64,000 nt of DNA, from the NCBI RefSeq assembly GCF_028307215.1, contig NZ_JAQMHV010000005.1, forward strand, positions 1 through 64,000, given 5' to 3'. This stretch comes from Falsirhodobacter sp. 20TX0035 (GTDB lineage Bacteria > Pseudomonadota > Alphaproteobacteria > Rhodobacterales > Rhodobacteraceae). Under the pieces are notes generated by a model. That model was not told where the DNA came from and searched no databases. It saw only the letters and a list, made by a program, of their open reading frames with translations. The translations under genes and the position numbers were made by a program. How positions within the stretch are numbered: position 1 is the first letter of the stretch; every line of letters starts with the position of its first letter. This document shows positions 1 to 64,000 of the stretch, piece after piece.

Positions 1-83
1 ACGGTCACGGTCACGGTCACGGTCACGGTCACGGTCACGGTCACGGTCACGGTCACGGTCACGGTCACGGTCACGGTCACGGT
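1..83. repeat. (ACGGTC)n hexamer tandem repeat
   Basis: Almost 14 perfect copies of the hexamer ACGGTC run from the window edge to about base 83, with no mismatch, and then stop abruptly. The length is a multiple of three, so the plus strand stays open in two frames: Thr-Val repeats in frame 1 and Gly-His repeats in frame 3. The Gly-His frame continues for 13 more codons and stops at 120-122. This could be the end of a His-rich metal-binding protein that starts outside the window, or a non-coding microsatellite. The copy number may be unstable or an assembly artefact. Confidence 0.9.
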
Positions 84-350
84 GAGCGTGAGGCGACGAC
101 ATCCGCCCTGCAAGGCCTATAGTTTCGGCCTGCACGTCCGGCAGAACGTCAGCGTGGCGGAAACCTGGCTGGATCGGTCATGGTGCGGTAAGCGCAACAA
201 GGGCGGCAGCAGATGTTTGGGCCACATGATGCGGTCGCCATCGCGGCTGTCGGGCGCAGGCAGCGTTGCCGGATACGGCATGTTGAGTGAACATGGCCCG
301 GTTCGCTCAATACAGGACGCGCGCTGCAAGGACGTGGCCACATCCATGGC
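84..350. other. No convincing gene between the repeat and lpdA terminator
   Basis: Apart from the short tail of the Gly-His frame (stop at 120-122), I see nothing here that I can call. A frame-1 ORF runs to 354, but its translation is rich in Arg, Ser and Cys, lacks a family signature and enters the lpdA terminator, so it looks like chance. No tRNA or obvious regulatory repeat was found. Confidence 0.5.
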
Positions 351-353
351 ATG

Positions 354-379
354 AAAAAAGCGCCCCGCAGGGCGCCTTT
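354..379 (-). terminator. Intrinsic terminator of lpdA
   Basis: A perfect 6-bp GC stem (360-365 with 370-375) with a CGCA loop is followed on the minus strand by six T residues (354-359). It lies just past the lpdA stop codon and marks the 3' end of that transcript. Confidence 0.85.
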
Positions 380-385
380 CCTGTT

Positions 386-1765
386 TCAGAAGTGGATCGC
401 ACGGCCGTAGGCGTCCAGCACGGATTCGTGCATCATCTCGGACAGCGTGGGGTGCGGGAAGACGGTGTTCATCAGGTCTTCCTCGGTCGTTTCCAGCGTT
501 CGGCCGATGACATAGCCTTGGATCAGCTCCGTCACCTCGGCCCCGATCATGTGGGCGCCCAGCAACTCGCCCGTCTTGGCGTCGAAGACGGTCTTCACGA
601 AGCCCTCGGCCTCCCCCAAAGCGATGGCCTTGCCGTTGCCGATGAACGGGAACTTGCCGACCCGCACCTCGTAGCCCGCCTCTTTCGCGCGCGCCTCGGT
701 CAGGCCGACCGACGCCACCTGGGGCGAGCAATAGGTGCAGCCCGCGATGGTGCCTGGCTTGATCGGGTGGGCGTGCTGGCCCGCGATCAGCTCGGCCACC
801 ATCACGCCTTCATGGCTGGCCTTGTGCGCCAGCCACGGCGCGCCCGCGATGTCGCCGATGGCGTAAAGCCCCTCGACCCCGGTGCGGCAGTATTCGTCGA
901 CCAGCACATGCGTCCGCTCGATCTTGACGCCCAGCTCTTCCAGACCCAGCCCCTCGACGTTGCCGACGATCCCGACGGCCGAGATGACGGTGTCGAACTC
1001 CTGCGTCGTGGTCTTGCCGCCGGCTTCCAGATGCGCCGTGACGCGACCATTGGCCTTCTCCAGCTTCTTCACGGTCGTCTTCTCGAGGATCTTCATCCCC
1101 TGCTTCTCGAACGCCTTCTTGGCGAAGGCCGAGATTTCGGCGTCCTCCACCGGAAGCACGCGGTCCATCACCTCCACCACGGTCGTGTCGGCGCCCATGG
1201 TGTTGAAGAAGGACGCGAACTCGATCCCGATGGCGCCCGAGCCGATCACCAGCAGCTTCTTCGGCATCCGTTTCGGTTCCAGCGCGTGGCGATAGGTCCA
1301 GACCAGATCGCCGTCCGCCTCAAGCCCCGGAAGGGTACGGGCGCGGGCGCCGGTAGCCAAGACGATGTTCTTCGCCGTCAGCTCCTTGCCGTCGACGACG
1401 ACCTTGCCCTTGCCGGCCAGCTTCGCCTCGCCCATCACCACGGTGACCTTGTTCTTCTTCATCAGGTGCCCGATGCCCGAGGACAGCTGCTTCGACACCC
1501 CGCGCGAGCGTTTGACCACCGCGTCCAGATCGAAGTCCAGCCCATCCGCCTTCAGCCCGAACTCCTTGGCGCGGTGCATCAGGTGGAACACCTCGGCCGA
1601 ACGCAGAAGCGCCTTGGTCGGGATACAACCCCAGTTCAGGCAGATCCCGCCCAGATTCTCACGCTCGATGATCGCGACCTTCAGGCCCAGCTGGGCGCCG
1701 CGGATGGCAGCCACATAGCCGCCAGGTCCCGCGCCGATCACGATCATGTCGAAATTGTCGGCCAT
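386..1765 (-). CDS. lpdA: Dihydrolipoyl dehydrogenase (E3)
   Basis: E3 flavoprotein that reoxidises dihydrolipoyl groups of the 2-oxoacid dehydrogenase complexes and of the glycine cleavage H protein, passing electrons to NAD+ in the cytoplasm. The 459-residue product begins with a GAGPGG FAD-binding motif. The redox-active disulfide is in GGICLNWGCIPTK (Cys42 and Cys47). A second dinucleotide motif (GSGAIGIEF) and the C-terminal HPTLSE, with the catalytic His-Glu pair, are intact. I chose the ATG at 1765 (MADNFDMIVIG), because the longer open frame upstream overlaps the preceding DUF924 gene and has no E3 homology. There is no lipoyl domain. It follows the DUF924 gene by about 37 bases and ends at a clear terminator. 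Which complex it serves cannot be told from position, although a gcv operon lies in this same window. Confidence 0.97.
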   Translation of the reverse strand: MADNFDMIVIGAGPGGYVAAIRGAQLGLKVAIIERENLGGICLNWGCIPTKALLRSAEVFHLMHRAKEFGLKADGLDFDLDAVVKRSRGVSKQLSSGIGHLMKKNKVTVVMGEAKLAGKGKVVVDGKELTAKNIVLATGARARTLPGLEADGDLVWTYRHALEPKRMPKKLLVIGSGAIGIEFASFFNTMGADTTVVEVMDRVLPVEDAEISAFAKKAFEKQGMKILEKTTVKKLEKANGRVTAHLEAGGKTTTQEFDTVISAVGIVGNVEGLGLEELGVKIERTHVLVDEYCRTGVEGLYAIGDIAGAPWLAHKASHEGVMVAELIAGQHAHPIKPGTIAGCTYCSPQVASVGLTEARAKEAGYEVRVGKFPFIGNGKAIALGEAEGFVKTVFDAKTGELLGAHMIGAEVTELIQGYVIGRTLETTEEDLMNTVFPHPTLSEMMHESVLDAYGRAIHF

Positions 1766-1802
1766 CTGACTCTCCGATGAAAACTGGTTTAATATTAAAC
1801 CA

Positions 1803-2399
1803 TCAGTCGACGACGCGCAACGCAGGGGTTGTGCGCAGCGTTTCCACAAAGGCGCCATAGCCGCCTTCATCCAGGAAGGCCTGCTCCTCGGGCGTGTTCT
1901 CGCGGCCCAGCGCGGCGTTGCGGAAGGGGAAGCGGCCGAACTTGCTGATGATCGCCTGATGCGCTTCGGCGTGCAGCAGGTTCTCGGCCCCCGTCTCGGG
2001 CATGCGCTCGCGGAACAGGTGGACGGACAGGGCCTGATCGTCGGGATATTCCGAATGTTCGAAGGGCAGATAGAAGAACTGGCGTTCGGGTTCGGGCGCG
2101 CCCATGTCCCAGCCATGTTCCAACGCCCGGCGCGCCGCCGCCCGGGCCTGCCCGTCGGTGGCAAAGGCCCGTGCCTTTCCCCGCCACAGATTGCGCGAGA
2201 ACTGGTCGCACACGATCAGATAGGCGAGCGCCCCGGCCGGACCTTCCACCCAGTGTTCCAGCCCGCCCTGCAAGGCGGCCTCCCACAGGTCCCCGAACCG
2301 TTCCCGTATCTCCAGATCCAGTTCCGGATCGGCGATGTACCAGAACTCCGGCGACACTTCGTCCAGCCAGAAATCGAGTACGCTTTGCGGATCGTCCAT
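1803..2399 (-). CDS. DUF924 family protein
   Basis: A 198-residue protein of the DUF924 family, which has a TPR-like all-helical fold and no established biochemical role. Typical family features are the opening DFWLDEVSPEFWY, the central CDQFSRNLWRG block and the FFYLPFEHSE motif. I chose the ATG at 2399 because AGGAGG lies about seven bases upstream; a longer start at 2447 would bypass this site. It sits between a YcaD-like transporter and lpdA on the same strand with short gaps, so it is probably co-transcribed with them. No membrane segment or signal peptide is visible. Family assignment is firm, function unknown. Confidence 0.9.
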   Translation of the reverse strand: MDDPQSVLDFWLDEVSPEFWYIADPELDLEIRERFGDLWEAALQGGLEHWVEGPAGALAYLIVCDQFSRNLWRGKARAFATDGQARAAARRALEHGWDMGAPEPERQFFYLPFEHSEYPDDQALSVHLFRERMPETGAENLLHAEAHQAIISKFGRFPFRNAALGRENTPEEQAFLDEGGYGAFVETLRTTPALRVVD

Positions 2400-2448
2400 G
2401 GTTCTTCCTCCTTGGATCAGGGTGACAGAGCGGGTCGTGCCCGACAAC

Positions 2449-3705
2449 CTAGCGCGGTTCCACCGTTGCGGCAGTGTCCTGACCCGCTTCCTCCATCAAT
2501 CCGCCCACGGCGACGGGGGCGGCCATGGGGGCCATGACGGCAAAGTTGCCGGTTTCCTCGGGGTTGGGGGCGTTGCGCTGCGTCATGCGGAAGGCGGCAT
2601 AGGCGGCAACCAGCGACATCAGCACGAAGATGAACACGAAGAACCCGGACTGCCCCATCCGATCCATCATCCAGCCCGTGATCGGCGGCCCCGCGATAGC
2701 GCCAAGGCCGTTCATGAACAACAGCCCCGCGCTGGCCCCCGCCATCTGATCCTTGGCCAGAAAGTCGTTGGTGTGGGCGATCAGCAGCGCGTAAAGCGGG
2801 TTCGCGACCCCGCCCAGCACCACCGCGGCGGGCACGAGGAACCACAGGTTCACCGGCAGGAAGATCGCGATCAGCATGGCCACCGCCCCCACCACGGCCA
2901 CCCCGCAGATCACAAGCCGGCGGTCCATCCGGTCCGACAGCCAGCCGATCGGATATTGCAGCACCAGCCCCCCCGCATAGATCGCGGCGATGAAGACCGA
3001 GATCTGCGCCACGCTGAGGCCTGCGACCGTTCCCCAGACCGAGGCCATCCCGAACATGGCCGAAAAGATGCCGCCCGACAGGAACATCCCCACGACGCCC
3101 AGCGGCGACACCTCGTAAAGGCGGCGGAAGGGCAGCCGTTCGGTCGTCTCGAAGGTCGGGGCGGCGGTCACGGTCAGAAGGATCGGGATGAAGGCCACCG
3201 ACACCAGCACCGAGGGCAGCACGAAGAGGCCGAACCCGCCCGGATCGCCAAGGTTTAGCAGCATCTGGCTGGAGATGATGCCGATCATCTGCACGATCAT
3301 GTAGAGTGACAGCGCCTGCCCCCGCGTCTCGTTCGAGGAGGTGTTGTTCAGCCAGCTTTCCGCCGTGATGTAGACGCCCGAGAAGCTGAACCCGATCAGC
3401 ACCCGCATCAGCGACCACGCCATCCAGTCCGGCAGCACCGGATAGCACACGATCAGCGCCGAGATGATGGATCCCAGCGCCGCGAAGACCCGCACATGGC
3501 CCACGCGCTGGATCATCTCCGGCACCATCCGCGACCCGGCCAGGTAGCCAACATAGTAGCAGGACATGACGGCGGAAATCTCGAGGGTGGAGAACCCCTC
3601 GATCGCGCCGCGGATGCCGAGGAGCGAGCTTTGCATCCCGTTTCCGACAAGCAGGAGCATTACGCCCACCAGAAGCGGCCAGGTGGCGATCAGGACGGCA
3701 AGCAT
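2449..3705 (-). CDS. MFS transporter, YcaD-like
   Basis: A 418-residue major facilitator superfamily protein with about twelve hydrophobic helices in two halves, located in the inner membrane. It resembles the YcaD/YfkF group: the first helix runs straight from the N-terminus, the segment MSCYYVGYLAGSRMVPEMI follows, and a SDRMDRR loop joins helices in the second half, equivalent to the MFS motif A position. Substrate is unknown. It starts eight bases after the queA stop, so it should be translated from the same transcript. The C-terminal 35 residues are hydrophilic and probably cytoplasmic. Confidence 0.88.
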   Translation of the reverse strand: MLAVLIATWPLLVGVMLLLVGNGMQSSLLGIRGAIEGFSTLEISAVMSCYYVGYLAGSRMVPEMIQRVGHVRVFAALGSIISALIVCYPVLPDWMAWSLMRVLIGFSFSGVYITAESWLNNTSSNETRGQALSLYMIVQMIGIISSQMLLNLGDPGGFGLFVLPSVLVSVAFIPILLTVTAAPTFETTERLPFRRLYEVSPLGVVGMFLSGGIFSAMFGMASVWGTVAGLSVAQISVFIAAIYAGGLVLQYPIGWLSDRMDRRLVICGVAVVGAVAMLIAIFLPVNLWFLVPAAVVLGGVANPLYALLIAHTNDFLAKDQMAGASAGLLFMNGLGAIAGPPITGWMMDRMGQSGFFVFIFVLMSLVAAYAAFRMTQRNAPNPEETGNFAVMAPMAAPVAVGGLMEEAGQDTAATVEPR

Positions 3706-3712
3706 GGGAACC

Positions 3713-4756
3713 TCAGCGTTCGGGGATCAGCAGGGACGCATCCCCGTAGGAGAAGAAACGATAGCCCTCCGTCACTGCATGACCATAGATGCGGCGGATC
3801 GTTTCCTCGCCCATCAGGGCCGAGACGAGCATCAGCAGCGTGGATTTCGGCAGGTGGAAGTTCGTCATCAGCGCGTCCGTCACGCGGAAGCGGTAGCCGG
3901 GATAGATGAAGATGTCCGTTTCCCCACGCCACGGTTGCAGCGTGCCGGTCTGGGCCGCGCTTTCGATCAAGCGCAGGGCGGTGGTGCCGACGGGAATCAC
4001 GCGCCCGCCCGCGGCGCGGGTGGCGTTGACCTCGGCCGCGGCGGCTTCGGTCACCTCGCCCCATTCGGCGTGCATCTTGTGGGTGGTCACGTCGTCGACC
4101 TTCACCGGCAGGAAGGTGCCCGCGCCCACATGCAGCGTCACCTCGGTGAAGGTGACGCCCTTGGCGCGCAGGGCCTCCAGCAGGGGGGCATCGAAATGCA
4201 GGCTGGCGGTGGGAGCGGCCACCGCCCCCGAATGGCGGGCGAACACGGTCTGGTAGTCGTCATTGTCCTGCGCGTCGGGCGCGCGTTTGGCCGCGATATA
4301 GGGCGGCAGGGGCATGGCGCCCGCCTCGGCCAATGCGGCGTCGAAGTCGTCGGTGTCAAAGGCCAGCGTCACCTCCGTCTCCGTCTTGGCGGCGACGGAG
4401 GCGGACAGGCGGGGGGAAAAGCGGATCACCTCTCCTTCGGCCAGCTTGCGCAGGGGCTTGGCAAAGGCGCGCCAGCCATGGGCGCCGGGCTCCAGCAGCG
4501 TCACCTCGATCTTGGCGGTCGCGTCGCCCTGCCCCGTTGAACGGGTGCGGGTGCCGGTCAGGCGCGCGGGGATGACGCGGGTGTTGTTCAGCACCAGCCG
4601 GTCGCCGGGCCGGAAGATGTCCACCAGATCGCGGACGTGCCGGTCGCGGATCGTGTCGCCCTCGGCCAGCAGCAGGCGCGCGGCCGTGCGGGGCTTGGCG
4701 GGTCGCGTGGCGATCAGCTCTTCGGGCAGATGGAAATCGAAATCGGACAGTTTCAT
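3713..4756 (-). CDS. queA: S-adenosylmethionine:tRNA ribosyltransferase-isomerase
   Basis: QueA transfers and isomerises the ribosyl part of SAM onto 7-aminomethyl-7-deazaguanine in tRNA, making epoxyqueuosine at the wobble position of Asp, Asn, His and Tyr tRNAs. The 347-residue length is typical. Family motifs are present throughout: the N-terminal [17 protein letters not shown], the central [25 protein letters not shown], and the C-terminal [17 protein letters not shown]. Its ATG overlaps the TGA of the upstream AsmA-like gene (ATGA at 4753-4756), indicating translational coupling. It is followed at once by the YcaD-like transporter. Confidence 0.97.
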
Positions 4757-7700
4757 TCAGCCAGCCTTGGTGCGGGACCCCGGAACAGGTCGCGCATCGC
4801 GCCGGGGGCCAAAAGTGTCAAGGGGTTCACGCCGATCTGCGGATCGTCGGCGGTGCCGCGCAGGGTGTAGGTGGCGCCGAACACCCCTTCCCCGTTCGCC
4901 GATCCCGCGCCGTTCAGGAACCACACGGGCGACACGACCCCCTGCAGGAAGAACCGCTTGTCGGCCATGCGGTAGACGCCTTCGGCCGTCACGCCCAAAG
5001 ACGGGCCGGTCGCCTCGCCGCGATGCACCTCCACCGCGTCGGGGGTCAGCCGGAACGAGGCCGCGGCGTTGTCGAACAGCAGCCCGCCATTGGCCAGCTG
5101 GTCGGCCGCCCCGATGCCGGACAGCGCGTTGACCACGCCCGCCGCCAGCGGCAGGTCGTTGATACGGATGCCCTGCGCCACCGCCTGCCCGTCATATTCG
5201 CCCTTGGCCGGGCGCGGGGTCAGCCGCAGGTCGACCGCGCCACCCGTGGCCTTTTCGAAGATGCCCGCCGATCGCAGCGCGCCGCCCGCGTCCTGCGACC
5301 GAAGGTCGACGGCCGTGCCGTGGGGGGCGGGCCCGACCTCCCCGCTCACCGCCGTGCCGTTGTTGACGCGGCCGGTAAAGCGGCCCTGAAAGCCGCCCGC
5401 CGTTGCGAAGGTGCCGTCCATGTCGGTCAGGGCCAGCGTGTCCGTCACCCGCAGCGTGTCGAGCCGGGCGGCAATGGGGGTGTTGCCGCTCTCGCCCCCC
5501 TCTGCGCCGCTGCCAAGGTTCAGGCGGCGCAGATCCACGGTGCCGCCGGCCACGGACACGGCGGGCGTCGCCTGTCCGGCCCGCGCCGTCAGCACCACAG
5601 GCGCGTCGAGCCAGCCGTTCAGCCGCACGCGCGACAGGCGCACGTCGCGCAAGCCGCCCCCGGCCGTCAGGCGCACGGCGCCGGTGGCGTCCAGCCCGCC
5701 GCCTTCCACATGCAGGTGCCGCACCTCCGGCACGTCGCCAAGGCTGGCCTCCACCTCCAGCGCGCCCGTGCTTTCGGCGGGTTTCGACCAGCCGATGGCC
5801 GCCAGCCCCGCGCCCATCCCCCGCAGGTCCGAGGTCAGCCGCAGTTCGGGCGCGCCGCCCTTGGGCAGGTCCACATGGAACGCCCCCGCCGCCTGGCCGG
5901 AAATGAGGCCCTTCGGCAGCCCGATGCGGAACGCGTCCACCGCCCGTTGCGACAGTGTGGCCGTTCCGTCCACCGTGGGGGTGCCGCCCTTCAGGGGCAG
6001 GCGGTAGGTGGCGCGGAAGGGCACCGTCTCCAGCTCCCCCGCGCCGCCCACGGTCAGGGCGTCGGGGCGGGCCGTCAGGTGCAGTTCGGGCGCGGTCAGC
6101 CGCTTGCCCTTGATCAGCGTGTCCGAGGCGAAGTCCGTGATCCGCCCCCGCACGTCGAAACCCACGTCGTCAGGATGCAGATCCCCCACCACGGGCACCA
6201 TGAGCTGGGTCTCCACCTGCGCGCGGCCGGTGCCGATGTCGGGCGACCGCCCCGCCCGCGAGAGGAATCGGAAGGGCGGTTCGTCCAGAAGCGACAGGGC
6301 GGCGGTCACGCTGCTGTCGGTCTGGAGGTTGATGTTCACGCGGATCGGCCGGTCGCGCAGGTCCGGCACCACCAGCGTCGATCCGTCGGCGGTGACCTTG
6401 CCCCCCAAGGGCGGGGTGACATGCCCCCGCTCCAGCTTCATCGCGTAGCGTTCGGCGTGGATGGAGGCGTAGCCCTCCCCCCCCTCGATCGGCGGCAGGG
6501 TGCGCAGGAACCGCACGTCGCCGCCCTGAAAACCGTAGTTGAGGGAGACGCGCGGCTCCTCGCCGGGCGCGATGCGGATGGCAGCGCGGACATCGCGCAG
6601 ATCGCCTTCCAGCACGCTTTCGTCCAGCCATTCCCGCGTGCGGGGCACAAGGCGCACGGGCCACAGCGCCAGAAGCTGGTCGCGGCGGATGCGGTTCAGG
6701 CTGGGGTCGAAGGACAGGCGCCAGCCCCCCTCCTCGGCGCTGACGCGGCCATGACCGCGCAGGACGCGGTCGCCTTCCACAAGGGCCAGTTGCCCGATCT
6801 CCACCGTGAAGGGGTCCAGCCGCAGCCGCGCGTCCAACCGACCGGAGGAAAAGCGGACGGGCTCGATGAACTGGCCCTTCAGGTCCACGGCAATGTCCTG
6901 GAAACGCAACTGGCCCAGGATCGTGCCTGGCACCCCGGCCTGCAGGTCGCGCAGATAGGCCTGCCCGTCCGCCGTGGCGCGCAGCATCGGCCCCTGCACG
7001 TTCAACCGGTTCAGCGTCACCTTGCGGGCGACGGGGTCGTAGGACAGGGCCATCGCGGCGGTGTCGAAGGGCAACGGCGCCATCCCCTCGCGCGGGGCAA
7101 GGGCGCCGGGCCCCAGATCCAGCGCGGCGTCAAAGCGCGTCAGCGTCCCCTCGCCGTCGACCGAAGCCGCCATGGTGCCCGCCACTTCGGACCGCAGGAC
7201 GTTCAGGATCGCCAGAGGCGCCGCCTGCGCGGCGATGTCGGTGGCGGCGATACCGTCCACCCGGGCGTCGATCGCCGTGGTGCCGCTGCCGGGGTCGATG
7301 CCAAGACGGATGCCCACACGCCCCTGCGTCGTGCCCACCACCTTGGCCGAAAGCTCGGCCTGAAGCACGCTCTCGGGACGGCGCAGCGTCAGCGTTCCGT
7401 CAGCCAGTTCCCACACGCGATCCGCGCGGGCGTCGTCGATGGCGACGCCGACATTCCGGATCTCGATGAAGCGCAGCGCGCCTAGGATCGGAAGGGTCAG
7501 GACGCGGCGGAATTCGTCCATTGCCTGCGCATAGCTCTGGATCGGCGACTCGGACGCCGCCACGCCGAAGGCCAGATCGAAGCTTCCATCCTCGCGCCGG
7601 CGCACGTTCAGGCGGGCGCCGTCCAGAAGCACGACGCGGGGCGGCGGCACGGGATCGGCCAGCGTCGGGTGGTTCAGCGTCACCCGGGCGGCGGGCAGGA

Positions 7701-7995
7701 CCATGACCGGGCGGCCGCTGCGGTCCGACAGGCGGATGTCCCGCACCTCGATCCGCGGGCGGAAGGCGGGGTCGAGGGCGATGGACACGCCCCCCACATG
7801 CACCCGCGCGCCCACCGTGCCCGCCCGGCGCAGCGCAAGATCGATCTGCGTCTGCGCCAGATCCAGCACCGTGCGCGGCAGGGGAAGCGACCGACCCGAC
7901 AGCGCCAGGAACAGGGCCACGGCCAGCGGCAGAAGAAGCACGGGCACGGCCACCCATGCCAAGATCCGCCACCCCTGTTGCCGCCTGCCTGCCAC
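4753..7995 (-). CDS. AsmA/YhdP-like envelope protein (DUF3971)
   Basis: A large protein of about 1080 residues with one N-terminal signal anchor (roughly residues 10-33, [20 protein letters not shown]) followed by a long periplasmic beta-rich region. The C-terminus has the AsmA_2/DUF3971 ending, with the pattern [24 protein letters not shown] and a final [15 protein letters not shown]. Members are proposed to form bridge-like phospholipid carriers between inner and outer membrane; that role is inferred from relatives such as YhdP. The start is uncertain: the frame stays open far upstream over the Bcp gene, and I chose the GTG at 7995, just before the signal anchor. TTG or GTG codons near 8035-8045 are alternatives. 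It shares its promoter region with the divergent bcp gene and is coupled to queA downstream. Confidence 0.85.
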
Positions 7996-8073
7996 GCCCG
8001 CCCCGATGCCTTTGATGTTGCGCTTGCCCCGATCCGCGGCGAAACACAACAGCACATAGATGCAGGAGAGGCC

Positions 8074-8514
8074 ATGACCCGCCAAGCCCCGGATTTCACC
8101 CTTCCCTCCACCGACGGCGAGATCACGCTGTCGGCGCTGGGCGGCAAGGTCGTGCTGTACTTCTATCCGCGCGACGACACGCCCGGCTGCACGCTGGAGG
8201 CGCAGGACTTCGACCGGCTGGCGCCGCAATTCGCGGCGGCGGGCGCGAAGGTCATCGGCATCTCGCGCGACACGCTCGCCTCGCACCAGAAATTCTGCGG
8301 CAAGCATGGGCTGGGGATCACGCTGGCCTCGGACACCGGGACGGTGGCTGAGGACTATGGCGTCTGGGTGGAAAAGAACCTCTACGGCAAGAAGAGCATG
8401 GGGATCGAGCGCTCGACCTTCCTGATCGCGGACGGGCGGATCCTGTCGGAATGGCGCAAGGTCAAGGTCGCCGGTCACGCCGAGGCGGTGCTGGCCGCCG
8501 CGCAGACCCTTTGA
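8074..8514 (+). CDS. bcp: Thioredoxin-dependent thiol peroxidase (Bcp/PrxQ type)
   Basis: A cytoplasmic peroxiredoxin that reduces hydrogen peroxide and organic hydroperoxides using thioredoxin. The 146-residue product has the peroxidatic motif DDTPGCTLEAQDF with Cys39 as the likely peroxidatic residue, and the family sequence KSMGIERSTFLI. The resolving cysteine found five residues later in E. coli Bcp is absent (Gln44 occupies the position); the only other cysteine is Cys75 in KFCGKHG. It may therefore be a one-cysteine enzyme or use the alternative position seen in some PrxQ proteins. The ATG at 8074 has AGGAGAG just upstream. It is divergent from the AsmA-like gene with no other gene between. 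Confidence 0.95.
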   Translation: MTRQAPDFTLPSTDGEITLSALGGKVVLYFYPRDDTPGCTLEAQDFDRLAPQFAAAGAKVIGISRDTLASHQKFCGKHGLGITLASDTGTVAEDYGVWVEKNLYGKKSMGIERSTFLIADGRILSEWRKVKVAGHAEAVLAAAQTL

Positions 8515-8715
8515 TCGGCAAGATTTCGCCGAAATGGGCGGGGTTCCGCCACCGGTTCGGAACCTGTTTCCAAAGCGGTTGCCCCCTCCCCGCCCTTCGC
8601 CGTATTCAGTCAGCGGACAGGATCTGACGATGGTCAGGCAGGATCATCCGTCGCGCGCCACGGGTCGTTCAGGATCATGCGGCGCCCGGTCCGGGCAACT
8701 AAGGAACCGAGACAC

Positions 8716-10032
8716 GTGCTGAAACGCATTTCCTACCGGCTCAATACGTCGCTGGAACACTGGCTGCCCGAGCAGCGCCTGTATCTGAAATCCGACACCA
8801 ACACGCGCTTCGTGCGCATCCGTCCCGTGACACAGCTGGCCGCCCTGACGGGCAGCGTGGCGCTGGTGGGATGGGTCATGGTCGCCTCGGCCATGGTGTT
8901 CATGGACGGCATGGCGACCGGCCCCGGCAAGGTGGCGACGGCGCGCCAGCAGGCGTTGTACGAGGATCGGCTGAACACGATCTCCTCGGACCGCGACACC
9001 CGGGCGGAAGAAGCGGCGACCGCGCAGCAGCGCTTCTCGCTCGCCCTGAACGAGGTGTCGGAGATGCAGTCGCGCCTGCTGAAATCCGAGGACCAGCGCC
9101 GCGAACTGGAAAGCGGTCTGGCGGCCGTGCAGGACACGCTGCGCAAGACCCTGTCCGAACGCGACGCCGCCCGTGCCGAGGCGCAGCGCATGATCGCCTC
9201 GCTGAACGACCAGGACGGCGGGACCGAGGCGACGGACACCCTGCAGATGATGACGGCCGCGCTGGACGACATCGCCCGGCAGCGCGACGATCTGGAACGG
9301 ACCGCCCAGCAGGCCGGCGCCGAGACGGAGGAAATCCAGAACGCCAAGGCCGCGCTGGAAGCCCGCAACGACGCCATCTTCAGCCAGCTGGAAGACGCCG
9401 TCGAGATGTCGATGGAGCCGCTGGACAAGATGTTCCGCGCCGCCGGCCTGAACACCGACGACCTTCTGCGCCAGGTGCGCCGGGGTTACGGCGGTCAGGG
9501 AGGCCCACTGGAGCCGGTGAGCCTCTCGACCATGAACGGCCGCACCTCCTCGGAGGAAAACCGCGCCAACGCCATTCTGGACGGGCTGGAGCGGATGAAC
9601 ATGTACCGCATCGCCGCCACCCATGTGCCGCTGGCCATGCCGGTGGAGGCGCGGTTCCGCTACTCCTCCCCCTTCGGGTATCGCAACGATCCCAAGGGCC
9701 GCGGCCGCCGCTTCCACGCGGGCGTGGATATGGCCGCCCCCGTCGGCACGCCCATTCTGGCGCCGGGTGAAGGCACCGTGGTGCGCGCCGGTTGGGTCAA
9801 CGGCTATGGCAACATGGTGGAGATCCGCCATGACTTCGGCATCGAAACCCGCTATGGGCACATGTCGAAGATTCGGGTCAAGGTCGGTGATAAATTGTCG
9901 CGCGGGGACCGGATCGGTGATATGGGATCGACAGGCCGATCGACCGGAAGCCACCTTCACTACGAGGTGCGCGTCGGCGACAAGGTCGTGAACCCCATGA
10001 CCTTCATCAAGGCGGGAAGAGATGTTTTCTAA
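8716..10032 (+). CDS. M23 family metallopeptidase with coiled coil
   Basis: A membrane-anchored LytM-type endopeptidase or regulator acting on peptidoglycan cross-links in the periplasm. The 438-residue product has a cytoplasmic N-terminal tail, one membrane helix near residues 40-60 (LAALTGSVALVGWVMVASAM), a long coiled-coil region rich in Glu, Gln and Arg (about residues 75-240), and a C-terminal M23 domain. The zinc ligands are visible in FHAGVDMA (HxxxD) and SHLHYEVR (HxH), so it should be catalytically competent. I chose the GTG at 8716, with AAGGA about ten bases upstream; the upstream ATG at 8677 adds 13 residues. It overlaps the bactofilin gene by 11 bases, the known M23-bactofilin pairing. 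Confidence 0.93.
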   Translation: MLKRISYRLNTSLEHWLPEQRLYLKSDTNTRFVRIRPVTQLAALTGSVALVGWVMVASAMVFMDGMATGPGKVATARQQALYEDRLNTISSDRDTRAEEAATAQQRFSLALNEVSEMQSRLLKSEDQRRELESGLAAVQDTLRKTLSERDAARAEAQRMIASLNDQDGGTEATDTLQMMTAALDDIARQRDDLERTAQQAGAETEEIQNAKAALEARNDAIFSQLEDAVEMSMEPLDKMFRAAGLNTDDLLRQVRRGYGGQGGPLEPVSLSTMNGRTSSEENRANAILDGLERMNMYRIAATHVPLAMPVEARFRYSSPFGYRNDPKGRGRRFHAGVDMAAPVGTPILAPGEGTVVRAGWVNGYGNMVEIRHDFGIETRYGHMSKIRVKVGDKLSRGDRIGDMGSTGRSTGSHLHYEVRVGDKVVNPMTFIKAGRDVF

Positions 10033-10522
10033 GAGCAGAGTGAATGAGCCGGGTCCCAAGCACGAGGGTGATGCCCAAAGCTGGACCGAGTCGAAGCCCG
10101 ACACCGCCGCCCCGCGCGGAAAGGCCTCCCCGTCGGTGCTGTCGTCCGACCTGACGGTGGTCGGCAACCTGAAGACCACCGGCGACATCCAGGTCGAAGG
10201 CACGGTCGAAGGCGACATCCGCGCCCATCTGCTGACGGTCGGCGAAAGCGCCACCATCCGGGGCGAGATCGTGGCCGACGACATCGTCGTGAACGGCCGC
10301 GTCATCGGCCGCGTGCGTGGCCTGAAGGTGCGCCTCACCTCCACCGCCCGCGTGGAAGGCGACATCATCCACAAGACGATCGCGATCGAGTCCGGCGCGC
10401 ATTTCGAAGGGTCCGTCCAACGTCAGGACGATCCGCTGCAGCAGGGCAAGAAGGCGATCCCCGCCCCGCAGCCCCAGGCGCAGGTGACCGCGCCCAAGTC
10501 CGCCGCCGATACGCAGGTCTGA
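10022..10522 (+). CDS. Bactofilin family cytoskeletal protein
   Basis: Bactofilins self-assemble without nucleotide into filaments on the inner membrane and localise peptidoglycan enzymes. The 166-residue product has a flexible hydrophilic N-terminus (about 40 residues), the beta-helical core from SSDLTVVGNLKTTGDIQ to GAHFEGSV with its repeating six-residue hydrophobic pattern, and a Pro/Gln-rich tail. It starts within the last codons of the M23 peptidase gene, so the two are made together and probably act together in cell-shape control. A strong hairpin terminator follows. Confidence 0.95.
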   Translation: MFSKSRVNEPGPKHEGDAQSWTESKPDTAAPRGKASPSVLSSDLTVVGNLKTTGDIQVEGTVEGDIRAHLLTVGESATIRGEIVADDIVVNGRVIGRVRGLKVRLTSTARVEGDIIHKTIAIESGAHFEGSVQRQDDPLQQGKKAIPAPQPQAQVTAPKSAADTQV

Positions 10523-10524
10523 CC

Positions 10525-10552
10525 AAAGCGCCCCCCGGGGCGCTTTTTGTTT
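10525..10552 (+). terminator. Intrinsic terminator after bactofilin
   Basis: Perfect 10-bp inverted repeat (10525-10534 with 10537-10546) rich in GC, running directly into a T-rich tract. It ends the M23-bactofilin transcript. Confidence 0.88.
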
Positions 10553-10570
10553 TAACGGAGCCAGCCTACC

Positions 10571-10819
10571 GTGGATCTTCGCGACGCCCGCCCTGTGATA
10601 ACGCTTGCGCATGTCGCGCAAGCAGCGCGCCTAATAGACGACTTGCACAAGCTTTTCGACTTCAACGAGATGGCGATCGATCCCGATACGCTGACGGCGA
10701 CGTTTGCGCCTTCCGCGCGCAAGGATTATGCCGATCTGCACGGGCAGGTCATACACCATCCACGGAACGGCCCCGACGCAAGTGATTTCCGCCTGCGGTG
10801 GAAGGCTTTCGGCCGCTGA
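10571..10819 (+). CDS. Small hypothetical protein
   Basis: An 82-residue open frame starting with GTG at 10571, right after the bactofilin terminator, and convergent with prfB. I do not recognise the product. It is hydrophilic, has an N-terminal stretch (PVITLAHVAQAARLIDDLHKLFDF) that could form amphipathic helices, and no Cys, signal peptide or membrane segment. The DNA is less GC-rich at third positions than its neighbours. A weak GGAG lies about ten bases upstream. It may be a young gene, a remnant or a chance ORF. Confidence 0.4.
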   Translation: MDLRDARPVITLAHVAQAARLIDDLHKLFDFNEMAIDPDTLTATFAPSARKDYADLHGQVIHHPRNGPDASDFRLRWKAFGR

Positions 10820-10833
10820 CAGTGGTCGGCAAT

Positions 10834-11958
10834 CTACTCCGCGTTCGCCTCGGCCCGGCTTTTCCCGGCCACGTCCTGCGCCAGCGTCGCGGCCATGAAC
10901 AGGTCTAGGTCGCCGTTCAGAACGCCCTGGGTGTCCGACGTCTCCACGCTCGTGCGCAGGTCCTTCACCATCTGGTAGGGCTGCAGGACGTAGGACCGGA
11001 TCTGGTTGCCCCAGCCCGCATCGCCCTTCGATTCATGCTGCGCGTTGATCGCGGCGTTACGGCGGTCCAGCTCCATCTGATACAGGCGCGATTTCAGCGC
11101 CGCCATGCAGTTCGCGCGGTTCTGGTGCTGCGACTTTTCGGACGAGGTCACCACGATGCCAGTCGGCAGGTGGGTGATCCGCACGGCCGAGTCGGTGGTG
11201 TTCACGTGCTGCCCGCCCGCGCCGGACGACCGGTAGGTGTCGATGCGGATGTCGCGCTCCGGGATCTCGATCTCGATGTTGTCGTCGACCACCGGATAGA
11301 CCCAGACGGAACTGAACGACGTGTGCCGCCGCGCGGCCGAGTCGTAGGGCGAGATGCGGACCAGCCGGTGCACGCCCGATTCCGACTTCAGCCAGCCATA
11401 GGCGTTCTTGCCCGAAATCTTGTAGGACACGGACTTGATCCCCGCCTCCTCGCCTTCCGACAGGGACTGCGTCTCGACCTTGTAGCCCTTCTTTTCCGCC
11501 CAGCGGACATACATCCGCGCCAGCATTGACGCCCAGTCGCAGCTTTCGGTGCCGCCCGCGCCCGCGTTCACTTCAAGGAAGGTGTCGTTGCCGTCGGCCT
11601 CGCCGTCCAGCAGGGCCTCCAGCTCCTTCGCACGGGCAAGCTCGACCAGTTCGCGGATCGCGTTCTCGGCCTCGGTGACGATCTCCTCGTCGCCCTCGGC
11701 CTCGCCCAGCTCGATCAGTTCGACGTTGTCGCGCAGCCCGGCCTCGATCAGGTCGTAGGTGGAGATCTGGTCCATCAACGCCTGACGTTCGCGCATCAGC
11801 TTCTGCGCCTTGTCGGGATCGTTCCAGATGTCCCCCGCCTCGATCATGGCGTTGAACTCCTCCAGCCGGTGGGGGGCCGTTTCGCGGTCCATGCGCTGCG
11901 CCAGCAGTCCCAGCGTCTTGCGGATCGTCTCGGCGTGGTGCTGGATCTCGGTGCGCAT
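10834..11958 (-). CDS. prfB: Peptide chain release factor 2
   Basis: RF2 recognises UGA and UAA stop codons and triggers release of the finished peptide. The 374-residue product carries the GGQ catalytic motif in SSGAGGQHVNTTDSAVRITH and the codon-recognition region SPYDSAARRHTSF, where SPY replaces the textbook SPF tripeptide. The reading frame is continuous from the ATG at 11958, so the programmed +1 frameshift of E. coli prfB is absent and there is no in-frame early TGA. It follows mrcA by 71 bases in the amiC-mrcA-prfB order that is common in Rhodobacteraceae. Confidence 0.97.
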   Translation of the reverse strand: MRTEIQHHAETIRKTLGLLAQRMDRETAPHRLEEFNAMIEAGDIWNDPDKAQKLMRERQALMDQISTYDLIEAGLRDNVELIELGEAEGDEEIVTEAENAIRELVELARAKELEALLDGEADGNDTFLEVNAGAGGTESCDWASMLARMYVRWAEKKGYKVETQSLSEGEEAGIKSVSYKISGKNAYGWLKSESGVHRLVRISPYDSAARRHTSFSSVWVYPVVDDNIEIEIPERDIRIDTYRSSGAGGQHVNTTDSAVRITHLPTGIVVTSSEKSQHQNRANCMAALKSRLYQMELDRRNAAINAQHESKGDAGWGNQIRSYVLQPYQMVKDLRTSVETSDTQGVLNGDLDLFMAATLAQDVAGKSRAEANAE

Positions 11959-12029
11959 CGTCGTCCTCGGGGGTTTTGGTTCGGTTCGCGGTCATACCCG
12001 CTGACGCGGGTCACGGCAAGCGGGGCGGC

Positions 12030-14540
12030 CTAGTAGAGGCCGCCCGAGCTGAGGGTGCCGAAATCGGCGTTGTTCTTCGGAATGACCCGCTGCTGACCCG
12101 TGGAAGTGGTGACCGTCTGCGTGTCGTCCGTCTCTCCCGGGGCGAACAGGGGAAGGTTCGCGCCCATGGCGAAGCCGCCATCCACCGCGCTGCCCCATTG
12201 GGGAACCACGCCGTCGCGGAAGTATTCCGAGATCACGTTCGGCCCCGACGCGTCCGGCCCCACCGGCGCGCCCGAGAAGCGGTCCACCTTCTGGAAGTAG
12301 CCGCCCGGCGGCACCTTGAATTCCGTCCCGCCGAAGCGCTGCACGGCCTTTTCCATGAACGCCTGGAACACCGGCACGCACAGCGTTCCGCCATAGGCCG
12401 ACCGGCCCAGCGACCGCGGCTGGTCATAGCCCATGTAGCAGCCCGCCACGATGTTGGAGGTGAAGCCGATGAACCACACGTCCTTGGCGTCGTTGGTCGT
12501 GCCGGTCTTGCCCGCGACGGGCACCGGCAGGTTCACGCCCGTGGCCGATCCGCGCTGCACCACGCCGCGCATCATCGACACCAGCTGATAGTCGGTGATC
12601 GGGTCCAGCACCTGCTCGCTCTGCCCCTCGATCTGCGGGGCGGCGCCGCTGGGCAGGGAGGCGAGGCCGCAGTTCACGCAGTTGCGCTGGTCGTGGCGGT
12701 AGATGGTGCGGCCGAAGCGGTCCTGCACCCGGTCCACCAGCGTCGGTTCCACCCGCACGCCGCCATTGGCGAACATCGCATAGGCGGTGACCATCTTCAT
12801 CAGCGTGGTTTCCTGCGCCCCAAGGGAGTTCGCGAGGAACTGGCGCATCGGGTCGTAGACGCCGAAGCGTTCGGCGTATTGCGCCACCGTGTCCATGCCG
12901 ACCGTCTGGGCTAGACGCACCGTCATCAGGTTGCGCGACTGTTCGATCCCCATCCGCATGGGCGCCGGCCCCAGCCATTTCCCCGAAGAGTTCTTGGGCG
13001 TCCACAGCCCCTGGGGGGTGTTCAGCTCGATCGGGGCGTCGACCACGGTCGTCGCGGGGGTCATGCCCCGGTCCAGTGCGGCGGCATAGACGAAGGGCTT
13101 GAAGGACGACCCCGGCTGCCGTTGCGCCTGCGTGGCGCGGTTGAAGCTGCTGTCCTGATAGGAATAGCCGCCCTGCATGGCCAGAACACGGCCCGTGTTC
13201 ACGTCCATCGCCATGAAGCCGCCCTGCACCTCCGGCACCTGACGCAGCGACCAGCCCTTGTCCGTCCGCTTCACCAACACCACGTCCCCCGCCGTCACGA
13301 GGTCGGAGGCCGCGTCAGCGCGCGGGCCCAGCTTGCCGTTGGCATCGAGCTTGCGCGCCCAGGTGACGTCGCTGGTCGGCACGGTGCCGGTTTCCGTCTC
13401 GCCCTGAATGCCGATGGTGGCGGAAGACCCCGCCTCCAGCACCACGGCCACGTTCCAGTCGGGGATGTCGCGCGGCACGTCGGCCTGCGCCAGCGCCGGG
13501 CGCCACGCATCCTCGTTCCCCAGCACGTCGGCGGGCAAGCTTACACGGGTGCCGCGCCAGACGCCGTTGCTGCGGTCCAGCTTTTCCAGCCCTTCGCGCA
13601 ACGCCTCGGCGGCCAAGGCCTGCAATTCGGGATCCACCGTCGCTCGGATGGTCAGGCCACCGCCGAAGAACTGCTCCTGCCCGAACTCCTGGCTCAGCTG
13701 GCGGCGGATCTCGTCGGTGAAATAGCTGCGGGGCGGCAGCGTTTCGCGGTAGGGTTCGTAATCGCCGTTCTGCACCGACCGCAGCGGCTCCGCGACGGAG
13801 GCGGTCATCGTCGCCTCGTCGATATAGCCGTTGTCCTTCATCTCGCGCAGGACGTAGTTGCGGCGGTTCGTCAGATGCTCCTTGTCGGCCACGGGGGACA
13901 GGCTGGGCGCCTGCGGCATGGAGGCGAGGAAGGCCGCCTCCGACGGCGTCAGGTCCGACAGCGCCTTGTTGAAGTAGGTCTGCGCCGCCGCCGCCACCCC
14001 GTAGGAATTCCGGCCAAGGAAGATCTCGTTCAGGTACAGTTCCAGCACCTTGTCCTTGGACAGCGCGTCGTCCAGCCGCGTGGCAAGGATGATCTCCTTG
14101 ATCTTGCGTTCGGCCGTGCGGTCCGAGGACAGCAGGAAGTTCTTGGCCACCTGCTGCGTGATGGTGGAGGCGCCGCGCACATTCTCGCCGCGCGACTTGA
14201 TCGCCTCGACGGCGGCGGCGACCATGCCGCGCGGATCGTAGCCGTGGTGGATGTAGTAGTTCTTGTCCTCGGCCGAGATGAAGGCGTGCTTCACGAGGTC
14301 CGGGATCTCCTCGGCCGGGACGAAGATGCGGCGTTCCTGCGCGAATTCGTCGATGACCGAGCCTTCGCCGTTGTAGATGCGGCTGATGGTGGGCGGGGTG
14401 TATTGCGCCAGGCTGTCATGGCTGGGCAGATCGCGCGAATACATCCAGAAGATGGTCGCGATCGTCAGCACGCCGAAGATGGCCGCAAGGGTCAGCAGCG
14501 TGAAAAGGCCCCCCAGAACGGAACCGATGAACCTGAACAA
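12030..14540 (-). CDS. mrcA: Penicillin-binding protein 1A
   Basis: Bifunctional class A PBP that polymerises glycan strands (transglycosylase) and cross-links peptides (transpeptidase) in the periplasm. The 836-residue product has one N-terminal membrane helix (about residues 9-33), a GT51 domain with its catalytic Glu91 in SAEDKNYY and the STITQQVAKN motif, an inserted OB-like region, and a transpeptidase domain with the active-site PGSSFKPF, the EQSRNL (SxN-type) motif and KTGTT. It follows amiC by 93 bases and precedes prfB, on the same strand. Confidence 0.97.
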   Translation of the reverse strand: MFRFIGSVLGGLFTLLTLAAIFGVLTIATIFWMYSRDLPSHDSLAQYTPPTISRIYNGEGSVIDEFAQERRIFVPAEEIPDLVKHAFISAEDKNYYIHHGYDPRGMVAAAVEAIKSRGENVRGASTITQQVAKNFLLSSDRTAERKIKEIILATRLDDALSKDKVLELYLNEIFLGRNSYGVAAAAQTYFNKALSDLTPSEAAFLASMPQAPSLSPVADKEHLTNRRNYVLREMKDNGYIDEATMTASVAEPLRSVQNGDYEPYRETLPPRSYFTDEIRRQLSQEFGQEQFFGGGLTIRATVDPELQALAAEALREGLEKLDRSNGVWRGTRVSLPADVLGNEDAWRPALAQADVPRDIPDWNVAVVLEAGSSATIGIQGETETGTVPTSDVTWARKLDANGKLGPRADAASDLVTAGDVVLVKRTDKGWSLRQVPEVQGGFMAMDVNTGRVLAMQGGYSYQDSSFNRATQAQRQPGSSFKPFVYAAALDRGMTPATTVVDAPIELNTPQGLWTPKNSSGKWLGPAPMRMGIEQSRNLMTVRLAQTVGMDTVAQYAERFGVYDPMRQFLANSLGAQETTLMKMVTAYAMFANGGVRVEPTLVDRVQDRFGRTIYRHDQRNCVNCGLASLPSGAAPQIEGQSEQVLDPITDYQLVSMMRGVVQRGSATGVNLPVPVAGKTGTTNDAKDVWFIGFTSNIVAGCYMGYDQPRSLGRSAYGGTLCVPVFQAFMEKAVQRFGGTEFKVPPGGYFQKVDRFSGAPVGPDASGPNVISEYFRDGVVPQWGSAVDGGFAMGANLPLFAPGETDDTQTVTTSTGQQRVIPKNNADFGTLSSGGLY

Positions 14541-14633
14541 TGAAAAGCTCCCGCGCCAATGCAGAGGCGTATATACTCCGCAAGGGCGGCAAGGTCAAAA
14601 CGCGCATGCCACGCGGACGTGACAATCGCGCGA

Positions 14634-15815
14634 TTATCGCCGAAGGCCGGGGCGGATGACGGCGTCCTTGGCGGCCCAAGCCTTCAGACCGTCGCGGATT
14701 GCGGCCGCCATCCGCGCCCGCCACGCCGCATCCCGCAGGTTTGCCCGGTCGGTGGCCGAGGACAGGAACCCCAGCTCGATCAGCGCCGAGGGCATGTCGG
14801 GCGCCTTCAGCACCGCGAAATCGGCGGCCTGGCGCGGGTGGCGGTGCATGTCGATCCGCCACGCCTTGATCCCGATTTCCAGCGCGCGGGCCAGACGGTC
14901 GGTGCGGGGCGCGGTTTCCACCCGGGCCATGTCCATCAGGACGCCCGCCACCGTGTCGTCGTTCTGGGTCAGGTCCACGCCCGCCAGAATGTCCGTGCGG
15001 TCGTGCCAAGCGGCCATGATCCGCGCCGCGCGATCCGTCGCCTGCTTCGACAGGGTGTAAAGCGTGGCGCCCGTCGCCTCCCCCTCCTGCACGGCGTCGG
15101 CGTGCAGGGACAAGAAGACGTCGGCCCCCGCTTCGCGCGCGAGGGTCAGGCGGGTTTCCAGCGGCACGAAGCGGTCGTCCTCGCGCGTCAGGGCGACGCG
15201 GAAAGTCCCGTCCTCCACCAGAAGGCGCTGGAGTTCCTTGGCAAAGGCCAGCGTCAGGTCCTTTTCGGTCAGGCTGTCATGCTGGGCACCCGGGTCGATG
15301 CCGCCATGGCCCGGGTCCAGCATCACCAAAAGGGAGCCGGTGCCTTCGGCCGCAGGGGGCGGCGGGTCCTTGGGCAGCGTCCATTCGGGCGGTTCGGGGC
15401 GCAGGGCGGCAGCGCGGAACGCCTCCTCCCCCGCCGGATCCAGCGCCACGTGAACGGTGGCCTGATCGCGCACCCGCATTTCGGCGGTGGTGATGGTGTA
15501 GGGGCCGCCCAGCGTCAGCACCACGCGCGACCAGCCGGGCCGGATCGCCCCTGCCTCCACCGCCGTGACGCGCTTGCGCGGGGCGAACGGCACGGTGCCG
15601 ATGGTCGTGTCGCGGAAATCCACCACAAGGCGCGGCGGGTCGGCCAGCACTCGCGCGCGCCACGGGGCGGACCCGCTCAGCGTCAGCGACACCTCGATCC
15701 CGCCGCCCCAGCCTTCGCGCAGGGTGCCGCGTTCCAGCTGCGCCTCGGCCAGCGCGATCGTGCCGAGGCCCAGCCACAGCACCAGCGCCAGCCACACCTG
15801 TCTTGAAACCCGCAT
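14634..15815 (-). CDS. amiC: N-acetylmuramoyl-L-alanine amidase, AMIN + Amidase_3
   Basis: Periplasmic zinc amidase that removes stem peptides from peptidoglycan, used in daughter-cell separation. The 393-residue product has an N-terminal signal peptide (WLALVLWLGLGTIALA), an AMIN domain (about residues 30-140) for envelope targeting, and the catalytic Amidase_3 domain with VMLDPGHGGIDPGA, the Glu in SLTEKDLTLAFAKEL, SLHADA and ALIELGFLSS. I chose the ATG at 15815; a GTG at 15839 adds eight residues. It heads the amiC-mrcA-prfB set and is divergent from the DsbA-like gene. Confidence 0.93.
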   Translation of the reverse strand: MRVSRQVWLALVLWLGLGTIALAEAQLERGTLREGWGGGIEVSLTLSGSAPWRARVLADPPRLVVDFRDTTIGTVPFAPRKRVTAVEAGAIRPGWSRVVLTLGGPYTITTAEMRVRDQATVHVALDPAGEEAFRAAALRPEPPEWTLPKDPPPPAAEGTGSLLVMLDPGHGGIDPGAQHDSLTEKDLTLAFAKELQRLLVEDGTFRVALTREDDRFVPLETRLTLAREAGADVFLSLHADAVQEGEATGATLYTLSKQATDRAARIMAAWHDRTDILAGVDLTQNDDTVAGVLMDMARVETAPRTDRLARALEIGIKAWRIDMHRHPRQAADFAVLKAPDMPSALIELGFLSSATDRANLRDAAWRARMAAAIRDGLKAWAAKDAVIRPGLRR

Positions 15816-15927
15816 CCCCTGCCCCCAAACTCGTGCCACCCCTGTTCGCCAGATCCGGCGCCAAGGTCAACACTTGCCATTCGGACGCGCCCGGTGTTCC
15901 CTGCCGCGCGACATTCAGGAGATGACG

Positions 15928-16662
15928 ATGAAACGCCTTGCACTTGCCGCGCTTGCCACGACGATCGCCCTGCCCGCGCTGGCGCAGGACATGACCGACG
16001 CCGAGCGGCAGGTATTCCGCTCCGAGGTCCGCTCCTATCTGATGGAGCATCCGGAGGTGCTGATGGAGGCGATCCAGGTGCTGGACCAGCGCCAGCAGCA
16101 GCAGCAGGCCACCGCCGACGGCGATCTTGTCACGCAGAACGCCGACGCGATCTTCCACAGCGCCGCGGACTGGGTGGGCGGCAACCCGCAGGGCGATGTC
16201 ACGGTGGTGGAGTTCATGGACTACCGCTGCGGCTATTGCCGCCAAGCCTCGGCCGAGGTGGACAGCCTTGTGGCCAAGGACGGCAACATCCGCTTCGTTC
16301 TGAAGGAGCTGCCGATCCTGGGCGAACAGTCGGTCCTCGCCTCGCGCTTCGCGCTGGCGGTGAAGATGACCGCGGGGGATGAGGCTTACAAGAAGGTCCA
16401 CGACCAGTTCTACGCCCTGCGCGGCGAGGTGAACGAGGCGACGCTGAAGCGCATCGCGGGCGATCTGAAGGTGGACTGGGCCGCCGTCCAGCCGAAGATG
16501 GACAGCGCCGAGGTGAGCCAGGTCATCGCCGACAACCGCGCGCTGGCGCAGGCGCTTCAGATCCAGGGCACGCCCACCTTCGTCATCGACCAGACGATGC
16601 TGCGCGGCTATGTCCCCGAGGCAAGCATGGCGCAGGTCGTGGCCGACGAACGCAAGGGATAA
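15928..16662 (+). CDS. DsbA family periplasmic thiol-disulfide protein
   Basis: A 244-residue secreted thioredoxin-fold protein with a signal peptide (MKRLALAALATTIALPALAQ), a helical N-terminal extension with a short Gln run, and the active site YRCGYCRQ (CGYC). The cis-Pro loop is in QGTPTFVID. The arrangement, with an N-terminal helical domain before the thioredoxin fold, resembles ScsC/Com1-like DsbA proteins, which may act as oxidases or isomerases in the periplasm. Start: the ATG at 15928 lies six bases after CAGGAG; the in-frame ATG at 15922 abuts that site and is less likely. It is convergent with ispG. Confidence 0.93.
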   Translation: MKRLALAALATTIALPALAQDMTDAERQVFRSEVRSYLMEHPEVLMEAIQVLDQRQQQQQATADGDLVTQNADAIFHSAADWVGGNPQGDVTVVEFMDYRCGYCRQASAEVDSLVAKDGNIRFVLKELPILGEQSVLASRFALAVKMTAGDEAYKKVHDQFYALRGEVNEATLKRIAGDLKVDWAAVQPKMDSAEVSQVIADNRALAQALQIQGTPTFVIDQTMLRGYVPEASMAQVVADERKG

Positions 16663-16681
16663 GGCGCCGGGCGGCGGGTGT

Positions 16682-17821
16682 TTATTCCGCCGCCTGAACC
16701 GCCTCGGCGGCGGCCTTGTCGGCCTCGATCTGGGCGGCCTTCTTTTCGACCTCTTCCACGATATGGTCGATCATCTGGTCGTTGGACATCCGGTGGCTTT
16801 GCTTGCCCGCCAGATAGACCATGCCGTTCCCGGCCCCGCCGCCGGTGAAGCCGATATCGGTCATCAGAGCCTCGCCCGGACCGTTCACGACGCAGCCGAT
16901 GATCGACAGGCTCATGGACGTGGTGACATGGGCCAGACGGTCTTCCAGCGCGGACACGGTCTTGATCACGTCGAACCCCTGCCGCGCGCAGGAGGGGCAG
17001 GAGATGATCGTGACGCCCCGGTGGCGCAGGCCCAGCGACTTCAGGATCTCGTACCCGATCTTCACCTCTTCCACCGGATCGGCAGAAAGGGAGACGCGGA
17101 TCGTGTCGCCGATCCCCATCCACAAAAGGTTGCCCAGACCGATCGCGGATTTCACCGTGCCGGAGACGAGGCCGCCCGCTTCGGTGATGCCGAGGTGGAT
17201 CGGCGCGTCCGTGGCTTCCGCGATCTGCTGATAGGCGGCGGCGGCGAGGAAGACGTCCGACGCCTTCACGCTGATCTTGAATTCGTGGAAGTCGTTGTCC
17301 TGCAGGATCTTGATGTGATCCATGCCGGATTCCAGCATCGCCTCGGGACACGGCTCGGCGTATTTCTCCAGCAGGTGACGTTCGAGGGAGCCCGCGTTCA
17401 CGCCGATGCGGATGGAGCAGCCGTAATCCTTGGCGGCCTTGATGACCTCCTTCACGCGCTTTTCGTCCCCGATGTTGCCGGGGTTGATGCGCAGGCAGGC
17501 GGCCCCTGCGATGGCGGATTCGATGGCGCGCTTGTAGTGGAAGTGGATGTCCGCGACAATCGGCACCGGGCTTTCGGCCACGATATGCTTCAACGCGGCC
17601 GACGATTCCTCGTCCGGAACGGACACGCGCACGATGTCGGCACCCGCCGCGGCGGCGGCCTGAATCTGCGCGATGGTCGCCCGCACGTCATGCGTCAGGG
17701 TGTTGGTCATCGTCTGCACCGAGATCGGCGCATCGCCCCCCACCGGCACGTTGCCCACCATGATCTGCCGCGACTTGCGACGGTAGATGTTGCGCCATGG
17801 ACGGACGTGGTTCAAGGACAT
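16682..17821 (-). CDS. ispG: 4-hydroxy-3-methylbut-2-enyl diphosphate synthase
   Basis: IspG (GcpE) is the penultimate enzyme of the MEP isoprenoid pathway, a [4Fe-4S] enzyme that reduces MEcPP to HMBPP. The 379-residue length is typical. Motifs include the N-terminal [18 protein letters not shown], the TIM-barrel segment RINPGNIG, and the cluster ligands in [10 protein letters not shown] and [10 protein letters not shown]. The C-terminus ends in an Ala/Glu-rich tail. It lies 59 bases downstream of rodZ on the same strand, a gene order often seen in alphaproteobacteria, so the two are probably co-transcribed. Confidence 0.97.
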
Positions 17822-17880
17822 GGAAAACTCCGCTCTGCCTCAGTGCCCAACATAGGGGCCGACCCGGACGGGGGCAACCG

Positions 17881-19020
17881 TCACTCGGTCGCCTGCGCCG
17901 TCAGGATACGGGCCAGATCGGCGTCCTGATCGGGAACGGCCGCCGCGAAGGTCCCGGTCAGCGAGTCCGACGTCAGCTCGATGTTCTTGACCACGCGCGC
18001 ACCTTCGGCGGCGGGGCCGTAGGTCTTGCCGTTCACCGCGAAATAGACCGATCCTGAATTGCCGGCCCGCAGGCGCGCCGGCTCTTCCATCTGCGGAACC
18101 TCGTACCGTTCGCCGGCGCCGAGGATCTTTTCGAACAGCACCGTGCCGTCGGCCGACTGCACGCGCACCCAAGCCGGACGCACGGCCAGAATCTCCACTG
18201 CCGGGGCCTGCGCCTGAACGACCTGCGGCGCCTCGGCCGTTGGAAGGCTGGGGCCGAAGGGTTCGGCGGCCGCAATCTGGGTCTGGCCCGGGTCGATGGC
18301 CGCGATGGGGCCGTCGCGGGCCACCAGCACCGGCACGTCCAGCGCCTGATCGCGCGGACGGTAGAGACGGGTCATCAGATCGCTGCGCGGAACGTCCCCC
18401 GCCGCGGGCAGGACGTCCGACGCCGGGCCCGGCACCACGCCTTGCAGGGGGTCCATTTCGGCCACAACCTCAGGGGCGCGGTCCACCGGGGCCAGCTGCA
18501 CGCGCTGCACCTCTTTCAGCACGGACCAGCCGCCATAGCCGATGCCGCCGATCAGCAGCGCCAGCACCAGCATGGAGCCGACGGCCCGCAAGTCGAGCTG
18601 CGAGGCAAAGCTGCGGTCGCGCGGCAGGAACTTGGGGTTGGGATCGGCCAGCGGATCGCTGGCCCGGACCGGCACCGGCCGCCGGGGCGACGCCTCGGTC
18701 GCCATGCCGTGATGCAGGGTGAAGTTCGCCTCGGTGCAGAACTTCTGATAGGCCATCTCGGGGTCCATGCCCAGGTAGCGGGCGTAGGACCGGATGTAGC
18801 CCGCGATGAAGCCCTGGCTTTCGAAGGCCGACAGGTCACAATTCTCGATCGCGGCGATGTAGGTGGCCTTGATGCGCAACTCCCGCTGCACATCCAGAAG
18901 CGATTTCCCAAGCGTGGCACGTTCGCCCCGCATCAGGTCACCAAGACGCAGTTCGAAATCGTCAAACCCCTTGGGTTTGTCGCCGTCCACCGTCGAAGGG
19001 GAGGTCCTCCGCCAGATCAT
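17881..19020 (-). CDS. rodZ: RodZ-like protein (HTH_25 + DUF4115)
   Basis: A 379-residue bitopic membrane protein with an N-terminal Xre/RodZ helix-turn-helix domain (LGDLMRGERATLGKSLLDVQ through SYARYLGMDPE), a membrane helix near residues 145-167 (GSMLVLALLIGGIGYGGW), a Pro/Ala-rich periplasmic linker, and a C-terminal DUF4115 beta domain (SWVRVQSADGTVLFEKIL-like region). RodZ links MreB to the rod complex and controls cell shape. It is upstream of ispG. The gene name is by domain layout and neighbourhood; sequence identity to E. coli RodZ is probably low. Confidence 0.88.
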   Translation of the reverse strand: MIWRRTSPSTVDGDKPKGFDDFELRLGDLMRGERATLGKSLLDVQRELRIKATYIAAIENCDLSAFESQGFIAGYIRSYARYLGMDPEMAYQKFCTEANFTLHHGMATEASPRRPVPVRASDPLADPNPKFLPRDRSFASQLDLRAVGSMLVLALLIGGIGYGGWSVLKEVQRVQLAPVDRAPEVVAEMDPLQGVVPGPASDVLPAAGDVPRSDLMTRLYRPRDQALDVPVLVARDGPIAAIDPGQTQIAAAEPFGPSLPTAEAPQVVQAQAPAVEILAVRPAWVRVQSADGTVLFEKILGAGERYEVPQMEEPARLRAGNSGSVYFAVNGKTYGPAAEGARVVKNIELTSDSLTGTFAAAVPDQDADLARILTAQATE

Positions 19021-19130
19021 TCTTGTCTTCGTCCTGCCCCAGAGATGACCGAGTCGCTCATGTCGACTCGGCGCGCGCCTTGCCGGATGGAACTATCACA
19101 GCGCAGAGAGCAATGCATCTGCGGATGTGT

Positions 19131-20351
19131 TCAGGCTGATATCTCGGCACGATTTAGCGCACAGTGGTTCCAAAGCGAGTCCATGGCGCGAATAAGTGCG
19201 TCCATCTGGCGCGGACCATGCACGGGCGATGGTGTGAAGCGCAGCCGTTCCGTCCCGCGCGGCACCGTGGGGAAGTTGATCGGCTGGACATAGATGCCGT
19301 GATCTTCCAGCAGCAGGTCCGACAGCATCTTGCAGTGCACGGGGTTGCCCACATGCACCGGCACGATGTGCGACCCGTGGTCGATGATCGGCAGGCCCAT
19401 TCCCTTCAGGCGCATCTTCAGGATGCGGGCCTGCGTCTGGTGCGCCTCGCGCAGCGCGGTGTCCGTCTTCAGGTGCCGGATGGAGGCCGCCGCCCCCGCC
19501 GCCACCGCCGGCGGGATCGAGGTGGTGAAGATGAAGCCCGGCGCATAGGACCGCACGGCGTCCAGCATCTTCGCCGTGCCCGCGATGTAGCCGCCGAAGA
19601 CGCCGAAGGCCTTGCCCAGCGTGCCGTTGATGATGTCGATCCGGTGCATCAGCCCGTCACGTTCGGCCACGCCCGCGCCGCGGGGGCCGTACATGCCCAC
19701 GGCATGCACCTCGTCCAGATAGGTCAGCGCGCCGAATTCGTCGGCCAGATCGCAGATCTCGGCGATCGGGCCGAAATCGCCATCCATGGAATAGATCGAT
19801 TCAAAGGCGATCAGGACCGGACGGCCGCGCAGGCCTTCCAAAATCTCGCGCAGGTGGGCGACGTCGTTGTGGCGGAACACGACCTTCTCTCCGCGCCCGT
19901 TGCGGATGCCCTGGATCATGGAGGCGTGGTTTAGTTCGTCCGACACGATCACGAGGCCGGGGAACAGCTTCGGCAGCGTCTGCAGCGTCGCATCGTTGGC
20001 CATGTAGGCGGAGGTGAAGACCAGCGCCGCTTCCTTGGCGTGCAGGTCCGCGATCTCGGCCTCCAGCTCCTTGTGATAAAGCGTGGTGCCCGAGATGTTG
20101 CGCGTGCCGCCCGACCCCGCGCCGGTGGCGTCCAGCGCCTTGTGCATCGCTTCCAGCACGGCCGGATGCTGGCCCATGCCCAGATAGTCGTTGCCGCACC
20201 AGACGGTGATGTCCTGCTCCGACCCGTCGGGGCGGCGACGCACCGCGTGCGGGAAGGCGCCCTGCCGCCGTTCGATGTCGATGAAGGTGCGGTAACGCCC
20301 TTCGTCGTGCAGCCGGTTCAGGGCCGCGTCCAGTGCAAGATCGTAATTCAT
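19131..20351 (-). CDS. hemA: 5-aminolevulinate synthase
   Basis: PLP enzyme that condenses glycine and succinyl-CoA to 5-aminolevulinate, the first step of tetrapyrrole synthesis (C4 or Shemin route) used by alphaproteobacteria for haem and, in some species, bacteriochlorophyll. The 406-residue product starts [21 protein letters not shown] and has [26 protein letters not shown] and the Schiff-base lysine in [14 protein letters not shown]. The ATG at 20351 has GGGAGAT just upstream. Upstream (20421-20446) lies an inverted repeat that may be regulatory. Nothing in this window shows whether the organism is photosynthetic. Confidence 0.98.
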
Positions 20352-20420
20352 CTACCATCTCCCTTGCGCCCCGGTTCGGGGGCTGGGTCATGGGCGGGCC
20401 GGGGTCCGTCCGATTCAACT

Positions 20421-20446
20421 GTGACCGTTTATTACGCGCAGGTCAC
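20421..20446 (-). promoter_or_regulatory. Candidate operator: inverted repeat upstream of hemA
   Basis: GTGACC (20421-20426) and GGTCAC (20441-20446) form a 6-bp inverted repeat separated by 14 bases, about 70 bases upstream of the hemA ATG. On the hemA strand the spacer contains TAATAA, a possible -10 element. It does not fit the FnrL (TTGAT-N4-ATCAA) or PpsR (TGT-N12-ACA) patterns. A binding role is inference only. Confidence 0.35.
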
Positions 20447-20488
20447 GGGGGAAACTGGACAATATGACATACCCGACCCGACGGGACG

Positions 20489-21037
20489 TCAGTTCTGGAT
20501 CAGGATCTGGCAGCCCGCACCGCAGGCCTGGACCGCGTCGGCCGCGGCGTTGCCGCCCTTGGCCAGCCCCCATTCGCCCGTGGTCGGAGAGATGGCGAAG
20601 GCCTTGGGCGCGTTGCCCCGGAAATCGTCCACAAAGGCCTGCGTGGCGGCCTGCGACAGTTGCACCGGCTGCGGCTGCCATCCGGCGGGGCGGATGTAGC
20701 CCACGATCTCGCACGCGCGGGGGGCTTTGCGCTTGGCGTTGCAGTCGCGCAGCGCCGCGACCGAAGCGGTGTCCGTGTTGTGGTAGTTCGCGGCCGCGAC
20801 CGTGGCCTGCACCATGATCCCTTCGTCCGGGGAAATGGCGATCGCCCCGTAATAGGCCTGCTGCGCGCCCACCTGGCGCAGAAGCGCCGCCTGATCGGCG
20901 GGCAGGTAGTCCTTGGGCAGGATCTCCACCTCGGCATCCGCCTTCGGATACAGCATGCCGCGCAGTTCGCGCAGCCCCATCGTCTGCGCCGAGGCGGCGG
21001 TGGCCAGAAGCGTGGCGGCCAGAACCCAGTATTTCAT
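20489..21037 (-). CDS. Secreted hypothetical protein with four cysteines
   Basis: I do not recognise this 182-residue protein. It begins with a clear Sec signal peptide (MKYWVLAATLLATAASAQ), so it should be periplasmic or exported. The mature part has four cysteines in two pairs (LRDCNAKRKAPRACEIVG and the C-terminal QACGAGCQ), suggesting two disulfides. The segment YYGAIAISPDEGIMVQATVAAANYH resembles the small secreted proteins with repeated SxDxG-like turns seen in Rhodobacteraceae. The ATG at 21037 has CGGAGG eight bases upstream. It lies 137 bases upstream of hemA on the same strand and could be read together with it, but the inverted repeat between them argues for a separate hemA promoter. 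Confidence 0.75.
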   Translation of the reverse strand: MKYWVLAATLLATAASAQTMGLRELRGMLYPKADAEVEILPKDYLPADQAALLRQVGAQQAYYGAIAISPDEGIMVQATVAAANYHNTDTASVAALRDCNAKRKAPRACEIVGYIRPAGWQPQPVQLSQAATQAFVDDFRGNAPKAFAISPTTGEWGLAKGGNAAADAVQACGAGCQILIQN

Positions 21038-21136
21038 CGTGAACCTCCGGTTTTGCGGCAAACATAGCGCGGGGGTGCGGGTCTGGACAGGGCCCGCCCG
21101 GCTGATAGGCTGCGCCCCACCAAGAAGGAGAACGCC

Positions 21137-22507
21137 ATGTCGCTGCCATCAGTGCTGGACACCATCGACCATTCGCTGCCCGAGGCGACGGACCGCCTGC
21201 TGGAGCTGCTGCGCATCCCGTCGATTTCCACCGATCCCGCCTTCAAGGCTGATTGCGACCGCGCCGCCGACTGGCTGGTGGAGGATCTGAAGACCATCGG
21301 CTTCGACGCCGCCAAGCGCGTGACGCCCGGGCACCCCATGGTCGTGGCCCATGCGGGCACGACGGGGCCGCACATCCTGTTCTATGGCCATTACGACGTG
21401 CAGCCGGTCGATCCGCTCGACCTCTGGGACCGCGACCCCTTTGATCCGCAGGTGCAGGACACGGCCAAGGGCCGCGTGATCCGCGGACGGGGCTCGGCCG
21501 ACGACAAGGGCCAGCTGATGACCTTCATCGAGGCGTGCCGCGCCTGGAAGGCCGTGCACGGCACCCTGCCCGGCCGCATCACCATCTTTCTGGAGGGCGA
21601 GGAGGAGTCCGGCTCCCCCTCCCTGATTCCCTTCATGAAGGAGAACGCGGACGAGCTGCGGTCCGACATCGCGCTGATCTGCGACACGGGCATGTTCGAC
21701 GCGAAAACGCCCGCCATCGTGACCATGCTGCGCGGTTTGTCGAAATGCGAACTGACGGTCCATGGGGCCAACAAGGATCTGCATTCGGGCATGTTCGGGG
21801 GTCCGGCGATGAACCCGATCCGCGTGCTGACGAAGATCCTCGGCACCCTGCACGACGATCAGGGGCGCGTGACGATCCCCGGCTTCTACGACGATGTGGA
21901 GGAGTTGCCGGACGCCGTCCGCAGCCAGTGGCAGAACCTGTCCTTCGACCATGCGGCCTTCCTGGGCGACGTGAACCTGTCGGTCCCCGCCGGCGAACAG
22001 GACCGCACCCCGCTGGAGCAGATCTGGTCCCGCCCCACGGCCGAGATCAACGGCATCTGGGGCGGCTACACCGGCGCGGGCTTCAAGACCGTCCTTCCGG
22101 CCGAAGCGCATGCCAAGATCAGCTTCCGCCTTGTGTCGAAGATGGACCCGGACAAGGTCCACGCCGCGTTCGAATCGTGGTTCAAGGCCCAGCTGCCCGC
22201 CGACTGTTCGGTGGAGTTCAAGGACGTCAACGGCTCCCCCGCCAGCGTGATGTCCATCGACGACCCGGCGTTCGAGAAGGCGCGCACTGCCCTGTCCGAG
22301 GAATGGGGCACGGAGGCCGCCTATGTCGGCGCCGGCGGGTCCATCCCCATCGCGGGGTATTTCAAGGACATCCTGGGCATGGACGCGATGCTGATCGGTT
22401 TCGGCCGCGACGACGACCAGATGCACTCCCCGAACGAGAAGTACGACTTGGAAAGCTTCCACAAGGGCATCCGGTCCTGGGCCCGTGTGCTGGACAAGCT
22501 GATGTGA
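21137..22507 (+). CDS. M20 family dipeptidase
   Basis: A 456-residue cytoplasmic zinc metallopeptidase of the M20 (ArgE/DapE/carnosinase-like) family that probably hydrolyses dipeptides or N-acyl amino acids. The metal-binding and catalytic motifs are present: FYGHYDVQPVDP (His and Asp), RGRGSADDKGQ (bridging Asp), and FLEGEEESGSP (catalytic Glu and Glu ligand), with the dimerisation segment NKDLHSGMFGGP. The final HSPNEKYDLESF carries the last His ligand. AAGGAG precedes the ATG. It is followed by a hairpin and then a lower-GC region. Exact substrate is unknown. Confidence 0.95.
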   Translation: MSLPSVLDTIDHSLPEATDRLLELLRIPSISTDPAFKADCDRAADWLVEDLKTIGFDAAKRVTPGHPMVVAHAGTTGPHILFYGHYDVQPVDPLDLWDRDPFDPQVQDTAKGRVIRGRGSADDKGQLMTFIEACRAWKAVHGTLPGRITIFLEGEEESGSPSLIPFMKENADELRSDIALICDTGMFDAKTPAIVTMLRGLSKCELTVHGANKDLHSGMFGGPAMNPIRVLTKILGTLHDDQGRVTIPGFYDDVEELPDAVRSQWQNLSFDHAAFLGDVNLSVPAGEQDRTPLEQIWSRPTAEINGIWGGYTGAGFKTVLPAEAHAKISFRLVSKMDPDKVHAAFESWFKAQLPADCSVEFKDVNGSPASVMSIDDPAFEKARTALSEEWGTEAAYVGAGGSIPIAGYFKDILGMDAMLIGFGRDDDQMHSPNEKYDLESFHKGIRSWARVLDKLM

Positions 22508-22515
22508 CAAAGAGG

Positions 22516-22541
22516 CATCCTGCCGCATTTGCGGCAGGATG
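22516..22541 (+). terminator. Hairpin after the M20 peptidase gene
   Basis: A perfect 11-bp inverted repeat (22516-22526 with 22531-22541) with an ATTT loop begins eight bases after the M20 stop. No T-run follows, so it may act as an mRNA 3'-end stabiliser or a weak terminator. Confidence 0.6.
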
Positions 22542-22560
22542 ACGACATAAGCCTCAAACG

Positions 22561-23459
22561 ATGAGAAGCTTGATGCCGGAAAATGGGATCAGATCTACCT
22601 ACTCGCAGGCTCCATTCAAGATTTCTGCCCATGATTTTGGCGGCCAGATCTCGACGGGAACAGCCTTCCATTATCTTCACAATGGACAGCGGTTCATCGT
22701 CACAAACTGGCACAACTTAACAGGACGCAACTTCTTTAGCAGGAAGAACCTGAATACGTTGGGTCGGACCCCTCTATGGGTAGGGATCCATACTGCAGTC
22801 TGGCTCGCCCCTCCGACGGACTTGAATCGAGCTTTTGGGATAGAGCGGCGTCGGATTGAAATTTATGGCGATCCCGAAGCACAGCTCGATCAGCTATGGC
22901 TCGAGCATCCGGAACTTGGAGGACAAGGTTGCGATGTTGTGGCGATTCCGCACCCGAAACCGGATGAGGAGCCGGAGTTCATGCACAACAGTGTCAACCT
23001 GATTAGTAAATTCCGAGTGCCGGTCCTTCCTGGCGAAGTCGCTTTTGTCATCGGTTTTCCCCGTGGGCTTCACACGGGCTTCGGTCTGCCGCTCTGGAAA
23101 TCGACCTTCATCGCCTCCGAACCTCACTATGACGTCGAGATTGAGGAACGCTTGTTGCCCGCCTTTTTTCTGGACGGCTATACTCGAGAAGGCATGTCAG
23201 GTTCGCCGGTCTTCGCGCGGTATCGGGGAATGTGGACATCAAGGACCCCTACAAACCGATAGATCCAGATGAGCCTGATTTCTGGAGTCGAGACGATGTA
23301 GCGATGTTAGGGTCGGAGGCGACCGAGTTTATCGGGATCTACAGCGGGCGCATATCCGACCATGAAGGAGAAGCTGCTTTGGGCTTATGTTGGCGGGAAG
23401 AGGTGATCGAGGAGATCTGCTCGTCGTATGTGCCACCCCAAATACCTCAGGCAGCCTAA
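22561..23459 (+). pseudogene. Trypsin-like serine protease, frameshifted
   Basis: Two overlapping frames together make one protease of about 298 residues. The first (22561-23262) carries the whole catalytic triad: His in TNWHNLTGR, Asp in QGCDVVAIPHP, and Ser in REGMSGSPVFAR, preceded by FVIGFPRG. It then runs into an unrelated short tail. The second frame (from 23232, reading DIKDPYKPID) supplies the expected C-terminal strand region, with EFIGIYSGRI and GLCWREEVIEEIC. The switch falls at a GGGG run (23225-23228); one added G would restore a single frame. It may be a disrupted gene, a sequencing error or phase variation. The DNA is clearly less GC-rich and has different codon use from its neighbours, which suggests horizontal transfer. 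No signal peptide is seen. Confidence 0.75.
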
Positions 23460-23496
23460 GATCTGCAAATGCCGTTCCCTCGTCGAGCTAATAGCG

Positions 23497-23527
23497 AAAA
23501 GGCGGCCCCTTGCAGGGCCGCCTTTTT
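23497..23527. terminator. Bidirectional hairpin terminator
   Basis: A perfect 8-bp GC stem (23501-23508 with 23515-23522) is flanked by AAAA on the left and TTTTT on the right, so it can terminate both the plus-strand protease frame and the minus-strand tRNA-Asp transcript. Confidence 0.85.
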
Positions 23528-23535
23528 CGATGGAA

Positions 23536-23612
23536 TGGCGCGGTTGACGGGGCTCGAACCCGCGACCCCCGGCGTGACAGGCCGGTACTCTAACCAACTG
23601 AGCTACAACCGC
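23536..23612 (-). tRNA. tRNA-Asp (GTC)
   Basis: A complete 77-base cloverleaf on the minus strand. Acceptor stem GCGGTTG pairs with CAACCGC, the discriminator is G, and CCA is encoded. The D arm starts TAGCTCAG, the anticodon loop is CTGTCAC giving anticodon GTC, and the T arm contains GGTTCGAGCC. The G discriminator fits Asp identity. Its 3' end faces the lower-GC protease region. Confidence 0.95.
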
Positions 23613-23696
23613 AACTTTCACCGTCCGGACCCGCCGAACGTGAGGTGCGTATTACGCAGACCCGCGCCCCCCGTCAAGCGCTGATCCGCGGATTTT

Positions 23697-25109
23697 TCAC
23701 GTCCCGCAGAAGGTTCTGTAGCGGCCGAACCCTTCGGAGGCCGGAAGGGCCAGATTTTCAAGGCCCTCCCGTTCGGTGAAGGGGTCGGACAGGGCGTCCA
23801 GCAACCTCTCGAACGGGGCCATGTCGCCGGCCTGCGCGGCGGCCAGCGCCTCCTCCACCCGCTCATTCCGGGGGATATAGATGGGGTTGACCGCGTCCAT
23901 CCGCGCAGCAGCGTCGGGGGCCAGACGCGCCCGCCAGCGGGCAAGCCAGCCGTCCAGCCAGTGATCCTTGAACAACCGCTCACGAAGGGCCGTGTCGTCC
24001 GTGATGGCCTGCGACAGGCGACGGAAGCACAGCGTCCAGTCCGCCCCCTCGATCCCCTCTAGGAACTCCTCGGCCAGCGCACGGTCTCCCGCGTCTGCCC
24101 CGTCCAGCCCCAGCTTCGCGCGCATCCCCGTCAGCCACGCGTCCTGATAGAGGCCGGCCACGCCTTCAAGGATACGCGTGGCCCGCTCCACCGCGCGCGC
24201 CTCGTCCGCATCGATCAGCGGCAGAAGCGTTTCGGCCAGACGGGCAAGGTTCCAGCCCAGAATCAGCGGCTGGTTCGCATAGGCGTAACGTCCTTGCCGG
24301 TCGATAGAGGAGTAGACCGTTCCCGGTGCGTAGGCTTCCATGAAGGCGCAGGGACCGTAATCGATCGTCTCACCCGAAATCGTCATGTTGTCGGTGTTCA
24401 TGACACCATGCACGAAGCCCACCAGCATCCATTGCGCGATCAGGCGCGCCTGTGCTGCGGCAACATCGGCGAAGAACCCCACGTAATCGCCCGCGCGGTG
24501 GGGGTAGTGCCGGGCGATGGCGTAATCGGCCAGACGCTTCACCCCTTCGGCATCGCCCTGCGCGGCCAGATACTGGAACGACCCGACGCGCAGGTGGCTG
24601 GAGGCGACCCGCACCAGAACCGCGCCCGGCAGAGGCCCGTTCTCGCGCAGGACCTCCTCACCTGTGGTCAGAACGGCCAGCGCGCGGGTGGTGGGAATGC
24701 CCAGTGCGTGCATGCCTTCGGCCACGATGTATTCACGAAGGACGGGGCCCAGCGCCGCCTTGCCGTCGGCACCGCGCGAAAACGGTGTCCGGCCCGACCC
24801 TTTCAGGGCGATGTCGTGCAGGCGGCCGTCCGGGCCCGACACCTCACCCAAAAGCAATGCACGGCCGTCGCCCAAACGCGGGGAAAAGCCGCCGAACTGG
24901 TGCCCGGCATAGGCCTGCGCCACCGGCCGCGCCCCTTCGGGCAGGTCCAGCCCGGCCAGAAGCGTCGCGGGCAGATCGTCGGGAAGGCCCAGCTCCCGCG
25001 CCAGCGGGCGGTTCAGCCGCAGCACCTGCGGGTGCGGCACGGGATCGGCCGTCCAGTCCAGGAACATCCCCGGAAGGGCCGAGGCAAAGTCGTGGCGAAG
25101 CGGGATCAT
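23697..25109 (-). CDS. selO: Protein adenylyltransferase SelO
   Basis: SelO (YdiU) is a pseudokinase-fold enzyme that transfers AMP from ATP to Ser, Thr or Tyr of target proteins, linked to redox stress responses. The 470-residue product shows the family landmarks [19 protein letters not shown], the glycine-rich-like [39 protein letters not shown] and IDYGPCAFM. The last holds the DYG that replaces the kinase DFG. I chose the ATG at 25109, preceded by AGGAGG; the frame stays open to 25208 without homology. The C-terminal selenocysteine/cysteine of some relatives corresponds to a plain Cys in the final RTFCGT. Confidence 0.95.
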
Positions 25110-25253
25110 GATGGGCACCTCCTGCCCCGGGATATGGGAAGCCGAACCCGCGATGACCAGTGGAAAGGGATTTCGGGAACCAAAGGCCCACATAAAACAT
25201 TCACGCACCAGTCACGGGTGCATGACCCGGCCGCCTCATCCAGGAGAACCACC

Positions 25254-25439
25254 ATGAAACGTCCCCTCTTCCTCGTCATCTCCGCCTTTGCCATCGCGGC
25301 CACGGTGTCGGCCTGCGGCAACACGCGCAGCCAGCGCGTCGCCACCGGTGCCCTGGGTGGCGCCGTGGCCGGTGAGCTGGTGGCCGGTGAACCGGTCGCC
25401 GGCGCGCTGATCGGCGGCGGCGTGGGCGCCTTCAACTAA
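25254..25439 (+). CDS. Small glycine-rich lipoprotein
   Basis: A 61-residue predicted lipoprotein. The N-terminal signal sequence (KRPLFLVISAFAIAATVSAC) ends in the lipobox VSAC, so the mature chain should begin with an acylated cysteine. The remainder is Gly/Ala/Val-rich with glycine-zipper-like spacing (ATGALGGAVAGELVAGEPV, ALIGGGVGAF), similar in style to OsmB and other small envelope lipoproteins. CAGGAG lies eight bases upstream of the ATG and a strong terminator follows, so it is probably monocistronic. Function unknown. Confidence 0.85.
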   Translation: MKRPLFLVISAFAIAATVSACGNTRSQRVATGALGGAVAGELVAGEPVAGALIGGGVGAFN

Positions 25440-25460
25440 GGTCTTTTACCTGTTCGGGAA

Positions 25461-25490
25461 AACGGCGCGGCGTCCCCCGCGCCGTTTTTC
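25461..25490 (+). terminator. Intrinsic terminator after the small lipoprotein
   Basis: A perfect 10-bp inverted repeat (25461-25470 with 25477-25486) leads into a run of T residues. Confidence 0.88.
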
Positions 25491-25564
25491 GTTGCGCTTG
25501 ACACTTCCGACGCGCTTGGCCCTTAATCGGCCCGACTTGACCGCACGGATTGCCAGACGCCGAA

Positions 25565-26452
25565 ATGACCGCCGACATCGCCTTCATCAGAAGTCATCGT
25601 TTCGGCGAGGTCGAGGATCGGCTGGCCCATCAGCTGGAAAACGCCTTCGGGCTGGGCAACGTCGCCCTGTGCGTCGACGAAAGCCGCGGCCCCGTCGACA
25701 CCGGCCGCTGGCCCAAGGCCAGCCTGACCCGCGCCCGGGCCGAGAAGATGGTGGGCGGCACCGTTCCGGACGATTGGGGCTGGCGCATGGGCGATCTGTG
25801 CCACATCGCGATTGCCGAGGATTTCGGCCCCCGCCGCCACCAATGGCTGATCGAAAGCGACGTGCACATCCCCCCGGGACAGGAAAGCGCGATCTTCGAC
25901 CGGCTGAACGCGATCACCGCCGATTTCATGGCCTGCGCCCTGCGCCCCAAGAAGGTGAAGCCGATGGCCGCGGGCGTGGCCACCGCCCTGCCGGGTGCCG
26001 GCTGGGGCTGCATCTTCGCGCTGAACCGGCTGGCAGGGCGTCACGTGCCGGCCGTGCGCACGCTGCGCCGCGACATCCGCGCAGCCATGCACGCGGGCGC
26101 AAAGGTCCAGACCCCGAATGATGAGGCTGTGCTGGCCAATCTGGGCGTAGCGATGGACTGGACGCTGGTGGACCTGTGGACCGCGGTGCCGGACATGTTC
26201 AGCCACCGCTGGTTCGACACCAATCCCCCCGCGCTGCGCCGGGCGCTGGACGCCCAGACGGACTCGCAACGCGTCAGCCATCCGGTGCTGGAGGTGGAGC
26301 AGGTCTTCCGCCGCCTGGAAGCCCCGCGCAGCGAAGGCCATCCCCAAGCCTACAAGGCGTCGCGCCTGGGACGCATCCTGGCCGCCATGACGCCCGAGGA
26401 AAAGGCCCGCGTGATGAAGCATCTGGAACCCGCCACCGACGCCGGCCGGTAA
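25565..26452 (+). CDS. Hypothetical protein, possible glycosyltransferase-like fold
   Basis: A 295-residue cytoplasmic protein with no signal peptide or membrane helix. I do not recognise it with certainty. The segment RRHQWLIESDVHIPPGQESA followed by a D-F-M-A-C strand resembles the core of glycosyltransferase-A-like proteins, in which a W-(I/V)-E-x-D-V strand carries the metal-binding acidic residues; this is inference from pattern alone. It is 13 bases upstream of a GT61 gene in an apparent operon, which supports a role in sugar transfer. Start: the ATG at 25565 has no obvious ribosome site, and a TTG at 25550 is an alternative. Confidence 0.75.
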   Translation: MTADIAFIRSHRFGEVEDRLAHQLENAFGLGNVALCVDESRGPVDTGRWPKASLTRARAEKMVGGTVPDDWGWRMGDLCHIAIAEDFGPRRHQWLIESDVHIPPGQESAIFDRLNAITADFMACALRPKKVKPMAAGVATALPGAGWGCIFALNRLAGRHVPAVRTLRRDIRAAMHAGAKVQTPNDEAVLANLGVAMDWTLVDLWTAVPDMFSHRWFDTNPPALRRALDAQTDSQRVSHPVLEVEQVFRRLEAPRSEGHPQAYKASRLGRILAAMTPEEKARVMKHLEPATDAGR

Positions 26453-26465
26453 GGAGCGCGCGGCA

Positions 26466-28142
26466 ATGTCCACCCCTGAGATTGCCAAGGCCCTTCCCAC
26501 GGATTTCTTCATCCCCGGCCTCGACCCCGGCTTCGCGCTGGTCCGGGCGGAGGACCTGACCCCGCGCCTGATTCCCCCGCTGCAGACCGAGGGGCTGACG
26601 CTGGTCACGGATGTGGAACAGCGGCTGCGGACCTTTGGCGAGTGGCTGGGCGTCCGCCAGACGCGACTTTGGGCGCAGGGTGTCGCGTTTCCCACCGTTC
26701 TGTGCGTGGCCGACGACGTGGGCATGATGAGCAATCATCTGACGGTGTGCGGGAAATACTTCCTCAGTTCCGCCGGGGGGACGAGGGTGCGCAACCGCTA
26801 CGCCGCCGCCGGCCCGACGGTGGACGGCCTGACCCCGGACAAGGCGCTGATCGCCTATCTGAACGATTGCGCGGCCCGCAACACGGCGCCCCTGCCGGTC
26901 GCGACCGAGGATGTCCGCCACCTGCCCTTCGTGATCGAGGTGAAGAACTTCGGCAACTTCTATCACTTCACGAAAGAATCCTTCCCCCTGCTGACGCTGG
27001 TGGAACGGTATGGGCTGACGGGCCCCATCGTTCTGGCCACCGGTTCGCGCGCGCAGGCGGCGGGCTTCGTGCAGAACCTGATCGACACGTGGTTCCCCGA
27101 CCTCGTCCCGCGGATCGAGATCCGGCGCGGTTGGGGCAATTATGGCCGGTCGCTCGTGGCGCTGGACACCGCGCATTTCCGCTATCAGGCGGCCCTTGTG
27201 CCGGGGATCGAGGCGGCGAACGATCCCCCCGTGGCGCGCGACCCCGACCGCCGCGGCGTCTATGCCGCCGCCGCCAACAGCTTCGAAGAGCCGGTGGACG
27301 CCCTGCGCCGCCATGTCCACGCCCGCATCGGCTCGCCCGACCGGAAGCGGCGGCTGTATGTCAAGCGTCGGTCCGACCGCGTGCGCGGCGTGCTGGGGGA
27401 GGAGCGGCTTCTGGACCGCCTCGCCCCCCTGGGGTTCGAGACGGTGTTCTTCGAAGACATGACCGTGCGCGAACAGGCGGCCACCGTGGCGTCCGCCGAA
27501 TGCCTCGTGACGCTGCACGGCGCGGGAATGACGAACATGCTGTTCGTGCCCCCCGGCTGCCTGACGGTGGAGCTGTCGAACTGCCAGACCCTGCTGTCGC
27601 GCTATGGCGATTTCAACCCGCTGGCCCTGTCGGCGGGCGCGTTCTACCTGCACGCCTTCATGGATCACGACTTTCCCGATCCGAGCGCCCTGCCCATCTA
27701 CTCCAAGCACGGGTTACGCGGGGTCAGCATGTCGGATTTTGCGGTGGACGTCCTCGCCTCACGCATCCACGCGCACTTGGTGCCCGACATGGCGGAACGG
27801 GCGCTGGAGGAGTGCCGCGCCCTGAACAGCGAGGGGCAGGCGGACCCTCTGCGTGAGGCGCTGGCGCGGCATGAAACGCTGATCTTCCACGACGCGGACA
27901 CCCATGTCTGGCACGCAAACTGCGCCCCCACGCCCGAGGACACGCTGCTGCACCTGCGGCGCGCGCTGCATCTGGCGCCCCGTCGGCTTCCGTTGCTGAA
28001 ACGGGCGATGACGGTCGCGCACAAGGCGCGCAACAACGCGGTGTTTCAGGAGGCGCTGGCCGCCTTTCTGCAGGCCGGCCCCCGCAGGGCCCAAGCCTTC
28101 CTAGAGGAAAAGGGGTGGAGCGCGGAGGGCATCGGCCCCTGA
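26466..28142 (+). CDS. Glycosyltransferase family 61 protein
   Basis: A 558-residue protein of the GT61 (DUF563) family, which transfers sugars to glycans or proteins. The family signature is strong: NFGNFYHFTKESFPLL near residue 160, GWGNYGRSLVALD, KRRLYVKRRSDRVRG, and LVTLHGAGMTNMLFVPPG near residue 350, including the conserved HGA(G)xxN motif. About 150 residues after the catalytic part form a helical C-terminal extension of unknown function. There are no membrane segments, so it is probably cytoplasmic and works on lipid- or nucleotide-linked precursors. AAGGAG lies nine bases before the ATG. It is likely co-transcribed with the preceding ESDV protein and is convergent with the LamG-like gene. 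Confidence 0.9.
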   Translation: MSTPEIAKALPTDFFIPGLDPGFALVRAEDLTPRLIPPLQTEGLTLVTDVEQRLRTFGEWLGVRQTRLWAQGVAFPTVLCVADDVGMMSNHLTVCGKYFLSSAGGTRVRNRYAAAGPTVDGLTPDKALIAYLNDCAARNTAPLPVATEDVRHLPFVIEVKNFGNFYHFTKESFPLLTLVERYGLTGPIVLATGSRAQAAGFVQNLIDTWFPDLVPRIEIRRGWGNYGRSLVALDTAHFRYQAALVPGIEAANDPPVARDPDRRGVYAAAANSFEEPVDALRRHVHARIGSPDRKRRLYVKRRSDRVRGVLGEERLLDRLAPLGFETVFFEDMTVREQAATVASAECLVTLHGAGMTNMLFVPPGCLTVELSNCQTLLSRYGDFNPLALSAGAFYLHAFMDHDFPDPSALPIYSKHGLRGVSMSDFAVDVLASRIHAHLVPDMAERALEECRALNSEGQADPLREALARHETLIFHDADTHVWHANCAPTPEDTLLHLRRALHLAPRRLPLLKRAMTVAHKARNNAVFQEALAAFLQAGPRRAQAFLEEKGWSAEGIGP

Positions 28143-28150
28143 TCGCGCCC

Positions 28151-28960
28151 CTACATGGGCCGGGCCGTCTTGTACGGATGAGTCGCGGGCAACTCCGCCC
28201 CCGCGCGGCCCGAGGTCCAGGACACCCAGCCTTCCAGCCGCTGGCGGTCCGCGTCGGAAATCGCGGTGCGGCAGATGACGACCTGCTGGGTCAGGAAGCC
28301 CGCCACGGTGGTCGACTGACTGGTCAGGTTCGCACCGAAGGACGACCCGCCCTCCACCGTCTCGATCCCCGTGATGGCATGGGTGCCATTCAGTTCGCCG
28401 TCGATGAAGAAGCGGCCCGACAGGTTGCCCGGCGTTCCGGACATCTGATGGATCACGGTGCGTTCGGTGCCGGACCAGCTGCTCGCCGAGGCGATGTCGA
28501 CCTGATAGAAGGAGATGCCGATCTCGGTGTTCTTGGCACGCACCTGAAGGGTGCGCGACTGCCCCTTGGCCTGCCCGCCCCAGCCAATGATGCCGCCATA
28601 TTGCGTGTCCGCCCCCTGCGAATGCCCGGCCACCAGCAGCGTGTGCGGCGTTTGGCCCAGCGGCAGCGCGCCGCTGGATCCCGTCATGAACTGCCCGCCG
28701 GTTAGCACGAGGCCGCCCCCCCCGTTGCGGGCCGAAGGGTTGAAAACCGGCCGCGCCGCCGCGGTCGCCTGCGACCAGACCAGCCCGCCCACGCGGTCCG
28801 TCCAGCGCTGCACCCGGCGGTCGGCGTCCAGCACCATCGTGCCGGGATCGGACGCGTCGAACCAGGCGGCCACCCCGTCCAGCCGCGCCGGCGTCCAGGG
28901 CTGGGCACCGGCCGCCGACAGAAAGGACGAGGGCGTCAGACCCACTTGTATCCCAAGCAT
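28151..28960 (-). CDS. LamG/concanavalin A-like domain protein
   Basis: A 269-residue protein whose body looks like a concanavalin A-like (LamG) beta-sandwich. The opening VAAWFDASDPGTMVLDADRR and RVQRWTDRVGG are typical of this fold, as are later strands such as RFFIDGELNGT. Such domains bind or display carbohydrate, and occur in phage structural and surface proteins of Rhodobacteraceae. No signal peptide or membrane helix is seen. I chose the ATG at 28960, because GGAGG lies six bases before it; the ATG at 28972 would put that site inside the gene. It is convergent with the GT61 gene, with only eight bases between, so a shared surface-glycan role is possible but unproven. Confidence 0.75.
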   Translation of the reverse strand: MLGIQVGLTPSSFLSAAGAQPWTPARLDGVAAWFDASDPGTMVLDADRRVQRWTDRVGGLVWSQATAAARPVFNPSARNGGGGLVLTGGQFMTGSSGALPLGQTPHTLLVAGHSQGADTQYGGIIGWGGQAKGQSRTLQVRAKNTEIGISFYQVDIASASSWSGTERTVIHQMSGTPGNLSGRFFIDGELNGTHAITGIETVEGGSSFGANLTSQSTTVAGFLTQQVVICRTAISDADRQRLEGWVSWTSGRAGAELPATHPYKTARPM

Positions 28961-29229
28961 TGATGCCTCCATTTTCCAGATGCGCAGAGGCTAGGAAGAA
29001 ACGGGTTAAGGCGGGATGGGACCGGCGCGCCCGGCGCTAACTTTTTGTTCACCCTTTCGCGCGTTAATGAGGCTTTCGGCCCCACTGACCACGACAAACC
29101 TGCGGGCATGAAATCTTGATCGAACAATTTCAAATAGTTGGGGGAAATTGACCCGTTCCTCCCTTGCCAAGCCGGTCATGATGCTCATTTTAATGAATCT
29201 CACCGCGTCCAGACTGGAGTTTCCATCGG
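28961..29229. other. Intergenic region with no called feature
   Basis: About 270 bases between the divergent LamG-like and Nudix genes. It is less GC-rich than the surroundings and should hold both promoters. Short ORFs on the minus strand lack ribosome sites and homology. I see no hairpin or repeat that I can name. Confidence 0.5.
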
Positions 29230-29685
29230 ATGAAGCCCGATCTGAACATATGCGCGGGAAGCGCCATGCAGCGCCAATTGGGCGGTCTTTGCTGGCGCAA
29301 GAAGAACGGCGCGATTCAGATTCTGCTGATCACCAGCCGGGAAACCGGCCGCTGGGTGATTCCCAAGGGCTGGCCCATGACGGACCACACCGACGAAAAG
29401 GCCGTCGCGATTGAGGCGTGGGAGGAAGCCGGCGTCACCGGCCGCGTAGGGGCTTGGATCGGCCGCTACCAGTATGACAAGGTTCAGTTCCGTGCCACGG
29501 ATCGGGAGGTCCTTCTGCCCTGCCAGGTCGACGTGCATGCCATGCGCGTCACGGGCCTGTCCAAACGTTATCCCGAACGGAAACAGCGCCGCCGCAAGTG
29601 GTTCGACCTTGCCGTGGCGGCGCAGAAGGTGCACGAACCGGATCTTGCAGCCCTGATCGCCGGCTTCGTTCCGCCGCGGGACTAG
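29230..29685 (+). CDS. Nudix hydrolase
   Basis: A 151-residue cytoplasmic Nudix-fold pyrophosphatase. The Nudix box region GWPMTDHTDEKAVAIEAWEEAGV is degenerate: the first Glu of the consensus GX5EX7REUXEEXGU is His, and the Arg of REU is Ile, whereas the metal-binding EE pair and the following AGV are kept. The preceding WVIPKGWP and the C-terminal RRRKWFDL pattern resemble diphosphoinositol/diadenosine polyphosphate hydrolases (DIPP/Ap4A-like), but the substrate cannot be assigned. GGAG lies just upstream of the ATG. It is 24 bases upstream of the DUF1178 gene in the same direction, a probable operon. Confidence 0.9.
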   Translation: MKPDLNICAGSAMQRQLGGLCWRKKNGAIQILLITSRETGRWVIPKGWPMTDHTDEKAVAIEAWEEAGVTGRVGAWIGRYQYDKVQFRATDREVLLPCQVDVHAMRVTGLSKRYPERKQRRRKWFDLAVAAQKVHEPDLAALIAGFVPPRD

Positions 29686-29709
29686 GGCCTGCGGTCACGG
29701 GGGTGGTGG

Positions 29710-30108
29710 ATGATCCGTTACGCGTTGAAGTGCCAACAGGGACATGACTTCGAAAGCTGGTTCCAGTCGGCTGCGGCCTTTGATGCGCTGAAGGCCGCAG
29801 GCCATGTCACCTGCCCCGACTGTGGCGGCACCCGTGTGGAAAAGGCCATGATGGCCCCGTCGCTGGGCATGGCACCCAAGCCCCCATCCGACCGCGAAAA
29901 GGCCATCGCCGACCTGAAACGGCACGTGGAGGCAAATTCGGACTATGTCGGCATGAACTTCGCCGCCGAAGCGCGCCGGATGCACGAGGGCGAGGCGCCC
30001 GCCCGGTCCATCCACGGCGAAGCGCACCTGGACGAGGCGCGCCAGCTTCTTGAAGACGGCATTCCCGTGGCGCCCCTGCCCTTCCGGCCGACGCGCCGCA
30101 CGAACTGA
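29710..30108 (+). CDS. DUF1178 family protein
   Basis: A 132-residue protein of the DUF1178 family, common in alphaproteobacteria and of unknown function. It opens with MIRYALKCQQGHDFESWFQS and has a CPDCGG pair; Cys8, His12 and the CxxC could form a small zinc site like a rubredoxin knuckle. The middle is basic and helical. Its TGA directly abuts the stop of the convergent PRC-barrel gene. It is likely co-transcribed with the Nudix gene. Confidence 0.92.
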   Translation: MIRYALKCQQGHDFESWFQSAAAFDALKAAGHVTCPDCGGTRVEKAMMAPSLGMAPKPPSDREKAIADLKRHVEANSDYVGMNFAAEARRMHEGEAPARSIHGEAHLDEARQLLEDGIPVAPLPFRPTRRTN

Positions 30109-30450
30109 TCAGATCCAGTAGGGCGCCACGCCGTAATAGCCGTAGAAGCTCGTGGCCCAGTCGCGGTTGTCCTGCCACCCGTCCGTGCGGGCGGGCGCCC
30201 CTTCCAGCTGATCCTTCGTCAGGTCGGTGACAAAGCCGTTGCGCTCGGTGTCGTAGCGCAGCTTCTGCCACGGCACGGGATGATGCCCCTCGCCCAGGCC
30301 CAGAAAGCCGCCAAAGCCCAGAACGGCATAGGCGACTGTCCCGCTTTTCTTGTCGATCATCAGATGGTCGATCTGCCCGAGATGATCGCCCGTCGGGCTG
30401 TAGACCGCCGTCCCGTTCACGTCGCGGCTGGAGATTGTGCTGCTGGCCAT
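30109..30450 (-). CDS. PRC-barrel domain protein
   Basis: A 113-residue cytoplasmic protein with one PRC-barrel domain (ISSRDVNGTAVYSPTGDHLG through VPWQKLRYD). PRC barrels occur in the photosynthetic reaction centre H subunit and in RimM, and in many small proteins of this type with no known role. The segment FGGFLGLGEGHHPVPW is typical. The C-terminus is aromatic (SFYGYYGVAPYW). GGAGG lies upstream of the ATG at 30450. Its TGA and that of the convergent DUF1178 gene together form the palindrome TGATCA, leaving no base between the two genes. Confidence 0.9.
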   Translation of the reverse strand: MASSTISSRDVNGTAVYSPTGDHLGQIDHLMIDKKSGTVAYAVLGFGGFLGLGEGHHPVPWQKLRYDTERNGFVTDLTKDQLEGAPARTDGWQDNRDWATSFYGYYGVAPYWI

Positions 30451-30505
30451 GATGGTCCTCCGTCGATTGCGGGGAATCAACGGGCAGGTGCTTGGGCGGT
30501 TCCCC

Positions 30506-32128
30506 TCAAGGCTCCAGCTTGTCGCGGCGGGCACGGACGCGGACCCGCAGGCCTTCGGGGGCAAAGTCCACCTCTGATTCGCCATCGCCCGCCAACCCCA
30601 TGGACACGATGCGCGACCCGAAGCCCTTCCGCGTGGGCGGGACCACCGCCGGGCCGCCCGTCTCGATCCAGGTCAGCGTGACGCTGTCGCCTTCCACGTT
30701 CCAGTCGATCCGGACCTGACCTTCGGGAAGGGACAGGGCGCCGTATTTCAGCGCGTTCGTCGTCAACTCGTGCAGCAGCATCGACGCGGTCATCGCCGCG
30801 TCCGCCCCCAGCGCCACGCGCGGCCCGGTCGCGGTCATCCGCTTTTCGCCGCCGGCCAGCTGGATCGCCGCCCCCACCACGGACGCCAGATCCGTCGCCT
30901 GCCAGCGTTCATGCGCCAGAAGGTCATAGGCCGCCCCCACCGCCACCAGACGCGAGGAGAAGCTCTTCAGCGCCTCGCGGTCCTGCCCGCCGAAGGTCTG
31001 GCGGGCGATAGCGGTGATCATGGCGAAGGTGTTCTTCAGCCGGTGGCCTAGTTCGCGGTTCATGATGCGCCGGTCTTCCACCGCGCGCAGTTGCAGGATC
31101 GCCGCCTGGATCCGGTCGGCCACATTGCGGATAAAAGTCCCATCGTGATCGCTCAGCGCGCGGGGCCAGTCGTAATGCACGAAGCCCAGCAGCACGAGGC
31201 GGTCATGCTGCAGAACCGGCACGTTGATCAGCACGCGCACCCCGATGGCCGACAGCGCCGTGGCCTTGGCCGCCGTGCGCGGATCCGTCGTCACGTCGGG
31301 TATGATGACCAGTTCGCCGCGCTTCAGATCGTCCACGAAGCTGCCGTAATGGCGCAGCTGGTGCAGTCCCGACAACGAGGTGACGCCCGGCGCGCGCCAT
31401 TCGGGATGCACCACCACGGCCTCCCGCTCGGGGTCGACGATGCCAAAGCCGGCCCGCGTGGCGCCCAGCGTTTCGGCCATGATGGCCGATCCCGCCTCCA
31501 CCACCGCCTCTTGCGAGGACAGGCCCTGCAACCGGTCGCCTAGCCGGATCAGCGCGGTGGCATGGTCGGCCGACACGCGCAGAAGGGCGTTCTGGGCCTC
31601 GATCTCGGCCAGCCAACGGCGGGCGCGGTCGCGCGCGCGGATTTGGGACACGACCTGTTCGGCCAGCGCCATCAGGGCCTTTCCCTGATCCGGCGTCAGC
31701 CCGTCCGGCCGCGGCACCTTGTCGATCACGCACAGCGCGCCGATCGCGACCCCGTCCAGAATCAGCGGCGCCCCGGCATAGAAGCGCAGATGCGGGTCGC
31801 CCGTCACAAGCGGGTTGTCGTGGGTGCGCGGGTCCAACGTCAGGTCCGGCACCACCAGCAGATCGCCCGCTGCCAGCGTGTGCAGGCAGACGGACTGGTT
31901 CAGCGGCGTTTCGTGCGGATCAAAGCCCGACCGCGCCTTGAACCATTGCCGTTCCTTGTGAACAAGGCTGATCAGCGACACCGGCGCCTGACACAGCGAC
32001 CGCGCCACGATGACGATGTTGTCGAATTCCGGTTCGGAGGGCGTGTCCAGAATCCCGAGAGCGTTCAAGACGTCGAGGCGATCCGTGACGCTGGGCAACA
32101 AGGGCACTCCGAAAGGCAACAGGAACAT
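30506..32128 (-). CDS. GAF-GAF-HWE sensor histidine kinase
   Basis: A 540-residue soluble sensor kinase. Two GAF domains (about residues 20-165, with NQSVCLHTL, and about 190-330) precede a C-terminal HWE-type histidine kinase domain. The phospho-accepting His is in ELGHRLKNTFAMI, the N box is HELTTNALKYGALS, and the WxE that names the family is in LTWIETGGP. HWE kinases often work with atypical response regulators, including the PhyR general stress system and light responses. No membrane segment is present and no response regulator lies beside it. The two GAF domains suggest small-molecule or light sensing; no bilin-binding or haem motif can be confirmed. The start at 32128 is uncertain, and an internal TTG near LLPSVTDR is possible. 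Confidence 0.9.
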   Translation of the reverse strand: MFLLPFGVPLLPSVTDRLDVLNALGILDTPSEPEFDNIVIVARSLCQAPVSLISLVHKERQWFKARSGFDPHETPLNQSVCLHTLAAGDLLVVPDLTLDPRTHDNPLVTGDPHLRFYAGAPLILDGVAIGALCVIDKVPRPDGLTPDQGKALMALAEQVVSQIRARDRARRWLAEIEAQNALLRVSADHATALIRLGDRLQGLSSQEAVVEAGSAIMAETLGATRAGFGIVDPEREAVVVHPEWRAPGVTSLSGLHQLRHYGSFVDDLKRGELVIIPDVTTDPRTAAKATALSAIGVRVLINVPVLQHDRLVLLGFVHYDWPRALSDHDGTFIRNVADRIQAAILQLRAVEDRRIMNRELGHRLKNTFAMITAIARQTFGGQDREALKSFSSRLVAVGAAYDLLAHERWQATDLASVVGAAIQLAGGEKRMTATGPRVALGADAAMTASMLLHELTTNALKYGALSLPEGQVRIDWNVEGDSVTLTWIETGGPAVVPPTRKGFGSRIVSMGLAGDGESEVDFAPEGLRVRVRARRDKLEP

Positions 32129-32231
32129 TTTCTTGCCCGGCTTCGTTGGCCGGGCGCAAGCGAAAAGGAAAACGCATGACGCTAGATAATCTGCCCCGCA
32201 CGATCGTCCAACCCCATACGGCAGGTGCGTG

Positions 32232-32294
32232 ATGCGCTATTCCCTTCTGGCCGCCGCCGCCGTTGTCATCCTCATCCTGGTCTTCGTTCTCTAG
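32232..32294 (+). CDS. Possible 20-residue membrane peptide
   Basis: A 20-codon frame beginning with ATG at 32232 encodes one short hydrophobic helix (MRYSLLAAAAVVILILVFVL) and stops with TAG. An AGGTG sequence lies upstream. Composition and ribosome site resemble real tiny membrane peptides, but a hydrophobic run of this size can arise by chance in GC-rich DNA. It sits between the divergent kinase and the P1 peptidase. Confidence 0.3.
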   Translation: MRYSLLAAAAVVILILVFVL

Positions 32295-32350
32295 GGTTGC
32301 AGCCTTCGGGGCGGCCCGTTACCCCGGCAGCGTCCTGCAAGGAGTTGCCC

Positions 32351-33385
32351 ATGACCGACCGTCCCCGCCTTCGCGACCTTGGCCTGTCCATCGGCCGCCA
32401 TCCCACGGGCCCGCGGAACACCTTCACCGACGTGGCGGGGGTGCGGGTCGGCCATTCCACCGTGCGCGAAGGCGACCGCATCCGCACGGGCGCCACGGCC
32501 ATCCTTCCCCATGGCGGGAACCTGTTTCAGGACAAGACGCCGGCCGCGCTCGCCATCCTCAACGGGTTCGGCAAGCTGGCCGGCGCCACCCAGATCCAGG
32601 AGCTGGGGGAGATCGAGGCCCCGATCCTTCTGACCAACACCCTCGCCACCGGCCGCGCGATCGAGGCGTCGGTGAACTGGACCCTGTCACAGCCGGGGAA
32701 CGAGCGCGTGACTTCCGTCAACGCGGTGGTGGGCGAAACCAATGACAGCCGCCTGAACGACATCCGCGCCGGCCGCCCCACGGTGGACGAGATTGCGGCC
32801 GCCCTGACCGCCGCCGGAACCGGCGTGGTGGCCGAAGGCGCCGTCGGCGCGGGCACCGGCACCGTGGCCTTCGGGCTGAAGGGTGGGATCGGCACCTCCT
32901 CCCGCGTGGTGGAAGGGTGGACGCTGGGCGTGCTGGTGCAAAGCAACTTCGGCGGCTTGCTGAAGATCGACGGGCGGGCCGTCGCGTCCGACCCGAAGCA
33001 CGACCGGGACGGGTCGATCATGATCGTTGTGGCCACGGACGCCCCGCTGTCGGACCGAAATCTGCGCCGGCTGGCGGAACGCGCCTTCGGCGGTCTGGCC
33101 CGCACGGGGGCAGCGCTGTCCAACGGGTCGGGCGATTACGCGCTGGCCTTTTCCACGGCCGAGGCGCTGCGCCGCACCCCCGAACGCCGCGCCACCCTGA
33201 CCGCGTGGCCGGAGCTTTCGAACGACGCGATGTCGCCCCTGTTCGAAGCCGCGATTGAGGCGACGGAGGAGGCGATCCTCAACTCCCTCCTTGCCGCGAC
33301 CACGACCACCGGCTGGAACACGGCCGAGGCGCGGACGGCCACCGTCCCCGCCCTGCCCGTGCCCCTGCCCTTTCTTCAATCGTAA
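32351..33385 (+). CDS. P1 family peptidase (DmpA-like aminopeptidase)
   Basis: A 344-residue N-terminal-nucleophile hydrolase of the DmpA/BapA group that probably releases N-terminal amino acids or beta-amino acids from peptides. The proenzyme is cut by itself before the catalytic Ser: the DGSIMIVVATDAPL motif places that bond at Gly221-Ser222. Other family blocks are TDVAGVRVGHSTV, VNAVVGETND and GAVGAGTGTVAFGLKGGIGT. No signal peptide. AAGGAG precedes the ATG at 32351. Its last ten bases overlap the convergent SDR gene. Confidence 0.95.
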   Translation: MTDRPRLRDLGLSIGRHPTGPRNTFTDVAGVRVGHSTVREGDRIRTGATAILPHGGNLFQDKTPAALAILNGFGKLAGATQIQELGEIEAPILLTNTLATGRAIEASVNWTLSQPGNERVTSVNAVVGETNDSRLNDIRAGRPTVDEIAAALTAAGTGVVAEGAVGAGTGTVAFGLKGGIGTSSRVVEGWTLGVLVQSNFGGLLKIDGRAVASDPKHDRDGSIMIVVATDAPLSDRNLRRLAERAFGGLARTGAALSNGSGDYALAFSTAEALRRTPERRATLTAWPELSNDAMSPLFEAAIEATEEAILNSLLAATTTTGWNTAEARTATVPALPVPLPFLQS

Positions 33386-34119
33386 TGCACCTTCAGCCCG
33401 GCAAAGGACTGGCTGACGGGCATCACCTCCAGCGAGTTGACGTTCATGTGGGGCGGCAGGTTGGCGATCCACCACATCGTCTCGGCCAGATCCTTGGACG
33501 TCAGGGGATTCGCGCCGGAATACAGCTTGTCATGCGCCTCGGCGCTGCCCTTGGTGCGGACCAGCGTGAATTCGCTGGTGGCCATGCCGGGTTCCAGCGA
33601 CGTCACGCGGACGCCCTTGCCATGCAGGTCAGCCCGCAGGTTCAGGCTGAACTGCTTCACGAAAGCCTTGGTCGCGCCATAAACGTTGCCGCCCGGATAA
33701 GGCCAGTTCCCCGCGATGGAGGACAGGTTGATGATCCCGCCGCGCCGTTCAATCAGCGTGGGCAGAACCTCCTGCGTGATGGCGACAAGGCCCTTGGTGT
33801 TGGTGTCGATCATGGTGAACCAGTCGGTCAGCTCCACCTCCGGCACCGGCTTCGTGCCCAGCGCGAGGCCTGCATTGTTGATCAGAAGGTCGATCGCGGC
33901 GAATTCGGCGGGCAGGCGGCCAAGGGTCACGCGCATTGCGGCCACGTCCGTGACGTCGAAGACCACGCCGTGAAATCCCGCGCCCAGTTCGTCCGACAGC
34001 TCCTCCAGACGCTCGGCACGGCGGCCGGTGCCCACGACCTTCCAGCCACCGGCCACAAAGCGGCGGGCCGTTTCGCGGCCGAACCCGGCGGTGGCGCCCG
34101 TGATCAGAACGGTTTTCAT
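33376..34119 (-). CDS. SDR family oxidoreductase, YdfG-like
   Basis: A 247-residue classical short-chain dehydrogenase/reductase. The NADP-binding motif TGATAGFGRETARRF is at the N-terminus, followed by NNAGLALGT, the catalytic Ser in NLSSIAGNWPYPGGN, and the YGATK Tyr-Lys pair (YGATKAFVKQF). The group resembles E. coli YdfG (3-hydroxy acid/serine dehydrogenase). I chose the ATG at 34119, six bases after AGGAG; an ATG at 34122 gives one more Met. The much longer open frame upstream crosses unrelated sequence. It is convergent with the P1 peptidase and divergent from the DHA2 MFS gene. Confidence 0.94.
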   Translation of the reverse strand: MKTVLITGATAGFGRETARRFVAGGWKVVGTGRRAERLEELSDELGAGFHGVVFDVTDVAAMRVTLGRLPAEFAAIDLLINNAGLALGTKPVPEVELTDWFTMIDTNTKGLVAITQEVLPTLIERRGGIINLSSIAGNWPYPGGNVYGATKAFVKQFSLNLRADLHGKGVRVTSLEPGMATSEFTLVRTKGSAEAHDKLYSGANPLTSKDLAETMWWIANLPPHMNVNSLEVMPVSQSFAGLKVHYD

Positions 34120-34251
34120 CATGCTCTCCTTCTTGCGTCCGGCGCAGCCTAGGCGCGGATAGGCGGCCCGCAAAGCCTTTTCGGGGCCAGCGGGCGTTGA
34201 CAGGGGGCGCGGGCTGCCCCACTGATCGGCGCTGCGAAAGGTTTCCTGCCG

Positions 34252-35700
34252 ATGCCCCCCACACCCTCCGATCCCGCCTATGGCTTGGGCCTGTCCGACC
34301 GGCAGCGCCGCGTGGTCTTCGCGTTTCTCATGCTGTGCATGTTCATCTCCACCCTCGACAACCAGATCGTGTCGACGGCCCTTCCCACCATCGTACGGGA
34401 ATTCGGCGGGATGGAGCGGTTCAGCTGGGTCGGATCGGCCTATCTGCTGGCGACGGCGGCCATCATGCCGATCTATGGCAAGCTGGGCGATCTGTTCGGG
34501 CGCAAATACGTCATGATGACGGCGGTCGCGATCTTTGCGGCCGGATCGCTGGCCTGCGCGGCGGCGGGATCGATGAACCAGCTGATCGCGGCGCGCGTGC
34601 TGCAGGGCCTGGGCGGCGGCGGGATCATGGTGTCCATCTTCGCCATCAACAGCGACCTGTTCGAACCGCGCGAACGGGCGAGGTACCAGAGCTTCTCCAG
34701 CCTCGTCCTCATGGCGTCGGGCAGCGTCGGGCCCACCGTGGGCGGCGTGCTGACGGACCATCTGGGCTGGCGGTCGATCTTCTTCGTGAACCTTCCCATC
34801 GCGCTGACGGCGCTGGTCGGACTGTATCTGCTGCTGCCGCGCATCCGCCCCGACCGCCGCCCCATCATCGACTGGGCGGGCGCCGCTACCCTGGCTGCGG
34901 CGATCACGGCGCTGGTCGTCTGGGCCGACAGCGGGCAGATCTTCGGATCATTCTTCGCCCCCGCCGCGCTGGTGCCACCGGTGGTGGCGCTGGTGGCCGC
35001 CCTTCTCTGGCTGGGGATCGAGCGTCGGGCCTCGGAGCCCATCCTCCCCCTCGGCCTGTTCCGGGACCCGGTCTATCCGCGGCTGCTGATCGTCTCCATG
35101 ACCTCGGGCGGGGTGGCGATCGGGATGGTGAACTTCCACGCGCTGTTCCTGCAGATGACGACGGGGTTGTCGCCCGCCCATGCGGGGCTGTTCTTCATCG
35201 CCGTGACGGGCGGGATCGCTACGGGATCCCTGGCGGCGGGCCGGCTGATCGCGCGAAGCGGCATTTACAAGCCCGTTCTTGTCACCGGCACCGCCATCAG
35301 CGTGGTGATGCTGCTGATCCTGTCGCAGATGGGCGCGGGCACACCCCTGTGGGCCATCGCGCTGGTCCTGCTGGGCCAAGGCGTGGCGATCGGGCTGGGC
35401 CAGCAATCCCCCGTGCTGGGCGTGCAGTTGTCGGCCCCCCGCCGCGACGTGGGCGCGGCCACGGGGTCGGTCACCCTGACGCGGATGGGCGGGGCGGCGC
35501 TCGCCATCTCCATCTACGGGGCGGTGCTGGCTTCGGGGATGGACCCGTTGCAGCAGGCGACGCCTGAACAGTGGTCCCACGCCTTTTCCCGCGTCTATCT
35601 GGGCGCGGCGGCGATGGCGGTGGTCGGGCTGGTGGCGGCGCTGTCGTTGCGCACCGTCCGCATGGATCACGCGCCCGGCGTCGCCCCCCGGGAAAGGTAA
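34252..35700 (+). CDS. MFS multidrug transporter, DHA2 (EmrB/QacA-like) family
   Basis: A 482-residue inner-membrane proton-driven exporter with about 14 helices. Signature sequences are LDNQIVSTALPTIVREFGG (DHA2 motif D1), GKLGDLFGRKYVM (motif A), QGLGGGGIMVSIFAINSDLF and WRSIFFVNLPIALTALV, all diagnostic of the family. The substrates are unknown; relatives export drugs, dyes and other amphiphiles. No TetR-type regulator is adjacent. The last 34 bases overlap the convergent AbrB-like transporter gene. Confidence 0.95.
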   Translation: MPPTPSDPAYGLGLSDRQRRVVFAFLMLCMFISTLDNQIVSTALPTIVREFGGMERFSWVGSAYLLATAAIMPIYGKLGDLFGRKYVMMTAVAIFAAGSLACAAAGSMNQLIAARVLQGLGGGGIMVSIFAINSDLFEPRERARYQSFSSLVLMASGSVGPTVGGVLTDHLGWRSIFFVNLPIALTALVGLYLLLPRIRPDRRPIIDWAGAATLAAAITALVVWADSGQIFGSFFAPAALVPPVVALVAALLWLGIERRASEPILPLGLFRDPVYPRLLIVSMTSGGVAIGMVNFHALFLQMTTGLSPAHAGLFFIAVTGGIATGSLAAGRLIARSGIYKPVLVTGTAISVVMLLILSQMGAGTPLWAIALVLLGQGVAIGLGQQSPVLGVQLSAPRRDVGAATGSVTLTRMGGAALAISIYGAVLASGMDPLQQATPEQWSHAFSRVYLGAAAMAVVGLVAALSLRTVRMDHAPGVAPRER

Positions 35701-36737
35701 CGCGCCAGCGTGGGTGCGGTCAGCACTACGAACAGGAACCGGCCCACCTGCATGGTCATCACGAAGGGCACATCGACGTTCATCCCCGGAGAGGCGGCGA
35801 TGATTGCCACCGTGTCGGCCCCGCCTGGGCTGGTCGCCAGAAGCGCCGTCAGAAGATCCACCCCCGCCACAAGGTGCAAGAGGTAGCCAAAGGCCGCGCA
35901 GGCCGCGATCAGCGTCAGAATGGAGGCGAGCGTGCGCGGGAAGGCCCGAGCGGCGTGGCGCACCACCTCCGGCGTGAAGCGCAGGCCGATACCGAAGCCG
36001 AGGATGGCATAGCACACCGCCAGAAGTGCCGGTGGCAAAACCAGCGGCAGGCCCAGCGCCTTCATCCCGATCCCCACCATCAGCGCCAGCACCAGCGGCC
36101 CCCCGGCAATGCGGACGCGCTGCGCCAGAAGGAACACCCCCACCGCCACAGCCACTGTCAGCGCCGCCGGTCCCACCGGCAGCGGCGGAAAGAATTCATG
36201 CGCGGGGGCCGAGGCGTCAAGGCCCATCGTCCGCGCCAGCACCGTCGCGACCACCGCGCAGCAGGCCACGCGCAGATACTGCATGAAGGCCACCAGCCGC
36301 ATGTCGGCGCCGTAAGCCTCCGACATCAGCACCATGGCCGCCGCCGCCCCCGGAGAGGACCCCCAGATCGCGGTCGTGCCCGGAAACAGCCGCGCCCGCG
36401 TCATGAAATAGCCAAGGATGCCCGCCGCCACGACGCTGAACAGGATGCCCGACACGAAGACGGGCCATTCCGTCCGCAACTCTGCCACAAGATCCAGCGG
36501 GATGCTGGAGGCCATCATCAGCCCGATGAACACCTGCGCGCCGCGAAAGGCGGGTTGCGGCACCCGCACGGCCCCGCCCCGCGTGGCGAACAAGATGGCG
36601 GAGGCCATCGGCCCCAGCAGGAGGGCGGCCGGGAACTGCAGAAGCTCGAACAGGATGACGGCCGCAAGCGCCAAGGTGATCATTCCGGCCCAGCGCCGGG
36701 CGATGGGCCAATGATCCAGGGCAAAGCGGCCGTTCAT
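35667..36737 (-). CDS. AbrB family transporter
   Basis: A 356-residue inner-membrane protein made of two AbrB_dup repeats, each with the pattern of several helices and a conserved LFPGTTAIWGSSPGAAAAM (first) and LATSPGGADTVAIIAAS (second) loop. Such proteins were once annotated as ammonia monooxygenase; the family is now thought to export or regulate small molecules, and the exact role is uncertain. I chose the ATG at 36737, preceded by AAGGA; the extra upstream codons to 36809 have no homology. It overlaps the MFS gene by 34 bases at the 3' end. Confidence 0.9.
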   Translation of the reverse strand: MNGRFALDHWPIARRWAGMITLALAAVILFELLQFPAALLLGPMASAILFATRGGAVRVPQPAFRGAQVFIGLMMASSIPLDLVAELRTEWPVFVSGILFSVVAAGILGYFMTRARLFPGTTAIWGSSPGAAAAMVLMSEAYGADMRLVAFMQYLRVACCAVVATVLARTMGLDASAPAHEFFPPLPVGPAALTVAVAVGVFLLAQRVRIAGGPLVLALMVGIGMKALGLPLVLPPALLAVCYAILGFGIGLRFTPEVVRHAARAFPRTLASILTLIAACAAFGYLLHLVAGVDLLTALLATSPGGADTVAIIAASPGMNVDVPFVMTMQVGRFLFVVLTAPTLARYLSRGATPGA

Positions 36738-36805
36738 CCGTTGATCCTTCTGCAAGACGTCCCTTGGGGCCGCCCTGCCCGTTACGGCAGGATGGCCCCG
36801 TCTTG

Positions 36806-38293
36806 TCAACCAAGACGCCCGGTCAGGCGGTCATGGAAGGCGGCGCTGCGGGCGTCCAGCCCCTCGAACGCGACTTCGGTTCCGTGATCGGCGTAGCGCG
36901 TGCGCACCGAATCCAGCGCCGCCACGGTGGAGGCGTCCCAGATCTGCGCCCGGCTCAGGTCGATGGTGACGCGGGCCGGATCCTCGGCATAGCGGAACTG
37001 CTCGAACAGGTCGTTGGAGGAGCCGAAGAACAGCGGTCCCTCCACCTCGTACCGCGCGCCGTCGGACAGGCGCCGCACGTCGATCACATGGGCCACGCGG
37101 CGGGCAAAGAACATCACCGCCAGAACCACGCCGCCGATGACGCCGATGGCAAGGTTGTGCGTGACCACCGTCAGCACCACCGTGGCCGCCATGACCAGCG
37201 TTTCGGGCAGCGGCATCAGGCGCAACGTGCCGGGCCGGACGGAATGCCAGTCCATCGTCTGCACGGCCACCACCATCATCACACCCGCCAGCGCCACCAT
37301 CGGAATGCGCGCCATCACGGCCGACAGCCCCGTGACCAGCAGCAGAAGCACCAGCCCCGCGACGATCGTGGACACGCGGCTGCGCCCGCCCCCAATCTTC
37401 ACGTTCACGACCGTCTGGCCGATCATCGCGCAGCCCGCGATCCCGCCATAGAACCCGGCCGCGATGTTGCCCACGCCCAGCGCCCAGGATTCCTGCCCCT
37501 TGTGGGACCGGGTGTCCGTGATCTCGTCCACCAGCTTGGCGGTCAGCAGGGATTCCAGCAGGCCCACGAAGGCGACCGAAAGGGCCGGCGCCCAGATGAT
37601 CGCCAGCGTGTCCATCGTCAGGGGCACGGTCAGCTGGGTCAGACCGGGAAGGCCGGGGGCCATCTCCCCCTCTCCGCCCACATTGGGGACGTCGATGCCC
37701 GCGAACACGGCGATGGCCGTGACCAGCACAATGGCCACAAGGGCCGAAGGCACGGCGGTGGTGAGGCGCGGCAGCACCAGCACGATCGCCAGCGTCAGCG
37801 CCAGCATGGCATAGACGGCGGGCGATCCGCCCAGCACATGCGGCACCTGCGCCATGAAGATCAGGATGCCCAGCGCGTTCACAAAGCCGATCATCACCGA
37901 CCGGGGGATGAAGCGCATCAGCCGCGCCAGCCCCGCCAGCCCGAAGGCGATCTGGATCGCCCCGGCCAGCAGGACCGTGGGCAGGATGTAGCCCACGCCA
38001 TACCGGTGCACCATCGGCCCGATCACCAGCGCGATGGATCCGGCGGCGGCCGTGACCATGGCCGGACGCCCGCCGATCACCGAAAGGATCAGGCACATCA
38101 CCACTGACGCGACCAGCGCCGTCTTCGGGTCCACGCCCGAGATGAACGAGAAGGAGATCACCTCGGGCACAAGGGCCAGCGCGGTGACGATGCCCGCCAG
38201 CGTTTCCCGTGTCAGGGCGGCGGGCGAGCGGAGGACGGACATCGCCGAGGGCGAGTCCTGGCCCCGGTGAGGGGCGGTTGCGGATTGTGTCAT
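36806..38293 (-). CDS. SulP family anion permease with STAS domain
   Basis: A 495-residue inner-membrane transporter of the SulP (SLC26-like) family, which moves sulfate, bicarbonate or other anions. The transmembrane core begins with LAGIVTALALVPEVISFSFISGVDP, with several helices to about residue 390, including GNIAAGFYGGIAGCAMIGQT. A C-terminal STAS domain follows, with VEGPLFFGSSNDLFEQF and IDLSRAQIWDASTVAALD. I chose the ATG at 38293. Substrate cannot be told from sequence; bicarbonate and sulfate are both possible. It is divergent from the RND efflux operon, separated by about 205 bases. Confidence 0.93.
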   Translation of the reverse strand: MTQSATAPHRGQDSPSAMSVLRSPAALTRETLAGIVTALALVPEVISFSFISGVDPKTALVASVVMCLILSVIGGRPAMVTAAAGSIALVIGPMVHRYGVGYILPTVLLAGAIQIAFGLAGLARLMRFIPRSVMIGFVNALGILIFMAQVPHVLGGSPAVYAMLALTLAIVLVLPRLTTAVPSALVAIVLVTAIAVFAGIDVPNVGGEGEMAPGLPGLTQLTVPLTMDTLAIIWAPALSVAFVGLLESLLTAKLVDEITDTRSHKGQESWALGVGNIAAGFYGGIAGCAMIGQTVVNVKIGGGRSRVSTIVAGLVLLLLVTGLSAVMARIPMVALAGVMMVVAVQTMDWHSVRPGTLRLMPLPETLVMAATVVLTVVTHNLAIGVIGGVVLAVMFFARRVAHVIDVRRLSDGARYEVEGPLFFGSSNDLFEQFRYAEDPARVTIDLSRAQIWDASTVAALDSVRTRYADHGTEVAFEGLDARSAAFHDRLTGRLG

Positions 38294-38498
38294 GGGTCTT
38301 TCGGATCCTCTACGACAATGGTCCGGTCTGCCCTTGCGAGGGGTCGGCGTTCCTGCGACCATCGACCGGATGGGCCGCCGCACATGGGGGAAGGCGTCGA
38401 TCACGCAGATGCGATGAAATGTCATGCCTGCGAAGCGACGGAAAATTCTGTATCAAACGTATGGTTCTGGGAGGGACCATCAATCGGGAACACGACAC

Positions 38499-39653
38499 AT
38501 GACCGCACACCCACGCATCCGCGCAGGCATTCTGGCGATGGCCGGTGTTCTGATGGCCCTTCCGGCGGCCGCCCAAAGCCCCGCCGCGCCGGCCGCGCTT
38601 CCGGTGGGTGTGGTCACCCTTCATCGTGAGGCGGTCCCCGTTACCGTTCCGCTGACCGGTCAGGCCGCAGCCCGAAGCGAGGCGGAAATCCGTCCGCTGG
38701 TGGACGGAATCGTCACCGACATCCTTTATCAGCCGGGGGGCGAAGTAAAGGTGGGCGCACCGCTGTTCCGGATCGACCCCCGCAGCTATCAGGCCGAACT
38801 GGATTCGGCCCGGGCCGATCTGGAAAGCGCCGAGGCCGCCCTTCCCGCCGCAGAGGCCACCGTGAAACGCTACGAAGGGCTGGTCGGCACCGGCGTCACG
38901 CAGGCCGACCTGGACACCGCCCGCGCGCAGCTTCTGCAGGACCAGGCCGCCGTCAGCCGGGCCGGGGCCGCGGTGGACACCGCCCAGATCAACCTGGACC
39001 GCACCACGATCACCAGCCCGATCGACGGGGTGGCGGGCATTCCCGAAGCCTCGGTCGGCGATCTGGTCACCTCGGGGCAAAGCGACGGGCTGACCACGGT
39101 GACGACGCTGAACCCGATCTATGTGGACCTTTCGGCCGCCAGTTCGCAGATGCTTCAGGCGCGCACCCGCATCGCCAACGGCGACATGGATCCCGGGGAT
39201 GAACTCCACATCTCCATCCGGCTGGAGAACGGAGAGGTGTATGACGGCACGGGCACCGTGGTCGCCATCTCCTCCACCGTGTCAACCACCACGGGCACGA
39301 TCCGCATCCGGGTCGAGTTCGACAACCCCGAACGCCTGATCCTGCCGGGCATGTTCGTGCGTGCCTCGGTCACGCTGGGTACGGCGGACGCGTTCCTGAT
39401 CCCGCAACTGGCCGCCAGTCTGGAACCCGACGGCACGATCAGCGTCTGGACCGTGGACGCCGAAGGCAAGGCCGCGCAGGTCAACGTCACCCCCGTGGGC
39501 AGCAGCGACAACGCCTGGATCGTGACGCAAGGGCTGGGCGACGCGCCGCAGGTCATCGTCGACAATCTTGAGGCCGTGTCCGAAGGCGCCGCCGTCACCC
39601 CGGTCGCGGTGCAGGTTTCGCCGACGGGCATCGTCGAGGCTGCGGCGAACTGA
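38499..39653 (+). CDS. RND efflux periplasmic adaptor subunit
   Basis: Membrane fusion protein that joins the RND pump to the outer-membrane channel. The 384-residue product has a cleavable signal peptide (to about ALPAAAQ; no lipobox cysteine), a lipoyl/barrel-sandwich hairpin (EIRPLVDGIVTDILYQPGGEVKVG and TTITSPIDGVAGI), a helical coiled coil (AELDSARADLESAEAALPAA), and a beta-barrel ending (ERLILPGMFVRASVTLG). The ATG at 38499 was chosen as the start of the signal peptide. Its TGA overlaps the ATG of the pump gene (TGATG at 39651-39655). Confidence 0.95.
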   Translation: MTAHPRIRAGILAMAGVLMALPAAAQSPAAPAALPVGVVTLHREAVPVTVPLTGQAAARSEAEIRPLVDGIVTDILYQPGGEVKVGAPLFRIDPRSYQAELDSARADLESAEAALPAAEATVKRYEGLVGTGVTQADLDTARAQLLQDQAAVSRAGAAVDTAQINLDRTTITSPIDGVAGIPEASVGDLVTSGQSDGLTTVTTLNPIYVDLSAASSQMLQARTRIANGDMDPGDELHISIRLENGEVYDGTGTVVAISSTVSTTTGTIRIRVEFDNPERLILPGMFVRASVTLGTADAFLIPQLAASLEPDGTISVWTVDAEGKAAQVNVTPVGSSDNAWIVTQGLGDAPQVIVDNLEAVSEGAAVTPVAVQVSPTGIVEAAAN

Positions 39654-42600
39654 TGGCCCGTTTCTTCATCCACCGCCCCGTCTTCGCCTGGGTCCTTGCC
39701 ATCGTCACGATGCTCTTCGGCGTGCTGGGCATCACCACCCTGCCCATCTCGCAATACCCCGAGGTGTCGCCGCCCACGGTCCGCATCTCGGCCAGCTACA
39801 CCGGCGCCTCGGCGGAAGCCGTGCAGAACTCCGTCACCACGGTGATCGAGGATGCGATGACCGGCCTCGACGGGCTGCTCTACATGACGTCCTCCTCGTC
39901 CCGGGGCAGTTCGTCGATCTCGATGGTGTTCGACGACAGCGTGGACGGCGACGACGCGCAGGTGGACGTGCAGAACCAGTTACAAAGGGTCACGAGCCAG
40001 CTGCCCGACGTGGTGCAGGACGACGGCGTGACGGTGCGGCAGTCCACCACCTCCATCCTGATGGTGGGGGCGCTGGTGTCCAAGGACAACACCTACAACG
40101 CCCTGCAACTGGCCGACATGCTGGAGGAAACCGTCGAAGGCCCCGTCCAGCGCACGCCGGGCGTGTCGGGCATCAACGTCTTCGGATCGGGCTATGCCAT
40201 GCGGGTCTGGCTGGATCCCGACCGGCTGGTGCAGTATCAGCTGACCCCCGCCGACGTGACAAGCGCCGTGTCGGCGCAGAACAGCACTGTCACAGTCGGT
40301 TCGCTGGGCGATCAGCCGGTGACGGACGGCCAGCAGTTCACGGCCGAGATCACGGCCCAAAGCCAGCTGACCACGGTGGACGAATTCCGCAACATCCTGC
40401 TGAAGACGGGCGAGGACGGGGCCGCCGTCCGCCTCGGCGACGTCGCGCGGGTGGAGATCGGGCAAGAGGAATACGGCCGCGACAGCCGCTTTTCCGGGTC
40501 CAACGCGGCGGGCTTCGGCGTGAACTTGCAGACGGGGGCCAACGCGGTGGAAACCGCCGCCGCCGTCCGCGCCACCCTGTCGGGCCTTGCCAACGCCTTC
40601 CCCGAAGGCGTGGAGATCGCCTATGCCTACGACACCTCCCCCTTCGTGGAACTGTCGATCGAGAAGGTGGAGCACACGCTGATCGAGGCCATCGTGCTGG
40701 TCTTCATCGTGATGTTCGTCTTCCTGCAGAACTGGCGCGCCACGCTGATCCCGACGCTGGCCGTGCCAGTCGTGCTGCTGGGCACCTTCGGCGTGCTGTC
40801 GGTGCTGGGCTATTCCATCAACACGCTGACCATGTTCGCCATGGTGCTGGCCATCGGCCTTCTGGTGGACGACGCCATCGTCGTGGTGGAAAACGTCGAA
40901 CGCGTGATGGAGGAGGAAGGCCTGGGTCCCGTGGAGGCGACGGAGAAATCCATGGGCCAGATCACCAGCGCCCTTGTGGGCATCGGCCTGATCCTGTCAG
41001 TGGTGTTCCTGCCCATGGCCTTCTTCGGCGGATCGACGGGCATCATCTACCGCCAGTTCTCCATCACCATCATCTCGGCCATGGTGCTGTCGGTGCTGGT
41101 GGCGCTGATCCTGACGCCGGCCCTGTGCGCCACGCTGCTGCGCCCGCGCAACCACGGGGGCGGCATCGCGCCCGCGCGCTGGTTCAACCGCAACTTCGAC
41201 CGCTTCACCAACGGCTATGTCGGCATCAACCGCCGGCTGGTCCAGCGGCCGTTCCTGGCGCTGACGGCGCTTCTGGCGGTGGTCGGTCTCATCTGGGCGA
41301 TGTTCACGGCCATCCCGTCCTCGTTCCTGCCGCAAGAGGATCAGGGATCGCTGATGGTGCGCGTGCGCCTGCCCGAAGGATCCACCAGCGCCCAGACCAA
41401 CGCCGTCATGAAAACGGCCGAGGAGTATCTTCTGACAAGGGAAAGCGACGCCATCGCCAGCACCTTCGCGGCCCTTGGTTTCGGCTTTGGCGGCAATTCG
41501 CAGAACAGCGGGATGATCTTCGTCAAGATGAAGGAGTTCGACCTGCGCGCCGACGACCCGGATCTGGGCGCCGCCGCCGTGGCGCAGCGGGCGAACGCGC
41601 ATTTCCGCAAGACGCTGCGCGGCGGCACGGTGCAGGTCATGCAGCCCCCGGCGATCCCCGGCATGGGCAACAGCGCGGGTTTCTCGATGTACATGATCGA
41701 CCAGTCCGGCCAAGGGCTGGAAGCGATGCGCGAGGCGGCGAACCAGCTTGTCGCCAACGCCGAGGCCGACGGCCAGATCACCAACCTTCAGGGGAACGAG
41801 GATCAGGACAGGACCGCCATGCGCATCGACATCGACGCGCAGAAGGCCGAAAGCTACGGCCTGACGCTGACGGACGTGAACGCCATGCTCAGCGTCATCT
41901 TCTCGGGGCGCAACGTCAACGACTTTGAGATGGGGAGCGAGCTGCGCCCCGTGATCGTGCAGGGCGACGCCCCGTTCCGGATGCAGCCCGACGACGTGCA
42001 GCGCTGGCACGCCCGCAATTCGGACGGAGAGATGGTGCCTTTCCCGTCCTTCGCCTCGCTCAGCTGGGAAACGGTTCCGGCCTCGCTCAGCCGCTATGGC
42101 GGAAGTGCCGCGATCCAGATTCAGGGCGCGCCGGTGGAAGGCGTGTCGTCCGGCGAGGCGATGACCCGGATGGAGGAGCTGGTGGCCGAACTTCCCGGCG
42201 GCTACGGATCCGCCTGGACGGGGCTGTCCTATCAGGAACGGCTGTCGGGGTCGCAGGCCCCGTTCCTTTACGCCATTTCCGTGCTGGTGGTGTTCCTGTG
42301 CCTGGCGGCGCTGTACGAAAGCTGGACGATCCCGATCTCGGTCATGCTGGCGGTTCCGGTGGGGGTGCTGGGCGCGCTGGGGGCGGCGCTGCTGATGGGG
42401 CAATCGAACGACGTCTATTTCAAGGTGGGCCTGCTGACGACCATCGGCCTTGCGGCCAAGAACGCGATCCTGATCGTGGAATTTGCGGTCGACCTGCAAA
42501 AGCAGGGCAAGGGGCTGATCGAGGCGACGCTGGAAGCCGCCCGCCAGCGCCTGCGCCCGATCCTCATGACCTCGTTCGCGTTCATCCTGGGGGTTGTGCC

Positions 42601-42760
42601 CTTGGCCACCGCCACCGGGGCCGGCGCCGGGGCGCAGAACGCCATCGGCATCGGGGTGCTGGGGGGCATGACCTCGGCCACCGCATTGGGCATCTTCCTG
42701 GTGCCCGCCTTCTTTGTCGGCGTCCGCCGACTGTTTTCGCGCAAAGGAAAGACTCAATGA
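39653..42760 (+). CDS. RND multidrug efflux transporter, HAE-1 (AcrB/MexB-like)
   Basis: A 1035-residue inner-membrane proton/drug antiporter with the duplicated RND layout. The N-terminus ARFFIHRPVFAWVLAIVTM is typical of AcrB. The proton relay aspartates lie in GLLVDDAIVVVENVERVM, with a matching lysine region (AAKNAILIVEFAVDLQKQ) in the second half. Large periplasmic loops occur after TM1 and TM7. Substrates cannot be deduced. The gene overlaps the adaptor by one base at its start and the outer-membrane factor by four at its end (ATGA at 42757-42760), so the three proteins are translationally coupled. No repressor gene is adjacent. Confidence 0.97.
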   Translation: MARFFIHRPVFAWVLAIVTMLFGVLGITTLPISQYPEVSPPTVRISASYTGASAEAVQNSVTTVIEDAMTGLDGLLYMTSSSSRGSSSISMVFDDSVDGDDAQVDVQNQLQRVTSQLPDVVQDDGVTVRQSTTSILMVGALVSKDNTYNALQLADMLEETVEGPVQRTPGVSGINVFGSGYAMRVWLDPDRLVQYQLTPADVTSAVSAQNSTVTVGSLGDQPVTDGQQFTAEITAQSQLTTVDEFRNILLKTGEDGAAVRLGDVARVEIGQEEYGRDSRFSGSNAAGFGVNLQTGANAVETAAAVRATLSGLANAFPEGVEIAYAYDTSPFVELSIEKVEHTLIEAIVLVFIVMFVFLQNWRATLIPTLAVPVVLLGTFGVLSVLGYSINTLTMFAMVLAIGLLVDDAIVVVENVERVMEEEGLGPVEATEKSMGQITSALVGIGLILSVVFLPMAFFGGSTGIIYRQFSITIISAMVLSVLVALILTPALCATLLRPRNHGGGIAPARWFNRNFDRFTNGYVGINRRLVQRPFLALTALLAVVGLIWAMFTAIPSSFLPQEDQGSLMVRVRLPEGSTSAQTNAVMKTAEEYLLTRESDAIASTFAALGFGFGGNSQNSGMIFVKMKEFDLRADDPDLGAAAVAQRANAHFRKTLRGGTVQVMQPPAIPGMGNSAGFSMYMIDQSGQGLEAMREAANQLVANAEADGQITNLQGNEDQDRTAMRIDIDAQKAESYGLTLTDVNAMLSVIFSGRNVNDFEMGSELRPVIVQGDAPFRMQPDDVQRWHARNSDGEMVPFPSFASLSWETVPASLSRYGGSAAIQIQGAPVEGVSSGEAMTRMEELVAELPGGYGSAWTGLSYQERLSGSQAPFLYAISVLVVFLCLAALYESWTIPISVMLAVPVGVLGALGAALLMGQSNDVYFKVGLLTTIGLAAKNAILIVEFAVDLQKQGKGLIEATLEAARQRLRPILMTSFAFILGVVPLATATGAGAGAQNAIGIGVLGGMTSATALGIFLVPAFFVGVRRLFSRKGKTQ

Positions 42761-44100
42761 CCCGTCCCCTTCTTGTCCTGCTGATGCTCTCCACGGCAGG
42801 CTGCGCGGTCGGGCCCGACTACAAGGCGCCGGAGATTCGTCTCGCTTCCACCTTCGCCGAAAGCAGCGCCGGCCCGATCGGCGAGGTGGCGTCGCGCCGC
42901 TGGTGGACCCGCTACAGCGATCCGGTGCTGAACGATCTTGTGGCGCGGGGGCTGGGGCAGAACCTGGATCTGGCCGCATCCAACGAACGCATCGCGGCGG
43001 CGAACGCGGCGCTGCGCCAGACCGGCCTGTCGGCCGCCGTGGACGGCAGCGCCACCTTCAGCAGCGATCGCAGCGGCAGCGATCTGCAACCCATTACCAC
43101 CCAGTCCGGCACCACGCTGAACGCGCAGTTCGTGATCGACCTGTTCGGCGGCGTGCGCCGGGCCCGTCAGGCGGCGCTGGCCAACCTGGGGGCGGCGCAG
43201 GCGGATGTGGGCGTGACGCGGCTGGCCTATCTCAGTTCCATCCTCGGGGCCTATATCGACGCGCGCTATTACCAGAACGCGCTGGAACTGACGCGCAAGA
43301 CCATCGCCAGCCGCCAGCGCACGCTGGAGATCACGCAGAACCAGCGCGCCTCGGGGGCCGCGACCGAGTTGGACGAGGTTCAGGTCCAGGCCCTTCTGGA
43401 CAGCGCCCGAGCCGACCTGCCGGGGCTGGAGGCGAACTTCCTCGCCAACGTCTATGCCATGGCCACGCTTCTGGCCGAACCCGCGCAGCCCTTGGTGGCG
43501 CGGATGCAGCGGGGTGCGCCCCAACCCTATCCGCGCGACACGGGCGGCATCGGCATTCCGGCCGATCTGGTCCGCAACCGGCCCGACGTGCGGCAGGCCG
43601 AACGGCAGTTCGCGCAGGCCGTGGCGCAGGTCGGGGTGGCCACGGCGCAGCTTTATCCGTCGGTCACGCTGTCCGGTTCCGTGTCCGAAGGGGGCAGCAA
43701 CGGGTGGAGCTTCGGGCCTTCGATCGCGCAGGCCATCCTGAACCAGCCGCAACTGCGCGCCGCACGGGAAGAGGCCGCGTCCGAGGCGCGCCAGTCCGAG
43801 ATCGCGTGGCGCCAAAGCGTGCTGGACGCGGTGGAGGATGTGCAATCGGCCAACAGCACCTTCCGCCGCGACGGACGGCGCGTGGCGCTGCTGAACCGGT
43901 CGGTGAATTCCTACCAGCGGGCGCTGGACCTGTCGCAGCAGAACTTCGAGGCCGGGGCCCTGTCGCTGCTGGATCTTCTGGACACGGACCGTTCGCTGGC
44001 CTCGGCGCGGCTCAGCCTCGCCTCGGCGCTGCGCGATCAGGCGGTGGACTGGGCCACGCTGCAGATCGCGCTGGGGGCCGGCGCCTATCCGGCCCTCTAG
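42757..44100 (+). CDS. Outer-membrane efflux lipoprotein, NodT/OprM-like
   Basis: A 447-residue TolC-type channel of the NodT/OprM subgroup. The lipoprotein signal ends in the lipobox LSTAGC, followed by VGPDYKAPE, the usual start of the mature protein in this group. Two homologous helical halves follow (for example LAASNERIAAANAALRQTGLSAA and LIRNRPDV-like DLVRNRPDVRQAERQFAQA), with beta-barrel strands such as YPSVTLSGSVSEGG. It completes the tripartite pump with the two upstream genes and ends two bases before the convergent 54-residue peptide gene. Confidence 0.95.
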   Translation: MTRPLLVLLMLSTAGCAVGPDYKAPEIRLASTFAESSAGPIGEVASRRWWTRYSDPVLNDLVARGLGQNLDLAASNERIAAANAALRQTGLSAAVDGSATFSSDRSGSDLQPITTQSGTTLNAQFVIDLFGGVRRARQAALANLGAAQADVGVTRLAYLSSILGAYIDARYYQNALELTRKTIASRQRTLEITQNQRASGAATELDEVQVQALLDSARADLPGLEANFLANVYAMATLLAEPAQPLVARMQRGAPQPYPRDTGGIGIPADLVRNRPDVRQAERQFAQAVAQVGVATAQLYPSVTLSGSVSEGGSNGWSFGPSIAQAILNQPQLRAAREEAASEARQSEIAWRQSVLDAVEDVQSANSTFRRDGRRVALLNRSVNSYQRALDLSQQNFEAGALSLLDLLDTDRSLASARLSLASALRDQAVDWATLQIALGAGAYPAL

Positions 44101-44101
44101 G

Positions 44102-44266
44102 TCACTTGGGCATCGCGCCGCAGAACCCGCCCGAGGTGGGCAGCCCCGACCCGAAGGCCAGCGCCGCGGGCGCCTTGTAGGGGTTGGGCGGGGCGCCCGT
44201 GGCGTCCAGCGCCACCACGCCTAGGATGAAGGCCAGCGCGAGGCCTGCCGTCAGGTGCCGCGTCAT
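44102..44266 (-). CDS. Small membrane peptide coupled to YeeE transporter
   Basis: A 54-residue product, too short for most gene callers. It begins at an ATG that overlaps the stop of the YeeE/YedE gene (ATGA at 44263-44266), which supports real translation. One hydrophobic helix (LTAGLALAFILGVVALDA) is followed by a Pro/Gly-rich tail ending in SGGFCGAMPK. With its single Cys near the C-terminus the peptide could place a thiol on the periplasmic side; orientation is inferred. I know no named family for it. As the last gene of a rhodanese-YeeE operon it may be a sulfur-carrying or assembly partner. Confidence 0.7.
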   Translation of the reverse strand: MTRHLTAGLALAFILGVVALDATGAPPNPYKAPAALAFGSGLPTSGGFCGAMPK

Positions 44267-45387
44267 GCCCGACCCTCCAGCCCCAGAAGCGGGCGCAGGC
44301 GGACGCCCACCAGACTGCCCGCGAAACCGGCCACGAACCACGCCCAGCCGTGCAGGCTGCCGGTGGAGATGCCGGAGAAGAACGCCCCCACGTTGCAGCC
44401 AAAGGCAAGCCGCGAGGAATAGCCGAGCAGCAGCCCCGCCACCACCGTCGCGATCCACGCGCGGGCCGGCAGCTTCGGCAAGGGCTGCGACAACCCGCCC
44501 CGCTTCCACGCAACGATCAGGAACGCCCCGCCGATGATCCCGAAATTGGTGAGCGAGGTGATGTCGGTCAGCACGCTTTGCCCCACGCGGGCGGCGTTGC
44601 CCGGGGCCGACCAGAAGGCCGAACCCGACAGGTCCGCGCCCAGCGCCGTCGCCCCCTTGGCCACCCACAGCCCCAAGCCGTAGACGACACCCCAGGGCTG
44701 CCCGGCCACGACAAGGTTCGCCAGCGCCAGCGCCGCCAGCAGCGCCGCCGCCACGATCAGCCGGGCCGGAATGCGCCGGGTTCCGGGGGCGGCGATGGCC
44801 AGCGCCACCACGGCCACAAGCGCCAGAAGGCCCAGCGTGACAGCAAGCCCCGTGGTCCCGTGCAGTACCAGGATCGGAAGCGATCCCAGATCCGTCCACC
44901 AGACAAGGTTCAGCGCCCCGAAGAAGCTGCCGATGCAGAAGAAGGGCAGCGCCAGCAGGCTGACGGGGTTGCCGCTGCCCGCGTTCACCAGCGTGCCCGA
45001 CCCGCAGCCCAGCACGATCTGCATGGCCGCGCCGAAGACGAAGGCCCCGCCCACCATGGCAAAGCCAATGGGCGCCTGCGCGCCCGAAAGTTCGGCGCCA
45101 TGCGTGCTCAGCATCGGGAAGGCCACGATCGCCACAAGGGCGATGGCCAGAAGCTGCGCCAGAAGGCCCGCAGGCTCCCTCCGCAGGATCATCGCCCGCC
45201 ACGGGCCGGCAAAGCCGAAGCGCAGGCCTTCCAGCACGAGGCCGATGCCAAGGCCGATCGCCAGCAACAGGCCATAGCGCACGCCCGCCGTTAGCGTCAC
45301 TGCCACGACGGCGCCCAGCGCACCCAGCACCAGAAGCCCCCGTTTCGCGCCCACCCCTGCGGGCGCCGCCGCCGTCATCGCCGTCAT
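44263..45387 (-). CDS. YeeE/YedE family sulfur transporter
   Basis: A 374-residue inner-membrane protein with about nine to ten helices of the YeeE/YedE (Sul_transp) family, which imports thiosulfate or handles other sulfur compounds. The two conserved cysteine motifs are present: VLGCGSGTLVNAGSGNP in the first half and AFGCNVGAFFSGISTGS in the second. In characterised YeeE, such cysteines line the path and relay thiosulfate. The ATG overlaps the stop of the upstream rhodanese gene, and its TGA overlaps the start of the 54-residue peptide. The usual YeeD/TusA-like cytoplasmic partner is absent here. Confidence 0.94.
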   Translation of the reverse strand: MTAMTAAAPAGVGAKRGLLVLGALGAVVAVTLTAGVRYGLLLAIGLGIGLVLEGLRFGFAGPWRAMILRREPAGLLAQLLAIALVAIVAFPMLSTHGAELSGAQAPIGFAMVGGAFVFGAAMQIVLGCGSGTLVNAGSGNPVSLLALPFFCIGSFFGALNLVWWTDLGSLPILVLHGTTGLAVTLGLLALVAVVALAIAAPGTRRIPARLIVAAALLAALALANLVVAGQPWGVVYGLGLWVAKGATALGADLSGSAFWSAPGNAARVGQSVLTDITSLTNFGIIGGAFLIVAWKRGGLSQPLPKLPARAWIATVVAGLLLGYSSRLAFGCNVGAFFSGISTGSLHGWAWFVAGFAGSLVGVRLRPLLGLEGRA

Positions 45388-46304
45388 CAGTTGCTACCCC
45401 TGATCTGACGCAGGAAGTTGTCCATCGCGCTGGGCACGTTGGCCATCTCACCTTCGCCATGGCTGTAGCCGACGATGGAGTCGGGATAGAGCTTCACATT
45501 CGGCAGGCCCGCCAGTTCCGACAGGGCGAACCATTCGGTGGCCGCCCAGTGGCCGGTGTTGCAGAAGGCCACGACCTCGGGCTGCTGGTCCAAGCCTAGC
45601 TTCGCCGCCACGGCCTTGGCGCTGCCCGCATCGCCCATGCGCGGCGTGCCGTCGAACCAGACGGAATGGGGCACGTTCTCGGCCCCCGGCAGGGTGCCCG
45701 GACGGTCGGCCGCGGGGTGCGACTGCTGCCCTTCGAAGAAGGCCGGCGGGCGGGCGTCGATCAGCGCGGCGGGCTTGTCGCCGGCCACAACCTCATCAAC
45801 CTCCCCTTCCGTGGCCAGCCACTGGTCCGAGAAGGTGATGTCCACGTCCGACGGCAGCGGGGTCACCGCCTCGGTCTGCACGGGAAGGCCCGCGTCGCGC
45901 CACGCGTTCATGCCGCCGTTCAGGATGGCCAGCTGGCTGACGCCCGAGGATTTGAGCGTCCAGTAGACCCGCGCCGCCGCGCCGAAATCGCTGTCATCCT
46001 TGCCCTGGTGCACCACCAGAACGGGCCGGTCCAGCGTCACGCCCAAGGATTGCAGGGTCGCTTCCAGCTCGTCTTCGGGGACCAGTTCGCCGGGGTTGGC
46101 GGCGGGGCCGCGGAACAGGGCGTAGGGCGCGGACACCGCGCCTTCGATGTGGCCCTTGTCATACCCCGTCTCGCGGATGTCGAGAATCAGGGGCGATCCC
46201 GATCCCGCGACCTCTCCGGGGGCAAGAAGCGGGCCGAAGGGTGCGGCGGACGCCACGGTGGCCCAGCCGGCGACGGCAAGGGCGGAAAGGAGAAACGTCT
46301 TCAT
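45387..46304 (-). CDS. Secreted two-domain rhodanese (sulfurtransferase)
   Basis: A 305-residue periplasmic protein with a signal peptide (KTFLLSALAVAGWATVASAA). It has two rhodanese domains. The first (about residues 30-135) has lost its catalytic cysteine (VVHQGKDDSDFGAA occupies the loop). The second (about residues 155-290) carries the active-site loop VAFCNTGHWAATEW with Cys as the persulfide carrier. Such proteins transfer sulfane sulfur from thiosulfate or mercaptopyruvate to acceptors; the actual donor and acceptor are unknown. It heads an operon with YeeE/YedE and a 54-residue peptide, all overlapping by one to four bases, so delivery of sulfur to the transporter is a natural inference. 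Confidence 0.93.
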   Translation of the reverse strand: MKTFLLSALAVAGWATVASAAPFGPLLAPGEVAGSGSPLILDIRETGYDKGHIEGAVSAPYALFRGPAANPGELVPEDELEATLQSLGVTLDRPVLVVHQGKDDSDFGAAARVYWTLKSSGVSQLAILNGGMNAWRDAGLPVQTEAVTPLPSDVDITFSDQWLATEGEVDEVVAGDKPAALIDARPPAFFEGQQSHPAADRPGTLPGAENVPHSVWFDGTPRMGDAGSAKAVAAKLGLDQQPEVVAFCNTGHWAATEWFALSELAGLPNVKLYPDSIVGYSHGEGEMANVPSAMDNFLRQIRGSN

Positions 46305-46552
46305 GTGGATGTCCCGTCTGGTGGGTTGCCCCTCATGTCATCTCTTTGCCGCCGGATCGCAAGGCCTGTCCGTTTGGGCGAAAAGGCCCCGCTGCGATGG
46401 ACGTTTTCCGCATAGGCAACGCGACCGAATGTTGGCCCCGCAAACGGGAAACCTGCGAACATCCTTCCGCTGAAGCGTCATTTTGTGAACTCGTGTTCCT
46501 TTTCACGATTTGTCTTGCAGGCCCATCGGCAACTGCATAGCTTTGCGTCGAA
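46305..46552. other. Divergent promoter region, rhodanese and thi operons
   Basis: This stretch of about 250 bases separates the minus-strand sulfur operon from the plus-strand thiamin operon and must hold both promoters. A possible plus-strand promoter is TTGTCT (46510-46515) and TGCATA (46534-46539), with an 18-base spacer and just upstream of the riboswitch; this is a weak match. No gene is supported here. Confidence 0.4.
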
Positions 46553-46644
46553 CGCTTGTTGGGGTGTCCCGTCACGGGGCTGAGAGGTGCTTGGCATCGA
46601 CCCATCGAACCTGATCCGGGTCATGCCGGCGGAGGGAACGAGTG
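46553..46644 (+). ncRNA. TPP riboswitch (THI element)
   Basis: Thiamin pyrophosphate-sensing aptamer upstream of thiD. The conserved core CTGAGA lies in CACGGGGCTGAGAGGTGC, and the second conserved arm reads GACCCATCGAACCTGATCCG, ending in GGCGGAGGGAACG. The terminal P1 helix pairs 46553-46560 with 46637-46644 (all Watson-Crick or G-U). It is the likely control of the whole thi operon: high TPP reduces expression. A hairpin and a direct repeat between it and thiD are described separately. Confidence 0.95.
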
Positions 46645-46655
46645 GACCATCGACA

Positions 46656-46672
46656 CTGTCCCCCCGGGACAG
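46656..46672 (+). promoter_or_regulatory. Hairpin in the thi leader, possible expression platform
   Basis: CTGTCCC (46656-46662) and GGGACAG (46666-46672) form a perfect 7-bp stem just downstream of the TPP aptamer. There is no T-run, so it does not look like a simple intrinsic terminator. It may be part of a translational or Rho-dependent control. Confidence 0.45.
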
Positions 46673-46724
46673 GTCCGTCATGTGCCAGCCCCCGTCCGTC
46701 ATGCCCCTTTCGCGGAGGAGACGC

Positions 46725-47513
46725 ATGACCAAGGCCGCACTGACCATTGCCGGTTCCGACAGCGGCGGGGGCGCGGGCATCCAGGCCGACCTGAAGGCCT
46801 TTTCGGCCCTGGGCGTCTATGGCGCCAGCGTCCTGACCGCGATCACGGCCCAGAACACCCGCACCGTGGCGGCGGTCGACCCTGTCCACCCTGAGATGAT
46901 CCTTGCACAACTGCACGCGGTGCTGGACGACATCGACATCGGCGCGATCAAGATCGGCATGGTCGGCGGGCCCGAGGCGATCGCTGCCCTGGCCCCCGCC
47001 CTGCCCGACCGCCCGCTGGTGCTGGACCCGGTGATGATCGCGAAATCGGGGGCGGCCCTGCTGCCCGACCGGGCGGTGGCGGCGCTGATCGCCGGGCTTC
47101 TGCCCCGTGCCACCCTTCTGACCCCGAACCTGCCCGAAGCCGCCCGCCTTCTGGACGCCCCCGTGGCCCGGTCCGAGGCAGAGATGCTGGAGCAGGCCCA
47201 TGCCCTGCGCGCCCTTGGCCCCCACTGGGTGCTGATGAAGGGCGGCCATGCCGAAGGGCCCGTCTGCACCGACCTTCTGGTGGGGGACGGCGTGCTGCGC
47301 CTGACCGCGCCGCGCATCGTCACGCGCAACACGCATGGCACCGGCTGTTCCCTGTCCGCCGCCGTCGCGGCGGGGCTGGCGCAGGGGATGGACATGGACG
47401 CCGCCGTCACCCGCGCGCATCGCTGGTTGCAGGGCGCGATCGCCGCCGCCGACCGGCTGGGCATCGGCCGCGGCCACGGCCCCGTTCATCATTTCCACGA
47501 GGTGTGGGCATGA
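46725..47513 (+). CDS. thiD: Hydroxymethylpyrimidine/phosphomethylpyrimidine kinase
   Basis: ThiD phosphorylates HMP and HMP-P to HMP-PP, the pyrimidine donor for thiamin. The 262-residue ribokinase-like protein begins TKAALTIAGSDSGGGAGIQADLKAF, with DPVMIAKSGAALL and the anion-hole motif NTHGTGCSLSAAVAAG, including the catalytic Cys/Asp region. The ATG at 46725 follows CGGAGGAG. It is the first gene after the TPP riboswitch, and its TGA overlaps the ATG of thiO (ATGA at 47510-47513). Confidence 0.97.
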   Translation: MTKAALTIAGSDSGGGAGIQADLKAFSALGVYGASVLTAITAQNTRTVAAVDPVHPEMILAQLHAVLDDIDIGAIKIGMVGGPEAIAALAPALPDRPLVLDPVMIAKSGAALLPDRAVAALIAGLLPRATLLTPNLPEAARLLDAPVARSEAEMLEQAHALRALGPHWVLMKGGHAEGPVCTDLLVGDGVLRLTAPRIVTRNTHGTGCSLSAAVAAGLAQGMDMDAAVTRAHRWLQGAIAAADRLGIGRGHGPVHHFHEVWA

Positions 47514-48457
47514 TCACCATCCTTGGTGCCGGGGTGATGGGTCTGACCATCGCCACGGAACTGACCGCGCGCGGCGTTCCCGTCCGCATCGCCGGGCGCG
47601 CCGCGGGGCCGGAGGCGTGTTCCTGGTATGCGGGCGGCATGCTCGCCCCGTTCTGCGAGGGGGAAGCCGCCGAGGAGCCGGTGATCCGCCACGGCCAGAC
47701 CGCTGCCGGCTGGTGGGAGGCGAAGGGCGTGCCGGTGGCGCGGAACGGGACGCTGGTCCTCAGCCCCGCACGCGACCGGGCGGAACTGGCCCGCTTTGCC
47801 CGCCGCACCACCCACCACCAAGACATCGCGCCGGAGGAGGTGGAGCCCGACCTGTCCCGCTTTCCACGCGGGCTGTTCTTTGCCGAGGAAGCGCATCTGA
47901 CGCCCCGCGTGGCGCTGGCCACCTTGTCGTCCAACCTTTCGGCGGCGGGCGTCGCCTTCGGTGCGGACCCCACCGGCCGCCTGATCGACACGCGGGGCCT
48001 TGCCGCACGTGACCGGCTGCCCGACCTGCGCGGCGTGCGGGGGGAGATGCTGGTGATCCGCTGCCCCGACGTGACCCTGTCGCGGCCCGTCCGGCTGCTG
48101 CATTCGCGCATCCCGCTTTACATCGTGCCGCGCGGCGACGGTGTCTACATGCTGGGCGCGACGACCGTGGAGTCCGATCATCGCGGCCCCGTCACCGCCC
48201 GCGCGGTGCTGGAGATGCTGTCGGCCGCCTATGCCCTGCACCCCGCCTTCGCCGAGGCCGAAGTGCTGGAACTGGGCGCCGAGGCCCGCCCCGCCTTTCC
48301 CGACAACCTGCCCCGGATCCGCCGCATCGGCGACACGATCCACGCCAACGGCCTGTACCGTCACGGTTTCCTTCTGGCGCCCGCCGTGGCGCGGATGGTC
48401 GCCGACTACGTCACCACGGGCCAGACACCGGAGTTCATGGATGAAGATCACGATTAA
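47510..48457 (+). CDS. thiO: Glycine oxidase ThiO
   Basis: FAD-dependent amino acid oxidase (DAO family) that turns glycine into dehydroglycine, the imine used with ThiS-thiocarboxylate to build the thiazole ring. The 315-residue product begins with the dinucleotide motif ITILGAGVMGLTIA. The SWYAGGMLAPFCEGE segment is characteristic of ThiO, and the C-terminal NGLYRHGFLLAPAVARMVADY forms the family's FAD-closing end. It overlaps thiD by four bases and thiS by 17. An aerobic ThiO route, rather than the anaerobic tyrosine lyase ThiH, is therefore used. Confidence 0.95.
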   Translation: MITILGAGVMGLTIATELTARGVPVRIAGRAAGPEACSWYAGGMLAPFCEGEAAEEPVIRHGQTAAGWWEAKGVPVARNGTLVLSPARDRAELARFARRTTHHQDIAPEEVEPDLSRFPRGLFFAEEAHLTPRVALATLSSNLSAAGVAFGADPTGRLIDTRGLAARDRLPDLRGVRGEMLVIRCPDVTLSRPVRLLHSRIPLYIVPRGDGVYMLGATTVESDHRGPVTARAVLEMLSAAYALHPAFAEAEVLELGAEARPAFPDNLPRIRRIGDTIHANGLYRHGFLLAPAVARMVADYVTTGQTPEFMDEDHD

Positions 48458-48635
48458 CGGCACCTTGCACGAGGTGTCGGCCACCACCGTCGCCGCCGTG
48501 CTAGAAGAGGCCGGTTTCACCGGCAAGCTGGCCACCGCGCTGGACGGCGATTTCGTGCCCGCGGGCCTGCGCGCCACCACCCCATTGACCGAAGGGGCCG
48601 CGCTGGAAGTGCTGGCCCCCATGCAGGGAGGCTGA
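48441..48635 (+). CDS. thiS: Sulfur carrier protein ThiS
   Basis: A 64-residue ubiquitin-fold protein that is adenylated by ThiF and then thiocarboxylated at its C-terminus to carry sulfur to thiazole synthase. The C-terminus ends in the required Gly-Gly (VLAPMQGG). The N-terminus MKITINGTLHEVSATTVA is typical. It starts within thiO, overlapping it by 17 bases, and is separated from thiG by three bases. Confidence 0.95.
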   Translation: MKITINGTLHEVSATTVAAVLEEAGFTGKLATALDGDFVPAGLRATTPLTEGAALEVLAPMQGG

Positions 48636-48638
48636 TCC

Positions 48639-49400
48639 ATGCCACGCTTCTATGGAACCGACATCGACAGCGCGCTGATGCTGGGCACGGCGGGCTATCC
48701 CTCCCCCGCGATTCTGGCCGAGGCGTTCCGCGCGTCCGGCGCGGGCATCGCCACCGTCAGCCTGCGGCGCGAAAGCGGCGGCGGGCAAGACTTCTGGGCG
48801 CTGATCCGCGATCTGGGCGTCCGCGTCCTGCCCAACACCGCCGGCTGCCACACCGTGCGCGAGGCCGTGACCACGGCGCAGATGGCGCGCGAGGTGTTCG
48901 ACACCCCCTGGATCAAGCTGGAGGTGATCGGCCACGCCGACAGCCTGCAACCCGACCCCTTCGCGCTGGTCGAGGCCGCGCGCATCCTCACCGAAGACGG
49001 CTTTCAGGTCTTCCCCTACTGCACCGAGGATCTGATCGTGTGCGAGCATCTGATCGAGGCGGGGTGCGAGGTGCTGATGCCCTGGGGCGCGCCCATCGGG
49101 TCGGGGCTGGGGCTGAACAACCGCTACGGGCTGCGGGCCCTGCGGGCGCATGTCCCGAACGTGCCCCTGGTGGTGGATGCGGGCATCGGCCTGCCCAGCC
49201 ACGCCGCGGCGGCCATGGAACTGGGATATGACGCGGTGCTGCTGAACTCTGCCGTGGCCAAGGCCGGTGATCCGGTGCGGATGGCGCGCGCCATGGCGCT
49301 GGCGATCGAGGCGGGCGCCCTGGCCCACGCCGCCGACCCCATGGAGGCGCGGGACATGGCCGTCCCCTCCACCCCCCTGATCGGAAGGGCGTTCCTGTGA
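48639..49400 (+). CDS. thiG: Thiazole synthase
   Basis: ThiG condenses deoxyxylulose 5-phosphate, dehydroglycine and ThiS thiocarboxylate into the thiazole phosphate. The 253-residue TIM-barrel protein has the Schiff-base lysine in WIKLEVIG, and the conserved [27 protein letters not shown] and [24 protein letters not shown] blocks. GGAGG precedes the ATG. Its TGA overlaps the GTG start of thiE (GTGA). Confidence 0.97.
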
Positions 49401-49978
49401 TCCTGCCCCGGTTCTATCCCATCTTCGACAGCGCCGACTGGATCGCCCGCGCCCTGCCCCTTGGCGTGAAGCTGGTGCAGCTGCGTGTGAAGGACCGCGA
49501 TCCGGCGGACGACATCCGGCGCGCCCGCGACCTGTGCCGCGACGCCGGCGCGATCCTTGTGGTGAACGATCATTGGCGGCTGGCGCTCGACCTCGGCTGC
49601 GACTGGGTGCATCTGGGGCAGGAGGATCTGGACGTGGCCGATCTGGACGCGATCCGCGCGGGCGGGCTGCGCCTTGGCCTTTCGACCCATGACGAGGCGG
49701 AGCTGGAACGCGCGCTGGCCTGCCGTCCCGACTACATCGCCCTTGGCCCCGTCTGGCCCACCATCCTGAAGAAGATGAAGTGGGAGCGTCAGGGGACCGA
49801 GAAGCTGACCGCGTGGAAGGTCCGGATCGGCGACATCCCACTGATCGCCATTGGCGGCCTGACCCCCGACCGCGCGCGCGAGGCGTTCGCCGCGGGCGCC
49901 GACGTCGCCAGCGCCGTGACCGACATCACCCTGAACCCCGACCCCGAGGCGAGGATGCGCGAATGGCTGGCGGTGTGA
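49397..49978 (+). CDS. thiE: Thiamin phosphate synthase
   Basis: ThiE joins HMP-PP and thiazole phosphate to make thiamin phosphate. The 193-residue TIM-barrel protein starts with GTG, overlapping the thiG stop. It has [43 protein letters not shown] and IALGPVWPT, and ends with [29 protein letters not shown]. The ILVVNDHW form and the longer [13 protein letters not shown] loop distinguish it from the usual E. coli-type ThiE but match the alphaproteobacterial type. Confidence 0.95.
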
Positions 49979-50907
49979 GATACGCGCGTCAGGAAATGGT
50001 CACGGGGGCCGAGGGCGAGGCGCGGCTGCGCGCCGCCCGCCTTCTGATCGTCGGCGCCGGGGGCCTTGGCGTGCCGGCCCTGCAATATCTGGTCGGGGCG
50101 GGCGTGGGCCGGATCACCCTGATCGATCCCGACGTGGTGGAGGAAACGAACCTGCACCGCCAGCCGATCTATGGCCGCCACATCGGCGCGCCGAAGGCGC
50201 AGGCGGCGGCGGCGGAGATGGCGATCCTGAACCCTGCGGTCGTGGTCGAACCGGTCGTCGCGTCGCTGGACCCGTCCAACGCCGGTCTGGTGGCGGGGGC
50301 GGATGTGGTGCTGGACTGCGCCGACAGCTTCGCCGCCTCCTACACCCTGTCGGACGCCTGCCTTGCGGCGGGGGTGCCGCTGATCTCCGCCTCGGTGCTG
50401 GGGATGGCGGGGTATGCGGGCGGGTTTTGCGGGGGGGCGCCGTCGTTGCGGGCGGTGTTCCCGGACCTGCCCGACAGCGGCGCCACCTGCGCCACGGCCG
50501 GGGTGCTGGGGCCCATGGTGGGCCTTCTGGGTGCCGCGCAGGCACAGATGGCGCTGGCGGTGCTCCTAGGGCTGGATCCCTCCCCCCTGGGCCAGGTGCT
50601 GCGCTTCGACGGGCTGCGGCCCTCCTCGTTCCGGTTCGACGCGGCGCCCGAGGTGACGGGCCACCGCTTCATCGCCCGCACCGAGCTGCGCGACACCGAC
50701 CTGATCGTGGAACTGCGGGGGGAAGACGAAGCCCCCGTCCCCGTGGCCCCCACCGCCCTGCGCCAGCCCGCCACCGTCACGCCCGGTCCCGGCCAGCGCA
50801 CCGTCTTCGCCTGCCGGTCGGGCCTGCGCGCCTGGCGCGCCGCCGACGCCCTTGCCGCCCGATGGTCGGGCGACATCGTTCTTCTTGCCGACGGAGACTC
50901 CGCATGA
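49963..50907 (+). CDS. thiF: ThiF-like adenylyltransferase fused to rhodanese-like domain
   Basis: E1-like enzyme that adenylates the C-terminus of ThiS before sulfur transfer. The 314-residue product has the ATP-binding motif LLIVGAGGLGVPALQYLVGAGVG, the acidic DPDVVEETNLHRQ block and the catalytic-type Cys in GATCATAGVLGP. A short C-terminal rhodanese-like segment follows, with Cys in VFACRSGLRAWRAA. Unlike typical MoeB/ThiF, both zinc-binding CxxC pairs are missing (GAPSLRAVFP replaces the usual CYRCLFP). Start: the ATG at 49963 is used; a GTG at 49975, overlapping the thiE stop as GTGA, would remove four residues and is equally possible. The stop overlaps the thiY start (ATGA). Confidence 0.92.
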   Translation: MAGGVRYARQEMVTGAEGEARLRAARLLIVGAGGLGVPALQYLVGAGVGRITLIDPDVVEETNLHRQPIYGRHIGAPKAQAAAAEMAILNPAVVVEPVVASLDPSNAGLVAGADVVLDCADSFAASYTLSDACLAAGVPLISASVLGMAGYAGGFCGGAPSLRAVFPDLPDSGATCATAGVLGPMVGLLGAAQAQMALAVLLGLDPSPLGQVLRFDGLRPSSFRFDAAPEVTGHRFIARTELRDTDLIVELRGEDEAPVPVAPTALRQPATVTPGPGQRTVFACRSGLRAWRAADALAARWSGDIVLLADGDSA

Positions 50908-51824
50908 AACGCTTCCTTCTTCTGGGCCTTCTGGCCACCCCCGCCGGGGCCGAACCGGTGACGCTGGTGCTGGACTGGTTCGTGAACCCCGACCATGCGC
51001 CGATCGTTCTGGCCGAAACGCAGGGCTTCTTCGCCGATCAGGGGCTGGAGGTGACGATCGTTCCCCCCGCCGATCCGTCCGATCCGCCGAAGATGGTCGC
51101 CTCGGGGCAAGCCGAAATCGCGGTGGGTTATCAGCCGCAGCTGCATCTTCAGGTGCATGAAGGCCTGCCCTTGCGCCGGGTGGGCACGCTGGTGGCGACG
51201 CCGCTGAACTGCGTCACGGTGAAGGCCGACGGGCCCATCCGGTCCATCGCGGACCTGAAGGGCGGCAAGATCGGCTATTCCGTTCCGGGGACCGAGGAGG
51301 CGATGATGGGCGCCATGCTGCGCCACGGTGGCCTGACGCTGGAGGATGTGGAGATGGTGAACGTCAACTGGTCGCTCACGCCCTCCCTCCTGTCGGGACA
51401 GGTGGACGCAACGCTGGGCGGCTACCGCAACTTCGAGTTGACGCAGATGGCCGAAGCGGGAACCGAAGGCCGCTGCCTTCCGGTGGAGGAGAACGGCATC
51501 CCCGCCTATGACGAGCTGATCTATCTGGCCCGTCCCGACGCCGATCCGGCGCTTCTGTCGCGCTTCATGGCCGCCGTCGAACAGGGCGCGCAGTACGCCG
51601 TGAACCACCCGGACGAGGCGTGGCAGGCCTTCATCGCCGCCCATCCCGATCTGGACGACACCCTGAACCGCGAGGCGTGGCGCCTGACCCTGCCCCGCCT
51701 GTCGCAAAGCCCCGCCGCGCTGGACACCGGCCGCTACGCACGGTTCGAGGTGTTCCTGAAGGACGCGGGCCTGATCGACGCGCCCCTGCCCGTGGCCGAT
51801 CTGGCGCTGGATCCGAACGCATGA
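50904..51824 (+). CDS. thiY: ABC transporter substrate-binding protein, NMT1/THI5-like
   Basis: A 306-residue periplasmic binding protein with a short signal peptide (KRFLLLGLLATPAGA) and the NMT1/THI5-like fold. Typical features are LVLDWFVNPDHAPIVLAE near the start of the mature protein and GKIGYSVPGTEEAMM. In B. subtilis-type systems ThiY binds formylaminopyrimidine, a breakdown product of thiamin. Placement between thiF and tenA supports uptake of a pyrimidine precursor. The start overlaps the thiF stop and the end overlaps the tenA start (both ATGA). Confidence 0.92.
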   Translation: MKRFLLLGLLATPAGAEPVTLVLDWFVNPDHAPIVLAETQGFFADQGLEVTIVPPADPSDPPKMVASGQAEIAVGYQPQLHLQVHEGLPLRRVGTLVATPLNCVTVKADGPIRSIADLKGGKIGYSVPGTEEAMMGAMLRHGGLTLEDVEMVNVNWSLTPSLLSGQVDATLGGYRNFELTQMAEAGTEGRCLPVEENGIPAYDELIYLARPDADPALLSRFMAAVEQGAQYAVNHPDEAWQAFIAAHPDLDDTLNREAWRLTLPRLSQSPAALDTGRYARFEVFLKDAGLIDAPLPVADLALDPNA

Positions 51825-52474
51825 GCTATGGTCGCACCTTTCCCCTGTGGCGGGCCGAAGCGGCGGCGTGGACCGATTACGTGGACGCGCCCTTCGTGCG
51901 GGCGCTGGCCGACGGCAGCCTGCCCCGCAAGGCCTTCCTGACCTATCTGGCGCAGGATTACCTGTTCCTGATCCACTTTGCCCGGGCCTGGGCACTGGCC
52001 ACCGTCAAATCCTCAGACCTTGAGGAGATGCGGGCCTGTTCCGCCACCGTCCATGCTCTGCTGCATCAGGAAATGCCGCTGCATGTGAAGCTGTGCCGCG
52101 CGGCCGGGATAGACCTTGAGACGCTGGAGGAGGCGCCCGAGAACCTCGCCTACACCCGTTACGTGCTGGAGGCGGGGTATTCCGGCGACCTGCTGGACCT
52201 GCTGGCGGCGCTGGCGCCCTGCGTTCTGGGGTATGGGGAAATCGGCGCGCGTCTGGCGGCAGCGCCGCACGCGCCGGACTATGCCGAATGGATCAAAACC
52301 TATGGCAGCGCCAAGTATCAGGCCCTGTGCCATGACACGGCGGCCCTGATCGATGGCGCCATGGCCCGCCGACTGGGCGAGGCGCCGGAGAGCTTGCCCC
52401 GCTGGCGCGAGATTTCCGAGCGCTTTGCTACGGCCACACGACTGGAGGCGCAGTTCTGGACCCTCGCCCGCTGA
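51821..52474 (+). CDS. tenA: Aminopyrimidine aminohydrolase / thiaminase II
   Basis: TenA hydrolyses aminomethylpyrimidine from thiamin breakdown to HMP, feeding ThiD. The 217-residue all-helical protein has the catalytic Cys134 in APCVLGYGEIG, the Asp46 in LAQDYLF and the C-terminal Glu in TRLEAQFW, as in active family members. Its ATG overlaps the thiY stop. With ThiX and ThiY it forms a salvage route for imported pyrimidine. Confidence 0.96.
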   Translation: MSYGRTFPLWRAEAAAWTDYVDAPFVRALADGSLPRKAFLTYLAQDYLFLIHFARAWALATVKSSDLEEMRACSATVHALLHQEMPLHVKLCRAAGIDLETLEEAPENLAYTRYVLEAGYSGDLLDLLAALAPCVLGYGEIGARLAAAPHAPDYAEWIKTYGSAKYQALCHDTAALIDGAMARRLGEAPESLPRWREISERFATATRLEAQFWTLAR

Positions 52475-53190
52475 TCCGGGGAACCGCGCTGGCGGCGGGG
52501 GCGCTGGCGCTGTGGCAGGGCGCGGTGACGCTGACCGGCCTGCCGCCCTATCTGCTGCCGGACCCGCTGCGGGTGGCGCAGGCGCTGTGGTCGGCGCGCG
52601 CGGCGCTGGCGCAGGCCGCCCTGGTGACGGGGGCCGAGACGGTGATCGGCTTTGCGCTGGGAACCGCGCTGGGCGTCGTTCTGGCGCTGGCCTGCGTCGC
52701 GCCCGTGCTGCGGCGCGCGATCCTGCCCGCCCTGACCCTGTCACAGACGGTGCCGGTCTTCGCGCTGGCGCCGATCCTGACCCTGTGGTTCGGTTACGGT
52801 CTGGCGCCGAAGATCGCCGTGGTGGTGCTGATCACCGTCTTTCCTGTGGCCGCCGCCTGCGCCGACGGGCTGCTGAACCCGGCCGCCGTGCATATGGAGC
52901 TGACCCGCAGCCTGGGCGCGACCCAGTGGCAGGTGCTGCGGGTGATCCGCATCCCGTCCGCCCGCCCGCACCTGGCCACGGGGCTGCGGATCGCCGCGGT
53001 CTACGCGCCGGTCGGGGCCGTCATCGGAGAATGGGTGGGGGGATCACTGGGCCTTGGCGCCATGATGATCCAAGCGAACGGGCGGATGAAGACGGATCTG
53101 GTCTTTGCGGCCCTGTTCGTGACCGTGGCCCTGTCGCTTCTGTTCCGGGCCGGGATCGGGTGGCTGGCGGACCGGCTGGCTCGTCAATGA
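52471..53190 (+). CDS. thiX: ABC transporter permease for thiamin precursor
   Basis: An integral membrane permease of the SsuC/TauC/ThiX type, about 239 residues. The first visible ATG/GTG in frame is at 52525, but the frame upstream encodes the expected first membrane helix (ALAAGALALWQG followed by LPPYLLPDPLRVAQALW), so the real start is earlier. No ATG, GTG or TTG occurs upstream in frame after the tenA stop. CTG at 52471 overlaps the tenA TGA (CTGA) and is my choice; CTG at 52456 is an alternative. The EAA-like loop lies in ELTRSLGATQWQVLRVIRIPSA. No ATPase gene (thiZ) follows; the operon ends here. Confidence 0.85.
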   Translation: MIRGTALAAGALALWQGAVTLTGLPPYLLPDPLRVAQALWSARAALAQAALVTGAETVIGFALGTALGVVLALACVAPVLRRAILPALTLSQTVPVFALAPILTLWFGYGLAPKIAVVVLITVFPVAAACADGLLNPAAVHMELTRSLGATQWQVLRVIRIPSARPHLATGLRIAAVYAPVGAVIGEWVGGSLGLGAMMIQANGRMKTDLVFAALFVTVALSLLFRAGIGWLADRLARQ

Positions 53191-53213
53191 AAAGGGGCGG
53201 CTTGCGCCGCCCC
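53190..53213 (-). terminator. Hairpin between thiX and the cytochrome c gene
   Basis: A perfect 8-bp GC stem (53194-53201 with 53206-53213) with a TTGC loop. On the minus strand it is followed by TTTT and can end the cytochrome c transcript; on the plus strand it follows the thiX stop at once and may also act for the thi operon. Confidence 0.75.
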
Positions 53214-53222
53214 GTTCCGAAA

Positions 53223-54548
53223 TCAGTGGGCGCTGTCCGCCGCCCGCACCTTGGCGACATCCGCCGCAGTGACCGCGGGGGCGTCGTTGCCCCAGGCCGT
53301 CCGCAGGAAGCTCGCGACCTCGGCCACCTCCTCGTCCGTCAGACGCTCGGCGTAGCCTTGCATGACCAGACGCATCGGGCGCTTCTCGGTGGACGGAACC
53401 TCGGCGCCATGCAGGATGATCCCGATCAGCGGCCCCGTCTGGTCGGCCGTGACGAGGGAATTGCCGGCCAGTTCCGGGAAGATCTCCGGCGCGCCCTTGC
53501 CGGTGACGAAGTGGCAGGCGTTGCAGTTGTCGAGATAGAGCCGCGCACCTTCCGACAGATCCTTCGCCTCGGTCAGCATGGTGGTGGTCGGATGGTCGTT
53601 CTCCGCCTCCTCCAGCGCCAGATCGGTGCCCAGCAGGGTCGCCTCGCCCACATCCTCGCCCTTGAGGAAGGCGGCGATGGCCAGATTGTCTTCGTCCGTC
53701 AGGTGCTGGAGCGAATGCTCCACGACCATCGACATCTCGCCATTGGCGGTCGAATGGCTGTTGCGGCCCGTGGCGAGGTAGGTCGCGATCTCGCCCACCG
53801 GCCATGTCGCGGCGGCGGAGCCCTCGCCCATCAGCGCGGGGGCCAGCCAGCCGTCGACTTCGCCGCCCTTCAGGAAGTTCGCGTCGTCGGCGGTCAGGCC
53901 GTCCTGACCCATGAAGACGTTGCGCGGGCTGTGGCAGGCGCCGCAGTGGCCGGCGCTTTCCACAAGGTAGCGGCCACGTTCCTGCGGGGTGGACTGTTCA
54001 TAAGCGGACCCGGCCGGATCGCTGAGGGCGATCCAGTTCCACGCGCGGATGCCGAAGCGCATGTTGAAGGGGAAGGACAGGGCCGTCGCCTCCACCGGAT
54101 TGTTGACGGCCGGAACTTCGTTCATGAAGTAGTCGTACAGTGCGCGCACGTCTTCTTCCGTCAGCTTGCGGTAGTTCTCATACGGCATCGCCGGATAGAG
54201 GTGACGCCCGTCCGGCGTCAGGCCGTCGTAAAGCGCGGCCCGGAAGTCGTCCAGCGTCCAGTTGCCGATGCCCGTTTCCTTGTCGGGCGTGATGTTGGTG
54301 GCCCAAATCGTGCCCATCGGGCTGAGGATGGAACGGCCGCCGGCGAAGGGCTCTCCCCCCTCGGCCGTATGGCAGGCCATGCAGTCCGAGGCATACATGA
54401 CGTATTCGCCCTGACCAGCCTCGGGTGTCCAGTCGGCCGCCAGCTCTTCCGTGGGGGCCGTCCGCTGGACGGGCACGAAGATGAAGGCCAGCAGCGCCGC
54501 AAGGCAGACGACGATCAGCGCGCCGATGATGCGGAGAAAGGTTTTCAT
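53223..54548 (-). CDS. Tri-haem cytochrome c subunit of a membrane dehydrogenase
   Basis: A 441-residue periplasmic c-type cytochrome with an N-terminal signal anchor (LRIIGALIVVCLAALLAFIFV) and three haem-binding sites: CMACH, CGACH and CNACH. This three-haem layout is that of the cytochrome subunit of gluconate, sorbitol and alcohol dehydrogenases, which passes electrons from the flavin subunit to ubiquinone or a terminal oxidase. It is the last gene of the operon, 12 bases after the GMC subunit. Substrate depends on the flavin partner and is unknown. Confidence 0.94.
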   Translation of the reverse strand: MKTFLRIIGALIVVCLAALLAFIFVPVQRTAPTEELAADWTPEAGQGEYVMYASDCMACHTAEGGEPFAGGRSILSPMGTIWATNITPDKETGIGNWTLDDFRAALYDGLTPDGRHLYPAMPYENYRKLTEEDVRALYDYFMNEVPAVNNPVEATALSFPFNMRFGIRAWNWIALSDPAGSAYEQSTPQERGRYLVESAGHCGACHSPRNVFMGQDGLTADDANFLKGGEVDGWLAPALMGEGSAAATWPVGEIATYLATGRNSHSTANGEMSMVVEHSLQHLTDEDNLAIAAFLKGEDVGEATLLGTDLALEEAENDHPTTTMLTEAKDLSEGARLYLDNCNACHFVTGKGAPEIFPELAGNSLVTADQTGPLIGIILHGAEVPSTEKRPMRLVMQGYAERLTDEEVAEVASFLRTAWGNDAPAVTAADVAKVRAADSAH

Positions 54549-54560
54549 GGATCTCTCTCC

Positions 54561-56330
54561 TCAGACCAGCGGGCGGGGGTTGGACAGGTATTGCGTCCGG
54601 ATGGCCTGCGCCGTGTGATAGGCCAGACCGCCGACAAGGCCCGTCGGGTTGTACTGGGTGTTCTGCACAAAGTTGCCCGCGCCCATGACGAAGACGTTGT
54701 GCTTGTCCCAAGCCTGGCTGAACTTGTTGACGGCCCCTTGGTCCGGCGTTTCGGACATGATGGCGCCGCCGGTGTTGTGCGTCGTCTGATAGGGGCGCAC
54801 GTCGTACATCTGGCCCTGCTTCTTGAAAGCGTCCTGCATCGAATCCGGCTTCAACGCTTCGGCAATGGGCCGGATCTTCTCGCGCATGAACTGGGTCATG
54901 CGGACCTCGTTGTCGTGCCAGTTGAAGGTCATCCGCATCAGCGGGCGGCCGTGGCGGTCCTTGTAGGTCGGGTCGAGGTCCAGGTAGTTGTTCCGGTACG
55001 CCATGTGCGATCCGTGCGAACCGATCGACATCGAATGGCCGTACCATTTCTTGATGCCGTCCTTCCAGCCCTGCCCCCAAGCGGGCGTGCCCGCCGGCAG
55101 CGGCATCGACCGGATTGGCTGGCCGTTCGATTGCCCCGAGGAAATGTAGGAACCGCCGATGAAGCCTTCTGTCCCGAAATCGATCTGGCCGATGCCGTAA
55201 TCGTCGATGGAAAAGCCGTTGGCGCCGGTGCCGATGAACGGGTTGAACACCTCGTTTTCATAGAACAGCGTATACCCGCCGTTCATCTGGTAGGCGTAGT
55301 TCTTGCCAGTGACGCCCTGCCCCGTGCGCGGGTCATAGGGCTGACCGATGCCCGAAAGCAGCATCAGGTGCACGTTATGCAGCTGATAGGCGGCCAGGAT
55401 CACGAGGTCGGCGGGCTGGAACACCTCTTCCTGCGCGGCCTCGTCGTAATAGGTGACGCCGGTCGCGGTCTTGCCGTCTTCCGCCATCTCCACCCGCAGA
55501 ACCTCGGCGCCAGTGCGGTAGCTGAAGTTCGGCTTCTTGCGCAGCGCATCCAGGATAGCCGTCTGGGGAGAGGACTTGGAATACTGGTAGCAGCCATAGC
55601 GTTCGCAGAAGCCGCAATGGTTGCACGGGCCCATCTGCATCCCGTATTCGTTCACGTAGGACGTCGAAGCGATGCCGCCCGGCCGCGCGAACGGGTGCAG
55701 ACCCAGCGACTTCGCCGCCTCGGCGAACTTCGCGCCGTCATAGGTGGAGGGCATCGCGGGCATCGGGTAGTCCGACGAACGCGGCGCCTCGAACGGGTTG
55801 CCGCCTTCGATGATCTGGCCGTTGATGTTGCCCGCATTGCCGGAAATTCCGGCCACGCGTTCGAACCGGGCGAAATGGGGCTCCAGCTCCTCATACGTGA
55901 CGGGATAGTCCATCAGCTGCATGTCTTCGGGAATGATCCCCGCGCCCCAGTTCTGTTCGACATGGGACCGCAGCTTGTATTCGGCCAGCATCGGGCGCCA
56001 GTTCAGGCCGTTCCAGTGCGTGCCCGCCCCGCCCACGCCGTTGCCCGGCAGGAAGGAGCCGAGGCTGCGATAGGGCAGCGCGGATTCCTCCAGGTTGCGG
56101 CGGATGGTGAGGGTGGACTGACGCGGCTTCTGCATCATGCCCAGACGGACGCCGTATTTCAGCTCGTCGATCATCTGGGGATACTGGAAGTTCGGCACCG
56201 TGTCCTGATCGTGCCCACGCTCCAGCGCGACGATCTCCAGACCCTCCTGCGCCAGTTCCATGCCGATGATGGATCCCGTCCAGCCGAGGCCGACGATGAC
56301 GACGTCTTTTTTCTTTTCCTGACGGGCCAT
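54561..56330 (-). CDS. GMC family FAD-dependent dehydrogenase, large subunit
   Basis: A 589-residue GMC-type flavoprotein, catalytic subunit of a membrane-bound dehydrogenase. The FAD motif is VVIVGLGWTGSIIGMELAQEG. The Cys-rich stretch GPCNHCGFCERYGCYQYSK can bind a small iron-sulfur cluster, as in FAD-glucose and sorbitol/gluconate dehydrogenases. Catalytic-type His residues lie in the C-terminal TTHNTGGAIM and TQYNPTGLVGGLAYHTAQA. No signal peptide is visible; export probably relies on the twin-arginine signal of its small partner. The ATG overlaps the small-subunit stop by one base (TGATG). Substrate (sugar, sugar acid or polyol) is not clear. Confidence 0.92.
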   Translation of the reverse strand: MARQEKKKDVVIVGLGWTGSIIGMELAQEGLEIVALERGHDQDTVPNFQYPQMIDELKYGVRLGMMQKPRQSTLTIRRNLEESALPYRSLGSFLPGNGVGGAGTHWNGLNWRPMLAEYKLRSHVEQNWGAGIIPEDMQLMDYPVTYEELEPHFARFERVAGISGNAGNINGQIIEGGNPFEAPRSSDYPMPAMPSTYDGAKFAEAAKSLGLHPFARPGGIASTSYVNEYGMQMGPCNHCGFCERYGCYQYSKSSPQTAILDALRKKPNFSYRTGAEVLRVEMAEDGKTATGVTYYDEAAQEEVFQPADLVILAAYQLHNVHLMLLSGIGQPYDPRTGQGVTGKNYAYQMNGGYTLFYENEVFNPFIGTGANGFSIDDYGIGQIDFGTEGFIGGSYISSGQSNGQPIRSMPLPAGTPAWGQGWKDGIKKWYGHSMSIGSHGSHMAYRNNYLDLDPTYKDRHGRPLMRMTFNWHDNEVRMTQFMREKIRPIAEALKPDSMQDAFKKQGQMYDVRPYQTTHNTGGAIMSETPDQGAVNKFSQAWDKHNVFVMGAGNFVQNTQYNPTGLVGGLAYHTAQAIRTQYLSNPRPLV

Positions 56331-57031
56331 CACGCACGCTCCCCTTTGATCGAGACGGGGCCGAGCGGATACTCGACGTTGTAGCGGGGAACCCATTCCT
56401 TGAAGTTCGCCCGCGCGCCCGGGAAGCCGATGAAGGTCCAGGCCTGCATTCCGTGGTTGCCGCCATACATCGGGTCGGCGAAATAGCCTTCCTTCGTGTT
56501 CTGCAGCAGGATGGAGAAGAAGTCCTTCAGCGTCGGGTCCAGCGCGACCTCGCCCTTCTGAAGGGCGGTCAGCGCCGCGTCCTGCTTGGCCGCGTCCAGT
56601 TCGGCGAAGGCGCCGCCATGCGTCTGCTGGCACCAAGCGTCAAAAACCGGGATCGCGCCGCGATACACCTCGGCCGGGGTCAGCGGGGTCTGCCAGCCGC
56701 GGAAGGGGTCGGCGTCCGGCTGGTGGGGGCCTTCCATGTACCAGTCCGCCGCCGCGCCGTAGCCGCCCATCATCTCGCGGTCGATGAAGACCGGAACGCG
56801 GGCCTCCAGCGCGCCCGGGCCATCCCCTTCGGAGGGAATGAGGCGCGCGGTCGCGGCCAGGACGAAGGTCCATTCCGCCGGCGTGAAGAATTCGGGTTGG
56901 TACTGGTCCAGCGGAACGGGCGGTTCGGCGGTCCGGGCCTTGGCGGACACCGCAAGGCCCGACAGCGCGGCACCCGCGGCCGTCGCTTTCAGGAAGCTGC
57001 GGCGGCTGGGCAAGCCGGGAAGATCGGTCAT
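56330..57031 (-). CDS. Gluconate 2-dehydrogenase subunit 3 family protein
   Basis: A 233-residue small subunit with a twin-arginine signal (SRRSFLKATAAGAALSGLAV), which would carry the folded small and GMC subunits together to the periplasm. The mature part has the family pattern FFTPAEWTFVLAATARLIP and FFSILLQNTKEGYFADPMYGGN. The start at 57031 has GGGAG upstream; the longer open frame upstream overlaps a probable operator and has no homology. It is the first gene of the three-gene dehydrogenase operon. Confidence 0.94.
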   Translation of the reverse strand: MTDLPGLPSRRSFLKATAAGAALSGLAVSAKARTAEPPVPLDQYQPEFFTPAEWTFVLAATARLIPSEGDGPGALEARVPVFIDREMMGGYGAAADWYMEGPHQPDADPFRGWQTPLTPAEVYRGAIPVFDAWCQQTHGGAFAELDAAKQDAALTALQKGEVALDPTLKDFFSILLQNTKEGYFADPMYGGNHGMQAWTFIGFPGARANFKEWVPRYNVEYPLGPVSIKGERA

Positions 57032-57094
57032 GGTATGCTCCCTACCGGCGGGGCCGGGCTTGGTGGCGGTTCGAGCGAAAGGTGCGTCACGGTG

Positions 57095-57118
57095 ACACAT
57101 CCTTTCATTTTGATGTGT
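57095..57118 (-). promoter_or_regulatory. Candidate operator of the dehydrogenase operon
   Basis: ACACATC (57095-57101) and GATGTGT (57112-57118) form a perfect 7-bp inverted repeat with a 10-base AT-rich spacer, about 65 bases upstream of the small-subunit ATG. Size and position suit a LacI-, GntR- or IclR-type repressor site; no such regulator is adjacent. Confidence 0.45.
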
Positions 57119-57220
57119 TAGCGCCGTATCCCATTGCATGCAACAAAACTGTCCGCGCGGAATAAGATTGAGGAATTTATTCCAAAACCGCATGAACTCG
57201 GGAAGATCCGGGAAAGAGAA

Positions 57221-57296
<76 letters not shown>

Positions 57297-57351
57297 ACTG
57301 CGATTTTTGTGCCGCAGGGTTCGGCACCTGTCAATGGTCTGCAAAGACGAA

Positions 57352-57373
57352 GGGAGGGGCCTCGGCCCCTCCC
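57352..57373 (-). terminator. Hairpin after gcvP
   Basis: A perfect 10-bp GC-rich inverted repeat (57352-57361 with 57364-57373) lies 12 bases past the gcvP stop. The following minus-strand sequence is only moderately T-rich, so termination strength is uncertain. Confidence 0.65.
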
Positions 57374-57384
57374 CCACGGTTTCG

Positions 57385-60225
57385 TCACTCGGCGGCGTCC
57401 TGATACGCCTCGGGCGGCGGGCAGGTGCAGATCAGGTTGCGGTCGCCGTAAGCGTTGTCCACCCGACCCACCGGCGGCCAGTACTTGTCCACCCGGAAGC
57501 TGCCCGCGGGGAAGCAGCCCTGTTCGCGGGGATAGGCGCGGGTCCAGTCGGCCACCAGATCCTCCACCGTGTGGGGGGCGAAGTGCAGCGGCGACTGGTC
57601 GGCCGCGATCTCGCCCGCCTCCACCGCGCGGATCTCCTCGCGGATGGACAGGAGGGCGGTGACGAAGCGGTCGATCTCGGCCTTCGCCTCGGACTCGGTC
57701 GGTTCCACCATCAGCGTGCCGGGGACCGGGAAGCTCATGGTCGGGGGGTGGAAGCCGTTGTCGATCAGGCGTTTGGCGATGTCGTCCACCGTGATCCCGG
57801 CTTCGGCGAAGGGACGGGTGTCAAGGATGCATTCATGCGCCACGCGCCCCCGGTTGCCCATGAAGAGCACGGGATACGCCCCGCGCAGGCGTGCGGCGAT
57901 GTAGTTGGCGTTCAGGATCGCCACGCGCGTTGCCTGCGCCAGCCCCTCCCCGCCCATCATCAGGCAATACGCCCAGGAGATCAGCAGGATCGAGGCCGAG
58001 CCGTAGGGCGCAGCGGAGACGGGACCCTCCTCCCCGCCCGTTTCCGGGTGGCCGGGCAGGAAGGGCGCCAGATGCGCGCGCACGCCGATGGGGCCCATGC
58101 CCGGACCGCCGCCGCCATGCGGAATGGCGAAGGTCTTGTGCAGGTTCAGGTGGCTGACATCGCCGCCAATGGCGCCGGGCTTCACCAGCCCCACCATCGC
58201 GTTCATGTTGGCCCCGTCGATATAGACCTGACCGCCGTGTTGGTGCGTGATCTCGCAGACCTCGCGCACCGCTTCCTCGAACACGCCGTGGGTGGAGGGG
58301 TAGGTGATCATGCAGGCGGCCAGCTTGTCGCCGGCAGCTTCGGCCTTGGCGCGGAAGTCCTCGATGTCGATGTCGCCGTTGGGCGCGGTCTTGACCACCA
58401 CCACCTTCATGCCGACCATCTGCGCGGTGGCGGGGTTCGTGCCATGCGCCGACATCGGGATCAGGCAGATGTTCCGATCCACATCGCCGCGCGACCGGTG
58501 ATAGGCCTGGATCGTCAGCAGCCCCGCATATTCGCCCTGCGCGCCCGAATTCGGCTGCATCGAAAACGCGTCATAGCCGGTGATGGTGCACAGCTTTTCC
58601 GACAGGTCGCTGATCGCCTCGGCATAGCCCTGCGCCTGATTGGCCGGCGCGAAGGGGTGAAGCGATCCGAACTCTGGCCAGGTGATCGGCATCATCTCGG
58701 CCGCCGCGTTCAGCTTCATCGTGCAGGAGCCGAGGGGGATCATCGCCCGGTCCAGCGCGAGGTCGCGGTCCGCAAGGCGGCGCATGTAGCGCATCATCTC
58801 GGACTCGGCGCGGTTCATGTGGAACACCGGGTGGGTGAGGTAATCCGACTGACGGATCATCGCCTCGGGCACACCCAGTTCAATGGTCTTCGGCGCCTCC
58901 TCCGTGATGCCGAAGGCGTCCAGAACGCGGGTGATCACGTCGTCGTTCGTCGTCTCGTCCAAGGAGATGCCGACATGGTCGCGGCCCACCTTCCGCAGGT
59001 TGATGCCGCGGTGGCGCGCGGCGGCCATGATGCCCTGCTGGCCCACGCCCACCCGCACGGTGATCGTGTCGAAGAAGGCCTGCGGCTGCACGTCCGCCCC
59101 CGCCGCGCGCAGGGCGTTCGCCAGACGGACGGTGTTGAAATGCACCCGTTCGGCGATGGCGCGCAGGCCCACGGGGCCGTGGAACACGCCGTAGAAGCTG
59201 GCCATCACCGCCAGCAGCGCCTGCGCGGTGCAGACGTTGGAGGTCGCCTTTTCCCGCCGGATGTGCTGTTCGCGCGTCTGCAGCGCCAGCCGGTAGGCCT
59301 TGTTTCCGCGCGCGTCGACCGACACGCCGACGATGCGGCCCGGCATGGTGCGCTTCAGCTCGTCCCGGCAGGACATGAAGGCGGCATGGGGGCCACCATA
59401 GCCCATCGGCACGCCGAAGCGCTGCGACGATCCGACCGCGATGTCGGCCCCCATCGCCCCCGGCTCTTTCAGGATGCACAGGGCCAGAAGGTCGGTCGCC
59501 ACGACCGCGATGGCTTTGGCCGCATGCAGAGCCTCGATCTCGGCCGTGAAGTCGCGCACCTCGCCGAAGGTGCCGGGATACTGGAAGATCGCGCCGAAGA
59601 CGGCATTGGCGTCCAGCGTGTCGGCCGATCCCACGATCACCTCGATCCCCAGCGGCAGGGCGCGGGTGCGGATCACGGCGATGGTCTGCGGGTGGCACGC
59701 CTCGTCCACGAAGAAGGCGCGGGCCTTCGACTTCGCGGCGCGTTCGGCCATGGCCATGGCTTCGGCCGCCGCCGTCGCCTCGTCCAGAAGGGAGGCGTTG
59801 GCGACCGGCAGGCCCGTCAGGTCCGACACCATGGTCTGGTAGTTCAGCAGCGCCTCGAGCCGCCCCTGCGCGATTTCGGGCTGGTAGGGGGTGTAGGCCG
59901 TGTACCAGGCCGGGTTTTCCAGGATGTTGCGCTGGATCGCGGGCGGCGTCACCGTGCCGTAATACCCCTGCCCGATCAGCTGCGTCATCACGCGGTTCTT
60001 CGCGCCGACCTCGCGCATCTTCGCCAGCAGCTCGTGTTCGGCCAGCGGGGCCCAGTCCAGCGCCTTGTCCTGCCGGATCGATGCGGGGATCGTCTCCTCG
60101 ATCAGCTGGTCAAGCGAGGACACGCCGCAGACGGCCAGCATCTCCTCCATCTCGGACGGGGACGGGCCGATGTGGCGGCGGTTGGCGAAATCGTAGGGAT
60201 CGTAGGAGACGGGGGTGTAGGTCAT
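57385..60225 (-). CDS. gcvP: Glycine dehydrogenase (decarboxylating), P protein
   Basis: PLP-dependent P protein of the glycine cleavage system, which decarboxylates glycine and loads the aminomethyl group onto the lipoyl arm of GcvH. The 946-residue length indicates the full-length homodimeric type, with both halves in one chain. It starts [19 protein letters not shown]. The PLP lysine is in [20 protein letters not shown], and [10 protein letters not shown] and [14 protein letters not shown] are family blocks. It follows gcvH by 78 bases and is the last gene of gcvTHP. Confidence 0.98.
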
Positions 60226-60303
60226 GGCGGTCCTGCTGGGGAAAGGCCGGGCGCTTGCCGTCCCGGTCGGGCGGCGGGGGCGCGCGGCACGCCCCCGGCC
60301 GGA

Positions 60304-60663
60304 TCAGCCGATCAGATCGGCGTATTCGTCCTCGTCCATGAACTGGTCGAGGACGGACAGATCCTCCACCTTCAGCTTGAAGAACCACGCGCGGCCCGTC
60401 GGATCCTCGTTCACGAGGCCGGGGTTCGAGGCCAGCTCTTCATTGACCTCCACGACCTCGCCATCCACGGGGGCGAGGATGTCGGAGGCGGCCTTGACGC
60501 TTTCGATCACGACGACCTCGTCGCCCGTGGCGACCTGGGTTTCCAGTTCGGGCAGTTCGACGAACACCACGTCACCCAGCTGGGTGGCGGCATGTTCGGT
60601 GATGCCGACGACGACATGGTCGCCTTCGACGCGCAGCCATTCATGTTCTTCGGTGTACTTCAT
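60304..60663 (-). CDS. gcvH: Glycine cleavage system H protein
   Basis: Lipoyl carrier that shuttles the aminomethyl group between P, T and L proteins. The 119-residue product starts MKYTEEHEWLRVEGDHVVVG and carries the lipoylation lysine in VIESVKAASD. The fold is complete, with the C-terminal helix (VLDQFMDEDEYADLIG). I chose the ATG at 60663; the longer upstream frame overlaps gcvT. It begins 11 bases after the gcvT stop. Confidence 0.97.
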   Translation of the reverse strand: MKYTEEHEWLRVEGDHVVVGITEHAATQLGDVVFVELPELETQVATGDEVVVIESVKAASDILAPVDGEVVEVNEELASNPGLVNEDPTGRAWFFKLKVEDLSVLDQFMDEDEYADLIG

Positions 60664-60674
60664 GGGGAGGCTCC

Positions 60675-61772
60675 TCAGCGTTTGTAGGAAGCGGGGATAA
60701 AAGGAAGGGCGGCGACGGTGACTGGCAGACGCTTGCCCCGCACCTCGCCGAACAGGGGGGTGCCGACGGCGGCATGGGCGGCGGCGACGTAGCCCATCGC
60801 GACGGGTGCCCCCACCGAAGGCCCGAACCCCCCCGAGGTGACGGTGCCCACGGGCGTGCCGTCGGCCGCGAACAGGGCCACGCCTTCGCGCATGGGCGCG
60901 CGGCCTTCGGGCAACAGCCCGACGCGAAGACGTTCGGACCCGTCGGAAAGTTCCCGAAGGATGCGGGCGTCGCCGGCGAATCCCCCGCCGCGGCGGGATT
61001 TCTGGATGGCCCAGGTCAGCCCGGCCTCCACCGGCGTGGTGTGTTCGTCGATGTCGTGGCCATAAAGGCACAGCCCCGCCTCCAGCCGCAGGCTGTCGCG
61101 GGCGCCAAGGCCGATCGGGGCCACCTCATCCATCGCCAGAAGGGCGCGAGCGAGGCCTTCGGCCCCGCCGAACGGCACGGAAATCTCGAACCCGTCCTCA
61201 CCGGTGTAGCCGGAGCGGGAGATCCACAGGGGCCCGAACAGCGTGTCGGCCGTCAGGACATCCATGAAGCGCATGGTGGCGACGGCGGGCACCAACTGGG
61301 CCAGCGCATCCTCGGCCCGCGGGCCCTGCAGCGCCAGAAGCGCGCGGTCCGTCACCGGGCGGACCTGATCGCCCAGATGGGCCGTCAGGTGGGCGATGTC
61401 GGCGTCCTTGCAGCCCGCGTTCACCACGACATAGAAGTGATCGCCCCGGTTCGCGAACATCAGGTCGTCGCGGATACCGCCCTGATCGTTGGTCAGAAGG
61501 CCGTAACGCTGGCGCCCTTCGGCCAGCGCTGCCACGGACACGGGCATCAGCGCCTCGAACTCGGCCGCAAGGGTGGCCATATCGGTGCGGGGCTTCAGCA
61601 GCACCTGGCCCATGTGGCTGACGTCGAACAGGCCGGCCTTCGCGCGGGTGTGCAGGTGTTCGGCCATTACGCCTTCGAACTGGACGGGCATCTCCCATCC
61701 CGCGAAGGGGACCATGCGGGCCCCGTGTTCAACGTGAAGATCGTGCAGCGGCAGGCGTTGCAGGTCGGCCAT
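60675..61772 (-). CDS. gcvT: Aminomethyltransferase, T protein
   Basis: T protein of the glycine cleavage system, which takes the aminomethyl group from GcvH to form methylene-tetrahydrofolate and ammonia. The 365-residue product has GARMVPFAGWEMPVQFEG, the folate-binding FDVSHMGQ, and the Asp-containing RDDLMFANRGDHFYVVVNAG. The end is SGGFGPSVGAPVAMGYV. The ATG at 61772 is used; extra upstream codons fall in the riboswitch leader. First gene of the gcvTHP operon, controlled by the tandem glycine riboswitch. Confidence 0.97.
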   Translation of the reverse strand: MADLQRLPLHDLHVEHGARMVPFAGWEMPVQFEGVMAEHLHTRAKAGLFDVSHMGQVLLKPRTDMATLAAEFEALMPVSVAALAEGRQRYGLLTNDQGGIRDDLMFANRGDHFYVVVNAGCKDADIAHLTAHLGDQVRPVTDRALLALQGPRAEDALAQLVPAVATMRFMDVLTADTLFGPLWISRSGYTGEDGFEISVPFGGAEGLARALLAMDEVAPIGLGARDSLRLEAGLCLYGHDIDEHTTPVEAGLTWAIQKSRRGGGFAGDARILRELSDGSERLRVGLLPEGRAPMREGVALFAADGTPVGTVTSGGFGPSVGAPVAMGYVAAAHAAVGTPLFGEVRGKRLPVTVAALPFIPASYKR

Positions 61773-61842
61773 GGGGTCACCCCGTTCTGTCAGGCCGGAA
61801 TCCCGGCACCACATGGACAGGCCAATCCCTGTCCCGCGATGC

Positions 61843-61998
61843 CCCCTCTGTCCCTTGCGCCTGAGATCGTTATCCCGTCGGCGGGCCCCATACGGGGCCA
61901 CTCTCCAGAGTTTCGTGTCAGGCCGGTCCTTTTGCCTGAGAGTTTACCGGGGCGGTTGCTCCTTCGGCACCGGGGTGTGACCCGGCTTCTCCCTGACC
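61843..61998 (-). ncRNA. Tandem glycine riboswitch
   Basis: Two glycine aptamers in series on the minus strand, upstream of gcvT. Aptamer 1 (about 61925-61998) has GGGAGAAGCCGG, CCGAAGGAGCAACCGCCCC and the conserved ACTCTCAGGCAAAAGGACC end. Aptamer 2 (about 61843-61922) has CTCTGGAGAGTGG, CGCCGACGGGATAACG and ATCTCAGGCGCAAGGGACAG. This two-aptamer form normally turns on gcv expression at high glycine. About 70 bases separate it from the gcvT ATG. Exact borders are estimated from stem pairing. Confidence 0.95.
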
Positions 61999-62101
61999 TG
62001 ATACGGGCACCTCTAGCCAAGGGGCATCCGTCTGGCAAGCGATTTACTCTGCCCGCCGATTGTTTCATCTTCGGGGGCAGGAACGTGAGGACGACCGCAA
62101 G

Positions 62102-63061
62102 ATGCACCTGGAACTGCGCCACCTTCGCACCATCCGCGCCATCCACCGGGCGGGAGGTCTCGCGCGCGCGGCCGAGGCGCTGAACATCACCCAGTCCGCC
62201 CTGTCCCATCAGGTGAAGGGGCTGGAGGATCAGGCGGGGGTGGAGCTGTTCGTGCGGCGTTCCAAGCCCATGAAGCTGTCGGCCGCCGGCCTGCGGATGC
62301 TACGCCTGGCCGAACGCATCCTGCCCGAGGTGGACGCGCTGGGCGAGGAGTTCCGCGCCCTTCGGTCGGGCAAGACGGGGCGGATGCACATCGCCATGGA
62401 ATGCCACGCCTGCTTCGAATGGCTGCTGCCCGCGCTGGAAACCTTCCGCCACCACTGGCCCGACGTGGACGTGGACATCCGGGCCGGGCTGGCCTTTGAC
62501 GCCCTGCCCGCCCTTCTGCGGGACGAGATCGACGTGGTCATCACCTCCGAACCCGTGGCGACGGAGGGGGTGACCTTTCACCCCCTGTTTGACTACCAGC
62601 CTACCTTCATCTGTTCGGCGCTGAACCCGCTGGCCAGCCGCGACATGATCGAGGCGGAGGACTTCCGCAGCCAGCTGCTGATCCACTACCCCGTGCCGCG
62701 CGAAAAGCTGGACGTCTTCACCGACCTGCTGACCCCTGCGCGAGTGGAGCCGCGGGGCCTGCGATCCGTGGAGCTGACGGCCGTGATCCTGATGCTGGTC
62801 GCGGCGGATCGCGGCGTCGCCGTCATGCCCGACTGGGTGCTGCGCGAGGTGCGGGAGCATCCCGATTACGCCCTGCGCCCGCTGGCCCCGGGCACGATCA
62901 CCCGCACCAGCTATGCCGCGACGCGGATGGCGGATGGCGCGAAGCCCTTCATGGCCGATTTCCTGCGCCTGTCGGAAGAACGGTCGCTGGCCCTGCGCGA
63001 CTGGCCGGGTGCGCGGATTGGTCGCAATTCAGGTGGAAAACTCCCACCCGACGGCGTATGA
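62102..63061 (+). CDS. metR: LysR family regulator, MetR-like
   Basis: A 319-residue LysR-type transcription factor. The N-terminal helix-turn-helix (HLELRHLRTIRAIHRAGGLA and LNITQSALSHQVKGLE) closely follows MetR. The effector domain also matches: the block MECHACFEWLLPALETF is the counterpart of the MetR segment that senses homocysteine. MetR activates methionine and one-carbon genes, in some bacteria including gcv and glyA. It is divergent from gcvT, with the glycine riboswitch between, so control of the neighbouring operon is plausible but unproven. The ATG at 62102 is chosen by homology; an in-frame start at 62060 would add 14 residues. Confidence 0.92.
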   Translation: MHLELRHLRTIRAIHRAGGLARAAEALNITQSALSHQVKGLEDQAGVELFVRRSKPMKLSAAGLRMLRLAERILPEVDALGEEFRALRSGKTGRMHIAMECHACFEWLLPALETFRHHWPDVDVDIRAGLAFDALPALLRDEIDVVITSEPVATEGVTFHPLFDYQPTFICSALNPLASRDMIEAEDFRSQLLIHYPVPREKLDVFTDLLTPARVEPRGLRSVELTAVILMLVAADRGVAVMPDWVLREVREHPDYALRPLAPGTITRTSYAATRMADGAKPFMADFLRLSEERSLALRDWPGARIGRNSGGKLPPDGV

Positions 63062-63086
63062 CCCTCCCATCAGCGGAGGACGACCG

Positions 63087-64000
63087 ATGGCGAACACCCA
63101 GACCGCAACGAACCGGCCCGTGATGGCGACGGCCTATCCCATCATCCTCGCGGTCAGCCTCAGCCACTTCGTGAACGACGTGCTGCAGTCCATGCTGACG
63201 GCGATCTACCCGATCCTGAAGACCGACTTCGCGCTGGATTACTGGCAGATCGGGATGCTGACGCTGGTGTTCCAGTGCACCGCCTCGCTGCTGCAGCCGG
63301 TGGTCGGCATCTACACCGACCGGCATCCGGCACCGATGTCGCTGCCCATCGGCATGGCGTCGTCGTTCATCGGGGTGCTGGTGCTGGCCTTCGCGTCATC
63401 GTTCGCGATGCTGCTGATCGGCGCGTCGCTGATCGGCGTCGGCAGTTCCATCTTCCACCCCGAGGCAAGCCGCGTGGCGCGCATGGCCTCGGGCGGCAAG
63501 TTCGGGGCGGCGCAGTCCATCTTCCAGGTGGGCGGCAATGCCGGACAGGCGGCAGGCCCGCTGCTGGCGGCGTTCATCGTGGTGCCGTTCGGGCGTCCTT
63601 CCGTCGCATGGTTCTGCGTTTTGGCTGCCCTGGGCATGGCGGTTCTGTATCGCGTGGGGCTGTGGTATCGCGAATACGCCCGCACCAAGGGCCAGTCGCA
63701 GGCGGACCGCACCCTGCCTTTGCCGCGCAACCGCATCATCGTGGCGCTGGTCGTGCTGGCCTTCCTGACCTTCTCGAAGAACGCCTACATGGCCAGCATC
63801 TCCTCCTACTACACCTTCTACCTGATCGAGAATTTCGGGGTGTCCACCCAGACCTCGCAGGTGATGCTGTTCCTGTTCCTGGGCGCGGTGGCGGCCGGGA
63901 CGCTGCTGGGCGGGCCGATCGGGGACCGGTTCGGCACGACGGCGGTGATCTGGTTCTCCGTCCTCGGCGCGCTGCCCTTCACGCTGGCGCTGCCGCATGT
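63087..64000 (+). CDS. MFS transporter, fosmidomycin resistance (Fsr) family, 3' partial
   Basis: The first 304 residues of an inner-membrane MFS exporter; the gene runs off the window end. The Fsr signature is clear: SLSHFVNDVLQSMLTAIYPI, LVFQCTASLLQPVVGIYTD and GVGSSIFHPEASRVARMASG. Such proteins export fosmidomycin and probably other compounds. GGAGGA lies before the ATG at 63087. It begins 25 bases after metR on the same strand and may be co-transcribed with it. Confidence 0.95.
   Translation, partial: MANTQTATNRPVMATAYPIILAVSLSHFVNDVLQSMLTAIYPILKTDFALDYWQIGMLTLVFQCTASLLQPVVGIYTDRHPAPMSLPIGMASSFIGVLVLAFASSFAMLLIGASLIGVGSSIFHPEASRVARMASGGKFGAAQSIFQVGGNAGQAAGPLLAAFIVVPFGRPSVAWFCVLAALGMAVLYRVGLWYREYARTKGQSQADRTLPLPRNRIIVALVVLAFLTFSKNAYMASISSYYTFYLIENFGVSTQTSQVMLFLFLGAVAAGTLLGGPIGDRFGTTAVIWFSVLGALPFTLALPH

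Follow-up and report, generated by a model that had tools for sequence, protein, structure and literature searches.

The window, a stretch of 64,000 nucleotides from Falsirhodobacter sp. 20TX0035, carries on its minus strand, from 46304 down to 44102, a three-gene unit that encodes, in this order, a rhodanese, a YeeE/YedE-family transporter (hereafter YeeE) and a peptide of 54 residues. The genes and their key codons are as follows.

45387..46304, minus strand: secreted two-domain rhodanese of 305 residues with a hydrophobic, secretion-type N-terminus; PF00581 in two stretches
45561..45563, minus strand: codon of rhodanese Cys248 in the motif CNTGHWA; invariant in 77/77 aligned rows
44263..45387, minus strand: YeeE/YedE-family transporter of 374 residues, two-Cys type; PF04143, E 9.5e-37
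45214..45216, minus strand: codon of YeeE Gly58, at the place of TsuA Cys22; Gly in 104/104 rows
45004..45006, minus strand: codon of YeeE Cys128, aligned with Cys91 of S. thermophila TsuA; 104/104 rows
44395..44397, minus strand: codon of YeeE Cys331, aligned with TsuA Cys293; 104/104 rows
44102..44266, minus strand: 54-residue peptide (the “arm”) with an N-terminal hydrophobic helix, Asp21 and a Pro/Gly-rich tail with one Cys; beside YeeE in 80/80 relatives
44204..44206, minus strand: codon of peptide Asp21, at the end of the hydrophobic helix; 80/80 aligned rows
44120..44122, minus strand: codon of peptide Cys49 in the tail (GGFCG); 80/80 aligned rows

All three reading frames are present at these positions and, as the initial annotation had described, are joined by overlaps of one base between the rhodanese and YeeE (45387) and of four bases between YeeE and the peptide (ATGA, 44263-44266). 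The unit does not appear to belong to a larger operon: besides the rhodanese, YeeE and antisense ORFs, no gene family occurs in more than 8 of 80 loci from close relatives, as counted by crude ORF calling (at least 90 residues) that short or antisense-masked genes could escape. A tie to the neighboring thiamine genes was considered and rejected, since it is not conserved by the same 80-locus count.

The surroundings of the unit are of several kinds. A TPP riboswitch (RF00059, 78.6 bits; window 46550-46654, plus strand) lies divergent from the rhodanese gene and ahead of the thiamine genes, which Pfam assigns to phosphomethylpyrimidine kinase, an FAD oxidoreductase, ThiG and thiamine monophosphate synthase. 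An apparent RND efflux set (window 38424-44100, plus strand) ends beside the peptide gene; its 1035-residue protein at 39653-42760 matches PF00873, and the two flanking genes were assigned by eye alone. A SulP-type sulfate permease with a STAS domain (PF00916, PF01740; window 36806-38425, minus strand) is found about 6 kb from the operon.

The rhodanese is a tandem protein with two PF00581 stretches in Pfam, and its catalytic Cys resides in the second domain. In fact, Cys248 in CNTGHWA is the sole Cys of the protein and the loop of the first domain is Cys-free, which bears out the earlier description of one live and one Cys-less domain. The gene stands directly upstream of YeeE in 80/80 close relatives. 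The catalytic loop reads CNTGHWA in 119/123 loci and CNTGWFA in one further locus (L208), and was not found in three fragments.

The transporter had initially been credited with both cysteine motifs and with a missing YeeD, its usual partner. YeeE exceeds the curated cut-off of PF04143 (127.6 bits versus 27) and is the one occurrence of this family in the Falsirhodobacter sp. 20TX0035 genome; its structural model (pLDDT 89.9) finds TsuA as the best PDB match (6leo, TM 0.67/0.75). C128 and C331 are indeed present and form the only invariant Cys columns in 104/104 rows (the window plus 103 loci, among which the window genome's own copy may be included). The third cysteine of TsuA, Cys22, is absent: Gly occupies its place in 104/104 rows. 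The same Gly is seen in 15/15 divergent members of the family sample described below (L166-L180), of which L166 carries a multi-Cys arm, and the residue is thus not tied to the presence of the peptide. In the YeeE—YeeD structure, as given in the part of the report cited here, Cys22 adjoins the YeeD cysteine (PMC11073785). YeeE also misses the TsuA equivalog cut-offs of NCBIfam, with 41.4 bits versus 400 (NF052577) and 26.2 versus 645 (NF041049).

No YeeD is encoded beside the operon, and PF01206 (TusA), which matches 11/14 control genomes, has no match in the window's genome. The absence of the partner is therefore upheld, but the picture of a loss is not: since the two-Cys subfamily has Gly at the Cys22 place with or without the peptide, an absent YeeD is to be expected, and we reject the view that YeeE is a TsuA that lost YeeD. 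Judged by its cysteine pattern, YeeE is a member of a broad two-Cys subfamily and not of the YeeD-pairing TsuA type. Because it belongs to this subfamily, thiosulfate is not the obvious cargo, and the cysteine pattern together with the rhodanese partner makes sulfane sulfur the more likely one.

Other two-Cys YeeE proteins are found in varied settings. At one locus (L169) the neighbors are SoxZ and a SoxY that ends in GGCAT, and at another (L171) a cytochrome c and a flavocytochrome c sulfide dehydrogenase. Five loci (L172, L174, L175, L179 and L180, with L172 below the cut-off) have a rhodanese-free YeeE followed directly by a DUF302 protein; these proteins have a secretion-type N-terminus and are perhaps another periplasmic partner. 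On a plasmid of Nostoc edaphicum (L233), a two-Cys YeeE lies beside O-acetylhomoserine aminocarboxypropyltransferase/cysteine synthase and metX, a sulfur assimilation setting.

The peptide itself matches no Pfam or NCBIfam model at E up to 1. It stands directly behind YeeE in the best 80 of at least 334 confirmed YeeE relatives (80/80), with the four-base overlap kept in 71/80, and its dN/dS has a median of 0.30 with no value above 1 (638 pairs among 41 same-length sequences, after 146 unusable pairs and 36 pairs with dS ≥2.5 were dropped). Consequently, the peptide is not a chance ORF. The initial annotation had placed its own refutation in a peptide that is not kept beside YeeE in relatives or whose Cys is not conserved; both the position and Cys49 are conserved. 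Seven residues are invariant in 80/80 aligned rows (the window plus 79 loci): Arg3, Asp21, Pro33, Gly39, Ser40, Gly46 and Cys49. Residue 48, just before the Cys, is Phe in 55 of the 80 rows and His in the other 25. The row left out of this alignment is that of L050, a MAG contig in which the peptide is frameshifted just ahead of the Cys motif; this sole case in 80 loci could be an assembly error. Five residues follow the last Cys in 67/103 peptides (L050 included), and four divergent peptides end three residues past it.

The first eight residues have a mean net charge of +1.7 and the tail one of -0.2, and the N-terminus is the more positive end in 87/103 peptides. By the positive-inside rule, the more positive flank of a membrane helix lies on the cytoplasmic side, so that a periplasmic tail is favored and Cys49 is probably exposed to the periplasm. 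A model of a read-through YeeE—peptide chain (pLDDT 60, pTM 0.37) is too poor to use for contact; in it, peptide residues 2-25 form a helix and the tail is modeled with low confidence. The same N-terminal stretch could be read as a cleaved signal peptide; the remaining 29 or so residues would then be secreted as a free peptide and act as a diffusible periplasmic thiol. Position 25 would suit cleavage, being Ser, Thr or Ala in 78/80 rows, and residues of this type are usual at signal peptidase sites. However, position 26 is Pro in 57/80 rows, and Pro just after the cleavage site hinders signal peptidase; moreover, invariant Arg3 and Asp21 would be unusual in a signal peptide. We regard such cleavage as improbable and retain a membrane-held peptide as the preferred reading.

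Since the 80 loci had been picked by YeeE similarity, genome samples were also taken. In an even sample of 246 genomes from the window's family, 34 match the peptide profile and 47 the YeeE query. The 33 genomes with a strong peptide match (E ≤3.8e-14) are the same 33 that have YeeE at E ≤1e-100, and no more than 66 bases separate the two genes; one of these genomes (G335) carries a second, divergent YeeE copy. The other 14 YeeE genomes have a YeeE of at most 47% identity and no match to the peptide profile. The remaining peptide match (G372/L185) has an E-value of 0.0036, an internal stop and no YeeE within the 6 kb around it; together with G049/L108 (E 9e-4) and matches of E ≥0.006, it was not scored as a peptide. 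Similarly, a scan of 72,556 plasmid records finds YeeE of at least 60% identity and the peptide in one and the same set of 8; the peptide is annotated as a hypothetical protein in 7 of them and unannotated in the eighth.

Beyond the family, the peptide occurs in 3/289 genomes of a class sample, one match being weak, and in 5/299 genomes of a phylum sample. Two of the latter lie outside the window's class, with YeeE of about 49% and peptides of about 38% identity. A further sample of the second class gave 2/232 genomes, one of them found before, and a genus search around G519 returned G519 alone. The unit is widespread in Rhodobacterales and related groups and extends into other proteobacterial classes. 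Within the family sample, SoxY is matched in 26/33 operon genomes versus 151/213 others (p 0.41); a link of the operon to the Sox pathway, which we had considered, is not seen.

To describe what follows YeeE in more distant loci, we use the word arm for any small ORF that comes directly after a two-Cys YeeE and encodes an N-terminal helix ending in Asp and then a Cys-bearing tail; the peptide of the window fits this definition. In total, 138 loci were scored for rhodanese and arm, and 4 were excluded by length rules (L086, L189, L219 and L227). Under the first criteria, an arm is found in 88/92 loci with a rhodanese, in 4/42 without one and in 9/233 control windows placed 600 and 900 bases further on. 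Under tightened criteria, which were fixed after these first results were known, the counts are 89/92, 1/42 and 0/233. Outside the 80 contig loci, an arm is found in 10/13 loci with a rhodanese versus 1/42 without. Fisher values on these counts ignore relatedness, and some species are counted more than once.

Of the three misses under the tightened criteria, one has no arm that we could see (L167). The other two have an arm by eye, with a polar tail in L208 and with a frame that extends to 230 residues in S. meliloti ABS7 (L193). We note that the corresponding frame has 124 residues in S. meliloti strain 2011 (L234), and that the two differ inside or just after the repeats. The sole arm without a rhodanese belongs to L197, whose YeeE has two internal stops. 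In a tree of 69 YeeE sequences, a single-Cys clade (14 rows) and a main multi-Cys clade (12 rows, including the armless L167) have SH-aLRT supports of 99 and 98, respectively, and neither clade includes the arms of L208 and L225. About four changes of the arm label are needed on this tree, two of them forced by well-supported branches, so that few independent events underlie the link between rhodanese and arm; an independent-pairs test on the same tree gave no significance, the independent changes being too few.

The arms of several relatives carry more than one Cys. There are four in S. meliloti 2011, S. medicae, L198 and L225, six in L166, seven in L228 and L219, eight in L199 and twenty-eight in L196. 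In the genus of L196, YeeE and the rhodanese are present in all 29 genomes examined, and an arm with 14-31 cysteines (median 24.5) was found by pattern in 22/29; when the other seven were read by eye, six had the arm, and in one the contig ends 70 bases past YeeE. These arms consist, in order, of a helix, an FDH, LDH or ADH motif, a Pro/Ala-rich linker and NPCAA-type repeats. Five other arms were tested against Pfam and NCBIfam, with none above the cut-off and one with weak sub-threshold matches. The helix, the Asp and the gene order are common to both kinds of arm, which suggests that single-Cys and multi-Cys arms are homologous. The multi-Cys arms are a striking protein type in themselves, and their presence in Sinorhizobium meliloti places one version in a genetic model. 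In L166, a DUF6969 protein (PF22308; 2344-3045, minus strand) follows the multi-Cys arm, and a sequence similar to it by eye follows the arm of L197.

Two other readings give the peptide a role other than carrying sulfur. Arg3 and Asp21 are invariant and lie in or next to the helix, which suggests specific packing, and the peptide co-occurs with a close YeeE in 33/33 genomes; both would suit a structural or gating subunit whose helix packs against YeeE through these residues and whose Cys49 blocks or locks the outer opening, for instance by a Cys49—Cys331 disulfide that closes it. Such a subunit, disulfide-locked or otherwise, seems unlikely to us, since it leaves unexplained both the tie to the rhodanese (89/92 versus 1/42) and the arms with 14-31 cysteines. 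These Cys-rich repeats would, in turn, suit soft metals, and an arm that binds these or selenium/tellurium species would make the unit one of detoxification, in line with weak matches of the rhodanese and YeeE to models of the selenite/tellurite protein ExtH and of selenium YedE/FdhT. However, these scores are far under the cut-offs (39.3 of 200 and 46.3 of 350), a single Cys is a poor chelator, and the 80-locus neighbor count given above shows no further gene family that accompanies the unit in more than 8 loci. We consider detoxification very improbable.

In sum, the unit is composed of three genes in a fixed order, with a rhodanese upstream linked to an arm downstream and with four invariant cysteines across it: rhodanese Cys248, peptide Cys49, YeeE Cys331 and YeeE Cys128. 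We consider it probable that these parts make up an import unit for sulfane (zero-valent) sulfur, with the peptide as carrier between the rhodanese and YeeE. The secreted rhodanese would take periplasmic sulfane sulfur onto Cys248 and hand it to Cys49 on the flexible peptide tail, which the N-terminal helix would tether beside YeeE. The tail would then offer the persulfide on Cys49 to YeeE Cys331, from where the sulfur would move inward via Cys128 to a cytoplasmic thiol as the presumed acceptor. The peptide would thereby serve YeeE as the GGCGG arm of SoxY serves the Sox system, and the arms of relatives, with 3-31 cysteines on a like tether, would be higher-capacity forms.

The route already suggested in the initial annotation, by which a membrane-held thiol passes a periplasmic persulfide on to YeeE, is consistent with the anatomy of the unit and with what the cited part of the YedE1E2 report describes (PMC10812762). 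We count in favor of sulfane import that other two-Cys YeeE proteins adjoin SoxY and SoxZ or flavocytochrome c sulfide dehydrogenase, and against it the absence of any SoxY match from the window's genome. In the cited part of the YedE1E2 report, zero-valent sulfur was not imported by those full-length YedE3 proteins that were tested (PMC10812762); as YeeE here is also full-length, this is a caution for sulfane sulfur as cargo. More tentatively, and with confidence just short of even, we propose that tethered thiol arms with 1 to about 30 cysteines (NPCAA-type in the repeats), loaded by dedicated CNTGHWA rhodaneses and feeding two-Cys YeeE transporters, form an undescribed class of carriers, in which the multi-Cys members may act as a persulfide brush on the outer face that captures and stores sulfane sulfur.

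The proposed unit shares parts with several known systems, each of which we describe from the portions of the reports cited. Similarly to the YeeE(TsuA)—YeeD(TsuB) thiosulfate uptake system (6leo, 8k1r; PMC11073785), it has the PF04143 fold, the first and second relay cysteines and, next to the transporter gene, a gene for a small Cys-bearing partner. In contrast to TsuA—TsuB, YeeE here is without Cys22 and without an adjacent YeeD, in a genome without a TusA-domain match, and the rhodanese belongs to the set. The partner differs as well, YeeD being a cytoplasmic protein of the TusA fold, whereas the one here is a membrane peptide with a probably periplasmic Cys.

YedE1E2 comes closer in its cysteines. 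According to the cited portion of its report, it has two conserved cysteines, both essential, and imports zero-valent sulfur without exporting it (PMC10812762). YeeE here, like YedE1E2/PmpAB, has two core cysteines only; it is one protein of 374 residues, whereas YedE1E2/PmpAB consists of two half-length proteins. The same portion of the report describes no arm for YedE1E2, and rhodaneses only as nearby genes in some genomes (PMC10812762). SoxT1 and SoxT2 are YeeE-like importers proposed to take sulfur from periplasmic donors, as would be the case here, and a one-helix protein of 56 residues, Hden_0678, adjoins soxT1A but is Cys-free (PMC11582611, in the part cited). Unlike YeeE here with its two cysteines, SoxT has three conserved cysteines and occurs with sox or shdr genes.

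The tail of the peptide most resembles the swinging arm of SoxY, whose C-terminal GGCGG holds a sulfur-binding Cys (PMC6067878, in the part cited): both have a Cys in a Gly-rich C-terminal tail, which in SoxY carries periplasmic sulfur (PMC6067878, PMC11237559). SoxY is a folded, soluble protein (PF13501) with the partner SoxZ, whereas the peptide is a bare membrane helix with a tail and does not match PF13501 in Pfam at E up to 1. The likeness can only be functional.

Within the open-access PMC literature, and as far as the cited portions go (PMC11582611, PMC11073785, PMC10812762, PMC11237559, PMC6067878, PMC13047784), neither the peptide nor the multi-Cys arms have been described; the closest described protein is the above-mentioned Hden_0678 (PMC11582611). 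Set beside these systems, the peptide appears to be a hitherto undescribed carrier that passes sulfur on to a transporter. Sulfur import into the cytoplasm is poorly understood, as the cited part of the SoxT report puts it (PMC11582611), and if the peptide is indeed a dedicated periplasmic donor encoded with its transporter, the outer step of YeeE-type import could be tested with a set of just three small genes.
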